NCBI GenBank assembly: GCA_963575645.1
Contig: OY754472.1
Coordinates: 33,109,401-33,173,400, forward strand
Reading direction: 5' to 3'
DNA length: 64,000 bases
Source: Xanthostigma xanthostigma
Taxonomy: Eukaryota > Arthropoda > Insecta > Raphidioptera > Raphidiidae
Shown here piece by piece: positions 1 to 64,000 of the stretch. The position numbers and the translations under genes were made by a program. The first letter of the stretch is position 1. Each line of letters opens with the position of its first letter. The notes under the pieces are model-generated. The model was not told the DNA's origin and ran no database searches. It saw only the letters and a program-made list of their open reading frames with translations.

Positions 1-31
1 AGCGCCAACTGCAGCCTCGTGTACGGCGGCC
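1..31. mobile_element. Family C MITE, right end only
   Basis: The window opens inside the terminal inverted repeat of family C, a TTAA-flanked MITE. The end reads ...CTCGTGTACGGCGGCC and is followed at once by TTAA (32-35), as at the right end of the copy at 24915-25369. The rest lies outside the window. Confidence 0.6.
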
Positions 32-35
32 TTAA

Positions 36-488
36 ATCTGTGAATCCCCCAACCCTGTATACCTTTAATCCATTGCTTTGTGATGTTTTAGGTATCTCTC
101 TATATACTTATATTGAAAAGACTATGCGCATTTACTAATAGAAAACGTGTGCGCCATACAGAATATTACAGTAGATTTATTGGACTCGTTTGGAATAATG
201 TCATTCAATTTTCCGGAGTGGATTACCGAAGTACTAACATTTTTAAAGACATTAAAAACATTGCTAAAATGCTTTTATAATATACGAAAGATATGAACCA
301 TTATTCAAGAAAATATGACCAATCATTTTTAAAATGAAAAAACAGACGTTGCTTAAAACAATTTGTTTTTGACGATAAAGAATATTTTCATTTTTATGAA
401 TATTTATAATATATTATTACTTTAAGAAAAAGGACACTTTTTTGCACTCAACTAAATTAAATTTTTACTTCGCTTTATTAACGATTTT
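36..488. other. No gene recognised, AT-rich
   Basis: Very AT-rich DNA with no open frame of note and no similarity to other parts of the window that I can see. Confidence 0.5.
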
Positions 489-1135
489 ACCGTTCCAACC
501 CACAAGTGGCGAATGGTACTAGTTTAGATCAAAAATCACTTTTCAAAAGTTTAACAATATCTTTCCGTTTTGAGGTCCCCCGAATCAAAAAAACATATTT
601 TTTAAAAAAACTCTGTGCGTCTATTAGTCTGTTTGTCTGCTTGTCTGTTAGTCTGTGAACACGATACAGGTCAAACGGATGAGCGGATTAAAACCAAATT
701 TTGGGAGGATGTTTGGTATGCAAATATGAAGAGCCCTATTGTTTTTGGGGAAAATCGGCGAATGCGCTGAAGAGATATATGCTATAACGGTGTTTTTATA
801 TAATAATTGTATAACGGCTTTTTATTTTATTAATTTTTTCAAGAAAGTTTCGTTAAAATTTTATTTTCTAAACTTCATAGTTTCGGAAATATTTTGAAAA
901 TAAAAAAATCAGCCGCTCTTTTGTTTTATGGATTTGTCAAAAATAAAATAGTTTGGCATACTTTGATTAATTTACATGACGTGGAACATATGTAGGTAAT
1001 AGCAAATATCATATTGAATACCAACTATTACCTGCGTCACCTCACATCATATCAGAAATTTTATTTTCTTTTTTATAGTCAAATATCAACATTTTTGAAG
1101 TTGGAATGGTCCCGTCGCCCAATTGGCTGAAATTT
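489..1135 (+). repeat. Dispersed repeat family A, copy 1
   Basis: It starts near TTCCAACCCACAAGTGG and ends near GTCGCCCAATTGGCTG. Inside are a GTCTGTTTGTCTG run, the phrase AAATTTTGGGAGGATGTTTG and AGAGATATATGCTATAACGG. The same order recurs at 33780, 39307, 58262 and, truncated, at 7146. The two ends share an inverted ACCATTCCAAC / GTTGGAATGGT pair (one mismatch here). No coding capacity is seen; class unknown. Confidence 0.8.
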
Positions 1136-2035
1136 TTTATTCACAATTCACTTACAAATATGTAAATTAAAAATGGTTCGATTTTTGGGATTAGTACAGG
1201 ACTTTTAATCCGAGAAATATATACACATTATTGGGATCCGTTAAATGGGCGGTGCTTTAAAAACTTGGCAACGATGGGGTATAATTTCCCGCCCATATAG
1301 TATACAGTGCAATTGTGAATTTTTTGAAATGCAATAAAATGATAAGTATCACCACAATATGTGATTGGGCTGATACAAATCATCGAAAAAGGAATTTTTT
1401 TGAAGGTGAACGTGTATTTAATGCCGGTCATATCACGATATTACGAAAAAATTCTTCTGAAACAGAACCTCTAAGTACGGTGAATTTTACTGCTTTCTGT
1501 TTACAAATTTCCGATTTAAAGAGTAATACACATGAAATAAAAGGTGTAAATATATATATTATATCAATTCAGTGATCATGAATGTTGCAAACATAATATT
1601 ATTGAAACATTACTTTATTGCAACAGGTAAGTTCCTAACGTTTTTTATTATTATAATAAAAAAAATCAGGATTAACAGTACTGATTCACAGTACGATTCA
1701 TAATCATGTTTACAGGATTGTAGTTGTAAGTTTCGTCGCCAGATAGAGTAGTCCATATAAAGAATCCCAATAGCCAAAACTTTCTTTTTTGTTTTTAATC
1801 TGCCTGTAGTGTGATTCTTGGTCCTTCAGCGTCTATAAATAGCTTCGGGAGAACTGTGACCGTTTCTAAGCAAGACAAATGAATTTCGGGAAAAGATCCC
1901 AATAGCCCCAACTTTGTTTTTCGAAAAAAAAAATGGAGATCATTATTTTTTATCTCCATACTGAAAGTTTCAAGTTCAAAACTTGATGTTTTTTCGAATA
2001 AAATTGCTTAGAGAAAATAACTGAGTGTAGAATGT
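1136..2035. other. No gene recognised
   Basis: AT-rich sequence. A short frame at 1315-1575 shows no domain or composition that suggests coding. Nothing here recurs elsewhere in the window by eye. Confidence 0.5.
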
Positions 2036-2365
2036 GTGTATGTATGTTACAGTTTGGTGAGCAGATTGAGGACGGCTCTAGAAGCGATAAAAGACAAATC
2101 CATCTCTGCTTTCTTTTACTTCGGTGCGATTTATTTCGACGGCCGAGTTACAAATTCACTATCTACATCCAGGAAAACATTCTCAGTTGAAACTTTTGTG
2201 ACCACAAGACAAAGTGGCGTATCGTCTTTAATTATTGACGTGAAACGTCTTATGACGCGTTTGGTTAGGAGTAAAATCGTGCAATTGGCACGACACTTTT
2301 ATGGGACGACGTTACGTTTGTGTGGGGTGGGATTAAACATCACTTTAGTGGAAGACGACATGTAG
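2036..2365 (+). CDS. Hypothetical 109-codon open frame
   Basis: This frame is unusually balanced in base composition for the window. It encodes a basic 109-residue peptide with no cysteine pattern, signal peptide or recognisable domain. Its start is arbitrary, being the first ATG after an upstream stop. It lies just upstream of the Helitron at 2560 and has no visible polyadenylation signal close to its stop. It could be a fragment of an unrecognised element or chance. I do not recognise it and assign no function. Confidence 0.2.
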   Translation: MYVCYSLVSRLRTALEAIKDKSISAFFYFGAIYFDGRVTNSLSTSRKTFSVETFVTTRQSGVSSLIIDVKRLMTRLVRSKIVQLARHFYGTTLRLCGVGLNITLVEDDM

Positions 2366-3139
2366 ACAACAGGGCAAAATTATGTTATTTGTTTAGTTTT
2401 TTCGTTATTAGTATTGTTTTAGATGACAGCGCGTAACGCTTGCTGTGTGTATGCGTTGGATTGTAACATGGCTTTTGTTCACGGGAAAATCTAACTGAGA
2501 TTTATAAGTCACTCTAGTCTTATTTGTTAATTTCCCGTAACTTATAAGTATTTTTATAATCTATATTGATGTTATAAAGAGGTAAAATTTGTAAGTTTGG
2601 ATGTAGGAGGTAATATTCGAAATTACTCATCCGATTCCAAAAATGTTTTCACCAATATTTAGAATGAACCTTCAAGATGGACATAGGCTATATACAGAAT
2701 GATTTTATAGTTGATTATTTATTTTTAATAGTGCGTAGAATTTAAATAGACGAACAAATATTTTAAGTAACTTTTTTATCAAAACTCAAAAATAAGAGAG
2801 AAACAGCCGTTCTAAGTTTAATTAAATTTCATTTAATTAATTCAAAAGCCCGGTTAACACACGCGAATAAATGATAGCACGAAACATAAATGCGTCCTCA
2901 CTCCTCAATAATTGGCGGAAGGCCTTTATCGCAACTACAAGATGTATGCCTACGACGCTTGCATCTTTGTGTCCAACAAAACGGGGACAACTTCGAACAA
3001 TTTCTGTGAATATTTAGTGTATTTGCCATAAGGCACTTACACTATTGGCGTCGGTCGGATGGCGGGACCTAGGGATCGGACCAAAATTTCTCGACGTTTC
3101 ATAAGTTTCTAAGAAGTTTGGCACCATTTTTGGAAATGT

Positions 3140-4035
<896 letters not shown>

Positions 4036-4036
4036 A

Positions 4037-4457
4037 TTGGTTGTCTGTAAAGTCGGTTTACGGACGATAGTTTTACGTGATAACGTATTCCGCTCGAATA
4101 TCATATTTAATACATAACCTAAATTTTAGTAGCTGTCAAACTATATTTTTACCGACTAATAATTTGATCAACCAAAGCAAAATACATATTTTTAAGCAAT
4201 TATAAAAGACATTTAAAAGAATGTACCTATATATATATTATATATTTGTTAACAAACCGTATAATTTATCTGGCCATCTGTCAGATGTAGCTTTCGCTGG
4301 AACAGCCGAAAAAAGTGTTGAACGCACACTACTCTCTGACGTCACGCGAGAAGAGAGAGACTATCGCTTATATCGCGCTCTCGCTTGCGGAACGTTACTC
4401 TTTTTCGTGCGTGCAGCCGGTGTTTTATCAATTTATAAGACGTTATCACGTCAAAAG
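4037..4457 (+). repeat. Family B repeat, copy 1 (shortened)
   Basis: It begins GGTTGTCTGTAAAGTCGG and CGATAGTTTTACGTGATAACG, and ends GCCGGTGTTTTATCAATT, then AAGACGTTATCACGTC. Full versions occur at 8668-9370 (minus) and 36551-37543 (plus). The ACGTGATAACGT motif near one end is inverted near the other. The middle differs from the other two copies, so it is internally rearranged. It sits inside family L. Confidence 0.75.
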
Positions 4458-4569
4458 CTATTTGAAACATTTGTTTATATATTTGATTTCTACTCGCTGT
4501 TAAAAAATAAATCAACTTAAAAATCATTCTGTATACAAATTCGTACGAAGCCGGATTGTGGGCCGCTAG

Positions 4570-5449
4570 ATACAGAAAATAGATTGCTGATTGTAGCAGA
4601 CGCGAAAGACTCCAGTAAATGAAAATATAAAATATCTGGAAGTATAAGATAATTCGGCATACCCAACTTTGTCTTGTGACTTTAGAGTTGTTGTTATTCA
4701 GGATAACAGCAGTCCGCTCGACCGTCGATTCCAGTGATTTCGAATACAATAAAATTTTTATGGTGAGCGTAATGAAGCCATATCTGTCTTGATATCAAAT
4801 GTTGTTTTTTTTGTGTTCTAACTCTTTCACTGTATATCAAACAAGGCTCTTCTTATCCAACAACATTATTTATCTCCTCATATAAAATTTAATTAGTCTC
4901 TTGTTTCATGCTAATGAGTTAACCCTAATGCTTCGACAAATTTTAACAAGGTAATAGCACGGAGAAAAAGGAGATTATAGCTTATAAACGCTGGAAAACA
5001 CAGGTCTATTACAGATATGAGGAACGACAATATTATGTCTGAAAAAAAAAACTCTCCTCGGATTAGCTAATATGAATTTAAAAAAAAATATTATAATATT
5101 ATATTTTTAGCTCAATTCTGAAGAAGATCCAAATCCGGACCAAAACGTCAATTAATTGTATTATAATTGTATATTTTGTTAATATATTGTCTGAAAAATT
5201 ATTCGATAATTTTATTGATTTGAATTTCAAAAAGTTTGATTTTTAATTTTTCCCCTATGCCAAACGTTTGTGAATCGTTTGTGACATTTTTGATTTTGTT
5301 TGTGATCAATTAACGAGGAATTTAATTGTTAATTAAGGCCGTACCAATTAGTCAACGTGTTTTAAAAACTGATTGTAACATAGGCTTCCGGGTACTCAAT
5401 TGATCGGAAACCGTCCATAAAAACGTTTTCTGGTAGAGACTGAATCAAA
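4570..5449. repeat. Mostly unassigned; family F fragment at 5085-5222
   Basis: No gene. At 5110-5222 the phrase GAAGAAGATCCAAATCCGG followed by TTGTCTGAAAAATTATTCGA matches the interior and one end of family F (see 53708-54001), degenerate here. The remainder is unrecognised AT-rich sequence. Confidence 0.5.
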
Positions 5450-5872
5450 GCCGCTACACACGAGGCTGGTTTTGCCGCTAGATTCTTTGTTAGATTTGAC
5501 TACTACTTTTCTAGTGGTGGTTTTCTCAATTGCCTTTTATGTGCTCGCTTCACACGGGACGTCTTTTCAAGCTTGTTTTGTGGATAGATCTGATGCGCGA
5601 ACAGTGCGACAGTTCAAAATATAAACACAGAGCAAAACGTGTCTCTTGTCTGATTCTCAGCAGAATGACGCCATGTTGGTTTGTAGACGTTTGTTCTTAT
5701 CACCCACGTGACAAAATACTGTTTCCCGATTGGTTCTTGCTCAGAGTAAGCAGAGGACCTAGCAAAGAAAAATAGCCCTTGTTTATCTTGTGAGCTAGCA
5801 GGCGAGCCCGCACTGACATTTCCAGCCTCCTACCCAGCCTGCCGGCCAGCAGAAATCCCGTGTGCAGTGACC
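5450..5872. mobile_element. Family C MITE, copy 2
   Basis: The ends are GCCGCTACACACGAGGCTGG and a degenerate CCGTGTGCAGTGACCTT. The interior has TGCTCGCTTCACACG, AAGCTTGTTTTGTGGATAG and GACGCCATGTTGGTTTG, shared with copies at 24915 and 42793. The terminal TTAA is eroded here. A frame across 5530-5775 is a by-product of the repeat. Confidence 0.8.
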
Positions 5873-6059
5873 TTTACGCATTATAAGTAAAGCTTGCTAA
5901 AAAGTGTTTACACAATTTTATTATAATAATAATTTATTCATTAACATTTCATTCACAGAAAGTATTGAACACTAAAAAAAATTAAAACTTAAAATATTTA
6001 AATTCTATACGCTCGTCCTTTACGAATAAAGCGACTATTTAAAACAGAAAAAGGAGAAC

Positions 6060-6190
6060 ACAAACACAAGAGTGAAGTTGGCGTTTTTCTACATGTAGGC
6101 AACCATTTTCGTCCGGCTTCCCGAGCTCGTGAATTGTTCCGTTTGTCTATCGTGAAGTTGTTTGCGATATCTCGAGCAATTCGATCTTAC
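6060..6190 (+). repeat. Family M segment
   Basis: AGTGAAGTTGGCGTTTTTCT, CATTTTCGTCCGGCTTCC and TTGCGATATCTCGAGCAATT also occur, in slightly altered form, twice in tandem at 26575-26890. No function is recognised. Confidence 0.6.
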
Positions 6191-6199
6191 AAGCAACAC

Positions 6200-6590
6200 T
6201 GGATTCACACTAGAGGCATAGGGGCTAGTGCCCAAGGCGGCAAAATTTGGAATGTGGGAAAAAAATATTTTCGCGTTACAGAAAATTCTTCGAAAAGTGT
6301 GATCGTGTTGAAAACATTCATAAATAATTTTTGACCCTAAAAATATCTCGCAATTGATGAGCAATCGTTTTGTTTGTCAATTTATGATTTTTAATACAAA
6401 AAAAATGTTTGTCTCCATAATTAATCCCATTAGTAAAAGAAAGATTTTTGACATACCTAAATGAATCATTTTATTTCTTTGAAAATTGTATACCGAACCT
6501 TTACTCCATTTTATGAAGGATTTAGGTAATGGGCCGGCATTTTTCACGGTGCCCTAGGGCGGCACTTAGAGTAAATCCGGCCCTATCTTG
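6200..6590. mobile_element. Degenerate hAT-like element
   Basis: The right end, read on the minus strand, is AGGGCCGGATTTACTCTAAG followed by TGCCGCCCTAGGG. The left end has GGGGCTAGTGCCCAAGGCGG. GGGCCGG termini with inverted GC-rich arms are common in hAT elements. Target duplications are not recoverable, so the class is an inference. Confidence 0.45.
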
Positions 6591-7145
6591 AGACGTGCGA
6601 AGCGCGCAAGCTATACTAGTTAGTTTAACATTTAAAATCAATACGGCAAGAAAAAGAGTACAAAATGTACTGAATTGTTTTTTTAAGCGATACAAAACTC
6701 GAAATCACAGCATAATAAAAATGAATGCGACACCTTGTATGCATTTATATGTAACGTTTATGTTTTGTTGAAGAAAACTTTTATAGTTCTTTTGAATCGA
6801 TATAATGTGAGCAAAACTTTTGAAGTCTAGCAAGTCAAAGAATGAATATCTTCCGTAATGATATCATTATACAGATATACCTAACTGAAATCTGTGTCAC
6901 TATTTTATAGTTTGTCAGCAAAACAATAAACGATTAAGATAAAACAAACTAAAATAGGTAAGTTTATAATGTGCTTTATTAAAAGTGCGATTTCTATCCG
7001 GACGAAATGCGGAGCGATCAGTTAGTTATTATAATATTGTATTGCCATCGGAACTACATAAATTTAGGAAAAACGCAAGCCATTAAATTTGGAGAATATG
7101 GTAACAACCATGAGTCACTGAAACTTGATGAAATAAATGACATTA
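6591..7145. other. No gene recognised
   Basis: AT-rich, no domain, no repeat match by eye. Confidence 0.5.
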
Positions 7146-7485
7146 AACCGTTATGAAAAGTATAACATTATTATATAAAAAAACACCGTTATAGCATATA
7201 TCTCTTCTGCGCATGCGCCGATTTTCCACAAAACCAATAGAGCTCTTCATATTTGCATACCAAACATCCTCTCAAAATTTGGTTTCAATCCGCTCACCCG
7301 TTTGACCTGTATCGTGTTCACAGACTAACAGCCTATCCGACTAACAGACGCATAGAGTTTTTCCAAAAATATGTTTTTTAGATTCGGGGATCTCAAAACG
7401 AAAAGATATAGTAAAATTTTTGAAAAGTGATTTTTGACCTGAAGTAGTACCATTCCCCACTTGTGGGTTGGAATGGTAAAATAAT
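7146..7485 (-). repeat. Family A repeat, copy 2 (truncated)
   Basis: Reverse-oriented partial copy running from the interior (CATATATCTCTTCTGCGCAT) to the terminus CCCACTTGTGGGTTGGAATG. The outer part beyond the TATA-rich middle is missing. Confidence 0.75.
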
Positions 7486-8204
7486 TATTATTATTACTTA
7501 TTAGTAGGTTCACGTAAAAATACCGATTATACGGTTAATTAAACTTTTTTTTGTCATGCCTGTACAATTTCTGTCTATAAATATGCATATATCGAGTCGT
7601 TTCGAGACATCGAAACGTCCATTTGAAACAGCTTCTGTAATGTGTATCAAAGGACCTATATTATTTATAATGGTAGTATGTTTACACTGTAAAACATCTC
7701 CCCGAATAATAATAAAAGATGTGTATTTGTTTCTATCTAAAACATAAAAACATACGGAAAATTGTACATTTACAGCAACTGTCGCTTCGCTATAATGGCG
7801 TCAGGATATTTCCTTCAATCGAAATATATTTTTATTATTTTTTTCCATTTTAAAATGTTCTTTTAAAGTTTTTATTTCATTGAAATATGTCGTCTAAGAT
7901 AATTTGAATATTTATGATGTGACCTTTGAGTATATAATTTTTGTTTTTTGGAACGAAGTTCCTTATGGGACGTTATAGATATGAATGGAGAGGGCTGGAA
8001 AAAAAACGTAAGAAAAAAGCGTAAAGAAAAGGCGTAAAGAAAATCTGTAAAGAAAATCTAATCTAACTATCTATCGTAGGTCTGTCTGTAGACATAGAAA
8101 GTTGAAATTTGGAAAACTTATAAGGCATGGGACAGATCCTAACGGAGTCGGATTTTTGAATTTTGGTAGCAAATTGAAAGCAAATTTTTCGCTCATAATT
8201 CGCA
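7486..8204. other. No gene recognised
   Basis: AT-rich. At 8010-8060 a short GCGTAAAGAAAA motif repeats about four times. No coding signal. Confidence 0.5.
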
Positions 8205-8575
8205 AAATTTAAATCAGATCGGTTCAAAACCTGTCTTAAACGAAAGAGGAGAACATTTTACATAGATTTCGTATAACAGAATTCCCGTAAATAGTTTTTT
8301 TATACATAAAAATGCAGAAATCAACACTGTTTATAAATTAGATTTTGCCTAAAACATCGCGCTCGTGGATCGGCTATCCTTTTCTTTTACACGGAGTGTT
8401 ATGGATATAATTTAAGATTGCGTATGTTCTGTCTTAAAATAAAAAGATTGAATTTGCTCAAAAACGAACGGCATTTCAAATATTTGTCAGTTTTTGACAT
8501 TAATATTTTGTGAAATGCAGCGCCTTCTATCTTCACGATTTGTTATTAAACCTATATTAATAGCGATATCTAACC
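8205..8575. repeat. Older copy of the family B interior
   Basis: AACGAAAGAGGAGAACATTT, then ATAGATTTCGTATAACAG, and further on TTTTTGACATTAATATTTTG all match the interior of the family B copy at 8850-9180. It is the same order of motifs repeated about 650 bp downstream, more diverged. Confidence 0.6.
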
Positions 8576-8577
8576 AA

Positions 8578-8648
8578 TGTCAATAGTTTAGTAGTAGAAT
8601 ACTCATCGGCCATGCGGGTGGCCCGGATTCGATTCCCGGGAAATGCGC
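8578..8648 (+). repeat. tRNA-Gly(GCC)-like sequence, not functional
   Basis: TTAGTAGTAGAA (D arm), GGCCAT (anticodon region, GCC) and GGATTCGATTCCC (T arm) follow the order of tRNA-Gly. The T preceding the anticodon is G, the T stem has a broken pair and the acceptor arms do not pair, so this is a relic. It is a SINE head or an inserted tRNA pseudogene, directly next to family B. Confidence 0.65.
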
Positions 8649-8667
8649 AACAATTAATGTTATTTTT

Positions 8668-9370
8668 GTTTTTTGACGTGATAACGTCTTATAAATTGAT
8701 GAATTACCAATATTATAAATTGATAAAACACCGGCTGCATGTACGAAAAAGTGTAACGTAACGTTCCTAACGTTCGTAACGCGTAACGCATAACGCATAA
8801 CGCGTAACGTTTCGCCTGACCCTGTGCGTGCTTTTTGCTAATTTCTCGCTCAATTTAAATCAGATCGGTTTGAAACCAGTCTTAAACGAAAGAAGAGAAC
8901 ATTTTACATAGATTTCGTATAACAGAATTTGCCTTAACAGTTTTTTTATACAAATTTATATAGAAGAATATTTTATACAAATTTATATAGAAAAATAGCT
9001 GTATAAATGCATTGTTGTCTATTGCATGGCGCGCGCGCGACGTGGTCGGTCGTCTTTGTTTGCCGTACATGGAAATTAGAAAATAACGTATGTCTTGTCT
9101 TAACATGAAAACGGCTGCATGTCTAATGTTTATTTTTTGACATTAGTATTTTGTGATTTGCAAAGCCTTCTAAGTTAACTATTGGAATAACTAATTATTA
9201 TTAGAACATAATACTTTGTAAGTTGCAAACGTCACTTTTGACATTTCTTATCATTCCGACACCAAGGATAAGCGGATTGAAACCAAATTTTGGGAGGTTT
9301 AGGTTATGTATTACGGAATACGTTATCACGTAAAACTATCGTCCGTAAACCGACTTTACAGACAACCAAT
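8668..9370 (-). repeat. Family B repeat, copy 2
   Basis: Reverse copy of 36551-37543: TTTTTTGACGTGATAACGTC at the low-coordinate end, CGTTATCACGTAAAACTATC and CCGACTTTACAGACAACC at the other. It has a short array of CGTAACGC-like units (8755-8815). It also shares the CACTTTTGACATTTCTTATC junction with family A-like sequence. Confidence 0.8.
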
Positions 9371-9484
9371 TTTTTTTTTAGAGATGCAAATCACACGATT
9401 AATTTTTGTTTAATAATATTTCAATATAAATAAAATTCTCAAATAATTTATATACAAATTAGTAAAAAATTATATAATACATAA

Positions 9485-9947
9485 TAATTAGGCTTTTGAA
9501 TGAAATTTTTTTTTGTCATAAATGGAAAGATCGTATATAAGTTTTATAACAAAACTATTTTTCTTTTTTTTATTTTCGTTATAATTCAAAAGTTATATCA
9601 AATTAAAAATAAATTTTTGTACCCAGTTCCGAGAACGCGCCGACATTTCCCGAACATAATATGACGTCATAATGTTTAAGTCAATACACATGTAGAAGCC
9701 ATTGATAGTATACTGCGTATATACATTTTACCATTATGACGTCACAACTGTCAAAAACAATTTTAGTGCGTTTGCAGTCACGTGATTTTTTTTAATATTT
9801 TATAAATTTTAAATTGCTTATAATTAATTTCAAAAAAGTTTTTTGAAAGTTTGTCGCATTGATTATTATCAATATTATTTATAATAAAGTTTTAAAATAT
9901 CTACAATAAAAAAATCGATAACTATTTTTTTTTCAAAAGCCTAATTA
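9485..9947. mobile_element. MITE with TAATTAGGCTTTTGAA ends
   Basis: The left end TAATTAGGCTTTTGAATGAA is mirrored at the right by TTTTCAAAAGCCTAATTA. There is no coding capacity over 460 bp. The palindromic TAATTA at the tips prevents fixing the target duplication; a TA or TAA target is possible. One copy in this window. Confidence 0.6.
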
Positions 9948-10788
9948 GCGAAAAAAACTTTGTTTCAACCAGGTGTCCAACGACACATCTTGTCTTTTTT
10001 TTCGTTAATTTTTCCACAAGCTTTTTTTGAAGACACGAAACTACTGTATTTCGCATAGCGGGAGAAAAGGAACATTTATGGCGGAAGCAACGGTCATTTG
10101 TGGTGGAAGTAACGGAGTACACCTGTGGTGGAAATAAGGAGGGACTTATGAAAGATTCGATAACAAAGGATCCTCAGGATATTATATTGTCTTCGTAATT
10201 ATGTTTGTATGCAACATTTCGAGTCGATCCGATACTAGGCAGGGGCAACAAGGGCACGTGTCTAAAGTCCTGACAAAAGGGCCCCTGAAAGATCGAAAAA
10301 ATTCGCATTACATTATGTATATTAAAAAAACTGTAACTTTTTGGGGACCTGTTCAAAAAAATAATAATGTAAACTTGCAAACTCGTATTGCAAATCCATT
10401 AAAAAATAAAAAAAAACTTCTTCAAAAAAGTTAGTTACTAAAAATAGGAAAATTATAAAATTTATAAAAGTTGACATGTAAAAAAACGGAACTTTTCTGT
10501 TCATGGATTTTTGCATTGATTATTCTGTAAATCTCGGCACATTTATATTTAATGGCTCTTGTGATATTATTAAAAAAGGCAATCTCAAAATGGAACAGCA
10601 GACGGTGGCAGACCAATATTGTACGAATGATAAATTTTCTGTTTTAAAGTTATGAAATGTTCAAACATAAATTTGTGTCAGCTTTTTGAATCGAATCCTA
10701 AGTTGTTAACTTTACGATGACATATTATGAAGTATTTTTAATGCTTTTAACAGTAATTATTATAGAAACTTACAGAAAAAATACTTTT
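9948..10788. other. No gene recognised
   Basis: AT-rich. Several overlapping short frames on both strands around 10174-10616 are unsupported. Confidence 0.5.
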
Positions 10789-11185
10789 CTTCATACCTCG
10801 ATCAAAAGTGCATTCTTTCGGCATCAATTGCAAGGCAGAAAGTCTAACATTTACCCTTTGGTGAGATTACACGCATCAATGCGGGAAGTTCGTACGTTCG
10901 GGCGGTAGGATAGCAAAAACAACCAAGCAAATGTTGTTTAGATGTCGTTTCCATAGCAACCCTATTCCATTTTAGCTAATAGTCGCGATCAGCTGTCATC
11001 CGTGTTTTTACGTACAACCTCAAAGCTTCTTGCTTGGAATATATCTGTGTTTTTATGTAATTAATTAATTTATGTATTTAATAAGCGTGCTTAGGAATGA
11101 GCTGGCCGAAAGTGTGATATCTTGACCTTTGCGCCATGGCGCGCAGGGCAAAATTATCACACTTTCGGCCCTTGTGATGTAATTT
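10789..11185 (+). repeat. Family J element, copy 1
   Basis: It starts CTTCATACCTCGATCAAAAG and carries AAGGCAGAAAGTCTAACA and AGCTTCTTGCTTGGAAT. It is followed by a palindrome, GGCCGAAAGTGTGATATC ... TATCACACTTTCGGCC (11104-11170). The copy at 52880 keeps an inverted end (CCGAGGTATGAAG) that this one has lost. Confidence 0.7.
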
Positions 11186-12955
11186 ATGGCCAGTTGCAGA
11201 AAGCATTTTTAGAAAAACTGATTTGACAATGACTTTAGATAGTGAACATACATATTCGTCAATGTAAAAAGCATTGTAGAGTTTTAAAATTGACCCTACT
11301 CGAAAATATTAAGCATTCTATACTTTATACTCTGGACACTGACAGCCAGTGAACTAAGTTCACTAAAATCGATCCCACTATTCTTGAATGAAGCTGACAC
11401 AAACAAACAAACTGAAAACCAATTAAAGTTTTATATTGATGACATTAATTATTGCGTTAAAAGAAGCCTCTACTTACGAAACTACAATTGTTCACTAAAA
11501 CACGCCATACCTGAAACAAAAGAAAAACATACATTAATTTTTGAGTTGAGATTTAAATACATAATATATTGCTGAGGCAATTAAGAATTGCCCATTTATC
11601 GAAAATATAAATAATAATGCCACAGCACGATAATAAAAATTGCTTTAAAAATGATGATAAAATTATTTCGATATCTTTAAATCCACGATAAATGTACCTA
11701 TTAATAATAATTTAGGGTCATAATTATAAAAACGTTTGTTGTCACTAAAAAGATCATAGAGTGTACAGCTAACGCCTTTATAACCTATAGACTGTGTGCA
11801 CGAAACTTACTAGCGCCGCTAGTGGGTAATAGACAATTATTGAACTCACTTTTTGTGGAAATCGCGACATGTTTCTATGGTGATAAGTAAAAAACTTTAG
11901 TTGGCCACGATGTGTCAAAAAAAATTTAATAAGGAAAACTGATGTTAATTTGTTTACAATGACAGCGGAACGTCAAATTAGGGCGCCAACGGTCTTTATT
12001 TTACTTAATTCGCCATGCGCAATAGCTCGGAACACAACAAGCATTTCCAGATCGATTAGTTTTTCTATGTTTTCTTTGTAATTAAAAAACTTCATAAAAT
12101 TATAACTATTTTTACTTTTAATAAACGTTGCTCATTGACATACGGAAAATTTGAGGTTGAAGTTTCCCCTAGTGCTTACCACAAACGCTCGCATCGAAAA
12201 ATTTGTAACTCCGCCTCCCTGCACATAGCCCATATTTTTAAAATGATTTTTTTCCTTTCTGTGTTTTAATATTTTCAACTGTTATTTTTTTTTCTCAGAT
12301 TAAGTTAATTACATTATATTATTAAGCACAAAGTGTCGTCAAAAATATACACAGATTTTCAAACATAACGCCGGGGTATGTTATGTAAAATTTCGCGCCT
12401 TGTATAATTCTTGAATTACTTGCATATATACTCCCACTAGTTAACCTTTGATTTTATGTCAGTACAAGTGCCGAAAAAATGCCAATTTTCGCCGCTAAGT
12501 GCGCACGGTCGTTCAGCGTCTCCCTTTCAAGCAGCTGCACATAGCGAATATTAGTTCCTATAATAATTATTTAAAAATTAATTGATACATGAAAATGAAA
12601 TTCTTGCCAAGGTACATTCATGAAGGTAATTTAAAGACCAAATATGATTATTCTGAATCATAGTGTTCAAGAACAGTCTGTATAGTTTTAAATTTTACGA
12701 AATCTCGCTACATTGATGTCTTGTTTACATAGCACTAAGGTAGAATAAACAAGCATAAGATGTGGGAAAGGTTTGGTTAGGAACAGAGTAAGTTGTGAAC
12801 TGATATAGCGGAGTCTCTAATTAAGAGACTTGCAATTGCCTTAGGAACAGTCAAAATATGATACCATTGATTTTAGAATAAGGGTCTTGTTATGCAGCAG
12901 CTGTTCTTGTATTATAATACATTAAACGCCCTGTGAGCGTTCCGCCCCCAACTAC
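11186..12955. other. No gene recognised
   Basis: 1.8 kb of AT-rich sequence with no recognisable element ends and no convincing frame. Confidence 0.5.

Positions 12956-13033
<78 letters not shown>
12956..13033. repeat. (AAT)n microsatellite
   Basis: About 26 uninterrupted AAT/TAA units. A poly-isoleucine frame over it is an artefact. Confidence 0.98.
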
Positions 13034-13034
<1 letters not shown>

Positions 13035-13147
13035 CGTTTAACGTCCGAGTCTCGACTTTATGTCATAACAGACGCCATTCGCACCATTACTATTTTTTTT
13101 CTACCACACTTCCCGTTATTTTCTACAATTTTTAAACTTCAACTTAA

Positions 13148-13446
13148 TTAATAGCAATGGGCGAATGAAGGAATTTTTAGGAAATTAAGGATAAGGTAGG
13201 CAAATATTGAGCATAGGAGTTTGGCAGGTAATCGGCCTTGGCCTTGAATAAAGAACCATCTCGATATCCATCTGGAATTATTGAGGGAAACCATGGAGAA
13301 CCTCAACAAGATGGTAGAGGAATTACCGTTTCTCGGCGAGAGGTAGTAGGAAAAAGTCCTAGTCATATCTGCCCCCGCCGGGATTCGAACCCGGTACCTC
13401 CCGAATGAGAGTCTAGTGCTCTCACCGCTACGCCACCCTGCTCGGT
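13148..13446 (-). mobile_element. tRNA-derived SINE
   Basis: On the minus strand a tRNA-like head (13446 to about 13365) starts with CCGAGCAGGGTGGCGTAG. It contains box-A-like TGGCGTAGCGGTGAG and box-B-like GGGTTCGAATCCC, followed by a roughly 215-bp non-tRNA body with CTCTCGCCGAGAAACGG and TGAGGTTCTCCATGG. The head plus unrelated body is the standard SINE plan, using an internal Pol III promoter and LINE machinery. The loop region carries CTC, the Glu-type anticodon, but the arms are imperfect. No clear poly-A tail or target duplication. Confidence 0.7.
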
Positions 13447-13725
13447 GAAATAAATAAACTAAAAACAAACATTTTTAAAAACAATGGTTTTCTTTAAAAT
13501 ACAAAAAAAAATAATAAAATAATTTTCAAAAGAAAACTATTGGGCGGTCCAAGAAAACAGCAACAGTAATATTTTATGAACGTCCAATGGTTTTCTTTAA
13601 AATTACATTCAAATACTGAGTTTTTGCATTATTAATTAATAACCTCAAAACTATTACTTTCCTGTGTATCAATTTTATTCCTTCATAATAAGAACTAGCC
13701 ACATGTATAGTGACAAAATAAATGT
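13447..13725. other. No gene recognised
   Basis: AT-rich spacer with no recognisable element. The phrase CAATGGTTTTCTTTAAAAT occurs twice about 110 bp apart. Confidence 0.5.
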
Positions 13726-13728
13726 TTA

Positions 13729-14249
13729 ACGGTGGCACTTCACATGGCTATTCGTGTTCGCTATTGGGTGTTTGTTGTATTTGGCAAAATATATGACGTC
13801 CAAGACAAACATGCAAATAGAGGCAAATACGACCATCCACACATGCAGTCAAATAGCAAACGCACAAACATTTGGCAGCAGAACGCAAGGTTCAAAATTC
13901 CAGGAATTTTAGCACTGTTTCATTGTCCCAATTCATTTTCAATAGTAGTTGTTCCAGTTCTCGCTCACAGCACACACACAAAAATACTGCACGTCCGTAC
14001 AGGTTCACGGCGCGTGCGCTTGTGAATATGGCCATTGTGTGGACGGTTTATTTGCGTATTTGCCTATTTGACTCCTTTGATGTGCCTCGAAAAACCGACA
14101 AGCGCACGGTAACGCGTATTTGGTATTGGCCTTATTTGTCAAATAGGCAAATAAGGCCAACACTTTGTCAAATAGACCCTCCACACTTGGTAATTGTTTG
14201 CCAAATATGTCAAATACAAAAATACAAATAGTCATGTGAAGTGCCGGCA
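13729..14249. mobile_element. PIF/Harbinger-type MITE with TTA duplication
   Basis: The terminal arms match: GGTGGCACTTCACATGGCTA at the left and CATGTGAAGTGCCGGC at the right. They are flanked on both sides by TTA (13726-13728 and 14250-14252), the TWA-type 3-bp duplication typical of PIF/Harbinger. The interior is full of short inverted CAAATAGGCAAATA motifs near 14130-14160. Frames on both strands are incidental; no transposase is left. Confidence 0.75.
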
Positions 14250-14252
14250 TTA

Positions 14253-15192
14253 GAATATACTATTTTGTTGACGTTTGGTCTTTTTTTTAAAGTTGGCAAC
14301 AGCGCAAAAAACTGCTCATAAACGATATAGAAAACCATAAAATATGGATAATTCAGTAATCATAATAAAAGCTTCACAACAAGCAACGATTAATAGTAAA
14401 GATATATTATGTTTATATACGCGAAAAACGTGAAGCACGCCGTATGCCATTCTAGAATATAGGCATGTTGAAAAAAGCACACTTAACATAAAAACCACAT
14501 GATAACCGTATCCTTATTAAATATTAAATTGAGTGTATCCAGTATCAAATCCCTAGGAAACATACACAGAACACAATAAAGGCTGGAAGGGCTTCGAGTA
14601 GAAATATCTTTGATACGATAAACACACACAGCGGCGCTCTGAGCCGTTATGGAAGTTTATCATAATATACACAACGTAAAGACACACCCCAAAAAGTTAC
14701 TGTGGTTTTTAAAATCTTTTACACTCGGTTTCTGTGATGTTACCACAGAATAAACTAACTTGTCAAGTATTTCTAGTAATCCAGACACTAATATAGAGTT
14801 GGTGCGTTGATTGATACGTACTTCATTATCATTTATGAAGTAATTCTGCAAAATCAACCTGAAATATCTGACAGTTAATCATTTTTATGCATTCGAATTT
14901 TATCTTTATTTTAATTTTTTTAAGTTTATGTCAAAATAGTAACATAAAAGTGTTATAATATATTTATATTTGGAATTGGCTATTTACTAGCTTTTATTTG
15001 ATACACATATAGGTATAGTTGTAATATTTTATTTTAATTTCTCTTTTGTGTTTTGTAAACGCCATATTTAAATATATTCTATGTCACTCTCACAATTAAG
15101 ACAAATCTAAAGACACGTTAAAATCCATCAAATCATTAAGGCCTCACATACCCTTGAAATTTTCAAAAAATCTATACATACATTTTTAAAAT
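14253..15192. other. No gene recognised
   Basis: AT-rich spacer without recognisable repeats or coding signal. Confidence 0.5.
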
Positions 15193-15200
15193 ATGTGAAG

Positions 15201-15784
15201 TAGTCATGTGTCGCTCCTGACCGAGTCGTTCATAATGATCGACTCCTTCCTCGGAGCGGAGCGAGTCGCTCTTTTTTTTGTGAATGACTCACTCCGAGCG
15301 CCATTGCTCTGTGCTGAGCTGTTCTGTACTGTTGCATTCGCACATTTACAGAGCGCACACATAACAAGCCACAGCTAGTGAATTTTGCACGTACGGAGTT
15401 ATCTTTGCTGAGTCATTTAATGTTGAATGACAGACTGTAAGTGTAATAGTACTAAGCTTACAGTGACTTAACCATTCAAATTGACGTCGTTGACAAAGAT
15501 ATAATATTGTAACAATAAACATTATTATTGTTAAGCTTTTATTATACTTTATAGTTTATCCGAAATGCGAATAATATAAGATCAGAATCATATTAAAATG
15601 AGCTCAGAGCTGAGTGTGTGTATTGTGCTGTGCAATGCTAAGTGACCTCTGAGCATGCATGATGACAGTTCACATCTCTGTAGTCTGCACTCTTGTGTAG
15701 TGCGTACTGTCTAGTGTCGCTCCTTTGAACGACTCGCTCTGAACGACACTTTTTAGTGAGCGGAGTCATATGGATACATCACTA
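15201..15784. mobile_element. hAT-type MITE with perfect 8-bp TSD
   Basis: It is flanked by identical ATGTGAAG at 15193-15200 and 15785-15792. The tips are TAGTCATGTGTCGCTCC and, inverted, TAGTGATGTATCC. TAGNG-like tips and 8-bp duplications are hAT hallmarks. Subterminal GAACGACTCGCTC / GAGCGAGTCG motifs are repeated on both sides and could be transposase-binding repeats. No coding remains. Confidence 0.85.
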
Positions 15785-15792
15785 ATGTGAAG

Positions 15793-16691
15793 GGCTCACA
15801 TACCCCTCATGCCGAAGAAAGAGACATACATACATGCAATAATATATACAATATACATACACTCTAAAAAAATTACCCTTCTCCTGGGACAGTCGGGTAA
15901 TAAAAATAATCTGTACTGTCTGTTTTGTGTTCTGAATTATAGCCCAAATGACAAAACTATTTTACGTGGGTTTAGAGGCATGAGCCATGGTTGATTATAT
16001 AAGGTCATGTAAGTTGCACATGGCGCATGTATGATACGCTGTAGAAAATAGGTGAAAAATGATGTTGGCAAAACAGAGACACGGATAAAAAAGTGTAGTA
16101 AAAAGGAAATGCCAACAATTTAAAATGAGTTGTGTGAATATCACACGAGAGGAACATATCGTGTCTCTATGAGTCAACCCCACACGTTCACATATGTACA
16201 TATTAGATCTGTCTACGTTCACAGGGTTGCCCAACATACCTCCTTGCACAATGTCTTACGGTAAAAAGACATAAATAAAACTAAAAAATAATAATAATTA
16301 TGATGTCGAGCGTACTAAGCAAATGCGTTGACCATTATTCTACGGAGTTCAACGGATGATTACCTTCTTTTATAGTATAGGATATCATTTATTTGTCCTA
16401 CGATATACTAAACAATAATATATTAGGTTGCTTAAAGTCCATATTCACCGAACAATATTAAAGATAGAAGTTACTAATCTTGGAATAAATTATTTCGTTA
16501 GAATAAAAATTACTTTCAATTCACCAAGCAAATTATCAGGTAGAGAAGTTAATTAAACAATAAATATACACTGTATTATACTCCTGGCTCTTTTTGTTGA
16601 ATATTTTGACGTTCACCTAAAAATTCGATCGATGGCGTTAGTATAAACGTCAAAAAAAAGTTTCGCAAAATAATAATGTTTTATTCTAACC
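15793..16691. other. No gene recognised
   Basis: AT-rich spacer. The phrase CTCACATACCC occurs on both sides of the hAT element (about 15145 and 15795), so part of the flank may itself be duplicated. Confidence 0.45.
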
Positions 16692-17196
16692 CAATAGGTC
16701 ATATGCATGAGACTCCAAATTGGTTTAAATTTTTATTTTGAAATATATTTTAGTTCCTGATCATATCGTAATGGTTATTTTATTAATCTACTCACTGAAA
16801 AAAATACAAATAATAAAATAGAAACGTAGAAAATATGCGCTATTTTCGAATTTTCAAAACGCAGCGTGACGTCAGAGTATATATCAATAACAGTTTCCAT
16901 GGCGACTGGGTCGTCTCACAATAAGATTACGTCAGTATTTAGAGAAAACAGCAAATAAACTTCATTTAGAACATTGACAATTTGACATCAAAGTTGACAT
17001 GCATCATATATCGTGACGTCACATAAGCCCGCCAACATGGCCGATTGTTTAAACTGTCTATTTTTGAATGTGAAATTTAATATTTTTTTTCTTATGATAA
17101 TATTACATTTTTAAATGATTATCAATTTTTTTTCGTATTATGGTTGACTAAATAATTTATTAAAAATATAAAAAAATACATGCATATGACCTATTG
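16692..17196. mobile_element. MITE with CAATAGGTCATATGCATG ends
   Basis: Perfect inverted ends, CAATAGGTCATATGCATG and CATGCATATGACCTATTG, bound 505 bp of AT-rich sequence. The interior has symmetric CGTGACGTCA motifs. I cannot define a target duplication, so the superfamily is open. Confidence 0.75.
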
Positions 17197-17975
17197 CACA
17201 CTAAACTTGCACTAACTTTAATGTTTTACAACTATATACACTTTACAAAAGGTTAATAGACAACACATAAATAAATTCACAAGAGCAACTGTAGATATAT
17301 ACTCCACGTTTTATAGATTAGGTATTATGATCTATGTGGCGGTCGTTATTATTTTATCAGGCGAATAAAAAATTACTTCTTATAGAAAAAATCGCGCTGA
17401 ATCGATTCCGACCACTGCCAGCTCGATATCATTTACCGTTTAGAAGTTATGGCGTTTTTAAATTTTTCTCTAATAATATAAATAAACGCTCATATCTCCG
17501 AAACTAAAAGTGTTACAGGGTTGCGGATTGTCGAAATCAAGTCAGCTTGACTTTTTCTATAAGTTCGGTTAATATAAAACAAAACAAAAATCGTTTAGTG
17601 TCTTAAAAAGTTTATATGTGCAAAACACATGAAACGATTTACGATATTTGGAAAAATATATAAACATTCCCGATATACTTAATATTGACGTGTCTTATGT
17701 AAAAAAGTATCTACGTTGAATCGATTAGGGCCTAAGCGCAAATTCGTATCTCGATTAGTTTAGATGCGTGTTATATTGATCGTATATTTTATTCCATTTC
17801 AAATAAAAAAATAATCTGAAGGAGTTAAAACCGATGGCCCATACAATAAGGCAGGGGTGGAGGCACGCCCTTTCCTGCTTCAAATACCTAGCTAAAAATT
17901 TTTTTTTTAGTTCCCTCCAAAATTTATTTTTCTGGTTGTACTACTGGTTAAAACTATTATTTTGGGGAAACAAGT
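17197..17975. other. No gene recognised
   Basis: AT-rich. The stretch 17400-17570 (CTCATATCTCCGAAACTAAA) reads like part of an old dispersed repeat, but no second copy is in the window. Confidence 0.45.
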
Positions 17976-18140
17976 GACATTTCAATAAATAAAATTATCG
18001 ACCACTTTTTCAGGCAAATATTAACAAAAAATTAATTTTTATATATTTTGTTAACATATATTTGTCTGAAATATTGGTCGATAATTGTATTTATTAAAGA
18101 GTTCTAATCAGACGTTAATCAAAGATTTAAACAAGTAACA
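17976..18140 (-). repeat. Family F repeat, partial
   Basis: AATAAATAAAATTATCGACC and its inverted partner GGTCGATAATTGTATTTATT bracket a shortened middle. They are followed by AATCAGACGTTAATCAAAG, the outer end also seen at 53708 and 62225. Confidence 0.7.
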
Positions 18141-18783
18141 TTATTTAATTAATAAAATTAGAGGAGCCCAGTGATGAGAACTCCAAAAAAGCTAGTTACG
18201 GCCTTGTGGGAGCCATCTGAATGCCTATTTTGAAACCTGATTTTGGAACACTGAAGTAAGGTATAATTCTCTATAGAGTTGGCGAATTTAAATTTTAAAC
18301 GTGATAAATGACAAAACGAAAATTTTCAAGTTAGAACACCGCTGGGGGATAAAAGCTCCTTACTAACAGTTGTTCGTCCTTTATATGAGTTAACCGGTTC
18401 ATATCTGTCGTGCGGCGGAGCTGGTATAGCCACAACTGCAACTTTGTGTGAAACATGAAATGCCAGCTTTCTAAATGTTGAATGGTAAGCGGCTTCCACG
18501 TCTTACTTTCAGTATTCTCTCGCTCTAGACTTTAATTAGACTCGTCAAAATTAATAATATCATTGTTACTATGTCTGTAATTCCAAGGAAATTCGCATGA
18601 TTTTATAAGTAGCGTATTTTAGGTCTCTAATTATAAGCGTTGAAACGTAAAGATTATAAAAATTCTTGCAAAATTTTATATAAAATTCATTTCGAAATTT
18701 AATTTTTTTTAAGTAAAACTTCTTTTAGTAAGCTAGTGAATGAGTGACGAGAGATTTACGGAAGTGAAGATAGAAAGAGGATG
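18141..18783. other. No gene recognised
   Basis: Mixed composition around 18350-18540, but no open frame or motif that I recognise. Confidence 0.45.
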
Positions 18784-19014
18784 ACAAATACTTCACTGGT
18801 CAGTAGCACAATCAGGTAGCCGAAACAAATACTTCACTGGCTAGTGGCGCCATCATGTGGCCGAAACAAATACTTCACTGGCTAGTGGCTTCATCATGTG
18901 GCCGAAACAAATACTTCACTGGCTAGTGGAGCCATCAGGTGGCCGAAAATATAAGCAGTTTTAACAATAGAATGACACATACTTTAATTGCCAGTGGCGC
19001 TATCTGGTGACAGA
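18784..19014 (+). repeat. 41-bp minisatellite
   Basis: Four head-to-tail units of 41 bp (18784-18947) start ACAAATACTTCACTGGCTAG and end ATCATGTGGCCGAA. A fifth diverged unit lies at 18972-19013 after a short break. Units differ by a few substitutions, mainly in the segment GTGGCGCCATCAGGTGGC. Confidence 0.9.
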
Positions 19015-20185
19015 AAAAGTTTTGTAAACCTACTTAACTTGCAGAGCTAAATAATATTTCATAAAGATTTACTCTTAAAATCCAACGAGAGCTAAGTAAT
19101 TGCAATGTATTACTTTTGTTTTCATTATCTTTGTTTATATTTCTTTCTTCTTACATTAGACTGTTTATTTCGTTCTTGAACAACTTTATAAATTCTTATT
19201 TTGTTCAATACATTAATTATTATTCTACGTTTAAAGTGAATAACATTGTAAATTCATTTTAAAGATCATATTTTGTGAATTTTCGGATGAATAAAAACAA
19301 ATTATGGCAGGAAGAAATTTTACTTCAGTTGTGTGGTCTAAAGCACACTCGTTTTTTTTTAAATAAATTGTTTATTGACCTCTACATCTTCTGACATAAT
19401 CAGCCATGACAATACGTTCGGAAGAATTCCAATGTAAGAACAGAAAATAAGTAATAATTTAAAAAGTAAATAAATAAAATAAAATATAGTATTAAATAGT
19501 TATCATATCGGTATCCAAAGTTAAGTTATTTGCTTTATTATTATTTGCTATATGTGTATATTATACCTATATTAATTCGTTTTTCTTTCCTCTTAATTAT
19601 TAGTAATCTATACTATATTTAAGAAAAAAATAGCAAACAATAGTAGGTATATTACCCCACACGGGCAGAAAGTGTGCGAATCTTGCACTGCGCTTGGAGG
19701 GCTATCAAAAGTAGCCTAAGTTCTATTTTTTATGAAAACATTTTTTTTATTGTTTTTCAAACATAAAATTTTAGAAGGTGCTGTTAAAAAAATGGCGCCT
19801 TACTCAGCAAAATATTAATAGATCTGAAAAATTCAAAAAAATTACTGCTAATTAAAATTTCATTTTTTTTTTTGTTTTTATTTGAATTTAAACTAGTTTT
19901 TCGTGCAAAATTTTGTTGTTTTTTTGCTTATAAAAAAATTCCAAAAATGTTTTAATGGCTCCATACACGACAAAAGTATAACTTTACAATAATCTTTTTG
20001 AAATTTTCGGATCCCTCAATATTTCGAACAGTTATCATGCCGACATTGAGATGCTATTTTTTACACGCTTTATATTAGTTTCACTTGTAGGTTTTTATGT
20101 AAGTATGTATGTTTGTTTGTAATCTCGTTTGGACTACAGCAAGTGGTTTATTACTGTTAGTATGTTATGCCACTACTGTAAGAGC
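19015..20185. other. No gene recognised
   Basis: 1.2 kb of AT-rich sequence with long T and A runs. No coding signal or element ends identified. Confidence 0.5.
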
Positions 20186-20275
20186 AATCGTTGACCGAGC
20201 GGTCTAAAGCGCTAGTCTTCGCTGACGTCAACTCTCGGATTCACCGGTCGTGGGTTCTAATCCCGTCCACGCCGA
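20186..20275 (+). repeat. Type II tRNA-like sequence (Leu/Ser-like)
   Basis: GACCGAGCGGTCTAAAGCGC is a typical class II D arm (Leu/Ser type). It is followed by a long variable region and a T arm GTCGTGGGTTCTAATCCCG. The T loop has TTCTAAT in place of TTCGAAT and the acceptor arm pairs poorly. It is followed by an A/T-rich tail. Most likely a tRNA-derived SINE or pseudogene. Confidence 0.6.
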
Positions 20276-20744
20276 AATAAAAAATTTGTTTTTTTTTTCG
20301 GCAAATTTTTGTTATATAGAACCTTCTAAAAACCCCATTATATATAAAAACGTTTTTTTTTCAAACATAAGTGGTCAATAAATAACATTTTATTTGTTAA
20401 TTTAATACACTCTAAGAATGTTCATTTTGAATGCATTCACGTAGTAAATAGTCTTAGTACCAAATTGTTTTGGAGTCAAAGTCATGCAACAGATAAAAAA
20501 CCCAGCATTGAAGAACACCATCCATATATTAAAATTTCTGACTCCAAAATAAACAAGGATTTATTGTACAAGTAGATTAATTCATCTCACAAATATCCTG
20601 ACGCTTCAGTTACAAAGGTTATTAGCATCAGAAACAATTAATTACATAGATCACGCTTCCACACAAAGTACGAGGCTTTACCGTAAATATTATACAGACT
20701 GTACTAAAACGCTGAACAACTGCCGGTGAACTGAAAGAATGACC
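20276..20744. other. No gene recognised
   Basis: AT-rich sequence downstream of the tRNA-like unit; possibly its SINE body, but I see no second copy to define it. Confidence 0.4.
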
Positions 20745-20752
20745 TTGTAAAC

Positions 20753-21042
20753 CATGGGCGGGCCAAATCTTTTGATCGTCGGGCCACATTGCTGATGAAA
20801 ATTTGACCATAGGCCAAAAATTTGGAGAGCAAAAAGGTCCTTTCATGTCCGCAACAAAAAGGTCTTTTTTTATCTGATGTGGCCCTTGCTATTTACTATT
20901 TTTCTAAAAAATGTTTTATACGCCAAATTATATTGGCAAACTATTTTCGCTCTTAATAATCATTTATAAAATGCTTCGCGGGCCGGGCAAAAGTCTACTG
21001 CGGGCCGGATTCGGCCCGCGGGCCGCCATTTGCCCAGGCCTG
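20753..21042. mobile_element. hAT-type MITE with perfect 8-bp TSD
   Basis: It is flanked by TTGTAAAC at 20745-20752 and again at 21043-21050. The right tip, read inward on the minus strand, is CAGGCCTGGGCAAATGGCGG with a GGCCCGCGGGCC core; the left tip is CATGGGCGGGCC. The CAG start, GGCCCGC subterminal repeats and 8-bp duplication fit hAT. No transposase remains in its 290 bp. Confidence 0.85.
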
Positions 21043-21230
21043 TTGTAAACTATACCAATAATAGTATAGAGATAATAACGTTTTATATTTATCGCTGACA
21101 CTCTCAGGAACTAGTAAACCGATTTGTAAAAAAAACTTCCTTGCAGTTTACCTTGACGAGCGAGATACATTATTTTCGACATTTTTAAGCAACAAGTCAA
21201 ATTTGTTTAATGCTAAATGTTTGCCAAACA

Positions 21231-21380
21231 GTTTCAAAACTGTAAATTGAAGTGTGTGAGAGAGAGCGTTTATCGGCGGTCGACTGAGTTGAAGCGTGCT
21301 AAGGTGCGATTGACTCTCGCAAGACTCAACCGGCCGCCGATATACGTTTTCTCTCACACTTCAAGCTACAGTTTTGATAC
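21231..21380. repeat. Inverted repeat, about 60-bp arms
   Basis: The left arm carries CAAAACTGTAAATTGAAGTG and TATCGGCGGTCG. The right arm mirrors it with CGGCCGCCGATATACGTTTT and CACTTCAAGCTACAGTTTTG. The loop is about 25 bp. GAGAGAGAGCG in the stem relates loosely to sequence near 46720. Confidence 0.75.
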
Positions 21381-21964
21381 TGTAACAAAACTGCTGTAGT
21401 CCGTGGTGGAATTCATTTATTTGCAATAATAAATGTTTAACAAAACAGTAAAACACAGAAACGAAAGCGTACCTACTTCTTTAACTTAACAGGAATAATA
21501 ACGTTAACAGAAACAAAACTAAAAGTTCCATATTATAAAATAAAAGACTAAGTAACAGAGAATATAGAGTCACTAAATTATATACACAAAATGTTTACAA
21601 CACAGGAACACAACACAAAGTTCATCAGCACACTTGTCTATTAACTATAAATCATTTATGTAAAATCACTCACTAAAGTCAATTTATTTCCACAGTAAAA
21701 TTTATGTCGTAATGCCAGAGCACTGTATCACACACCACAACTCACGAACAGCTCCAATAACTGACTGACTGACTTGCTCACTCTGCTTGCCTTTTATAGT
21801 TTTCGGTCCATGCTCTAGAATGTTCTCCACTCATCGAGATCCCTTTCTTTACATGTGTTGGCATCTCTCCAAGCGATTGTCTGCAGGTCGGATGTTTTTA
21901 CCTGTTTTCATTGTTGTTGTTTCTAGTAGTTTCTACCAAATAGTCGTCCCATCAAGGGCACGCA
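21381..21964. other. No gene recognised
   Basis: AT-rich with no recognisable features apart from the lead-in to family H. Confidence 0.45.
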
Positions 21965-22180
21965 ACAATACATTTAGACTCGACTAAATAATCTGGATTA
22001 TTTAACTTTCTTTTTATTAAATACCAAAGTTTAAGGTATTAAGATTTCAAATTCCTCAAGGACTTTTTTCGAAAACAAAATTTCGCAATGTTCAAAATTC
22101 ACGGCTTGGCTAGACGCCCCACTATTCTTCAGTCAGGTCTTCGATATTGTGTTAAGACAAACTGGTATCTAACGCATGTC
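21965..22180 (+). repeat. Family H repeat, uninterrupted copy
   Basis: CATTTAGACTCGACTAAAT, AGTTTAAGGTATTAAGATTT and GTCTTCGATATTGTGTTAAG occur in the same order at 46755-46807 and 47412-47590. There they are split by a Helitron. This copy therefore preserves the pre-insertion site. Confidence 0.7.
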
Positions 22181-23294
22181 GGTATTTGAATATATATGAA
22201 AATAGGGCTATATGTGTCATCGTCAAGTGGGTATATATTATAATATATAATATCGGTGCTGAGACATTAAAGATATCTGACAGCTTTTGATCTTACTCGA
22301 GGGATGCCAGTCGGTTCGCCACGGCTCGAAACAATGCATCGAGATTAAACTATTCCCATCCTCCTCTCTCTCTTTCTCTCCCACATGGTCCTTTCTCCTG
22401 TCTCGATTCACCATGGTCACAAGACGGAACCGCGTATGTTGAATTATTAGAACTTTTCACCCGACCCCGTCAGAAGAAAAATAAATAGTCATTAAAATTG
22501 CATTTTCTCAATAAACTGTAAAAAACCATAATTAACTGATTCATTTAAAAGCAAAATAGCGTGTTCCATTTTCTTAATCAGATCATTATGACTTTTCCAG
22601 TATTTTCAAAAATGTGTCGTTTAAAAAGTTTATTATATCTAGCAAAAATCCCAAAAAATATTTCTGCTTGATTATGGAGGTTGTATTTTCCAAAATCAAA
22701 AATACAGTTAAAAAAATCTTAACTAGATAGTTAAATAAATAAAAATTTTATAAAATAAAAATTATTATTATTCTGTAGGTTCACCAGAACCCGCCAACTT
22801 ACCGAGTTTCAGCACGTTAAAAACGTAAACTTTAAAATAAAGTAAACAACATTCTATTCGAAAATGCATAGGATAACAGTTTTTATCGGTGACCGGAAGT
22901 TACCTCTTTTTCACAGTCCGGCCCGCTCTAGCCTGGCAACCATTGTATTTTTCTTTTAAGCAGAGTTTAAATTTCCCAAATATCCACGAACTGGCCTATT
23001 CGGAGATTCATAGGGTTTTAGTGTTATGGGCTCTTGGGCTATCCCCTCTACACAGCAGAACTATCAGACTACAATGTTTAGATTATTTAGCCAGTGTTCG
23101 CCATTGTAAGGGTACAAACAGTTTTTTTTTTACAAAATACCGTCATAGTTCAGTCATTTTGTACAAAATATTCAAAAAATATATACAGAAACCTTCCTCG
23201 CTTATCGCTCTTTCTATTAGTGAAAACCGTATGAAAATCAGTTCGGTAGTTTTTGAGTTTATCGCGTTCAAACAGATAGACAGACGCGGAAGGA
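22181..23294. other. No gene recognised; old dispersed repeat likely at 22890-23290
   Basis: 22190-22450 has more GC than its surroundings but no clear frame. 22960-23290 includes AAAACCGTATGAAAATCAGT, GTTTATCGCGTTCAAACAG and AGACAGACGCGG. This reads like the end of a widespread insect repeat, though no second copy is in the window. Confidence 0.45.
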
Positions 23295-24030
23295 CAGAAT
23301 GAGTCATTTTAACCTTCGGATGCGATTATCTTAGGTTAAAATCGAAAAATGGTTCAGGGAAAAGTTGATTGGTCTGAAGAGGGACATCGGATACCATGGT
23401 CACTTTTGACCCTGGGTCGACGGTTCAATGTCATTCAGGGTCAACTTTTTTTAATGGGAACCCTCATTTTTCACCTCAACATTTTTTTGAAAAATCAAAA
23501 GAGACACAATGTTCTTGGAATTTTTTAAGGAATCAACTCCAATTTTTACAAAAAAATTGCACATTTTCTGTTATTTCGATGTCTCAATCGTTAGAATAAT
23601 TTTTTTTTCGTTAACAAAAGATTTTTTAAAAAGTGTAGTTGATTGCTTGAAAAATTCCAAGAACTTTGTGTCTCTTGCGATTTTTAAAAAAAATCTACGA
23701 TTCGGCTGTCAAAGAATAAAAAAAATTGGAAATTCAAATTTTGGACAGTGGATATCTCGGAAAACACAGAGTTCGAAGAAAAATATTTAGGACAATATTG
23801 TTTCATGTTTTTTTACGGCCAATCGAATGCTGATGTGAAAAATGAGGGTCCCCATTAAAAAAAATAAGTTTACCCTGAATGATCTTGAATTGTCGACCCA
23901 AGGTCAAAAGTGACTATGGCATCCGATGTCCTCTTTCGAACCAATAAACCTTGTCCTGAACCATTTTACGATTTTACCCTCCCCTGAAAATATAATATCA
24001 TCCGTAGATTAAAATGACTCAGCCTGTATA
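23295..24030. mobile_element. Foldback element with about 190-bp arms
   Basis: The outer ends are ATGAGTCATTTTAACCTTCG and, inverted, CTGAGTCATTTTAATCTACG. The arms then match through GAGGGACATCGGATACCATG, TCACTTTTGACCCTGGGTCG and GGGAACCCTCATTTTTCAC. The central 350 bp has a second, weaker symmetry (TTCTTGGAATTTTT / AAAAATTCCAAGAA). The right tip is next to GTATA. There is no transposase. Superfamily unknown. Confidence 0.8.
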
Positions 24031-24914
24031 TAGTTATAGATATCAAAAACATGACATAAACCACTTTGCCTCAGCAAATATTAAATTGCATTCTCCATGT
24101 TAAAACAAAACCGACTGATATTCACACTGATTATGGGAGAGCGAATTCCATAGAAGTTTCGAAAATTAAAGCTTGAATATCGACAGCTTACTGATAATTT
24201 TAAAAAATATTTAAAATGGTAAATATATTCTCTAGCTAAGTTCTTTTCTTTTATCACAAACTAGTCGTTACCTGGGGATTAGTTGCCATTAATTCCAATT
24301 ATGACAAGAACCTTATTTGACTCGTTATATACAAACTCGTTTATAAATTACGAATCACGTCCATGTTGTCTTAATTTTTAAAATTTTTTAAACGCTGCTG
24401 ACAACAAACTACAATATACACTGCAACACTAGTCACTACTGCCATAAGCCGTGTATCATGTATATACGACATACGTACCGCCGAGTCATAGCCGTTAAAT
24501 GTGTTAACTGCTAGCATAATTATGAGTGTGATAGATGTTTATCTGCACTAGTATGCTGACGGTAAATGCAGCTCAAAGCCAATCTAAAATACCACGCTGT
24601 AACTTGTGGGTCAGGAGTTCCAGAGTGTACAACGGAGGTATACGATGATGACCGATTATGTGCTGTTTCGGAGCACAGAACAGCGTCTGAGCGCATGAAA
24701 GTCTGCCACACAGAACACACACGAGTTGATTGTGTACTATTACACTATTTCCTAACATTAAATATTAGTTAAATATAATTCACTCTAAAATTATGACGTA
24801 CCGAACAGTTTGGTTGCTCTGCGGCTCTGCAGCGCTGATAAAGGAACCGCCACTGATAATATATTAGGTTAAATCAACATCAGTTCGTCCATTTTTGATA
24901 GATAAAATCCCTAA
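24031..24914. other. No gene recognised
   Basis: Frames around 24520-24772 lie on both strands of the same stretch, so neither is favoured. No motif is recognised. Confidence 0.45.
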
Positions 24915-25369
24915 AGACTGGTGCACACGAGGCTAGAAACGCTGCTAGGAGTTCTGCTAGCCGGTAGGCTGGGTACGAAGCCGGAAATGACGCCACTACG
25001 GGCTGGCCTGCTAGCTTACAAGATAGATTTCAAAATTGGAACAGGGGCTATTTTCCCTGATTAATCTGCTGCTAGGTATGAGCAAGAACCAATCAGGAAG
25101 CAGTATCTTGTCAAATGAGCACTTGAACAAACGCCCACAAACCAACATGGCGTCATTCTGCTGAGAGTCAGACAACAGACACGTTTTGCTCTGTGTTTAT
25201 ATTCGAACTGTCACTGCGCGCGCACCAGATCTATCCACAAAACAAGCTTGAAAAAACGTCTCGTGTGAAGCGAGCACATAACAGCAATCAAGAAAACCAG
25301 TGCTAGAAAACTAGAAGGCAAATCTAGCAAGGAATTTAGCAGCGTTTCTAGCCACGTGTGCAGCGGCCT
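24915..25369. mobile_element. Family C MITE, copy 3, TTAA at right end
   Basis: The left tip GGTGCACACGAGGCTAG and the right tip CACGTGTGCAGCGGCC are inverted. TTAA follows at 25370-25373, and the left TTAA has eroded to CTAA. Oriented oppositely to copies 2 and 4. GACGCC, CAACATGGCGTC and GCTCGCTTCACACGAG (inverted) are shared interior motifs. Confidence 0.85.
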
Positions 25370-25639
25370 TAAGACTCCAACAGACAGAAAACCTTCTGCA
25401 TTATATATGTAAGAGAAAAAAAGACGATCGTATGTGTCGAATGAGTGGGAGAGAAATGGAAGATGTGTGCGAAACTGTAATTAAGTGGGACGTGTGAGTG
25501 TTTTTGTTTATTCAATATTTATACTAACTTGTTTTTAATATTGTCAGCATTTATATTACATACCCTTGTATGTTTATATTCAACCGATGTATGCAAAAAA
25601 ACAGGCGTATAGAGTTCTCATAAAAATTAAAGATTCAAT

Positions 25640-26526
25640 AGCTGGCCACACACAAAGGTTGATCTGCCGGTTTGGAACGGCGCGGTTCAAACGTGCGTAT
25701 TTATCTATCCGTTTGTTGGGTATACATGCGCCAAATTTAACCGACCCAGACTTGTCTGCCAGTTTGAACTACATGAAGAAAACCGTCGTCGCCAACAAAT
25801 GGGCAGTTTTGTTTTGAAGTTCTAGCCGCGACAATCAACATGTGTTCTGAAGGTGTTGTTTTTTCAAAAAGTTTTCGGACTGGATTTATAAACAGCATCA
25901 TTGCTTCTCTCATTACAGTATTTTTTTTCGTGAGGGCACCTCTTACTAAATTTAATAAAAGGCTGTATGTGTTTATATCCATTCTGAAATAATTATTAAA
26001 ATGGTCCGGGTCATTTTCTCTTAGCTCCTTTAATAGAACACTATGGCTGAGTTGTTTTTTCTCAAGCAAATAACTTTTAACCCATTTAGAACGTTGCTTT
26101 CTTACACCCGTATTGTCCTTTATTTCCATATTAAATATTGCACAACAAAAAGCTTTTTTTTATTACTTAACATTTCAGCTGTTGACTAAGTTTAACTTTT
26201 ATAAAAACCGTGCACTTTTTATACGTCAAATAATTATTTACCTGCAGTTAATTTTAGTAACACATAAACCGTGCCATTCAAAACTTTCGTCAAGACGAAA
26301 TTCCACAGATACGGTTTAAATCTGTGGATAAATCTGCCAGTTTTTCCCACTAACGTGCAATTTTGCATGTGACAGATCAACCTATGCCAGGTTGATGCGT
26401 GGATTTCTGTTTTGCGTTAGTGGATGACAACTGTTTAATCCGTCACGCGCCGCCGTGACGCATCAAACCGGCAGACTTATCTGTGACGGTTAAAACTGGC
26501 GGATCAACCTCTGTGTGTGTCCAGCT
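25640..26526 (-). mobile_element. PIF/Harbinger element, internally deleted
   Basis: The ends AGCTGGCCACACACAAAGG and CTCTGTGTGTGTCCAGCT match over about 33 bp. AAT flanks both sides (25637-25639 and 26527-26529). At 887 bp it is far shorter than an autonomous Harbinger element, which carries two genes. It keeps the start of the transposase on the minus strand. The upstream part has inverted ATCTGCCAG / GATCAACCT motifs repeating the terminal sequence. Confidence 0.8.
25737..26129 (-). pseudogene. Harbinger (HARBI1-like) transposase, N-terminal remnant
   Basis: Harbinger transposases are DDE nucleases that cut element ends with a partner Myb-like protein. About the first 78 of 130 codons look genuine. 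KWVKSYLLEK (residues 15-24), VLLKELRENDPDHFNNYFRM (31-50) and a following LLLNLVRGAL stretch give the order RxxWVxxxL, LLxEL, FxNxxRM, LLxxVxxxI seen at the start of this family. The catalytic DDE core is absent. After about residue 78 the frame continues into non-homologous sequence across a deletion junction. It begins within 400 bp of the element's upstream end, as expected. Not functional. A domesticated gene is unlikely, because terminal repeats and an AAT duplication still bound the whole unit. Confidence 0.75.
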
Positions 26527-26574
26527 AATATCGTCAAATTTTTTGACGTACGCCTTCGTATTTCTTCGAGGATA

Positions 26575-26890
26575 TTCTTTATGTGCATGACCTTGAGTAG
26601 ATATCTAAAACAAACGGCAACTTCACGCTTGTGTTTTCCTTTTCCGAGCTCCTGATTGGTTTCTTTTTCTGTCATAAAGTTGTTTGCAATATCTTGAGTA
26701 ATTCGATCAATATTTTGACAGTATATCTAGTATAAAAGCGAAAAACACAAGATTGAAGTTGCCGTTTTTCTTCATGTAGGCAGTCATTTTCGTCCGGCTT
26801 TCCGAGTTTCTGACTGGTTCCCTTTTCTATCGTGAAGTTGGTTGCGATATCTTAATCGATTCGGTCAATATTCTGGCCTGAAGTATAAAA
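26575..26890. repeat. Family M, two tandem units
   Basis: GTCCGGCTTTCCGAG, TGATTGGTTTCTTTTTCTG and AAGTTGTTTGCAATATCTTG occur in two consecutive units of about 148 bp. A third copy is at 6060-6190. Function unknown. Confidence 0.65.
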
Positions 26891-26929
26891 AGTTGAATAC
26901 TGATTCTGGGAATTAATTTTAGAGAGTAA

Positions 26930-27035
26930 AAATTGTTTGAATTCATGGAGCCTCGTTACGAAAAAATATGGTAAGACTATGAAAAGTGAATTTTGATCTA
27001 AATTAGTACCATTCCCCACTTGTGGAGTTCGAATG
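26930..27035 (-). repeat. Family A end fragment
   Basis: ATTAGTACCATTCCCCACTT and the preceding TTTTGATCTAAA match the terminal part of family A in reverse orientation. Confidence 0.6.
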
Positions 27036-29214
27036 ATTAAAAACAGTTCTTTTCGTTGTTATTAAAGCAATCCAATCGACATGTAAAAAGCAACCTTTGA
27101 TTTTCGTGGATGAGTGTAGATTATTGCAGAGTATACACAGTTGGGAATAAGCACAAGGTAGTGTTCTAGGTCCCTTGTATTGTTGTCTCAACTCAACAAG
27201 CTTGATGGAGGTTTGCTTCTGAACAACACAATAAACCTAAAACCAACACGGTTGATGCTGTTGGATTATGTCTGCTTTTTACACATATGTACGCTTGTAT
27301 TAAAGGATTTGCCGCTTACCCCTTTTTTTTATTGTTTTTTATATTTTTTTATCAAGAGATTCAAGTTTTTAATATTTTTTGTTTTGAAAGTTTTTGATAT
27401 GAATATTTTCAGTGAAAGGGATAAAATTGTGGAATTTTATAAATTTTTTTAATGCTAAAACAAAATGCTGAGAAAATAGAGTTCAAATGGATCGTTTTAT
27501 GAACTTTAAGGTTTGCTTCAGGACACCATAAAAAATGTATTCTCTCAATGATAACGTTTTTCTTGACAGCATTCTGGACTTTATCAATTCAACATCTGCA
27601 CCAAAACAAACTAATTTACTATTTCTGCAAATTAGTAACTTCATAAATAGTTCAAATCTGTCACGTCGATTTTAATAACATTTTTGGGGGCACTTTTTAA
27701 TTTTTACTTAAGGGGATAAATTTTAAGTTTGAAAAAATCCACAAAATATTTTGGGCTTAAAAAATATTGTGTATTTGGAATAATCCTGACCGCACCTATA
27801 ACATTTCTTGGCTTTTTCTCTAGGATCTGTTCTCTTTTTTACTCTCAGGATCCCAGCAGCTGTTGGGCTTTCTATGTTTTTATTCATTTCAAAACTTTAA
27901 GTGTTTATATGGTTTCATAATGTTTACCAATTTCTAGTGCATCACAACGCTTTAATGTATCTCCTTTTTCATGTAATTTGGATCTTAACTCTAATGAAAA
28001 GCATTTAAAAAATGCAAGTTAACAAATCTGGTTGATGAAATATTAGATCTCCCTCCCCCTCCACGTCACATATCATTACGTAAATCGAATGCCCCCCTTC
28101 CCCCTTTTTGCGTAGGTATTTTTATAGACGACCCCTTATATGAATGGTGAAAAAGAAGCAAAATAACGATATTTAAATGCCTACTAAGAAAATTTAAACT
28201 TAAATGAAAAAATTGTAATGTTTCTTAAAGGTGAAGGCTTAATTTATGTTGTGCAGAACTGTTACCTGGAGATGAATGGGTGTAAAAATTTTTCCAATTT
28301 CTTGGATTAAGCCTCCAACAGAAAACGTATTTTACATTTAGTATCATTTGCAGAAATATTTCATTCCAGAAATAGTTAAGAGTCGAGTCATAAGAATTAA
28401 GTAAGAATGTTTACACATCAAAAAACACTTTGAATAAAGGTTCGTTAAAAAGAAGTTCTGCTACATTTGTACGACGTGAATTTTTATACTAAAAAAAGTA
28501 GATATAGGTATATGGAAAAACTCTGGATAATTTATTTGAACACAAAAAAAATCCTCTTAAAAAAATAAGAAAAATGTAAAAAAATCTTTTTAAAAGCAGT
28601 AAAAAAACGTTATGCTGATTTACTTAAAATACAAATAATAATAAAAAAAGGAAAATTTATCATGAAAAATGTTTCTGCCGACAAAATATCATTAATTAAA
28701 AAAACATGACAAAAAGTAATACGCAATTATCTGACGAGAAATCATACCCGAACACTCCGAAGATGACATCTATCAAACACAACATGGGGCAGCAGTTAAA
28801 ACAAGCAGCTAATCTAAAAAGCGTACTTGCACTTACTCACTTTAATCAAATACTATACGAGCCACGTCCCGCTTCAGTCGGCCGATCTATTGAAATTTAA
28901 GTTTTTTTAACAAATTATAAAAATTATACATTTTCATTACTATCTTACAGTTCTAACGGTTGCAGTCTTAGCTATATAAAAAATACAGAGTTTTTAAAAA
29001 GATCTCTTTGTTAACGAAATTCTTCCACCACAGGTTACGAACGTGGAAAGTTACAATCTATTTAAGAAAAAAGTTATAGAGTATTTAATAGAAAAATGCC
29101 TGTATGACCTTTCCTGTAGTTAATTATTGTTCTGTAATTTACTGACGCTTTTTTTGTCATAATGGCAATCTTGAATAAAGAATTATTATTATTATTTTAC
29201 TATACAAATATATA
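27036..29214. other. No gene recognised, 2.2 kb AT-rich
   Basis: Long A/T runs. Frames such as 28706-28900 (64 codons) have no domain, conserved neighbour or polyadenylation context. I see nothing else to support here. Confidence 0.5.
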
Positions 29215-29290
29215 AAATTTCCGACTAATATTTCAGACAAGCTTTATTAAAATCAATAAACAATTTACTTTTAAGTCCGGATTTTTTTTG
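29215..29290. repeat. Family F end fragment
   Basis: TTCCGACTAATATTTCAGAC and AAATCAATAAACAATTTAC resemble one end of family F. Degenerate. Confidence 0.4.
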
Positions 29291-29577
29291 TAAATTTTAT
29301 TTATTTCTATTTTTTAGGACCTATGTTATAAATAAATTCTTTTTTTTAAATTTCTGTATAGTTTTTTTTAATTATATGGGACCTCCTATCGTTCTTACAC
29401 AAAATATTTATATTTAAAAATTATTTTTTACTTTTTAGTCCACATTGCAATAAAAGAGTGTTTTTTTGAGTTTTTTTGGACACTAATTTTAATTTTAACC
29501 CTAAAAACCAACACTCAAATGATTATGTTTAAATAAATTATTTATCGATAGGTACCTATATAATATTATATAAAACT

Positions 29578-29752
29578 TATAATCAAAATTTGTCTGTTCG
29601 ACAAAAACTTTTGAGCGGTAACTCCGATCATTATCAAATTTAGGCACAATATTCATCTCTGTAAGCTAAGATGAATGTGCGTACTCATGTTCCCACACCC
29701 ACATCCGTTCTTTTGCACCCGAGTGAAACCAGGAGGAACCGCCACTATATTT
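29578..29752 (+). mobile_element. Hel-2 Helitron, 3' fragment
   Basis: GACAAAAACTTTTGAGCGG, AACTCCGATCATTATC, ATTCATCTCTGTAAGCTAAG and CATCCGTTCTTTTGCACC match the 3' half of the Helitrons at 46808 and 63200. The CTAG tip has decayed to ACTATA. Confidence 0.7.
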
Positions 29753-29865
29753 ATAAATATTTATATAAATTATTGTAGGTATTGTCATGGGTTTTTAATA
29801 CGTGAGCAAAATTAAATTGAAAGATTTCATTAATACGTACAAGTAAAGTTAAAAGGGTGTTAAAA

Positions 29866-30009
29866 ATGACATTTGTAATAGAAAAGCAAGTTTTTATACC
29901 TGAATGCGTATATACTACTGTACCCGCTAAAGTACCTAGCCTATGCCAGAAAAATGCGAGCTGTGTACTATATGAAGAAATAAAAAAAGTGTGTAATACA
30001 AGTGTCTAA
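29866..30009 (+). CDS. Small 47-codon open frame of unknown origin
   Basis: A 47-residue frame starts with ATG in an A-rich context (TTAAAAATG). It contains four cysteines in a spaced pattern (CVYTTVPAKVPSLC, then C and C) and ends in TAA one base before the ATG of the next frame. Codons favour A/T at third positions, but the peptide is not a simple translation of low-complexity DNA. Tight spacing of this kind is unusual for a cellular eukaryotic gene and more like an element with compact genes. I do not recognise the peptide. It lies just outside the left arm of the inverted repeat at 30022-30560. It could equally be chance. Confidence 0.3.
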   Translation: MTFVIEKQVFIPECVYTTVPAKVPSLCQKNASCVLYEEIKKVCNTSV

Positions 30010-30010
30010 A

Positions 30011-30136
30011 ATGCTTAGTATTTATAGTCTAAGATCCGGTATTAGAAATAATATATACCCTCATCAGTTATTTGATGATGACAAAGATTATCTAGCTAAA
30101 TCGCGTACCGATGCTGTTAAATTAAATAAATTCTAA
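30011..30136 (+). pseudogene. Left-arm copy of an unknown short coding segment
   Basis: This 41-codon frame matches the right-arm frame (30342-30557, minus) nearly residue for residue. Both have IYPH-LFDDDKDY and, further on, LAKSR-DAVKLNKF. The left copy lacks 16 codons present in the right copy, an in-frame 48-bp gap, and stops early after a further small gap that shifts the frame. The in-frame length difference suggests an originally coding sequence. The family is not recognised. Confidence 0.35.
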
Positions 30137-30560
30137 CTTTTTTGGATCAATTTCCCCGATTTGTTAATCATAAAAATCGAGCCTAAGATGAGAGAATATG
30201 ACACAAGGAATTGGAATATATCATTGATTCTATACATAAATATAGATCGTCCACATAAATATACCTTGTAAATAGTTGAGTTCTGTATACTTTGAGTTTA
30301 TTTGTTTTGTTAACATTTTATTTGTGTCATATTCTCTCATCTTAGGCTTGATTTTTATGATTAACAAATCGGGGAAGTTGCTCCAAAAATGCTAAATAGA
30401 ATTTGTTTAATTTAACAGCATCGATACGCGATTTAGCTAGGCAACCCAAGTGCGATTTATCAATGTATATATTATTATCTAACATAATATAATCTTTGTC
30501 ATCATCAAATAACAGATGAGGGTATATATTTCTAACACCGGAGCTCGCACTATTAGACTA
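30022..30560. repeat. Inverted repeat with coding-like arms
   Basis: The left arm (30022-30207) and right arm (about 30323-30560) are reverse complements over about 185 bp. They share AAATAATATATACCCTCATC-type, GATGATGACAAAGATTAT and AATTTCCCCGATTTGTTAAT-type segments, apart from a 48-bp segment present only in the right arm. The loop is about 115 bp. No target duplication is visible. Transcribed, it would form a long hairpin. Confidence 0.8.
30342..30557 (-). pseudogene. Right-arm copy, 71-codon open segment of unknown origin
   Basis: Open for 71 codons after an upstream stop. The peptide is acidic in the middle (FDDDKDY) and ends with a PRFVNHKNQ segment before TAA. It has no ATG at its beginning, so it is probably the C-terminal part of a longer protein. 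The longer of the two mirrored copies, it is likely closer to the original. No domain is recognised. It may derive from a transposon or an integrated virus, but I have no motif that decides this. Confidence 0.35.
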
Positions 30561-30579
30561 TAGAATATAGATAAATTAT

Positions 30580-31110
30580 TTATAGGTAAATCATGGTTTT
30601 TATATTTATTTGTAGAACGAATCAAGTTGACCCTTTTTTAAAGAGATGATTATGCTGTTTCTGTCAGCATGCAAGTACAAACCCAGCAGTAAATATAACA
30701 AAGGAGAGAGACAATCCATCACTGTCTTAGATCTCTTATCCCTGACAGGACGTTTGGGGGTTTATATGGAATCGTTTCCAGTGACGTCACTGGCTCGCCG
30801 TCATGTTAGCTACCCTGAAATCGCAGCTAACGGCTAACATTTTATCTCCCCGTCGCGACAGTGAACAATAATAGAAAATATGGAACACAAGAATCTGTCA
30901 TTTTTTTATCATACATTATTTTTATCAAAAATTCACATTGTATTGATAAATATTAATGACGTTTTCTGTCAGAATTGTTCAATGCGCAATAAAACTAGTA
31001 AATTAATTTTTGGTTAACAAAATTATTTTTTAATTAGTTATTATACGGCATTTTTAATTGAAAATATTCTAAAAAGGGGTTAAAACAAAGATTAATATTT
31101 ATTTTCAAAA
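30580..31110. other. No gene recognised
   Basis: Contains GTTAGCTACCCTGAAATCGC and the partly mirrored AGCTAACGGCTAACA near 30807-30840. A frame at 30646-30837 is unsupported. Confidence 0.45.
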
Positions 31111-31949
31111 TATGTTTACAGTTTACGGCACCGGGTCGTAGAAAAATTTTACCGGGTCGAGAAAAAAAATTGTAAAAATACAAAAAAAAAATCAGTTACT
31201 AAAGTTTTAAGGTAGTACGAGCACCAAGGCAATTTTAAATAAAAGGCTTGATTTTTTTTTATATGAAGTTGGACTAAGTCTAAACCAATTCTGGAAATTT
31301 TAGGGGGGTTGCCCGATTATTTAAATAAATAAATGATTACAAAAGTAGGTATATTTAACATTGGCTTTATGGTAAAACGGTAGATGGATGATATGTTTTC
31401 ATTGATTTCTCCATAACTAGTCGGTGGAAATTAAAGAAAAACTATTTAAATTAAAGTTAAAACCTTAATAAATTATTGAAAACAAAAAAAACCGTTGTGC
31501 CCGACTAATTAAAAATATATTTAATTAAAAAGATTAAATATCTTATTAATTAGTCGGGCACAACGGGTTTTTTTTGTTTTCAATATTTTATTAAGGTTTT
31601 AACCTTAATTTAAATAGTTTTTTTTTTAATTTCCACCGACTGGTTTTGGAGAAATCAATGAAAACATATCATCTATCTACCAAAATTAAAAAAAAAAATC
31701 AAGCCTTTTATTTAAAGTTGCCTTGGTGCTCGTACTACCTTAAATGAGTATAATTGATAATTTTTAAATTACATATATTTTTCTTATATAATTATTTTGC
31801 CATTTTTGTGTATGAAATAAGTAAACAAATTTCTATTAAAAAATAAAATTTGTTTTGGAAATAAATGTTTTTTTTTATAAACTGAGTTGCGAAAAATTTT
31901 GTAACCTCGTACCAGGTCGCGGTCAAAAAAGTTTGGGAAAAGCTGGACT
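31111..31949. mobile_element. hAT-like remnant interrupted by a foldback
   Basis: The right terminus, read on the minus strand, is CAGCTTTTCCCAAACTTTTT then GACCGCGACCTGGTACGAGG. This resembles hAT tips of the CAGNGGTTCCCAAACTTTTTT type. On the left, CACCGGGTCGTAGAAAAATT and ACCGGGTCGAG look like the subterminal part of the same element, but the left tip is missing. No duplication is found. The foldback at 31206-31744 lies between. Confidence 0.45.
31206..31744. repeat. Foldback with about 200-bp arms
   Basis: The left start AAGGTAGTACGAGCACCAAG is mirrored by CTTGGTGCTCGTACTACCTT at the right. Matching continues through GGCTTGATTTTTTTT and CGGTAGATGGATGATATG to an AT-rich centre at ACAACGG. 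The left arm has about 110 bp of extra sequence (31262-31370). No coding. Confidence 0.8.
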
Positions 31950-32639
31950 AGGGTATGACGTGTCCCACAGCGGTGCTAACTCACCACAGTGGGAATGAGT
32001 TGTGTTCGGCACATGGGAGTAAATCCTAGAACTTAACGGTGAGTTTAAATTTTCCCAGCAAAAAAAAAAATAAAAAAATTGATTATGTAAGACATAAAGT
32101 TGACTGCTCGTTTTCCAATTTCCAGACAACTGTGCATGTTGTAGAAACAGCAAGGTTTGCTTATTAAACATGAGTGCATACCTTCCGGTTATGAAAATGT
32201 CTTCAGAGACCACAGCTAGCTATGATATTGTCAAAGGTCGATTTGAGTAGTAGCAATCGTTATGTGTTGCTTATTGGACGTATTTATCCGATGTTGCGCG
32301 GGAATCATGGTCTAATAAAAATTGGCACTCTCTTACATCATTCTCTTTTCATAGGTCTCTTATCCATGCACAAACGTAACGTGCTGACTGAGATAAAGCT
32401 TTGTATATTATATACAGACTGTTTAAAAAGTCTCGCAACGCCTGCATATCTCAAAGAGTTTGTTTTTTGGAAAAATTTGCGCAACTCGTAATGTATTTTT
32501 TGGTCACTAAAATACTTATAGGTAACCCTAAATTTTCACCGTTCTACCACCAACCCCTATTTTTTAATAGCGATACTAGTATTTTTACTTTCATTCACAG
32601 ATGCGCAATAGGGTTGCAAGATAGTAAAATAACGGTAAT
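31950..32639. other. No gene recognised
   Basis: Short frames at 31923-32213 (minus) and 32222-32491 (plus) are unsupported. At 32410 ACAGACTGTTTAAAAAGTCT looks like a transposon tip, but no partner end is seen. Confidence 0.4.
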
Positions 32640-32919
32640 TTTTTTTTGTTGGATAGTCCATTTACCGAGAAGGCTATAGGCTATATAATATGACGCTACG
32701 ACCAAAAGGAGCAGAGCATCAATGAAAAACGTTGAAAAATATAATTGAAAATTTGTCCGTCCGACAAAAACTTTTGAACGGTAATTTCGATCATCATGAA
32801 ATTAGGACACAACATTCATCTTGGTAAACTAAGATGAACGCGTGTACTCATGTCCCTTGACCCCATTCGTTCTTTTACACCCGGTTTTGCACCCGGGTGA
32901 AACCGGGCGTGACCGCTAG
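32640..32919 (+). mobile_element. Hel-2 Helitron, 5'-truncated
   Basis: GTTGGATAGTCCATTTACCG, GACAAAAACTTTTGAACGG and a GC-rich hairpin near the end (CACCCGGGTGAAACCGGGCG) precede ACCGCTAG (32916-32919), followed by T. The 3' tip is perfect for a Helitron. The TC start is missing. Confidence 0.8.
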
Positions 32920-33087
32920 TACTTATATAAATATTCCCTCGAATTTGCACTCTTTTACGATGTGTGGAAATGTTTAGGGTCAAATCATCTTCATTTTACT
33001 AGCCTATATATAGTTTCGAAACTGAGTATATATTATGTTCTCTAGTATAACTTAGTATTTTGAATATAAAATGATCGATCGCTTTAA

Positions 33088-33330
33088 TACGTCATTGCTT
33101 GCAGCCTATCGCTAATTATTCCAACGACACACACATGGCACAGCCTCCTCAACAGATTGTTTATTGTGCTCCCTGCGAAGGCGGCATCTCTAACGCCAAT
33201 AGAAGCCTTAATGGAAATTTATGATACCGGCAATATATCAGACAAACGAATAACGCTTGACACTGTTTTCATTCTAATACAAGCAACTCTTCCACGCAAC
33301 TATGACGCTAGCCTGATGATACTCAAATGA
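33088..33330 (+). CDS. Candidate terminal exon, unknown protein
   Basis: An 80-codon frame, open from 33088 to a TGA at 33328, reads like real protein: mixed composition, no low-complexity bias, and DNA less AT-rich than its flanks. A splice-acceptor-like TTGCTTGCAG ends at 33102, so the exon may begin there inside a codon. No ATG is needed if it is a 3' exon. The C-terminal half includes TPIEALMEIYDTGN and LIQATLPRNYDAS. AATAAA lies about 60 bases after the stop (33391-33396), fitting a short 3' UTR. No domain is recognised. It could instead be a transposon fragment, but no terminal repeats or second copy are visible. It is the best host-gene candidate here, at low confidence. Confidence 0.35.
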   Translation, partial: YVIACSLSLIIPTTHTWHSLLNRLFIVLPAKAASLTPIEALMEIYDTGNISDKRITLDTVFILIQATLPRNYDASLMILK

Positions 33331-33339
33331 AAGCAACAC

Positions 33340-33779
33340 TTGCTTTAAATTCTTGCTCTTATTATTATTATTATTTATTTATTTCCTCAATAAAAATATA
33401 CAATTTATATAATGTATTGGTTTATATAATTATAGAGGATATCCTGCTCAACTTGGGTGTACAGTGCTAAGGTAGGAGTCCAAAAATATTACACACTGAC
33501 GTGCTGATTTGAAAGGAAATAGAAAACTAAAAAAAAAAACACTTAAAAACTCTTATCTTAAGAAACCAAGGTTTAACAAGGCATAGAAGCAAATGAATGT
33601 GGTTTTCTCGCTAGCGGCGGCACAATCATAACGTAAAAGAACGACGTTTATTTATTTCAATGAGAATATTTTTTGTTGACATTCACCGTCATATTACGAC
33701 CGCTATACTATTGTATCGTTATCCTAGAAAACCAGCGTTGCTTAGGAAAAAGTAGACTTTTAAAAAGTGAAGGAATTTT
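33340..33779. other. Possible 3' UTR, short ATT microsatellite, then no gene
   Basis: (ATT)n/(ATTT)n at about 33360-33385 and an AATAAA at 33391. Beyond that nothing is recognised. Confidence 0.45.
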
Positions 33780-34637
33780 ACCATTCCAACCCACAAGTGG
33801 GAAATGATACTAGTTTAGGTAAAAAATCACTTTTCAAAATTTAACAATAGTTTTTCGTTTTGAGGTCCCCCGAATGCAAAAAACATATTTTTGGAAAAAC
33901 TCTGTGCGTCTGTTTGTCAGTCTGTGAGCACGATATAGGTCAAAGAAACGATCGGATTGAAACCAAATTTTGGGAGGTTGTTTGGTATGCAAGTATGAAA
34001 AGTCCTATTGTTTTGGGAGAATATCAACGCATGCGCTGAAGAGATATATGCTATAACGGTGTGTTTTTATATAATAATGGTATACTTTTCATAACAGCTT
34101 ATTATTCTATGCATTTTTTAGGAAAGTTTCGTTTTTTTTAACTTTATAGTTTCGGAAATATTTTGAAAATAAAAAAAAAATCAGCTATTCTGTTGTTTTG
34201 TAGATCTGTCAGAAATGATTAATTTTTAGATGACGTGGCACAATGTCGGTAACCATGGCAACGGATAGCAAATACAATATTGAATCTTAGAGATATAAAT
34301 AACTAGAGTACGCTAGTTCGTATATGCTTGCCATAAGTGAAAATGTCCTCAGTTGAGAGAGAGAACGCTGCAGAAAACCAGATATCTGTTTACTCAAATC
34401 AGCATTGTTTTGTATCATTAGTTACCATAGAGATAAGGAACTGTTCTCTGTCTGAATTGTAGACACTTTCACGGCTCATTCGCGTACTCTAGTCAAATAT
34501 CTCTATGTATTGAATATAAGCCATTACCCGCGTCAACTCATGCGATATCAGGAATTTTGTTTTCTTTATTATAATATGTCAAATGTTAATTTTTTTGACG
34601 TTGGAATAGTCCCGTCGCCCAATTGGCTGGAACTTTT
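33780..34637 (+). repeat. Family A repeat, copy 3, with nested MITE
   Basis: The start TTACCATTCCAACCCACAAG and end TCCCGTCGCCCAATTGGCTG are well preserved. The order of interior motifs equals copy 1. It is interrupted at 34286-34507 by an 8-bp-TSD element. Removing that insert and one TATTGAAT gives the sequence expected from copies 1 and 4. Confidence 0.85.
34286..34507. mobile_element. 222-bp MITE with perfect 8-bp TSD
   Basis: It is flanked by TATTGAAT at 34278-34285 and 34508-34515. The tips are CTTAGAGATATAAATAACTA and, inverted, CATAGAGATATTTGACTAGA, continuing to AGAGTACGC on both sides (about 26 bp). The 8-bp duplication points to hAT or P superfamilies; the tips do not decide. No coding. 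Confidence 0.9.
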
Positions 34638-35959
34638 TAAACGGTTCAGTAGTTTCTGGGATTACTTGCAATAACATACAAATATTTGGTTTACATAGAA
34701 AGTGATAAATTATATGCTGCTTATTAGAAATTAGGGTACACGCCATACGTAATAAATCTCCGTTTAAAATGTCAAATAAGCAAGCAGAACAATAATAAAA
34801 TTAAACAAAAATAAACGTAGACAGAAGTCAATGAGATGGGGTATCCTTAAACCGCGTATCGTTATGCTTGTAACATGATAAAAACACGGTCACTGGATCG
34901 GACAGAGGGCTTCGCCACACGGTGCACAATGTGTGAGCAAACAATGGCCACTATATCCCACACATAAACACAGGTAGTTGCCACGAGTGGAAAAATGCCA
35001 TATACAGTGGCAAACAAAATGAAGTAGATTGACGGTTGATTATAGACGCTCGACAGATTGGGTGTAAAATTAATTGACAGTATAGATGAGACCAATACAT
35101 GAACTTGCGTTGCCGTCTTTTTGAAAACACCATCAATCGTCTGGGTGTAAAAATTCGTATGTTCAATCTGTTCCTATTTTCAATAACAAATTGAAAATAT
35201 AATAATTGATACTTTTTATAGCTCTCGAATTAGCACCCGGAAATTCGAGATGAGAAAAGTTTTTAATTTAATGTTGATATTTCTAATCTCGTCGGAAACA
35301 CTTGTATCCATGTTTAGCTAAAGTTGAAAACGGATTTTTTTTTATTTTCGCGATATTGTTAACTTTGTTAGGATTGTGTTCTGCTTTGAATTTTGAATCC
35401 TTTCCAGTTGTTTAACACTAATGTTTAGAAATACAGGAAAAATATGTTTAATAATAATCTATACATTACGAAGCAAATTTTGCTTCAGAATCGTAAACTG
35501 TGTCGAATCTATTTTTTTGTTAATAATTTCCGAAAATTAACAAAGCTGTTTTTACTAGTTTTACTAACACACAGAATCCTTTAGATAATTAGCAAATTTT
35601 ATTTTACGAATCAGTGGCATATGGGTCATACTGTCATAGATGAGTTTGCCAAATTTAGAAAAAAATATTAATTACACGTCATATTTAAAAAAACACACGT
35701 ATTTGTGTTTGGATTTATCGGGTTTTGCATGAGACCAGAATTTCAACGGGGGTTTTTTCGCAAATCAAACGTATAAGTATTTCAGAAAACGTTTCTTAAT
35801 TTGATAACACCGAATAAAAAGAAGAAAAAGTACCTACATTTTTCAAAATAAAAACAGTTTATAAAAAATTTGAAATTTTTTAAAAAGTTTTTTAAGAAGT
35901 AAAATTAAAAAAAAAAAACAATAAACAATAAAATACAAACATAATATTGTAACATAACA
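34638..35959. other. No gene recognised
   Basis: 1.3 kb of AT-rich sequence. Overlapping minus-strand frames at 34862-35166 are unsupported. GGATTTATCGGGTTTTG at about 35710 recurs near 36375. Confidence 0.45.
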
Positions 35960-35972
35960 GTACCTACATAGT

Positions 35973-36183
35973 TGATACTTGCAGATACTGCTCGAAGGAG
36001 GAGGACACGGCAGAACACATACTTAGATGTCACAGATGAACCAAAGAACACTTAGAGCTCGCGCTCATACTGAGAGAGGAGCTTACGCCCGATAATTTCG
36101 CCAAACATGTAAACGGAGGAAATTGGCTGGATATCCCAAGCACTATCACAAGGATTATGAAAGAAAAAGAGAAGTACTTATAA
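35973..36183 (+). pseudogene. LINE ORF2 C-terminus with CCHC finger
   Basis: About 70 codons of the end of a LINE ORF2 (endonuclease plus reverse transcriptase polyprotein). CRYCSKEEDTAEHILRC supplies the C-x2-C-x8-H-x3-C finger that ends many R1-clade proteins. Downstream is a conserved-looking tail with NWLDIP and a closing run of charged residues before TAA at 36181. One in-frame TGA (36040-36042) lies where the family usually has Trp after the finger, so the copy was or became defective. The finger is thought to help bind nucleic acid during target-primed reverse transcription. All upstream domains are missing. R1, LOA and I clades share this finger; R1-type is the best guess. Confidence 0.8.
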
Positions 36184-36320
36184 CTGAAGTTGCCGCCCAT
36201 CATGACGATACCGAAGATCGAGGAGTTTTAGTGGGTATACTTCACTGGGAATCCCACACTACCATTCATTTCTTTTTTGTTTGGTGCCTATAAAAGGTTT
36301 CCCTTCCTGTGGCAAAAAAA
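35973..36320 (+). mobile_element. 5'-truncated R1-type LINE with 13-bp TSD
   Basis: Identical GTACCTACATAGT flanks the insert at 35960-35972 and 36321-36333. The insert starts abruptly inside coding sequence. It ends with a short A tail (GGCAAAAAAA). Truncation at the 5' end, an A-rich 3' end and a 13-bp duplication are the signature of target-primed reverse transcription. Perfect identity of the duplications implies a fairly recent event. Confidence 0.92.
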
Positions 36321-36550
36321 GTACCTACATAGTAAAAACAAAACGATTGTTTTCTCTTAACTTGCATGGATCTTGGATTTATCGGGTTTTGTTTGAAAGT
36401 TTCCATTTTATGGGATTTATCGGGTTTAACTTTATTCTGAATACAGATCGATAAAAATCACCAAAATTAACTATAGAAATTATATATAAAAATAAATAAA
36501 GTACAGTTTGGACCTTCTTATATCCTTCGTTAGTTGCTTTATTAAAAAAA

Positions 36551-37543
36551 ATTGGTTGTCTGTAAAGTCGGTCTACGGACGATAGTTTTACGTGATAACG
36601 TATTCCGTAATACATAACCTAAATTTATATAATAATTATAATAATTCGAATCTATGATATTGCATCTTTCGCTTCAAATTTAGGTAAATTTTATTAAGTA
36701 GAATAATAAAACACTATAAAAAGTATACTATTATTATATAAAAAACAACTATGGCATATATCTCTTTTGCGCATGCGCCGATTTTCCCCAAAAAATTTAC
36801 AAAAATTTCTAGTAAAAATAGATAGAGTAAAAACCGTTTTAAAAACTATATTATTATTATATAAAACATCATTATAAGAGATATATTCTTTTACGCATGC
36901 GCCGATGTTCCCCAAAAACAATAGGCCACTTCATATTTGCATATCAAACATCCTCCCAAAATTTGGTTTCAATCCGCTTATCCTTGGTGTCGGAATGATA
37001 AGAAATGTCAAAAGTGACGTTTGCAACTGTCAAAGTATTATGTTCTAATAATAATTAGTTATTCCAATACTTAACTTAGAAGGCGTTGCATTTCACAAAA
37101 TACTAATGTCAAAAAATTGAATTAAACATTAGAAATGCAGCCGTTTTCATGTTAAGACAAGACATACGTTCTCTTCTAATTTCCATGTACGGCAAACAAA
37201 GACGATCGACCGCGTCGCGCCATGCATTAGACAACATTGCATTTATACAGCTATTTTTCTATTTAAAATTTGTATAAAAAAACTGTTTAGGCAAATTCTG
37301 TTATACGAAATCTATGTAAAATGTTCTCCTCTTTCGTTTAAGACTGGTTTCAAACCGATCTGATTTAAATTGAGCGAGAAATTATCAAAAAGCACGCACA
37401 GGGTCAGGCGGAACGTTACGCGTTAGGAACGTTACGCGTTACGAGCGTTAGGAACGTTACACTTTTTCGTGCATGCAGCCGGTGTTTTATCAATTTATAA
37501 GATTGGTGATTCATCAATTTATAAGACGTTATCACGTCAAAAA
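36551..37543 (+). repeat. Family B repeat, copy 3 (longest)
   Basis: It begins GGTTGTCTGTAAAGTCGGTC and GATAGTTTTACGTGATAACG and ends AGACGTTATCACGTCAAAAA. A stretch at 36690-37000 repeats the family A interior (TCTTTTGCGCATGCGCCGAT) twice. 37410-37460 is a short array of GTTACGCGTTAGGAAC-like units. No coding. Confidence 0.8.
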
Positions 37544-38370
37544 AACGGGTAACTTAACCTTGCTACTTGGCTATAAATATAGGTACTACATGTGTCAAAA
37601 ATGTAGTCACATTGATTTCAGAGTCAAGGTCACAGAAAATGAAACATCGACCTCGAAACTTCTCTTCTGTATAAATAGCGGCATTTCCGGCGCCATAAAT
37701 ATCAAGCGTATACACAATTTTTAAATAAATAACTTACAGTCGGGCCTTTTGTCCTGTCCCCGTTTGTACAACAACTACAAGGCAAGGTGTCAAGAAGGTT
37801 ATATGTATGTATGACTGTGTGTACCAACAGTGGACACAATGAGCTATCATTGCAGCGCGACCCAAAGCCTAAAGAGTTCACGGAAACGGTGAAGTAGCGG
37901 CTCTACTCTGTTGGAATTGGAGAGAACACTGTGGCATGAAAATAGACTTTATTCATTTATTCGGCGTCCTGTCACAATTGAAATATGACTGCAGAGCCCT
38001 TGGGTACCTGCGTCTCTCTACCCATTGCTCCCCACACCAGCATCGGTCTCGCTACCCATTGTTCTCCCCATCCTCACCGTCACCGATGTCCGCCGAGGCC
38101 TTTTGTCGTTCGTTTTCCCTTCGTCTAGTTAGTGTTGCTGCCGCTGAGCGGCGCCAGATACGATGCCGACAGTGGCGAATCGTTTACACAAGCAACGATC
38201 ATTGGAAATAATCAGATAAAAACGTGTATCGTTACTGAAATTGAAAAAGTTTTATTTATTACATAAAGTGCCTTTGCAAATGTTCATTTGTAATTTCAAG
38301 TTTATAATTTTTGAATCGACGTTTTAAAATATGTATTGTGTGAGTTTGAGAAGTGTGCTGGTTTTTAAAT
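37544..38370. other. GC-richer stretch at 37960-38200, no gene proven
   Basis: Around 38000-38190 the sequence is clearly GC-richer (CCGCCGAGGCC, GCTGCCGCTGAGCGGCGCC) than anything else not explained by a mobile element. A 91-codon frame (37936-38211) crosses it but has no recognised domain. It might be a 5' exon or promoter region. Confidence 0.35.
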
Positions 38371-38755
38371 AAATCTTTTTATTTAACTAAGTTCTATCTA
38401 AGTAGTTGAACGTATGTGACAGTATAGTATATCTAAGTAATTTTGAGTCGGCGTCAACAATCCTTCGCCGGAAATCTCGTAGCGTTCACGAAGTTAATGT
38501 CAGCGACAGAGCAACCCGAACGGGCACACTGAGGGCACACGTCTTTGCGAGTGGTCGTGTGGAGAGCGCATGTTTGGAATGTTAATGTTTATCGCTGGAG
38601 ATTTCACGTATCATTGTTAATTTGATTTGGTTATTTCTTTTAGTGATCTTTGTTCATTGATGGTTTGACGCCGACTCAAAATTACTTAGATATACTATAC
38701 TGTCACATACGTTCAACTACTTAGATAGAACTTAGTTAAATAAAAAGATTTATTA
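38371..38755. mobile_element. TIR element with apparently perfect 85-bp arms
   Basis: The left arm (about 38372-38458) starts AATCTTTTTATTTAACTAAG and ends TGAGTCGGCGTCAA. The right arm (about 38668-38753) is its reverse complement with no mismatch that I can see. The 210-bp centre has no coding. The target duplication is unclear in the A/T-rich flanks. Arm identity suggests recent mobility. Confidence 0.85.
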
Positions 38756-38866
38756 TTTTTTGCTTTTCAGTTTTTCGGCGGTTTAATTTTTTTGTTAAAA
38801 AGTTTTTATTTTATAATTTTTTGTGGCCATATAATTTATAATTGTAATACACAAAGCATGAAAATC

Positions 38867-39258
38867 TGTGAGTGAACTATAAATCACCCCTATTTTCCCA
38901 CCCTTAGGGTAGGACTTTTTTTTCCAAATTTATATGAGACGAGCCTCGAGGTATACCCTATCCAATAAAAAAATAATTATTAAAATTGGACCACTCTGTA
39001 AAAAGTTATGTGTGGTCATACATTACAATCAGTGAGTGAACAATCAATCATCCCCTGTTTTCCTACCCTTAGGGTTGAAATTTTTTTACCAAATTTATAT
39101 GGGACCAACTTCGGGGTATACCCTTTCAAACAAAAAAATAATTATCAAAATCGGACTACTCTGTAAAAAGTTATGCGTGGTCATACATAAATAAAAAAAA
39201 AAAATTTACGCGTCGAATTGAGAACCTCCTCCGTTTTTGTTTTTCGTCGGTTAAAAAA
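38867..39258 (+). repeat. Tandem 164-bp units and LINE-like 3' tail
   Basis: Two units (38867-39030 and 39031-39190) each run from GTGAGTGAAC through CCACCCTTAGGGT-like and ACTCTGTAAAAAGTTATG to GTGGTCATACAT. They are followed by ACGCGTCGAATTGAGAACCT, CCTCC and GTCGGTTAAAAA, a tail typical of an abundant insect LINE family (recalled, not searched). Confidence 0.65.
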
Positions 39259-39306
39259 GCTTTGAATATATTGTGTAACATGAGTCGGAAGTGTTAATAA
39301 AAAAAG

Positions 39307-39967
39307 TCCAGCCAATTGGGCGATGGGACCATTCCAACTTCAAAAAAAATATTGACATTTGATATAATACTATAATAAAAAAAATAACCTTTCTGATGTC
39401 GCGTGAAGTGACGCGGGTAATGGCTAGTATTCAATATTATATTTGCATACCCTACATAACATGTTCCACGTCATGTAAAAATTAATCAAAGCGTGCTTAA
39501 CTAGTTTATTCCTGACAGATCTACAAAATAAAAGAACAGTTGATTTTTAATAATATTTTCAAAATATTTCCAAAACTATAAAGTTTAGAATAATTTTTTT
39601 AACGAAACTTTCTTGAAATAATAAATAGAATAATAAGCCGTTAAGAAAAGTAGGTATACCACTATTATATAAAAAACACCGTTATAGCATACTCGTATAT
39701 CTCTTCTGTGCATGCGCCGATTTTCCCCAAAACTAATAGGGCTCTTCATATTTGCATACCAAACATCCTCCCAAAATTTGGTTTCAATCCGTTCATTCAT
39801 TTGACCTGTATCGTGTTTACAGACTAACAGACGCACAGCGTTTTTCCAAAAATAGGTATGTTTTTGGGAGTCGGATGACCTCAAAACGAAAAGATATTGT
39901 AAAATTTTTGAAAAGTTTTTTTGAGCTAAACTAGTATCATTCCCCAGTTGTGGGTTGGAATGGTAAA
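39307..39967 (-). repeat. Family A repeat, copy 4, complete
   Basis: Reverse copy from CCAGCCAATTGGGCG to GTGGGTTGGAATGGTAAAA. It supplies the uninterrupted form of the site broken in copy 3: TAGTATTCAATATTATATTT. Confidence 0.85.
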
Positions 39968-40614
39968 ACAATAAGTCCTTGGTAAGGTAAGTAGATAAAA
40001 GGTTGCCTTGAGCATTATTAATATTTTTTTTTGTTTGTTTATATAGATCTTATTAAAACCTAAATTTTGAAAATAAAAAATTTCCTATTTTTAATGTCTA
40101 TATTTGTATCTGACTTTGTACTTCATTTGAACGATCCGCCAGCTAACGTCACTCCCGCGCTTATGTTGATTGGTCAGATGGAACGAGGCAAACTATAAAC
40201 TCTTGTAACCTTAAGTCATTGGTATTTTAAAGAGACGTGTAAACATAAACTCAAAAAATATGTACAAACGCTCTAGATACAATAGAACTGTTCAAACTAT
40301 CCGCTGCAAGATTCACTTTCGCGACATTTCACTAAGTTGTTATAACAGAAATTTGAGGGAGGAAGACGGTAAAGAAAAAACAATGTTACAGAAAATGTGG
40401 ATATAAATTATTCCCTTAATAACATCGGTATAAATTTTGTAAAATAAACTGGACACATAAAAAATCGTACATATTGCTTTAAAAGTAGTTTTTACATTTA
40501 AAATTAAAATTAATATACTATCTTCCATGTATAAGAAATGACAACCATACAAATATTAACATGGTGGAAGCAAAGGGAAAATACGGTGGAGGTACAGAAA
40601 CTAAGATAATAAAA
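39968..40614. other. No gene recognised
   Basis: AT-rich, no supported frame. Confidence 0.5.
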
Positions 40615-40863
40615 TCAATACTAATATTATAAGAGGTAAAGTTTGTAACTTTGGATGTTGGAGGTAATCTCCGAAACTACTCATCCGATTTAAAAAAAAT
40701 TTTCACCAATATTTAGAATGAATCTTCAAGAACGACATAGTCTATATATTATCGCATTAAAACAAAAGCGCTTTTCGTGGACACCAATTTTGCAACATTA
40801 AGTCGAAGGGAAAAAAAACGGTGGCAATCTACAAATTCGGGCGAAGCCGGACCGGGCCGTTAG
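40615..40863 (+). mobile_element. Hel-1 non-autonomous Helitron, complete 249 bp
   Basis: It starts TC after A, then TACTAATATTATAAGAGG. It ends with the hairpin-forming CGGGCGAAGCCGGACCGGG followed by CCGTTAG and T. Only the CTAG tip has changed to TTAG. Interior landmarks are GAAACTACTCATCCGATTT and AAAGCGCTTTTCGTGG. It encodes nothing. Confidence 0.85.
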
Positions 40864-42788
40864 TTTTTCTATAAATTTGTCAAAATATATACATATAGTC
40901 TATTTTTTGGGAATCTATTTAATTTGTCATATAAAAGGTACTTCAATATTTTGAAAATAACCGAGCTCTTAGAATTGTTGCTCATTTATTCCAAAACTCG
41001 AATTTTAAATTTCTATTCCAAAAATTAGTAAAAGTGTTAATTTTTTACAATAAAAAACAATAACAATTTGAAAATACTAATTGGTAGTAGGCTTAGACAT
41101 AACTATCGCAGTTGTAGATCTCAATTATAATTTTTAAAAATATACGAATGTTTCACAAACTGAACAATTAATAACAAAAAACATCGGATAATAATATTTA
41201 AAAGAAATGGGAATATCGAGCGTTGTGAGGCAGTGTCTCAGCCGACAAACATCTCTGACTGAATATGGACTACTGGGGAGCCCCACAAGAGCTCGCTTAT
41301 AAACCATTTGTTTTAATGTCTGAACAGGGCGGGCGCTCTGTGTTTACACGATTAAAATATAATATCTTGTTTATCACTTTAATTTCTTGATATCTGTTTA
41401 GCTGAAGGTATATTAATTGAAATTTACTTGCGCAATATCAGAAAATATCTGTGGAAATTGAACATCCATCTTTTTATATAAATTTAATTCTCGCTAGGGA
41501 GCTAGTGCACGTTAAAAGTAATAAAACAATTTTAATATTCGAAAAGTTGATTCAAATTACAAAAACCGAATGAAAATATAATTTTTTTCTTTAGCAGTAA
41601 AGAACAATTTTTAGTACCTTTCAGAATTTAGAATTAGCCGATAGGAATTTTGAAAAAAATTACCACGAATTTTTTATATAAGCCTTGGAAATCGAATCGC
41701 AGCTCGATTGAATCAACTTAATTAATTATTAGTCGATTTCTTTTCAAATTTTCCAAGTTTAGGATTTTTACATCGTTTCCGAGTTATCAGAAATTTAAGA
41801 CTTCTTTGAGTACTTTGCAGTTCTACCAACCTACATAAAATTAATTTGATGTAGCAGGAACGCTCTCAAAACCGACTCCAAGTGTTAATAAAAGTGTTAA
41901 TAAATATTAACATATACATCAACATCCAAAGTCTGTCCTAAAAAATCATTCGTCTTGTATAAACATTCCCTTATGAGAGTTTTTTTATTGTCTTTTTAAA
42001 TGTGTCACTTGTTAGATTTTTAATATGGTCCAGTAGTTTGTTGTACCACCTCGTTGCGTTTAGATATTTATCCGATATTGCTAATCTATGATTAGGTATG
42101 GAAATACGAACCCTACCTCAATGGTAAGAGATATCGGAAATGTTTCTATATAAAAGTGAAGAACTTAAAAAGGCCTTTGAAACAGTCCATCACTTGAACG
42201 TAACAGCAACACAGGCAATCCAGACTGAGCCATTCCGAGCGTGGCCGGTTACAGCTATAGGAAATATTTGCATGTTAAATTATAGTATGTTCCAAGCAGC
42301 CAGCCAACGGACACGAAACCGTCATGCGCAGGTAGCTCAAACGTGTTCGAAAACAGCATATATTTAATAACTTCTGTATTGCTAGTGGCCGTAAGTGGAA
42401 GCGTGGCCTATGAAGTCAGACAGCAAATGACTGTTTTCTATCTCGTTCTTTTTAGCTGACCCGTTGTGCGCAAGTGTCGCGTCTGTAGTGGGGCAATAAG
42501 TAAGTGGAATACAGCAAGCCACCTCCCTTTCACAGCTTAGTTCCATGTGCAAACGGACGCTGCAAGTGATGCGCATCCATTCACGGACATGCGCATGAGA
42601 CTCAGAGTATAATAAGTGAGACAGACGTATATATGTCTGCACCGTGGTGTTTAAGTCTTTCTCCCGATCTTTGCTAGCAATATAGAGGGTATTAAATATA
42701 TGGAAAACAGATACAAACTGTTTCGTTTTAGCTACTGCGCATGCAGGTGACGGTTTTGTGTTTATTTGCTGACTGCTTGGAACATACC
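40864..42788. other. No gene recognised
   Basis: 1.9 kb of mainly AT-rich sequence; 42140-42640 is more balanced but its frames lie on both strands without recognisable domains. Confidence 0.45.
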
Positions 42789-42792
42789 TTAA

Positions 42793-43193
42793 GGCCGCTG
42801 CACACGAGGCTAGAAACGCTGCTAGATTCCTTGCTAGATTTGCCTACTAGTTTTCTAGCGCTGGTTTTTTTTATTGCTATTAAGTGCTCGCTTCACACGA
42901 GAGTAATTTTCAAGCTTGTTTTGTGGATAGACAGAACACAGAGCAAAACGTGTCTGTTGTCTGTCTGTGAGCAGAATGACGCCATGTTGGTTTGTGGGCG
43001 CGTGACAAGATACTGCTTCCTGATTGGTTCTTGCTTATACCTAGCAGCAGATCTAGCAGGGAAATCTGTTCTAATTTTAAAACCTATTTTGTGAGCTAGC
43101 AGGCCAGCTCGCAGTGACGTGATTTCCAGCTTCGTACCCAGCCTACCGGCTTGCTGAACTCCTAGCAGCGATTCTAGCCTCGTGTGCAGCGGC
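42793..43193. mobile_element. Family C MITE, copy 4
   Basis: TTAA (42789-42792) then GGCCGCTGCACACGAGG; the right end is CCTCGTGTGCAGCGGC followed by TTTT, a decayed TTAA. Tandem subterminal AACGCTGCTAGATTCC and inverted counterparts near 43165. The best preserved copy. It encodes nothing; the 117-codon frame across it is incidental. Confidence 0.9.
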
Positions 43194-43693
43194 TTTTATA
43201 ATATAGAAAACGTGTGACCTTGATCTCTTATCTCGTGTTCTCTCAAGTGTACACGTCGCTTAAGAGAGAGCAACACGTTGAGCGATTTCACTGGCACTTT
43301 GTGTTCCCTATTAAGTAGGTCAAATGAAGGACACACGAGTTGATGTAATGTTTTTAGGCTGACAGACGAAGCCGTATTTTCTTCCTAACAAACGCCGCAC
43401 GATTATAGCCAACTTCCCGACAAGTTTCACAGTCATAAAATAAACGTTAAAACACAAAAAGTTTTTAAGTAGACAATTCGCTGTATGCCGGGTGCAAAAG
43501 TTTGTTTTTGTATTCCTACTAGCATGTATCGAATACATAATTTCGCAGAAAGTCACAATTATACAGGGTGAAATCATAAAAAACGAACACTTGCACATCC
43601 TCTAAGAAATGGAACGATAAAGTATTTGGCAGTTATACATTTCAAACATTTAATCTAGATATTTTTTATACAATTATTATTTTTTTAACTTGA
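43194..43693. other. No gene recognised
   Basis: Contains a possible lone transposon tip, TACAGGGTGAAATCATAAAA (43563-43582), without a visible partner. Confidence 0.45.
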
Positions 43694-44329
43694 CTAGCGA
43701 CTCGGGGTCCGGTTTCGCTCGAATTTGTAGATTTTTTCGACGTTTTAAAAATTGGTCTCCACGAAAACGCGATAATATAGGAGACCAGTAATTGCTCGTA
43801 TTTCTCTCGAGAGAAGAAACTATGACTAATTTGGAATCAGTTAACCTTATCACTTGAGGGTCGGAAATGTATAATATTTTATGATAATGACACTTCTGTG
43901 AAGAATTTTTAGTTTATTTTTTTTTATTTATTGTAAGTTTTACCACACAACATAAAATCTAACAGTAAATTTCGTGGCTTGTAGCTTTAGGAAGGTTGGC
44001 TAATTAGTAAGCTATCAGATCATGCCAAAATTCAGGCCAAAAAGTGAAAATATTTTTTTTTTAAATTATAACTCCCAAAATTCGGAATTTTGTAAAAAGA
44101 AAACCGAAGTAGATTTTCTCGAAAATGACTCCGTTCCGACCCCCAAGCGATAGAGGTTAAATCATTCCAAATTAGTTCTAGTTTCTTCTCCCTAGAGGAA
44201 TGCAAGCAATTACCGGTCACTTATGTCCATCCTGAAGATTCATTTATTTTTGAAATCGGATGAGTAGTTTCGGAGATTTCCTCCAACATCTAAACTTACA
44301 AACTTTACCTCTCCACAATATTAGTATAA
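43694..44329 (-). mobile_element. Hel-1 Helitron split by a foldback element
   Basis: The minus-strand 3' end CTAG (43694-43697) is preceded by the usual GC-rich tail (CGGGGTCCGGTTTCGCTCG on the plus strand). The 5' part resumes after 44220 with TGTCCATCCTGAAGATTC and ends near TTAGTATAAA. Insertion lies between ACGCGATAATATA and the TGTCC phrase that are adjacent in the 40615 copy. Confidence 0.8.
43781..44220. mobile_element. 440-bp foldback inside Hel-1
   Basis: The left arm begins GAGACCAGTAATTGCTCGTA and passes CTCGAGAGAAGAAACTA and CTAATTTGGAATCAG. The right arm mirrors this with TTCCAAATTAGTTCTAGTTT and GCAAGCAATTACCGGTCAC. The arms are about 65 bp and moderately diverged. The parent Helitron fixes both borders to within a few bases. 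Confidence 0.8.
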
Positions 44330-44449
44330 AATTTTTGACTGAATCAATTAACTATTTCAATAAACTACATTATTAACGAGTTAGGTTGCTATCGTAGTTG
44401 AAGAGTTAATTTATTTATGGTAATGAGCGGAGTGAAAGATCTCACGTAC

Positions 44450-44688
44450 ACACTACTACTCTTAAAACCCACACATATTTTGATATGTAGGAGGTAAACT
44501 CCGAAACTACTCTACCGATTTCAGATATTTTTTCATCAATATTTAGAATAGATCTTCAGGATGGACATAGGCTATATATTATCGCGTTAAAATAAAAGCG
44601 CTTTTCGTGGCGATCAATTTTGCAACGTAAGACGAGGAAAAAACGGTTGCAATCTACAAATTCGGGCCAAGCCGGACCGGGCCGCTAG
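44450..44688 (+). mobile_element. Hel-1 Helitron, copy with eroded 5' end
   Basis: GTAGGAGGTAAACTCCGAAA, AAGCGCTTTTCGTGGCG and CCGGACCGGGCCGCTAG with a following T define the family and its 3' end (44685-44688). The 5' TC start is not certain. Confidence 0.8.
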
Positions 44689-45387
44689 TATTGTGATAAA
44701 ACGTGGTTCAAATGATTCCTATACATCTTTATGCTCACACCGATACGTCTCGTGGCATCTAACCGGAAAAGTGTTAAAGTACATGAATAAACACATTGTA
44801 CATTTAAAACTGTTCTACACTCTGTAGAATAATATAAAAAAAGAAAACGGAACATTTCTCAACTTCCGGCACGACATTGCTTTGGCAAAATTGTAAAGTT
44901 TCCTTTCTTTCCTTCCTTTCGCGCTTCTTGCTGAATAAATCGATTTCTGTTTATAAGAAAAAGGAAACTAATAACTTATTTCACAAAACGAAATTCACAA
45001 TGATATTACATTCTGTTTTCTCGAATTACATAATTTCGCAAATAAATGGATGAGGAAATGGCACACAGTTCATGATGAAGGTAAACCCACTATTTTTTTG
45101 TATTTATTATTTGATTAAGTTGAAACCGCTGGGCCCACCCAGTTTCATTACTGGGTTAGTTCAAACAAAATAAACTTCGATTTTTATATTTTAAACAAAT
45201 ATATATTCAATTAGTATGTTACACAAAAAATACAAATTCCTCGAACTTTAAAAAAATCGGGCGAGGTGAAGCCTCCCTAGACTCTGAAAAACAGGAAGCT
45301 AATTCCAAAAAAAAGGATTCTGCCAGTAATTTTGTCCGTCCTTTGCAAAGCTGGTTTTAAATTGTGTTAATAAGCCAACATTTATCT
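44689..45387. other. No gene recognised
   Basis: AT-rich, nothing supported. Confidence 0.5.
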
Positions 45388-45395
45388 TTCTAAAA

Positions 45396-45920
45396 CAGTG
45401 GTTGCCAACCAGTGGTCCGCGGACCACCAGTGGTCAGCAGGAGCCAAAATGTGGTCCGCGAACGTATTCAAATTTCGGAGAAGGGAAAGTGATCGTCAAC
45501 GTCTACAATCTATACAATTGTCGCTTGCACGAGCCTTGCGTTATCTTATGGTTTTCTCAACAACTTATTTATACGAACAGGGGTTTTCCGCTTTGTTGGT
45601 AATTAAAAACAAGGCCAGGAATCGATTGAAAGAAAGTAATGATTTGCGTGTAGTTTTGAGCAATAATATTAGTCCTAGGATTACCCAACTTGTGCAGAAG
45701 ATGAAAACTCAAAAATCACATTAATTAAGGACTTATTTAACTTTCTACTAAAAATGTTATTTTTTTATTAAAATAATACTGTAAATGCATGTTGCTATTG
45801 AGTTTTTGATTAAAGTTTATTTTCGGATTGATTCATTTTATTTTTCTTGTATAACGTGATCCTTGCTAACAACAAAAAAATCAAAGTGGTCCCTGGTCAA
45901 GAAAAGGTTGGGAACCACTG
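45396..45920 (+). mobile_element. hAT element, internally deleted, perfect 8-bp TSD
   Basis: TTCTAAAA occurs at 45388-45395 and 45921-45928. The tips are CAGTGGTTGCCAACCAGTGG and, inverted, CAGTGGTTCCCAACC, followed by GTGGTCCGCGGACCAC at the left. It keeps the end of the transposase gene. These tips are typical of the hAT group related to ZBED5/SCAND3-type genes. Confidence 0.92.
45536..45724 (+). pseudogene. hAT transposase C-terminus (dimerisation region)
   Basis: The last 62 codons before the stop look like the C-terminal dimerisation region of a hAT transposase: TYLYEQGFSALLVIKNKARN with a following RL and NDLRVVLS, then PRITQLV. The order YxCEqxFSxL, KNKxRNRL, DLRxALS, PRI is characteristic of the ZBED5/SCAND3-like branch. 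The DDE catalytic core and the BED finger are gone. The open frame continues upstream to 45398 only because the deletion junction happens to be in frame with the terminal repeat. It ends about 200 bp from the right tip, as expected. Not functional alone. Related full-length copies elsewhere would have to supply transposase. Confidence 0.8.
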
Positions 45921-45928
45921 TTCTAAAA

Positions 45929-46754
45929 TAATGTACTCTGTTACAAGCAGATCGTGAAGCGACCGGTCTATTGCAATTCAGTTCAAGAAGTAATTTTATT
46001 TTAGATATTTTAGCCAAAACCTTATGCCTCTATAGTTTACCTGTCAAAAACCCCCCTTAGGATAATTCTGCGCATTTATCACAAGAGGTCTCACCATTCC
46101 TTTGGGTTTCGAATACTTGCAAAATAAAATTTCACAACAATGGCTAAAAAAAAGACTGGCGTAATTGACCAGCAAGATAACTTTGTCACGAGCATAAACT
46201 GTATTACATTGTTTGACATGAACGACGTCAAACAGTTTCTACTTTAACTTTCATGCAAAAAAATCTCTCAAATAAAAGTTACAAATGCAGATATAGTGAA
46301 ATAAAAAACACACGGTCTTTTAAAAGTATAATTCAGGTATATGTTAAATTGGTATGACAAATTATATCTGCACCGAGAAACTTTTTCAGCTTCTACTTAG
46401 TGACATGTACGTGTGTTAGAGTATAGTAATTTTTCAGGACACTAAGTTTTCAGTGCAATTTGGTAACATTGATAAATTGCTTAGCCTCGATTCATAAAAC
46501 CTCAACGTGGTCGCCATTCGCATATTAACAAGACAGCGCCGAAAATGTGCAACGTTTTTCCGTATTTAGTTACGATAAAATCTACTATTATATCGCTGTG
46601 AAAATTGTAATTTCTCGACTGCGGAGGGTCATTTGTTTATCAAATTTAACGTTGTGCACGTGCCACTAAAACCGTCTATTATACGTGAGTGCGAGTAAGA
46701 CGCTACGAGTAGGTTGAAGTGTGAAAGAGAGTGTATATAGGCGTATAACCGCCT
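45929..46754. other. No gene recognised
   Basis: AT-rich spacer. GTTGAAGTGTGAAAGAGAG at about 46714 weakly resembles the inverted repeat at 21231. Confidence 0.45.
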
Positions 46755-46807
46755 GGCAAACATTTAGACACGACTAAATTGATCTGGCTTTTTCATTTTT
46801 TATTTCA

Positions 46808-47411
46808 TCTATACTAATATATAAAGCTGAAGAGTTTGTTTGTTTGTTTGTTTGAACGCGCTAATCTCAGGAACTACTGGTTTTAATTGAAAAATTGTTT
46901 TTTGTTGGATAGCCCATTTATCGAGGAAAGCTATATAAGCATTAATGAAAAATGTTGTAAAATGTATCTCAAAAATAAGCTTCTATTCAGGCGAAATGCA
47001 CTAACTAAATATAGGTACTCATATTAGCGTTGTCAGAATACAACGCCGGCTAGCTCAATCTGTAGAGCACACGACTGTCAATATCAGGGTCGTGGGTTCG
47101 AGCCCTACGTTGGGCGAATATATTTTAATAATTTTATAATTTTATAATTTTTTTTAATTTTCTACAATGCTTTCTTCTAAGGCTTACATTTAAATTTATT
47201 TTAATTTTATTTAATTAATTAAAAAAAAATTAGTTAAAAAAGTATAAATACTGCTTTTTATCGACAAAAACTTTTGAACGGTAACTCCTCCGATCATGAT
47301 GAAATTTGGACACAACATTCATCTCCGGAAACTAAGATGAATGTGTGTTATCATGTTCCTCCCTTCCCCATTCGTTCTTTTACACCCGGGTGAAACCGTA
47401 CGGGACCGCTA
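46808..47411 (+). mobile_element. Hel-2 Helitron carrying a tRNA-like module
   Basis: It starts TC after A (TCTATACTAATATATAAAGC) and ends ACCGCTAG (47408-47411) before T, exactly the Helitron rule. GTTTGTTTG repeats follow the start and a CACCCGGGTG hairpin precedes the end. Compared with the 348-bp relative at 63200, it has an extra segment (about 46982-47262) containing a tRNA-Lys-like sequence and a T-rich tail. Confidence 0.9.
47044..47116 (+). repeat. tRNA-Lys-like sequence inside the Helitron
   Basis: GCCGGCTAGCTCAATCTGTA, GAGC, then GGGTCGTGGGTTCGAGCCC and ACGTTGGGCG follow tRNA-Lys closely. The anticodon loop reads CTGTCAA instead of CTCTTAA, and the anticodon stem does not pair. 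The acceptor stem is also imperfect. Box A and box B are well kept, so Pol III transcription is conceivable, but a working tRNA is not. Confidence 0.75.
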
Positions 47412-47590
47412 GTTAAATAATAAATATTAAGGTATTAAAATTTTAAAATGGCTCGAGGATTTTTTTTGCAAATAAAATTTTGCAAAGTTAAAAACTCACA
47501 GCGTGAGTAGACCCCGCTGTCCTGCTAAGTCTTCGATTTTGTATTCAGACATTACAAAAGAAGTGATACACAAATTTTCACGCTACTTCA

Positions 47591-47970
47591 AATTCCCATC
47601 CAAAAATGTTTGATAGCTCTCCTACTATAAGTAACAGTTTTCTGAAAATTGGGTACCCAACGGTATTGGTGCTGTTATCATAGTTCATAAAACTATGGCA
47701 ACAGCACCAGTAGCGTCGCAAAGTTTTAAATTAATTCTAAATTAACAAATTAACAAAACTTGCAAAATGATTTATGATGATCTATATTTAAAAAAGAACT
47801 TAGCAAATTTTCATAGAAAACTAAAAATTGGACTCACTTTTGCATTGTTAACCCGAAATTATGTACAATTTGAAAAAATAAATCTTCTTTCTATTCTAAA
47901 AAAAAAATCTCTAATTGCTTTCTGGACACTTGATCTGTTATATTACATTACACAACTATTTTAAAGGACA
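47591..47970. other. No gene recognised
   Basis: An AT-rich 65-codon frame at 47767-47964 has no recognised features. Confidence 0.45.
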
Positions 47971-47974
47971 CGTA

Positions 47975-48445
47975 CAGAATGATTTTTAAGTTGATTCTTC
48001 TTTTATAACAGCGTGTAGAAATCAAATAGAAGAACAAATATTTTAAGTAACTTTTTCATCAAAACTCAAAAATAAGTGAGAAACAGCCGTTCAAAGTTTA
48101 ATTATTTTTTTTAAATTTTATTTAATTAATTCAAAAGTCCGGTTAACACACGCGAAGAAATGATACCATGAATTGGAAATGCATTTCAAATAATTCGCAG
48201 AAGCATGTACAGTAAGCTACGACGCACGCATCTTTGTGTCCAATAAACGGGAACAACTTCGAACAATTCCTGTGAATACTTGATAATGACATAACATAAC
48301 GCCAGGACCGATGTTAAAACTTGATAAAATTGAATAAAACTTTGAAAGCCCGTTTCTCTTTCATTTTTAAGTTTTGTCAAAAAAGTTAGTTGGAATTTGT
48401 TCGTCTATTTGATTTCTACAAGCAATCAACTTAAAAATCATTCTG
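47975..48445. mobile_element. Family L TIR element, copy 2
   Basis: The tips CAGAATGATTTTTAAGTTGA and TCAACTTAAAAATCATTCTG are inverted and each is bordered by TA. Subterminal AAATCAAATAGAAGAACAAA is mirrored by TTTGTTCGTCTATTTGATTT. Short and without the microsatellite or family B insert of copy 1. Confidence 0.85.
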
Positions 48446-48968
48446 TACGTTGGTATATTGTTAGAATTATACACAACACGGTATTATTATTTATTAATTA
48501 GTGGTATTCAATACTAATACACAATAATATATTGTCGAGCATCTATAATTTGAAATAAATAAATATATATACAAATCTCTTTCAAAATAAATAATATCAC
48601 ATCCAAAACTCTATCACAACTGATCAGTTCAAAAGTCTGACAAATTCTACCGCAGTGCAATGATATTTCTAATATAGCAATGACCGACATTGCGTATGTT
48701 ACATTTTATTTGATATTATCCATCTCTTTTTTCCGCAAATCTATAGTCTACGATCTCACTCTATATCTCTCTTTCTCCATTATCTAATAACATTGAAAAT
48801 CAGTTCTATAGCCAATGTCAATAAACGTGCAGTATAATAAATAATTACCGACATTCATGTCTATTTCTACTATTGATAAAATTTCAGCGCACGTCACGCG
48901 ATATTCTCGAGAACAGATGAACCGATTTCAAGAAGACTTTCACTAATGGATAGTAAATTTCGTTAGTT
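48446..48968. other. No gene recognised
   Basis: AT-rich, no supported frame. Confidence 0.5.
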
Positions 48969-48972
48969 TTAA

Positions 48973-49391
48973 GAGTATTCGTCCCTGCAAGTACCCCCTG
49001 CACCCTTCATCTCAATTCTTTACCCCTCGCCTAAAAACGGTTCGCGCTCTCCCGACGCTATTTTTAAAGCTAGAGGGTTCTGGTAAACGCCAAATGAAAG
49101 ACAAAGAATCAGACTACAGATCCTTCAAGCGAATTTTTTGAAAAAAAATCCTGAAAAAACTTACAACCTTTTGAAAAAAATAATAAGTTACGTAATATTT
49201 CACACGTAGGCGAAACTGTTTTTCAAAAAATTCGCCTGAAGGATCTGTAGTCTGATTCTTTGTATTTCATTTGGCGTTTACCAGAACCCTCTAGCTTTAA
49301 AAATAGCGTCGGGAGAGCGCGAACCGCTTTTAGGCGAGGGGAGAAGAATTGAGATGAAGGGTGCAGGGGGTATTTGCAGGGACAAATACTC
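48973..49391. mobile_element. TTAA-flanked hairpin element, about 173-bp arms
   Basis: TTAA at 48969-48972 and 49392-49395. The tips are GAGTATTCGTCCCTGCAAGT and, inverted, GAGTATTTGTCCCTGCAAAT. The arms stay nearly identical through AAAACGGTTCGCGCTCTCCC, GAGGGTTCTGGTAAACGCC and ATCAGACTACAGATCCTTC. The loop is about 75 bp. TTAA duplication is used by piggyBac and Kolobok; the tips do not settle which. Confidence 0.88.
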
Positions 49392-49525
49392 TTAATGTAT
49401 GTTTAAGGGGGAAGTACAGTATAGAATCGAAAAAAAAATCGATTTTCTTTTTATTGGTTCCTATCCGGACAAAATGCGGGCACTCCAAGAGCTGTATTCA
49501 AAATATTCCCGCCACTACAGACATT

Positions 49526-51785
49526 TCGTCGTTAACAAAACGAACAGACGTAACTCCAAATTTAACATTTTTCAGTATAACGTTTTAAAGTTTTTTATGT
49601 TTTATTGTTAAACGCCACTGAGCTATTTATTGAGTTATCAATCTCAAATAAACGACACAGTGTAGTTTATATTATAAGGTTCAGGAACCAGTGATTGTGT
49701 GTAGTAAAAATTGAACACACAGGGGTGATATACACCCCTAAAGCACATACGCCCTTTCGTCTTTTTACTATATGCAACTTCGCATGTCCAGACCTTTAAT
49801 TACGCCACTGATAACTGCGCTTTAAATGTCGCGAATGAGCTGAAAATAGGTTAAAATAATAAAATAAAACACGTAACAAGTAAAGTCAATAGTTTAATGC
49901 GAGTAAATATCAATTTTTTTGTAAACAATATTACGTAAATAAATATTAATGAGGTAAGTTTTCATAAAATTGCACATGCTCTGATAATTGTATTACAGGG
50001 GTTGGTCCTTGGCAAAGTGACATTAGGTCCTTGAACTTTTCTATAGAAATTGTAGTACTAGTATTTAGAATAGGTGGATCGCTGTTTGGAGTTACTGACG
50101 ATCTCGTATTCATAGTAATGCTGCGGTACTGGTTTGTCAGATGGCTTTCAGTGAAATATAATTGTTCAAAGTATTAGTAACCATAATTTCTTTAACATTT
50201 TTCCAGTCAATTCCAGTATCTCCTAAATCGTCTTTCCTAATCGCTAATATTCGTAAATCACGTGCAAGAGTTTTAAAATGAAGGAAATTTTGAGAATTAA
50301 GGCAATTGACAATATACGAATAATCTTCTTGAGTGCTAAATGGATAATTGAAACCAACTGTGAAGGCACGAAAATGTCCCCTGATTTTTCTATTGCAGTA
50401 CTGATTGTACTATGCACAGAATCACCTTTATTCTGTCCATGATGAGCTTCAAAAAACGACAAGGTAATAGATTTAATATTTTTCGATGTGGAAATAATAT
50501 GCAGCAACATGGCGGCAACGATTGAATTTTTATTTTGCCCGCTGCACCCATCGGAAAATAAATGTACAGTGTGAACTCCATCTAGGTCAAGTTTTTTAAG
50601 ATACATACTAAGACAAGTTGAGATTTCACAAGAACCCCGTTTGCTGAGTCCTTCATGCCAAAAATAGCATTGACATTGCTTTGATTGTAGGTTGTAAATC
50701 ATAAAATTGTAATTAGCGAGTCTACGACTGTAGAAAATCTGGCTATGTTCTTTCTCACAACCGTCAACGATATATTTCTCTGGAGTTGGTGTTATTACTA
50801 TTAAATTGTGATTATATTCGCAAGGTCCCATTTGACCGAAATGCTCCCAGCATAGCAAGCATAAACAACGAACACATCTTCTCTCTGACAATTTCCAGCT
50901 TGACAACGATCACCATAGGTAGGATTCTTGTCTACATCATCAAACTCGGACAAATAAATATCATCGTCTTCTGCAGTATTCTCCATTTCTTGGTGTCTAT
51001 TTTTATCATCATGAGGATAATTAGTTATTGTATCGGAAACTATTCTCTTTTCAATAAGAATCGCCTGTTTCAAAATCTCGAGAGGTGTATCATCATCATC
51101 ATCCTCAGTGTCGAAAATTGTATTAACTGTTTCATCTTCAACTTGCAGAACAGTTCCAAAATACCATTTTTTGTCTGGTTTCCAGTACATTTTAATTTGC
51201 ACCCCTACGTCAATTTTTTCTGGTTTTATAACGGCTTCCATGTCTGATTGGGAAACTACATTCTTCGTCCCATCATCCCAAAGCACGAGGACGTCCATTA
51301 TTACGGCAAACACACTATTCGACTTTGCAAAATAGAAAACGCAATATTAGAAATAAAAAACAGCGATAATTATTAATCAAAATGCGCTACAAGAATTCAT
51401 TCTTAGCCTCATTATTCCAATGGATGAGTAAGTTCATCAACATGGCACACTATATTTTGAATTTATAAAGTAGAAAACGCAATATTAAGTAAAAGAAAAC
51501 ACTTACCGGTAATTATTCAGGAGGGCGTATCTCACAACAACTCACAATAAGTACTCACTATAATAAAACGAATGGCCGTAAGTCAAGTTACGCCGGTACG
51601 TCGTTTTTCAAGTTAACACTAAACTAAGATGTGCCCGTGCAACGATTTCTATAAAGTAGGTTTCTAGGTGCAGAAGAGCTACGCCACTTCGTCATATCAT
51701 AGATTTGATATACGCGAATTTCGTGATAGGCTTAACTCAAAACCGCCAATTTTCGAGTTACGCCTGTTCGTATTGTTAGCGACGA
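49526..51785 (-). mobile_element. Inner inverted-repeat pair around the coding relic
   Basis: TCGTCGTTAACAAAACGAAC, then AGACGTAACTC at 49526-49556, is mirrored at 51753-51785 (GAGTTACGCCTGTTCGTATT, then GTTAGCGACGA). Flanks give no certain target duplication. It encloses the pseudogene with about 600 bp downstream and 470 bp upstream of it. Confidence 0.55.
50137..51313 (-). pseudogene. Tudor/chromo-like plus DUF7869-like transposon protein, frame-shifted
   Basis: Three successive minus-strand segments in different frames look like one protein. First (51313-50801): a likely start at 51298, then MDVLVLWDDGTKNVV, DVGVQIKMYWKPDKKWYFGT, a small-barrel (Tudor/chromo-like) domain, and an acidic stretch. 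Second (50906-50244): cysteine-rich CVRCLCLLCWEHF, then HLFSDGCSGQNKN (residues 115-127) and FFEAHHGQNKGDSVHS (151-166). The SDxCxGQNxN and GxNxGDxxHS signatures occur in a large family of uncharacterised arthropod proteins (DUF7869-like, from memory) that I take to be transposon-derived. Third: after a shift near 50350 a further open stretch of about 70 codons, including SYIVNCLN and GIDWKNVKEIM, runs to a TGA at 50137-50139. At least two shifts make it a pseudogene, unless introns explain them; I see no convincing splice sites. Confidence 0.65.
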
Positions 51786-52511
51786 TTTGTTTGCGGGCGC
51801 GTGTCGTCTGAGAAGGGGCGTTTCTTCCCTGTCGTTGTGTGAGTCAGCTTACTTGTGTTCTTACTATCCCCTCCTATCTCCCGCAGGAAAGCACAGGACG
51901 ATGGAATCGACAAAAATGGATTGCTGTATTCGGACTGGTAAAAATGTTTTTTTTTAAGTTATTACCAAAATAACCCGTTTTTTTCTTTACATGGCTTTTT
52001 CTCTAAACAACATTTTTCAATATGGCAGGCACTCTCCAGAGTGTAAAAAAAAAGATATTTTTATGCGGTTTTCGACAAACGATTTTAAAAGAACCTTATT
52101 CTCGTGTGAACAACTAAAATTTGGCATTTTTTCGGAAATATTTTTTAAGGCGTTGTAAAACTCAATTTTTTTCAATTTTCTAAAATGTTTTAAAGTCGCA
52201 AACAAATTTTGTGACCCTCATGCTGTTGTTTACACGATAGCGGCAAGTATCGTGAGTAAAAATATTCTTTCTTTTGTTTCAGAGCATTTGAAAAGCAGCT
52301 AGAGACTAGAGTACCTGCTGTCCGATCCCTTTTTTCGCTTAAGTTGCTGGGCTCACTGGAGCGAATTGATTTTTTCAAAAAAGGAATTGTACCTGAAACA
52401 TAGCTTAATAATAAATCTTAATATAAAAATGCTCAGTGTTATATTTAAGTCAAAATTAATTTTCAAAAACACTCCTCATTTTGACCCCTCTAGACTGTAC
52501 TCCTCCCTTAA

Positions 52512-52747
52512 CTGACGGCGCGGTCCGGCTTCGTCCGAATTTGTAGATAGTCATCGTTTTTTCGTCGACTTACGTTGCAAAATTGGTCTCCACGAATAGC
52601 GCTTTTTATTTTAACGCAATAATAGATAGCCTATGTCCGTCCTGAAGGTCCATTCTAAATATTGGGGAAACAATTTTTGAAATCGGATGAGTAGTTTCGG
52701 AGATTACCTACTACATCGAAACTTTACTTCTTTATAATTTTAGTACA
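52512..52747 (-). mobile_element. Hel-1 Helitron copy, abutting the TTAA element
   Basis: The 3' end (CTGACGGCGCGGTCCGGCTT on the plus strand) is a decayed ACTAGCGG... tip lying directly after the TTAA. GTCTCCACGAATAGCGC, CCGTCCTGAAGGTCC and TGAGTAGTTTCGGAGATTAC are family landmarks. The 5' end is near TTTTAGTACA. Confidence 0.8.
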
Positions 52748-52879
52748 AATAAAAATTTTACCAGTGAAGAGAATAAAATAAAAATTCAACTCAATTCTCA
52801 AGTTCTTTTTTGTCAATTAGGGATCTAGAAGATACTACCTAAATGCCATAATTGTTTTAGTTAGACGAGAAGAATTTTT

Positions 52880-53330
52880 CTTCATACCTCGATCGAAAGT
52901 GTCTACTTTCGGCACCAATTGTAAGGCAGAAAGTCTAACAATTACCTACTCGTTGGTGGGATTACATTCTACAATACGGGAAGTTCGTACATTCGTGCGA
53001 TAGTAAAGCAAAAACAACCAATCAACTGTTGTTTAGATGTCGCTTCCATAGCAATTATATTATATTTTAGTTAATAGTCGCGAACAGCTGTCATTATTGT
53101 TTTTACGTATAACATTAAAGCTTCTTGCTTGGAATTTATCTGTATTTTTATGTAATTAATTAATTAATGCATTTAATAAGCGTTCTTACGACCGAGGTAT
53201 GAAGGAAAATAGTATACACCACACTGGCCGAAAATGTGATATCTTGCCCTTTGCGTCATGATGCCCTTGACTACGCCTCAGGCATCGTGGCATAAATATA
53301 ACACTTTCGGCCCTTGTGGTGTAATATTAC
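52880..53330 (+). repeat. Family J element, copy 2, with following palindrome
   Basis: CTTCATACCTCGATCGAAAG and, inverted at 53188-53204, CTTCATACCTCGGTCGTAAG bound the first 325 bp. As in copy 1, the element is followed by CTGGCCGAAAATGTGATATC ... ATAACACTTTCGGCCC (53223-53315). The shared order suggests that element and palindrome move or are copied together. Confidence 0.75.
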
Positions 53331-53570
53331 TATTTTTGCTCGACGGGCAGAAAGCGTCAACTTTCGTCCCGCTGCGCTAAACGAAGTTGCCTCTTCCTGC
53401 CTACGTCGAGCAAAAAAATAGTATACACATCACAGGAAGTAAATTCTTACTTTACTTCCCTAAGATCACATCTTTGTTGACCTCGGCTTTGCCTCGGCCA
53501 ACAATTATATGTGATCTCAGACATTTCTTACTTTACTTCCCTAGATGTGTAATATACTATTTTATGACCA
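53331..53570. repeat. Cluster of short palindromes
   Basis: TTTTTGCTCGACG ... CGTCGAGCAAAAA (53333-53417) is followed by AATAGTATACACATCACAGG ... GTGTAATATACTATT (53419-53566). Inside, ACTTTACTTCCCTA occurs twice around a GATCACAT...ATGTGATC pair. Confidence 0.7.
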
Positions 53571-53707
53571 GTAAAATCTCTCCATGAGAGACAATTTTCA
53601 AAAACGTGAAATTCAGAAACTACTTACGAAATTATATATTTTCAAAAAATATGATATTTTTTCTCGCATACCTGAAACAAAAGAAAAAACGTGTTAACAT
53701 TTTTATA

Positions 53708-54001
53708 CAAATCTTTGATTAACGTCTGAATAGAACTCTTCAAATAAATAAAATTGCCGACCAATATTTCTCAGACATAATATATTGACAAAAAAATAAT
53801 AAAAATACAAAACAATATAACACAACATGACGTTTCGATCCGAATTTGGATCTTCTTCAGAAATATCTAAAAAATATAAAAGTTAATTAGTAGTATTAAG
53901 TTATTTATTATCTAATAGAATGCACGAAAGATTGAAAGTATTTTTTATTATTTTTTGTCAATATATGGTTTGAGAAAAATTGGTCGACAATTTTATTTAT
54001 T
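53708..54001 (-). mobile_element. Family F element with 14-bp TSD
   Basis: TTAACATTTTTATA occurs at 53694-53707 and 54002-54015. Inside are CAAATCTTTGATTAACGTCT at one end, and AAATAAATAAAATTGCCGAC with its inverted partner GTCGACAATTTTATTTAT near both ends. The centre has TGACGTTTCGATCCGAATTT and GGATCTTCTTCAGAAAT. A 14-bp duplication is longer than DNA transposons usually give and closer to retroposition. Confidence 0.75.
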
Positions 54002-54015
54002 TTAACATTTTTATA

Positions 54016-54720
54016 TGTCGAAACACCTTTATACTTTTAATTAAAAAAAAAAAAAAAAAAAACAAAAAAAAAACATTTTTATTCTAAAGCGTGCACTTAA
54101 TAAATTAAAAATAGTTACAGTATTTCTCTGTAAGCCCATAAATCTCTCGGACAGCTCAAAATGAATGTTTTTCAAAGAGGAGCGTAAAATTTAAATGAAC
54201 CAAATTCCAGACGCATTTTAGATTTGAACTTTTAATTAGACGCCTACTTCTATGGTACTATTCTGAATGGTCAATGTAAGAATTTACAGTAATGTTAATT
54301 TTTTGTCACTTTTTAACAAATTTAACATCACATACGTTAAAGTAAGACAGAAACTTAACAATATTGTTAATTTTAACAATGACCATTCAGAATAACACCA
54401 TTACTTTTAATAAAAGCATTATTTCCACAATAAATAATTTCCATAAGCCATTTCAATGGTTGCCAACGTGAAAATAATTAACCAATGTTGAATAAAATAT
54501 TTATAAGAGGTTTGTAAATAAAATAGACTACACAGTTAGATTTTTAAAACCCGAACACATTTTTTTTCGTTGAGGAAGGGTTTTCGAAAAAAGTTTCGGA
54601 CAAAATCTGCAGGGAATCAAGGGGGAAAAACATGTATGTATTTTTTTTTTCATTTGGTGAAGATACTTTCGAGATATCAAGATCATCTTCACTTTTTTAA
54701 ATAGGAGAATACAAATTCAA
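54016..54720. other. No gene recognised; A-rich run at 54043-54075
   Basis: A nearly pure A tract of about 33 bp, then AT-rich sequence. ATGGTACTATTCTGAATGGT (54252) and its approximate mirror CCATTCAGAATAACACCATT (54384) bracket a weak inverted repeat. Confidence 0.5.
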
Positions 54721-54729
54721 TAAATCGAA

Positions 54730-54757
54730 GAATCTCGCAAGAGATTCTTTTCTGTGC
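54730..54757 (+). repeat. Isolated hairpin plus TTCTGTGC module
   Basis: GAATCTC-GCAA-GAGATTC is a perfect 7-bp stem with a four-base loop, followed by TTTTCTGTGC. The same plan, stem-loop then TTCTGTGC, recurs three times in the palindrome at 55943-56503. Confidence 0.6.
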
Positions 54758-54940
54758 TAAATGCCAACAAATCTCTAGCGTATTCTTATACATTGATTTT
54801 GCCTTTCTCCCATATAACGCCGTGTATATGAAGCAAGTTTCCAAGTTTTATAGTTCTGTGACCACGTGACTTTCATAGGACCGATTTTTCGTATCACCCA
54901 TATATACTTCTGTACCACAATAACAGCTTATATTGTGAGA

Positions 54941-55160
54941 GTGCGCGTGGACGAGCGGTTACGACGTTAGGCTAGTAATAACTATAATAACAGGGTCTTG
55001 AGTTCGAATCCCGCCAGCATCATTGGAAAATTTTTTTTTCAATTTTTAATTTATGTTTTTAATTGTTTTTTTAGTTTTAATTTATTTTCTCAATTTTTTT
55101 CTCATATATTTTTATTTCTTTTTTAATTTTTAATTTTTATTTTCTTGTTTTTTGAAAAAT
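54941..55160 (+). mobile_element. SINE-like family S1: type II tRNA head and T-rich body
   Basis: The head (54941-55016) has GTGGACGAGCGGTTACGACG, anticodon-region GCTAGTAATA and GAGTTCGAATCCCGCCAGC. It is followed by CATCATTGGAAAA and a long T-rich body. The unit at 59893-59965 (minus) has the same AGT-bearing loop and the same CATCATTGGAAAA junction, so they form one family. Stems pair poorly; not a working tRNA. Confidence 0.65.
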
Positions 55161-55648
55161 TCACTTTCGTCAAATCTTTTATTAAAAAATAACAAAATAT
55201 ATGATTAAAGTTAGATTTAAATAAATTAATTTATTAAAAAACATATTTATCATAAAAAGTGCAACAAAAATTAAAAAGTGAAAAGATTACGAAGTGAAAC
55301 TTCTTTTTTTAATGCAAAATAAGTATTTTACAAATGATATGAAAAAAATTTGTATTTTTAATGGTGGGCCTTGTTCATTGATTTTTTTTCATGCCTTCAA
55401 AATGTGCCTTCATGGAATCTTCAAGAATATCCATATTTCAAATGAATATAAAAAAGAATCATGTATCACAGAGCATAGACTTGTTATAGCTCATTTTTAT
55501 TTTTTATAGACTTCACATGGATTGTTGACAAATTGAATGTCATGGTATTCGCATGGAGGTGTGATGAGCCGATTGCACCAGTAGGTGTTGCACCGCGGCA
55601 GCACTGGACTACGCGGCAAAATATAAATGCACTTTTGTAGTACTGTTT
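55161..55648. other. No gene recognised
   Basis: AT-rich; a 71-codon frame at 55294-55509 is unsupported. Confidence 0.45.
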
Positions 55649-55732
55649 GTTAAATGAGAAGTAAAAATCAAAAGTCGATTATTGCAATTTCTATAACCGA
55701 CTTTTGATTGTTACTTCTTATTTAACAAAATA
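55649..55732. repeat. Short hairpin, about 32-bp arms
   Basis: GTTAAATGAGAAGTAAAAAT, CAAAAGTCG is mirrored by CGACTTTTGATTGTTACTTC, TTATTTAAC around a 20-bp loop. Confidence 0.85.
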
Positions 55733-55815
55733 CATGAGAGACGCGCTCGAAACCACAGTTGCATGGAGTAAGGATCGTGTTGTTTTTTACAATACATATT
55801 CTAATTTCGGAGATT

Positions 55816-55880
55816 CATTGCATTTAAATACAACAATATGAACACTTTTATTGCATTTAAATACAACAATATAAAAAATG
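55816..55880 (+). repeat. Tandem 35-bp duplication
   Basis: TGCATTTAAATACAACAATA occurs twice, 35 bp apart, just left of the large palindrome. Confidence 0.85.
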
Positions 55881-55942
55881 CACATATGTTTATTTTGGAG
55901 GAAAAATAAAAATAATGTCTCACACTTTGGAAAAAGACGTGA

Positions 55943-56503
55943 AATCTTAAAAAAAAAACTTCGGAGAAGTAAAAACTTCGTTCTGTGCTAAATTCAAAAA
56001 CTTGAGGCGACTGAATCTTAAGATTATAACTTAAAAAAAAAGAATTTCGAGGCAGACAAGAAATTGAAATCAAGCTCGAAATTCTGTGCGTAAGACGTCG
56101 AAAAAAAATGAATTTCGAGGCAGACAAGGAATTGAAATCCAACCTTGAAATTCTGTGCTTATAAAAGCTACAAGAGCAACAGCAAAAAAAAGTGCACAGA
56201 CGGCGTTTTTTTAGTGGTAACTAAAGGAGTTATGCGAACACCGTCTTTGCATTTTTTTTTTGCTGTTGCTCTTGTAGCTTTTATAAGCACAGAATTTCAA
56301 GGTTGGATTTCAATTCCTTGTCTGCCTCGAAATTCATTTTTTTTCGACGTCTTACGCACAGAATTTCGAGCTTGATTTCAATTTCTTGTCTGCCTCGAAA
56401 TTCTTTTTTTTTAAGTTATAATCTTAAGATTCAGTCGCCTCAAGTTTTTGAATTTAGCACAGAACGAAGTTTTTACTTCTCCGAAGTTTTTTTTTTAAGA
56501 TTT
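55943..56503. repeat. Large near-perfect palindrome, about 250-bp arms
   Basis: The left arm 55943-56191 and right arm 56252-56503 are reverse complements with no mismatch that I can see over about 235 bp. The stem continues less perfectly into the loop (GACGGCG / CACCGTC). Each arm carries three modules ending in TTCTGTGC (55981-55988, 56082-56089, 56151-56158 on the left), two of them about 69 bp apart and starting GAATTTCGAGGCAGACAAG. Mirrored open frames are a symmetry artefact. Confidence 0.95.
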
Positions 56504-56549
56504 TATATACATACTTATTATAAAGTATAGTACCAAAAGGAAGCCCGTT

Positions 56550-56585
56550 ATGTGGCCGAGCGATCAACTGCGCCAACCTTGCAAT
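56550..56585 (+). repeat. Truncated tRNA-like sequence
   Basis: TGTGGCCGAGCGATCAACTG resembles the first third of a class II tRNA (acceptor and D arm). The anticodon and T arms are absent. Confidence 0.4.
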
Positions 56586-56965
56586 TTAAATTTTATTCTT
56601 CTCTTTTCACTAATGACAATTTTTTTATATTTCCTATTAGTTAATTAAAAAAAAGTTAAATATAATAATTTTGTTGCTTTTTTGTTTACATAAATTGTAA
56701 ACATTAAAATAAAACACGTAAGAGTCATGTTTGATACCTAAATTTGTAAAAAAGATGTAAATTTTGTACAGAAAATTCTTTTATATAGATATTATAATTT
56801 AACGGTAGAAAGTATATTATACGATTGTTATTATAATTAGGGAAAACAGAAAAGCAGGTCATATATTATTATTATATAAGGTTGAAAATGGAATTAACTT
56901 AAAATGATATAATAGTCGCCTGAGGGCATTAACTGCCGTAGCTTCTCAGAAAAAGAATATTCGGA
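56586..56965. other. No gene recognised
   Basis: AT-rich, nothing supported. Confidence 0.5.
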
Positions 56966-56973
56966 GTCTGTCT

Positions 56974-57492
56974 CAGGGTTGACAGACGTACGAGAAATCT
57001 CGTACAATTACGAGATTTACAGTTTTTGTACGAGATACAAGAATAACAAAATTCTAGTACAATTTTGTACGAGATTTTAACAATGATGACTGCCTTCGCT
57101 AGGTATCAGCCAAAAAGTGTGAGAATTTGCATATTTATCTACTTTACACACCACAAAACGATCGACTGGGCGCATCACTAAATGCACTACTTCATTACTA
57201 TATGAAACTAGACAACTTGAGTGGGGAATCCCCGTTTAATGTATTTGTTTGTTGTTGTCCTTATTACACTAATGTTAATCACTATCAGTTCTAATTCTTG
57301 CATTTGAATTGACAGCTAAAAGCTCAAAGAATATGACTACTCAAAGTTAAATAGTATAGTAACTAGCATAAATTATAAATTTTATTCGATATACGTACTT
57401 TAAATTTATACTTGTACGAGATTAACTGTTGAAAGTACGAGATATTTAGCAACACTGGTACGAGAAAAAAAATCCGTTATCTGGCAACCCTG
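56974..57492. mobile_element. hAT-type MITE with perfect 8-bp TSD
   Basis: GTCTGTCT at 56966-56973 and 57493-57500. The tips are CAGGGTTGACAGACGTACGA and, inverted, CAGGGTTGCCAGATAACGG. Subterminal GTACGAGAT motifs occur several times near both ends in both orientations, as transposase-binding repeats often do. No coding. Confidence 0.92.
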
Positions 57493-57500
57493 GTCTGTCT

Positions 57501-57799
57501 TTCCTATACAACGCAGTTCTGTTTCTTTTGTTAATTTTAAATTTAAATCTTTCAACATCACGTGCGCTCCTCAATTTAAAATAATTTAATCATTTTTCAA
57601 CTCTTTGAGAGATTTTATACTTAACTTAAATTTCAAATTTTTATGAAAAGGCGATTGTCTGCTATAAGCCTTAGTATACTTTATTCTAGACATGACTTTT
57701 ATTACGCAATTTTTTTCACTCTATGTAGTAATACCATATTTCCGCCCATGCTGTATAGATTTTCTTTTTACGTATCACAATAAGTCACATGCATTTTTG
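57501..57799. other. No gene recognised
   Basis: AT-rich spacer, nothing supported. Confidence 0.5.
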
Positions 57800-58110
57800 T
57801 AGTAAAACTTCCTTAGACGAGACTGATTTTGCGGCTAGATTTGGCTGCTAAATTTCAAGAATGCTGTGGCGCTGGCTTTCGTGATGACTTTTACGTGTTC
57901 GCTTCACACGATTCGTGTATTGAATCTAGCTTTGTAGATGGCTTTGGTGCGTGCGCAGTGATAGTTCGAATGTTAACAAAAGTGAACGTTTATTGTCTCT
58001 AAACAGAACACAGCGTTTTTTTTTGCGCAGTGAAAGGGGAGGGCATTTGGAGGGAGTTATTTGAAAACAATTACGGGGTCGTTTATACAAAGTGAGATAG
58101 TACACCTGTT
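57800..58110. mobile_element. Family C MITE, diverged copy 5
   Basis: TTTTGCGGCTAGATTTGGCT, GTTCGCTTCACACGATTCG and TCTAGCTTTGTAGATGGCTT follow the left half of family C. The right half is lost or unrecognisable. Confidence 0.6.
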
Positions 58111-58261
58111 GCTATTTCGAGTATATGTGATTTCTGATTGGTTGGATTAAAAAAATGACAGTGAATGACGAACATTTTTTACGTATTTTGAGGAAATTTG
58201 TGAATTATCCACAAAGTTTTTTTTTTGGAACGTCAAAATTTAGCGTTTTCTATGACTTAAA

Positions 58262-58905
58262 AAAAAATCCAGCTAATTGGGAGACGGAAATATTCCAAAT
58301 GACATATTTTGATATAATATTATAATAGAGGTAATAAAATTTCTGATATCGCGTGAGGTGACGCGGGTAATGGCTAGTATTCAATATGATATTTGCTATT
58401 CTTTGCCATGGTTACCTACATAATATGTTTTACGTCATGTAAAAATTAATCAAAGCATGCCTAACTAGTTTATTTCTGACAGATCCATAAGACATAACAG
58501 CGGCTGGTTTTTTTTTAATTTTCTAAATATTTCCGAAACTAAAAAGTTTTTAAAAAAATGTTTTTAACGAAACTATCTTGAAAAATAAATAGAATAATAA
58601 GCCGTTATGAAAAGTATACCATTATTATATGTATAAAAAACCTCGTTATATCTCTTCTGCGCATGCGCCGATTTCCCTTAATAGGGCTCTTCATATTTAC
58701 ATACCAAACATCCTCTCAAAATTTGGTTTCAATCCGCTCATCCGTTTGACCTGTATTGTGCTCACAGACTAACAGACAGACGCACGGAGTTTTTCCAAAA
58801 ATATGTTTTTTGGATTCGGGAGGCCTCTAAACGGAAATATATTGTAAAATTTTGAAAAGTTAATTTTGATCTAAACTAGTACCATTCCCAACTTATGGGG
58901 AAATG
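58262..58905 (-). repeat. Family A repeat, copy 5
   Basis: Reverse copy from CCAGCTAATTGGGAGACGG to TAGTACCATTCCCAACTTAT. Complete but more diverged than copy 4. Confidence 0.85.
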
Positions 58906-59367
58906 TAAAAGTCAAAATTTGGGCACATCAAGTTATTGTACTGGACCCGCGTTTTAAAATATATGAATGTTAAAAATACAAAAAACGATTTCGACCTTTG
59001 AAAAAAATTTACTGAAAAATATAGGTTATAATAATAGGTCGTATAATGTAAGTTAGCCACAAAGAAAATAAATATAATAGGAAAAATAATAACGATCCCA
59101 ATGCGTACATTACGAGTAGGAAAAGCGCGAATATTCATGCATTATTGTAGAAGTTAAATCGAGCATACACTTTACACCCTTGTCGTAGGTGAACGTTATA
59201 AAGATGTATTGTAGTATAGGATAGGGTCTAATGTTCTATATACCGCGACTATCGGGAAAAAACAAGGCCTGCCAACCGGTACGACGTGCTTGTTATTCGA
59301 GAATAATAACCCAATACTAGATTGCAGAAAGGATTATTATCAACAAATCTTATTTGACCCTTGACCT
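58906..59367. other. No gene recognised
   Basis: AT-rich; minus-strand frame 58893-59138 unsupported. Confidence 0.5.
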
Positions 59368-59501
59368 GCTGTGTTCTGTCTATGCCGATCGGCAAAGCTG
59401 TTACGATCGGCAACTTTGCCTGATAACGAAACCGACTGTCACGTCCACACTAGTGCAGCTTTGTCGATCGGTAATTCCGATCGGCATAGTCAGGACACAG
59501 C
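59368..59501. mobile_element. 134-bp MITE rich in CCGATCGG
   Basis: The tips GCTGTGTTCTGTCTATGCCG and, inverted, GCTGTGTCCTGACTATGCCG continue into GATCGG. CGATCGG motifs occur five times in 134 bp. No target duplication is identified. The outer phrase is unusually GC-balanced for the window. Confidence 0.7.
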
Positions 59502-59749
59502 TTTAGATTGTGATCACATAATTAGTTTACATACATCAGGAGCAGTCTAATGTCGTATTCAAACACCCTGTCATCTAGAACAGGGGATTATTAGGGGCAC
59601 GACATTGATTGAGGTGCAAAATTGAAATAATTAAAAATATGCTGCATGTCACTCTCACCAAATAACAAATACGAAAAAGTTTCATGGCGCTCAGTATATT
59701 ATCAAAATAGTTGACAAAACCAAAAGTGCACATCCTGCAAGTTTCCCAC

Positions 59750-59968
59750 TGTACATATTTTAATGAAAAAAATTGAGAAAATAGATAAAAAAAATAAAAA
59801 ATAAATAAAAAAATAAAAATATATGTAAATATATTATATATAATATATAAATATCAAGTGGAAATAAAATGGAATAGGAAAATATTTTCCAATGATGTTG
59901 GCGGGAATCGAACCCGACACCTTGCCATTACTGGCCTTACGCCTTAACTGCTCGGCCACAACGCGTTT
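59750..59968 (-). mobile_element. SINE-like family S1, second copy
   Basis: On the minus strand, TGTGGCCGAGCAGTTAAGGC, GGCCAGTAATGGC and GTCGGGTTCGATTCCCGCC form the tRNA-like head (59965-59893). CATCATTGGAAAA and a T-rich body with TTTTCTCAATTTTTTTC follow; the last phrase is also in the 54941 copy. This head pairs better than the first and keeps both Pol III boxes. Confidence 0.65.
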
Positions 59969-60749
59969 GCAATATGGCGCTGTTATCGTCGTATAGAAGA
60001 ATAGTACTTATTCTGCGGTAATATACTATACTTACAGTAATAATTTTTGTTTTTTTTTTAACTATTAGCTGTCAAAATTAATAAAATAAACCTGTTTATA
60101 AAAATTAAACTACTGAACACATTTTAGTGAATTTAAATAGGGTTTTGGATTGATAGTAAACAAAATATTATTTATTTTTATTGGAGAAAACTTTTTATTC
60201 AATTAATGAATTTTTTTAAGTAGGTACCTATTGTATTTTATTTGTATTATATTGACTTGTCCTTTTCCCATTCTTGGGAGCAGTTTTTAAGGAATAAATA
60301 TATTATTAATATTATTATAAGTGAATAAAATATAACCGAAGGCAATCCGACCAAAATTGCGATCTGTAGACCTTTAAACTATAAAATAAAACCATTTTCG
60401 ATCAATTTAACCGAGAATCAAATCCCATAAGGTTTGCGCGGGGTCCTTTAAGTAATTTGTAAATCTAGGTTTTAATGTCAATTTGACAAGTTTTCACAGT
60501 GTTTCATCTGCATGTTCACATTAATTCAGATTTTTTGAGGTCAATGAAAGACGTGCATAAAACTTATGAATCGTTATTATTAATTTTTAAATAGCAAAAT
60601 ATTTGGAAAGTGCAATACTGAAAGTTTTAATTAATTAAGTCATGTCGCTTTTCTACAAAGAAATCTTAGTTTTAAATTTAGTGCAACGAAGTGTAATTCA
60701 CAATTTCAAAAAACCGAAAAATAGCCATGGTTTTAATTTTGAAATCCAT
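59969..60749. other. No gene recognised
   Basis: AT-rich, nothing supported. Confidence 0.5.
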
Positions 60750-60866
60750 CTTGTGCCCGCAGTGACGTCATTTTCATCTTCGCAGTCAACGCGACAGTCA
60801 GCACAAATCCCAGCAGTGATTCCAGCGGCAAAACCAGCCTCATGTGCAGCGAATCCGGCAATAGTC
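60750..60866 (-). mobile_element. Family C MITE, right-end fragment
   Basis: AGCAGTGATTCCAGCGGCAA, AACCAGCCTCATGTGCAGCG is the inverted left end of the 62750 copy. A 114-codon frame over it (60642-60986) is incidental. Confidence 0.6.
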
Positions 60867-61400
60867 ATTACGTCTAATCTGGCAGAGTATAATATTCCAA
60901 TAACGAGTAGTTACTTTTTTTTTGTAATTCTATTACCAAACACTTCGCTTTGGACATTCATGCAATTTAGTTTTTATGTTTATTAAAATTGAACAATTTA
61001 TCAGATTATGAACTTTCTCGTCTATTGTGCATATTCTTAATTAAAATAAATAATAGACATTAGTTTAACTATTTACGGGTTTAATCTAAATCGTGCTTTA
61101 AAAACAAACAAAACCTCTGCATTCACCAGGAAAAACACGGAATGTTATATAGCAAATCCCAACACAGTAATAAAATTTCCCACAGCTTTATAAAATATGC
61201 ATGATTTTGTAATCATATCTCAAGCATAGATGATTAAAAAATTGTATACTTTTATGTTTTGTGGATGTGGTTTGTGCTTGCATATTATTTCAAATAATAG
61301 TAGGTAGTTTCTGTATCTAGATCGTATTGAAGTCTACTATGTACGAGCTGGAACATTATGTTATTATGTTATAACTATAGATTTGACTACTAGTTTTCTT
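60867..61400. other. No gene recognised
   Basis: AT-rich, nothing supported. Confidence 0.5.
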
Positions 61401-61588
61401 ATTTGGTTGAGGAACAATTGAAAAATGAGCTTTACCAGAGTATTGCTTGTGGCTAACGATTCTAAAAATATATTTTCATCATCTCGACTTGCATTGAAGT
61501 CCTGATGATGAAAATATATTTTTTGAAACTTCGACCACAAGCGATACTCTGGTAAAGTTTATTTTTCAATTGTTCCTCAACCAAATAA
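61401..61588. repeat. Foldback, about 80-bp arms
   Basis: ATTTGGTTGAGGAACAATTG is mirrored by CAATTGTTCCTCAACCAAAT. CTTTACCAGAGTATTGCTTG and ATATATTTTCATCATC also have inverted partners. The loop is about 25 bp, CTCGACTTGCATTGAAGTCC. Confidence 0.85.
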
Positions 61589-61667
61589 ATCTTCTTCAAT
61601 CCATAGCTATACATAAACTATTATTTACGTGTATCGTATACTATAAGAAGCAACTGTAGAACATTAA

Positions 61668-61741
61668 GTTGAGGTGAATGAGAGGTAGAACAGTTGCCTC
61701 CCAACCTGAAAGTCGTAAGTTCGATCCTGACGGTTGATGCC
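61668..61741 (+). repeat. tRNA-like sequence, Gly(CCC)-like loop
   Basis: GAATGAGAGGTAGAACAGTT, GCCTCCCAACC and GTAAGTTCGATCCTGAC are arranged as D arm, anticodon loop (CCC) and T arm. Stems are weak and the sequence is followed by a T-rich stretch. Probably a tRNA-derived relic. Confidence 0.5.
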
Positions 61742-62211
61742 ACTTTTACTTTTTTTACAATTTTACGGGTTTTAATTCTGTAGTGTGTAGTGTAAAATAC
61801 ACATCCTCTTTTTTATACATATTCATCGCAACTTTTGTATATTTGAGCCGATTTAAAAAAAAAATCTCTTAACAATTTTCAAATTATAGATAAAAAAGTT
61901 GTATTTCTCGACGCTTGATACAGGAAATGTGTATAAAAATTGTTATAATTTTAAAAGTCCAATTTGGCACGTGAAGTCACTCTTTTTGAACAGTTATAAG
62001 TTATTACCATTTTCTAACAACTGTTCATATTAATTGATTAAATTCTGAACAGTGGTAACCCGTGAACTACCTTAAAGTAGCGCTACAGTCTTTTGTGCAC
62101 GTTTTTTGTTTGGTTTTTAGTCATTAAAATTAAAGGACATTACATTACCCTAGAAATTACTTGATATAAACGCTACAAAATGACTTAAATTTGGTGACGA
62201 TTATCCCAAAT
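61742..62211. other. No gene recognised
   Basis: AT-rich. TTTTTGAACAGTTATAAGTT near 61985 and AACTGTTCATATTAATTG near 62020 form a weak inverted pair. Confidence 0.45.
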
Positions 62212-62508
62212 ATTTGATAAACGTCTGATTAGTACTCTTCAATAAATAAAATTATCGACCAATTTGTCAGACAATTAACAAAAAATATAATTAAAATTCA
62301 ATAAATTTACGTTTCGGTCCGGATATGGTAATTCTTCAGAATTGAGCTAAAAAAATATAAACATAATTAGTAATTAATTTCTAATAAAATTAAGTTTGAG
62401 TTTTTTAAAAATATTGAATCGTAAATTTATTGAATTATAATTATATTTTTTATAAATATACTTGTCTGAAAAATTGGTCGATAATTTTATTTATTGACGA
62501 TTCAGGAA
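62212..62508 (-). repeat. Family F element, copy near 62.3 kb
   Basis: TGATAAACGTCTGATTAGTA, then CAATAAATAAAATTATCGAC with its inverted partner TCGATAATTTTATTTATTG, and central TTACGTTTCGGTCCGG. Same architecture as 53708-54001 but without a visible target duplication. Confidence 0.75.
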
Positions 62509-62749
62509 AAAAATTTAAATATCCTACGAATTTTGTTTCGCGCAACAGCTATACATTTAGATAAGCAAGTCAGTCGAACAGTGAGTAAATCCATCAGGTA
62601 TACAAGGTTTACATTATTATGTAAGTATACCATTATTACATTCATAAACCAATGTTACAAGGCAGACGAGATTCTAAAGAGGCTATCGTTAAAAGGCTTT
62701 GCATAACGGTTCTCCATAATAAGTTTATGTATATTTATAAATGTCTTAA

Positions 62750-63100
62750 GGCCGCTGCACACGAGGCTGGTTTTTCCGCTGGAATCACTGCTGAGACTTG
62801 TGCTGCCTGGCGCGCTAACCGCGAAGATAGCACTGCGGGCTCGTATGCTTATTGCTTGGTCACAAGAAGAATTTCAAAATTAGAACCGGGGTTAATTTTC
62901 GTGCTTGTTTCTCTCCTTGTTTTGAACAAGAACCAATAAGAAAACAGTATCTTGTCACGTGGGCGACGTGGCTAAACGCCTACAAACAAATATGGCGTGA
63001 TAGTGTGTTCTGTTCAGAGACAATAAGCGTTCACTTTTGTTGATATTTTGTCATTTCGCGCGCACCAAACCCATCTACAAAAGTAGCTACAAAACAAGCA
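62750..63100. mobile_element. Family C MITE, copy 6, 3'-truncated
   Basis: TTAA (62746-62749) then GGCCGCTGCACACGAGGCTG. The interior matches with ATATGGCGTGATAGTGTG and CGCGCGCACCAAACCCATC. The right terminal repeat is missing. Confidence 0.8.
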
Positions 63101-63199
63101 TTTTTTTTTATTTAAACAAATAGACTGCAAAAAGCGTATTTAGGATTTAAAAAAAAAATATTTCTTGGGGTAATTTGTTAAATACCTACATATTTAATA

Positions 63200-63547
63200 C
63201 TAGCGGTACCGTTCTGGTCCATACCTGAGTGCAAAAGAACGAATGAGGGGAGGGACATGAGTACGCACGTTGATCTTAGTTTACCGAGATGAATGTTGTG
63301 TCTAAATTTCATGATGATAGAAGTTACCGTTCAAAAGTTTTTGTTGGACGGACAAATTTTCAGTTACATTTTGCAACATTTTTCATTGATGATCCGCTCC
63401 TATTGGTCGTAGCTTGATATTATATAGCCTATAGCCTTCCTCGATAAATGGTCTACCCAACAAAAAAAATCGAACTAGTAGTTTCCGAGATTAGCGCGTT
63501 CAACCAAACAAACAAACAAACTCTTCAGCTTTATATATTAGTATAGA
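63200..63547 (-). mobile_element. Hel-2 non-autonomous Helitron, complete 348 bp
   Basis: Read on the minus strand it starts TCTATACTAATATATAAAGC after A and ends TACCGCTAG before T. It has GTTTGTTTGTTTG near the start, as in the 46808 copy. It lacks the tRNA-like module and so shows the basic form of the family. It encodes nothing. Confidence 0.92.
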
Positions 63548-64000
63548 TTTACCTAATGTTAATCGCATTGAGAAGTTGGTCGTGTGTACCGATACACGAT
63601 CCACCTTAGTGACAGTTTTGATACAACCTGTATATTACAAAGTATCACGTGGAAGAGCATTTCTAGCTTGTGTAACTGACACTGCCGTGTATATTTCTTT
63701 TTGACTGAACACTACGTGAGAAGGTAGAACGTTGTTGCGGATCAAGTATCGTGTCAGTGGAAAAGAAAAGAAAGAAAAAGATCAAAGAATGGGAAATATG
63801 AAGAAAAGTAAATTGTTAAAAGATAATGTCGCAGATATTGTCATATATAGCAACCGGAAACTGGATTCGCTAACAAACAAAAAGAAAAGATGAGAAGACA
63901 AGAAAAACCCTACCAGAGATCTTGACTCCGGTGACTTGACGGAGACAATAGATTCGAAAGTCCTCGTACGCTTTTCCAGTAAAAAATATTAATATTCTAA
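63548..64000. other. No gene recognised
   Basis: Mixed composition, A-rich at 63760-63910. No supported frame before the window ends. Confidence 0.5.

Follow-up and report, generated by a model that had tools for sequence, protein, structure and literature searches.

The question raised by this locus of Xanthostigma xanthostigma (Raphidioptera: Raphidiidae) is what a near-perfect palindrome built from repeated modules represents: a local accident of the chromosome, a source of RNA or part of a mobile element. The window, by which we mean the whole stretch of 64,000 nucleotides that was analysed, has a G+C content of 33%, contains no N and belongs to a genome of 623 Mb in 28 contigs. A sequence-only reading had described two identical arms of about 250 bp, and this description is accurate, since the arms measure 250 nt each, are 100% complementary across a 62-nt spacer and lie between flanks without likeness, with nothing beyond 4-mer coincidences at the edges of the palindrome. 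A GCACAGA motif sits at the base of the imperfect hairpin formed by the spacer and, reading outward from the palindrome centre, a unit plan of GCACAGA, hairpin and T run occurs once in the spacer and three times in each arm. A 139-aa open reading frame that crosses the palindrome has no Pfam match.

Whole-genome searches place this structure in a wider setting. Querying the genome with the palindrome returned 837 candidates and 40 scored places (counted on both strands, 80 rows), which on the better strand are 99-100% identical to the query over 554-562 of its 562 bp. A query with the sequence to the left, here termed the body, returned 1510 candidates and 40 scored places at 95-100% identity. 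The loci of the element fall into three sets, selected for similarity to the palindrome (L001-L030), for similarity to the body (L031-L050) or for an exact 18-bp string of the 3' end on contig C1 (L053-L067). In all 20 loci fetched from the 40 body-query places the spacer is present, together with both arms in full or in part, and an element form without the palindrome, as expected of an ancestral state, was seen at none of the loci fetched. The 18-bp string, which a full copy holds twice, is found at 1304 places in the genome (671 and 633 on the two strands), the reversed control being found at none. Among the places listed, the first 100 lie without exception on C1 and comprise 41 face-to-face pairs (36 spaced at 468-487 bp, five at 241-411 bp) and 18 unpaired occurrences, so that, by extrapolation and if C1 is typical, the 1304 places correspond to roughly 770 elements. 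Fifteen small stretches were read, covering 11 of the 18 unpaired occurrences and four of the five short-spaced pairs; 14 hold the same end, with an arm mutated or partly deleted or with units lost, and L060, with only 81 bp, does not allow a judgement. The element is present in many hundreds of similar copies and, instead of the single palindrome and stray module first described, the locus contains the 3' part of such a copy. Exact pattern searches gave no match in IMG/VR or GTDB contigs, collections in which an animal transposon is not expected. In L031 two copies of the element stand head to tail, the first ending in the distal arm just before the next TCGAAG, which resembles the tandem Helitrons with 3'-truncated inner copies described in the available part of one report (PMC7492417).

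The limits of the element were set by aligning nine palindrome-matched loci to the window and by locus ends, empty sites and 3' tails (Table 1). Likeness extends to the left as far as position 54724 or thereabouts in eight of the nine, stopping at 55448 in L004, and on the right it ends at the edge of the palindrome, which thus makes up the 3' third of the element. The insertion is read between a host A (54724) and a host T (56501), the exact cut being ambiguous because AT is common to both. In the distal arm, the unit farthest from the centre is the true 3' end, and the proximal arm is its mirror image. By alignment bounds the copy in the window is short, at 1763 bp, 39 of the 45 measured copies spanning 1820-1913 bp; the copy alignment took 42 of 50 loci, since five have no exact anchor at a terminus and another three, namely L025, L039 and L045, lie outside the length limits. 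These three larger copies contain no long open frame (longest 159 aa). Strings in the body that we take to be A-box-like and B-box-like drew attention to a possible tRNA, a candidate that was rejected because neither ARAGORN nor Rfam gave a match there. A quasi-palindrome (55646-55729, 88% complementary) also lies inside the body and recurs in copies, and at L059 a tip-deleted copy of the palindrome adjoins what is presumably a tRNA-derived SINE.

Table 1. Features of the palindrome-bearing element and its insertion site in the window
Feature	Position	Strand	Remarks
Whole element, 1776 bp	54725..56500	+	Nine other loci aligned to window, locus ends, empty sites, 3' tails
5' hairpin, 9-bp stem, 4-nt loop GCAA	54728..54749	+	DNA fold -7.9 kcal/mol, z -3.4, equalled by 1 of 200 shuffles
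5' subterminal inverted repeat TTCTGTGCTAAAT	54750..54762	+	Read in sequence; exact reverse complement at 56452-56464
tRNA-like stretch of body, weak	54938..55025	+	Read in sequence
AT-rich repetitive stretch of body	55029..55160	+	
Proximal arm	55942..56191	+	Inverted copy of the element's 3' end; three TTCTGTGC modules
Extra copy of 13-bp repeat inside proximal arm	55981..55993	+	
Spacer	56192..56253	+	Own imperfect hairpin; orientation against body reversed in 1 of 50 loci (L032)
Distal arm	56254..56503	+	GCACAG, hairpin and T run, three times; 3' end of element; final 3 nt taken as host
3' subterminal inverted repeat, TTCTGTGCTAAAT on minus strand	56452..56464	-	
3' hairpin, 5-bp stem, 21 nt from 3' end, weak alone	56466..56479	+	DNA fold -3.6 kcal/mol, z -1.0, equalled by 32 of 200 shuffles
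3' tail, T10 then AAGA	56487..56500	+	
Host TATAC just past 3' end, target preference	56506..56510	+	Read in sequence

The repeated modules acquire a different meaning within these limits. Their shared sequence, TTCTGTGC, is found at 55981, 56082 and 56151 on the plus strand, at 56287, 56356 and 56457 on the minus strand, and also at 54750; it occurs at 10 places in the window against 1.37 expected (100 shuffles). When a single arm is counted, three occurrences (54750, 56082 and 56151) lie behind a stem of at least 7 bp, and a shuffle comparison bears out the association, with a mean of 0.05 and a maximum of 1 in 300 dinucleotide shuffles. Modules 2 and 3 are, however, a tandem duplicate with 90% identity, so that the stems are not three independent ones, fewer events underlie the excess than is apparent, and the description of the stem-loops as otherwise different does not hold for all of them. 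Their hairpins are the stronger ones (RNA fold z -3.0 and -2.3), and that of module 1 is weak (z -1.4, equalled by 27 of 200 shuffles) and fails the 7-bp test. The fourth module, described as isolated near 54730, does possess a hairpin with a GCAA loop, although its stem is of 9 bp rather than 7 and it is not isolated, being the 5' end of the element. TTCTGTGC forms the core of TTCTGTGCTAAAT, a subterminal inverted repeat of 13 bp, and the idea that the shared tail points to a recognition or processing signal is borne out and fits a transposon that has a subterminal inverted repeat and a hairpin at both ends.

The ends of the element and its choice of target are equally uniform. Copies begin with TCGAAG, preceded by an A in 46 of 47, and the 3' ends of the 47 scored copies follow one plan, in which ATTTAGCACAGAACGAAG leads to a short hairpin, a run of 6-12 T and a short tail that reads AAGA (32), AA (8), A (3), AAG (2), AAA (1) or AAC (1). 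The host T that comes after the tail is fixed by the way in which tails were parsed and is not in itself evidence. In 35 of the 47 ends, on the other hand, TATAC starts 5-14 nt downstream of the T run, against 3.9% of background 20-nt stretches, and in 31 of 46 it lies 4-6 nt after the host T; on the left flank nothing similar is seen apart from the A. Comparison with empty host repeats gave an exactly contiguous site with a single AT at the junction in nine of 23 cases, which represent six different insertions (L008, L009, L017, L033, L046 and L049). In the other 14 comparisons, which involve AT-rich repeats, the junction is shifted by -8 to +15 nt, presumably through indels in those repeats. 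Across the 23 comparisons no clear target duplication longer than a possible 2-bp AT was seen. Duplication of AT and insertion between A and T are indistinguishable in most copies, although the AAG-before-T tails of two of the 47 (L002 and L031) are a poor simple fit to a 2-bp AT duplication.

Taken together, these features make it probable that the element, in a class assignment drawn from structure alone, is a non-autonomous, non-coding rolling-circle transposon of the Helitron2/HINE type that has been recently active and whose 3' terminator has been multiplied and then mirrored. HINEs, which with DINE-1 are non-autonomous Helentrons, have been described with subterminal inverted repeats 12-15 bp long, a palindrome at the 3' end and an unchanged target (Thomas et al. 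2014, PMC4067079). To judge from the part of that report available, the element shares with HINE and DINE-1 the subterminal repeats of that length, a short 3' palindrome (a weak one here, and situated in HINE 8-35 bp before the end), an apparent lack of target change, a ragged T-rich end and the abundance of non-coding copies (PMC4067079). The distance from the 3' repeat to the end is 36 nt here and 38-60 nt in mite HINEs, and the 5' repeat begins 25 nt in, behind a separate hairpin, instead of the 2-4 nt of mite HINEs; in DINE-1 a distinct short inverted repeat is found at a distance of 3-22 bp from the 5' repeat (PMC4067079). The target differs as well, being A|T before TATAC rather than the TT or T-rich target of HINE, and a palindrome with 250-bp arms is not among the HINE or DINE-1 features described in the portion of the report available (PMC4067079).

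Similar points of agreement and disagreement arise with other Helitron groups, again as portrayed in the accessible parts of the reports cited. Helitron2 was defined by hairpins at both ends and asymmetric inverted repeats (Bao and Jurka 2013, PMC3627910), and its fungal representatives FoHeli1 and FoHeli2 start with TC and have been proposed to insert into themselves, giving rise to multiple termini (PMC5148889). The element resembles them in its hairpin at each end, its short asymmetric inverted repeats, the 3' repeat just before the 3' hairpin and a T or TC start (PMC3627910, PMC5148889), and resembles FoHeli in its AT-type insertion (PMC5148889). The position of its 3' hairpin, just past the 3' repeat, fits both Helitron2 and HINE, but the 5-bp stem is weak. 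The 5' repeat of Helitron2, however, lies 0-4 nt from the 5' end and within the 5' hairpin, and not outside it as here (PMC3627910), and Helitron2 and FoHeli1/2 end in ATTTT without the multiplied and mirrored terminator of the element, which closes with a T run and AAGA (PMC3627910, PMC5148889). The experimentally studied Helraiser, a canonical Helitron, uses its 3' hairpin as a terminator and inserts between A and T, with AT-richness peaking on the 3' flank (PMC4778049). The element agrees with it in the TC start, the A|T insertion, the AT-rich preference that is strongest 3' and the 3' hairpin, and departs from it in lacking a CTRR 3' end and in possessing subterminal inverted repeats and a 5' hairpin (PMC4778049).

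The AT target, the T run with AAGA and the 5' arrangement, in which the hairpin precedes the repeat, are an exact match to none of the HINE, Helitron2 and Helraiser groups. Outside these groups, two further systems invite comparison. Foldback elements have long inverted-repeat arms made of repeated modules, and the palindrome is similarly constructed but, unlike them, stands at one end only of a longer element that shows no clear target duplication. Parvovirus-type ends consist of a long imperfect terminal palindrome that occurs in flip and flop forms; the element has in common with them a long terminal palindrome, a proposed single-stranded intermediate and an occasional inversion of the spacer, although the flip is seen in only one of 50 loci and no relationship is claimed. 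In the limited body of open-access literature examined, no Helitron-type element with a palindromic end this long was found. The kind of element is known, and what is new here is a long, mirrored and co-varying terminator, together with a sharp preference for the TATAC side.

The explanation that best survives alongside this assignment, and which we judge unlikely though deserving of attention, is that the element is non-autonomous but belongs to another class, being a DDE or tyrosine/serine-recombinase transposon for which AT is a 2-bp duplication or core. It would account for the AT, which most copies show at each junction and empty sites only once. The ragged 3' tails, with five forms besides AAGA among the 47 ends, do not sit easily with it, nor do the hairpin near each end, the one-sided target motif and the position of the inverted repeats, which are subterminal and do not show the terminal placement and, apart from a possible AT, the fixed-length duplication of MITE or foldback (DDE) elements. 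From the ragged tail and the one-sided motif we infer that single-strand rolling-circle transposition fits the element better than a DDE transposase.

The search for a coding partner bears on the same choice. Helitron_like_N (PF14214) is matched at 89 places in the genome; open frames of 1,547-1,575 aa account for 32 of these matches, and frames of 1,874-2,509 aa for another eight. The presence of many intact frames of Helitron type counts in favour of the rolling-circle reading. Six of the loci with such matches, drawn from different size or score groups (L051, L052 and L068-L071), contain no TTCTGTGC in either orientation over the coding frames and the flanks covered, 189-1231 nt upstream and 956-2086 nt downstream, and their likeness to the element is at chance level. 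That no rolling-circle partner was found in them speaks for an element of another class; the flanks covered are short, however, and may leave some true ends of the Helitron_like_N loci outside. Where C1 is covered by the listing, it has seven Helitron_like_N genes, the closest of them 32 kb from a listed 3' end of the element. As separate observations, the 32 frames of 1,547-1,575 aa (L051 being an example) have closely similar scores genome-wide and are probably a recently active canonical Helitron family, and the 2,509-aa frame of L071 has GCACAGA seven times at an exact spacing of 63 nt (1569-1947), an in-frame tandem repeat.

Far less probable than a transposon of another class is an endogenous hairpin-RNA (siRNA) locus, the transcripts of which would be diced into small RNAs. 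Such loci are known in Drosophila, at least from the source material available, and the predicted RNA fold of the palindrome is very stable (-451.9 kcal/mol, z -52). The many hundreds of dispersed copies with transposon ends nevertheless explain the structure without an RNA role, and mir-like and MALAT1 matches in Rfam over the palindrome were rejected with scores under the gathering thresholds. That fold-back synthesis produced a single inverted duplication here and nowhere else, although suggested by perfect arms around an imperfect central hairpin, is rejected as extremely improbable because the whole-genome search finds the same palindrome at many places on many contigs, but fold-back synthesis may have been the origin of the ancestral copy. 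Perfect palindromes are also a familiar class of assembly or read artefact, and the sequence-only reading had called for this to be checked; it is a vanishingly small concern here, given that the ends are common to the copies, their flanks differ (a few loci share a host repeat) and some have mutations or deletions of their own.

To return to the rolling-circle transposon that we favour, the two arms of a copy vary in concert. Of the 50 loci, 46 retain both arms at nearly full length (L031, L039, L040 and L043 being dropped); in these copies nine substitutions relative to the window are mirrored in both arms and 20 are confined to one, and for 38 substitutions independent arms would be expected to yield 0.011 mirror pairs, never more than two in 100,000 simulations. 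Arm statistics were computed for 48 of 67 loci, leaving out the same four, L051-L052 and 13 of the 15 small stretches. Among the 16 usable copies of L031-L050 the arms differ by 0.33% within a copy and 0.82% between copies; adding the more diverged L053 (10 mirror-shared changes, one unshared) and L058 (eight shared, two unshared) gives 0.37% within and 1.62% between, with 27 mirror-shared substitutions against 15 in one arm. The youngest group, L001-L030, which was chosen by palindrome likeness, shows 0.12% both within and between copies and is for that reason uninformative. Some of the mirror-shared changes have been inherited from a source copy, as indicated by L047 and L049, nearest neighbours by body sequence that carry the same two-arm change. 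Private variants in L031-L050 are similarly frequent in body and arms (0.0026-0.0043 per site), and there are none in the 47 bp of the 5' end. The earlier suggestion that the identity of the arms reflects recent formation or gene conversion is right in that such identity accompanies recent amplification and copying between arms. A common flip/flop of the spacer was considered and rejected, since apart from the single flipped locus none of eight further stretches with adjoining body and spacer (one with a partial spacer) is flipped.

It seems reasonable to postulate that the element would be moved in trans by a Rep-helicase, with the module of GCACAG, hairpin and T run acting as its 3' terminator. 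The 3' end may have been enlarged by tandem duplication of terminators, followed by their mirroring through fold-back copying around the spacer hairpin or, alternatively, through self-insertion in the opposite orientation. In a single-stranded intermediate the two 250-nt arms would pair, and repair or copying within the resulting hairpin could keep them alike, occasionally inverting the spacer or deleting the tip. Template switching between inverted repeats, according to the part of a report available (PMC8604942), also homogenises arms and inverts spacers, so that an ordinary chromosomal mechanism may also account for the likeness. More speculatively, and with considerable doubt, the 3' terminator might have become a long palindrome that is copied from arm to arm in each round of transposition, leaving identical arms at insertion and a loop that can flip, which would make the element a eukaryotic single-stranded-DNA transposon with a hairpin-telomere-like end.

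Whichever mechanism applies, hundreds of copies of different ages offer a means of testing whether arms are homogenised during transposition or later in the chromosome, and the stacked terminators allow us to ask whether the stop point of rolling-circle copying changes. The sharp one-sided motif, A|T and then TATAC, would make target choice directly testable. Should the copies be transcribed, their 250-bp hairpins, scattered in many hundreds over the genome, would supply double-stranded RNA in large amounts.

The window contains several other features. A second long inverted repeat (48969-49395) has 177-nt arms that are 96% complementary and 73 nt apart, and it is partly like a flank of L005. 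Perfectly complementary arms of 90 nt, 207 nt apart, lie at 38368-38754 and have no relation to the palindrome element, and a further quasi-palindrome, 79% complementary, occupies 54252-54401. Two overlapping open frames are located on the minus strand at 50244-51346, the first of which matches DUF7869 (PF25273, E 1.8e-07), and a 41-bp tandem repeat is present four times at 18784-18948 with 89% matches.
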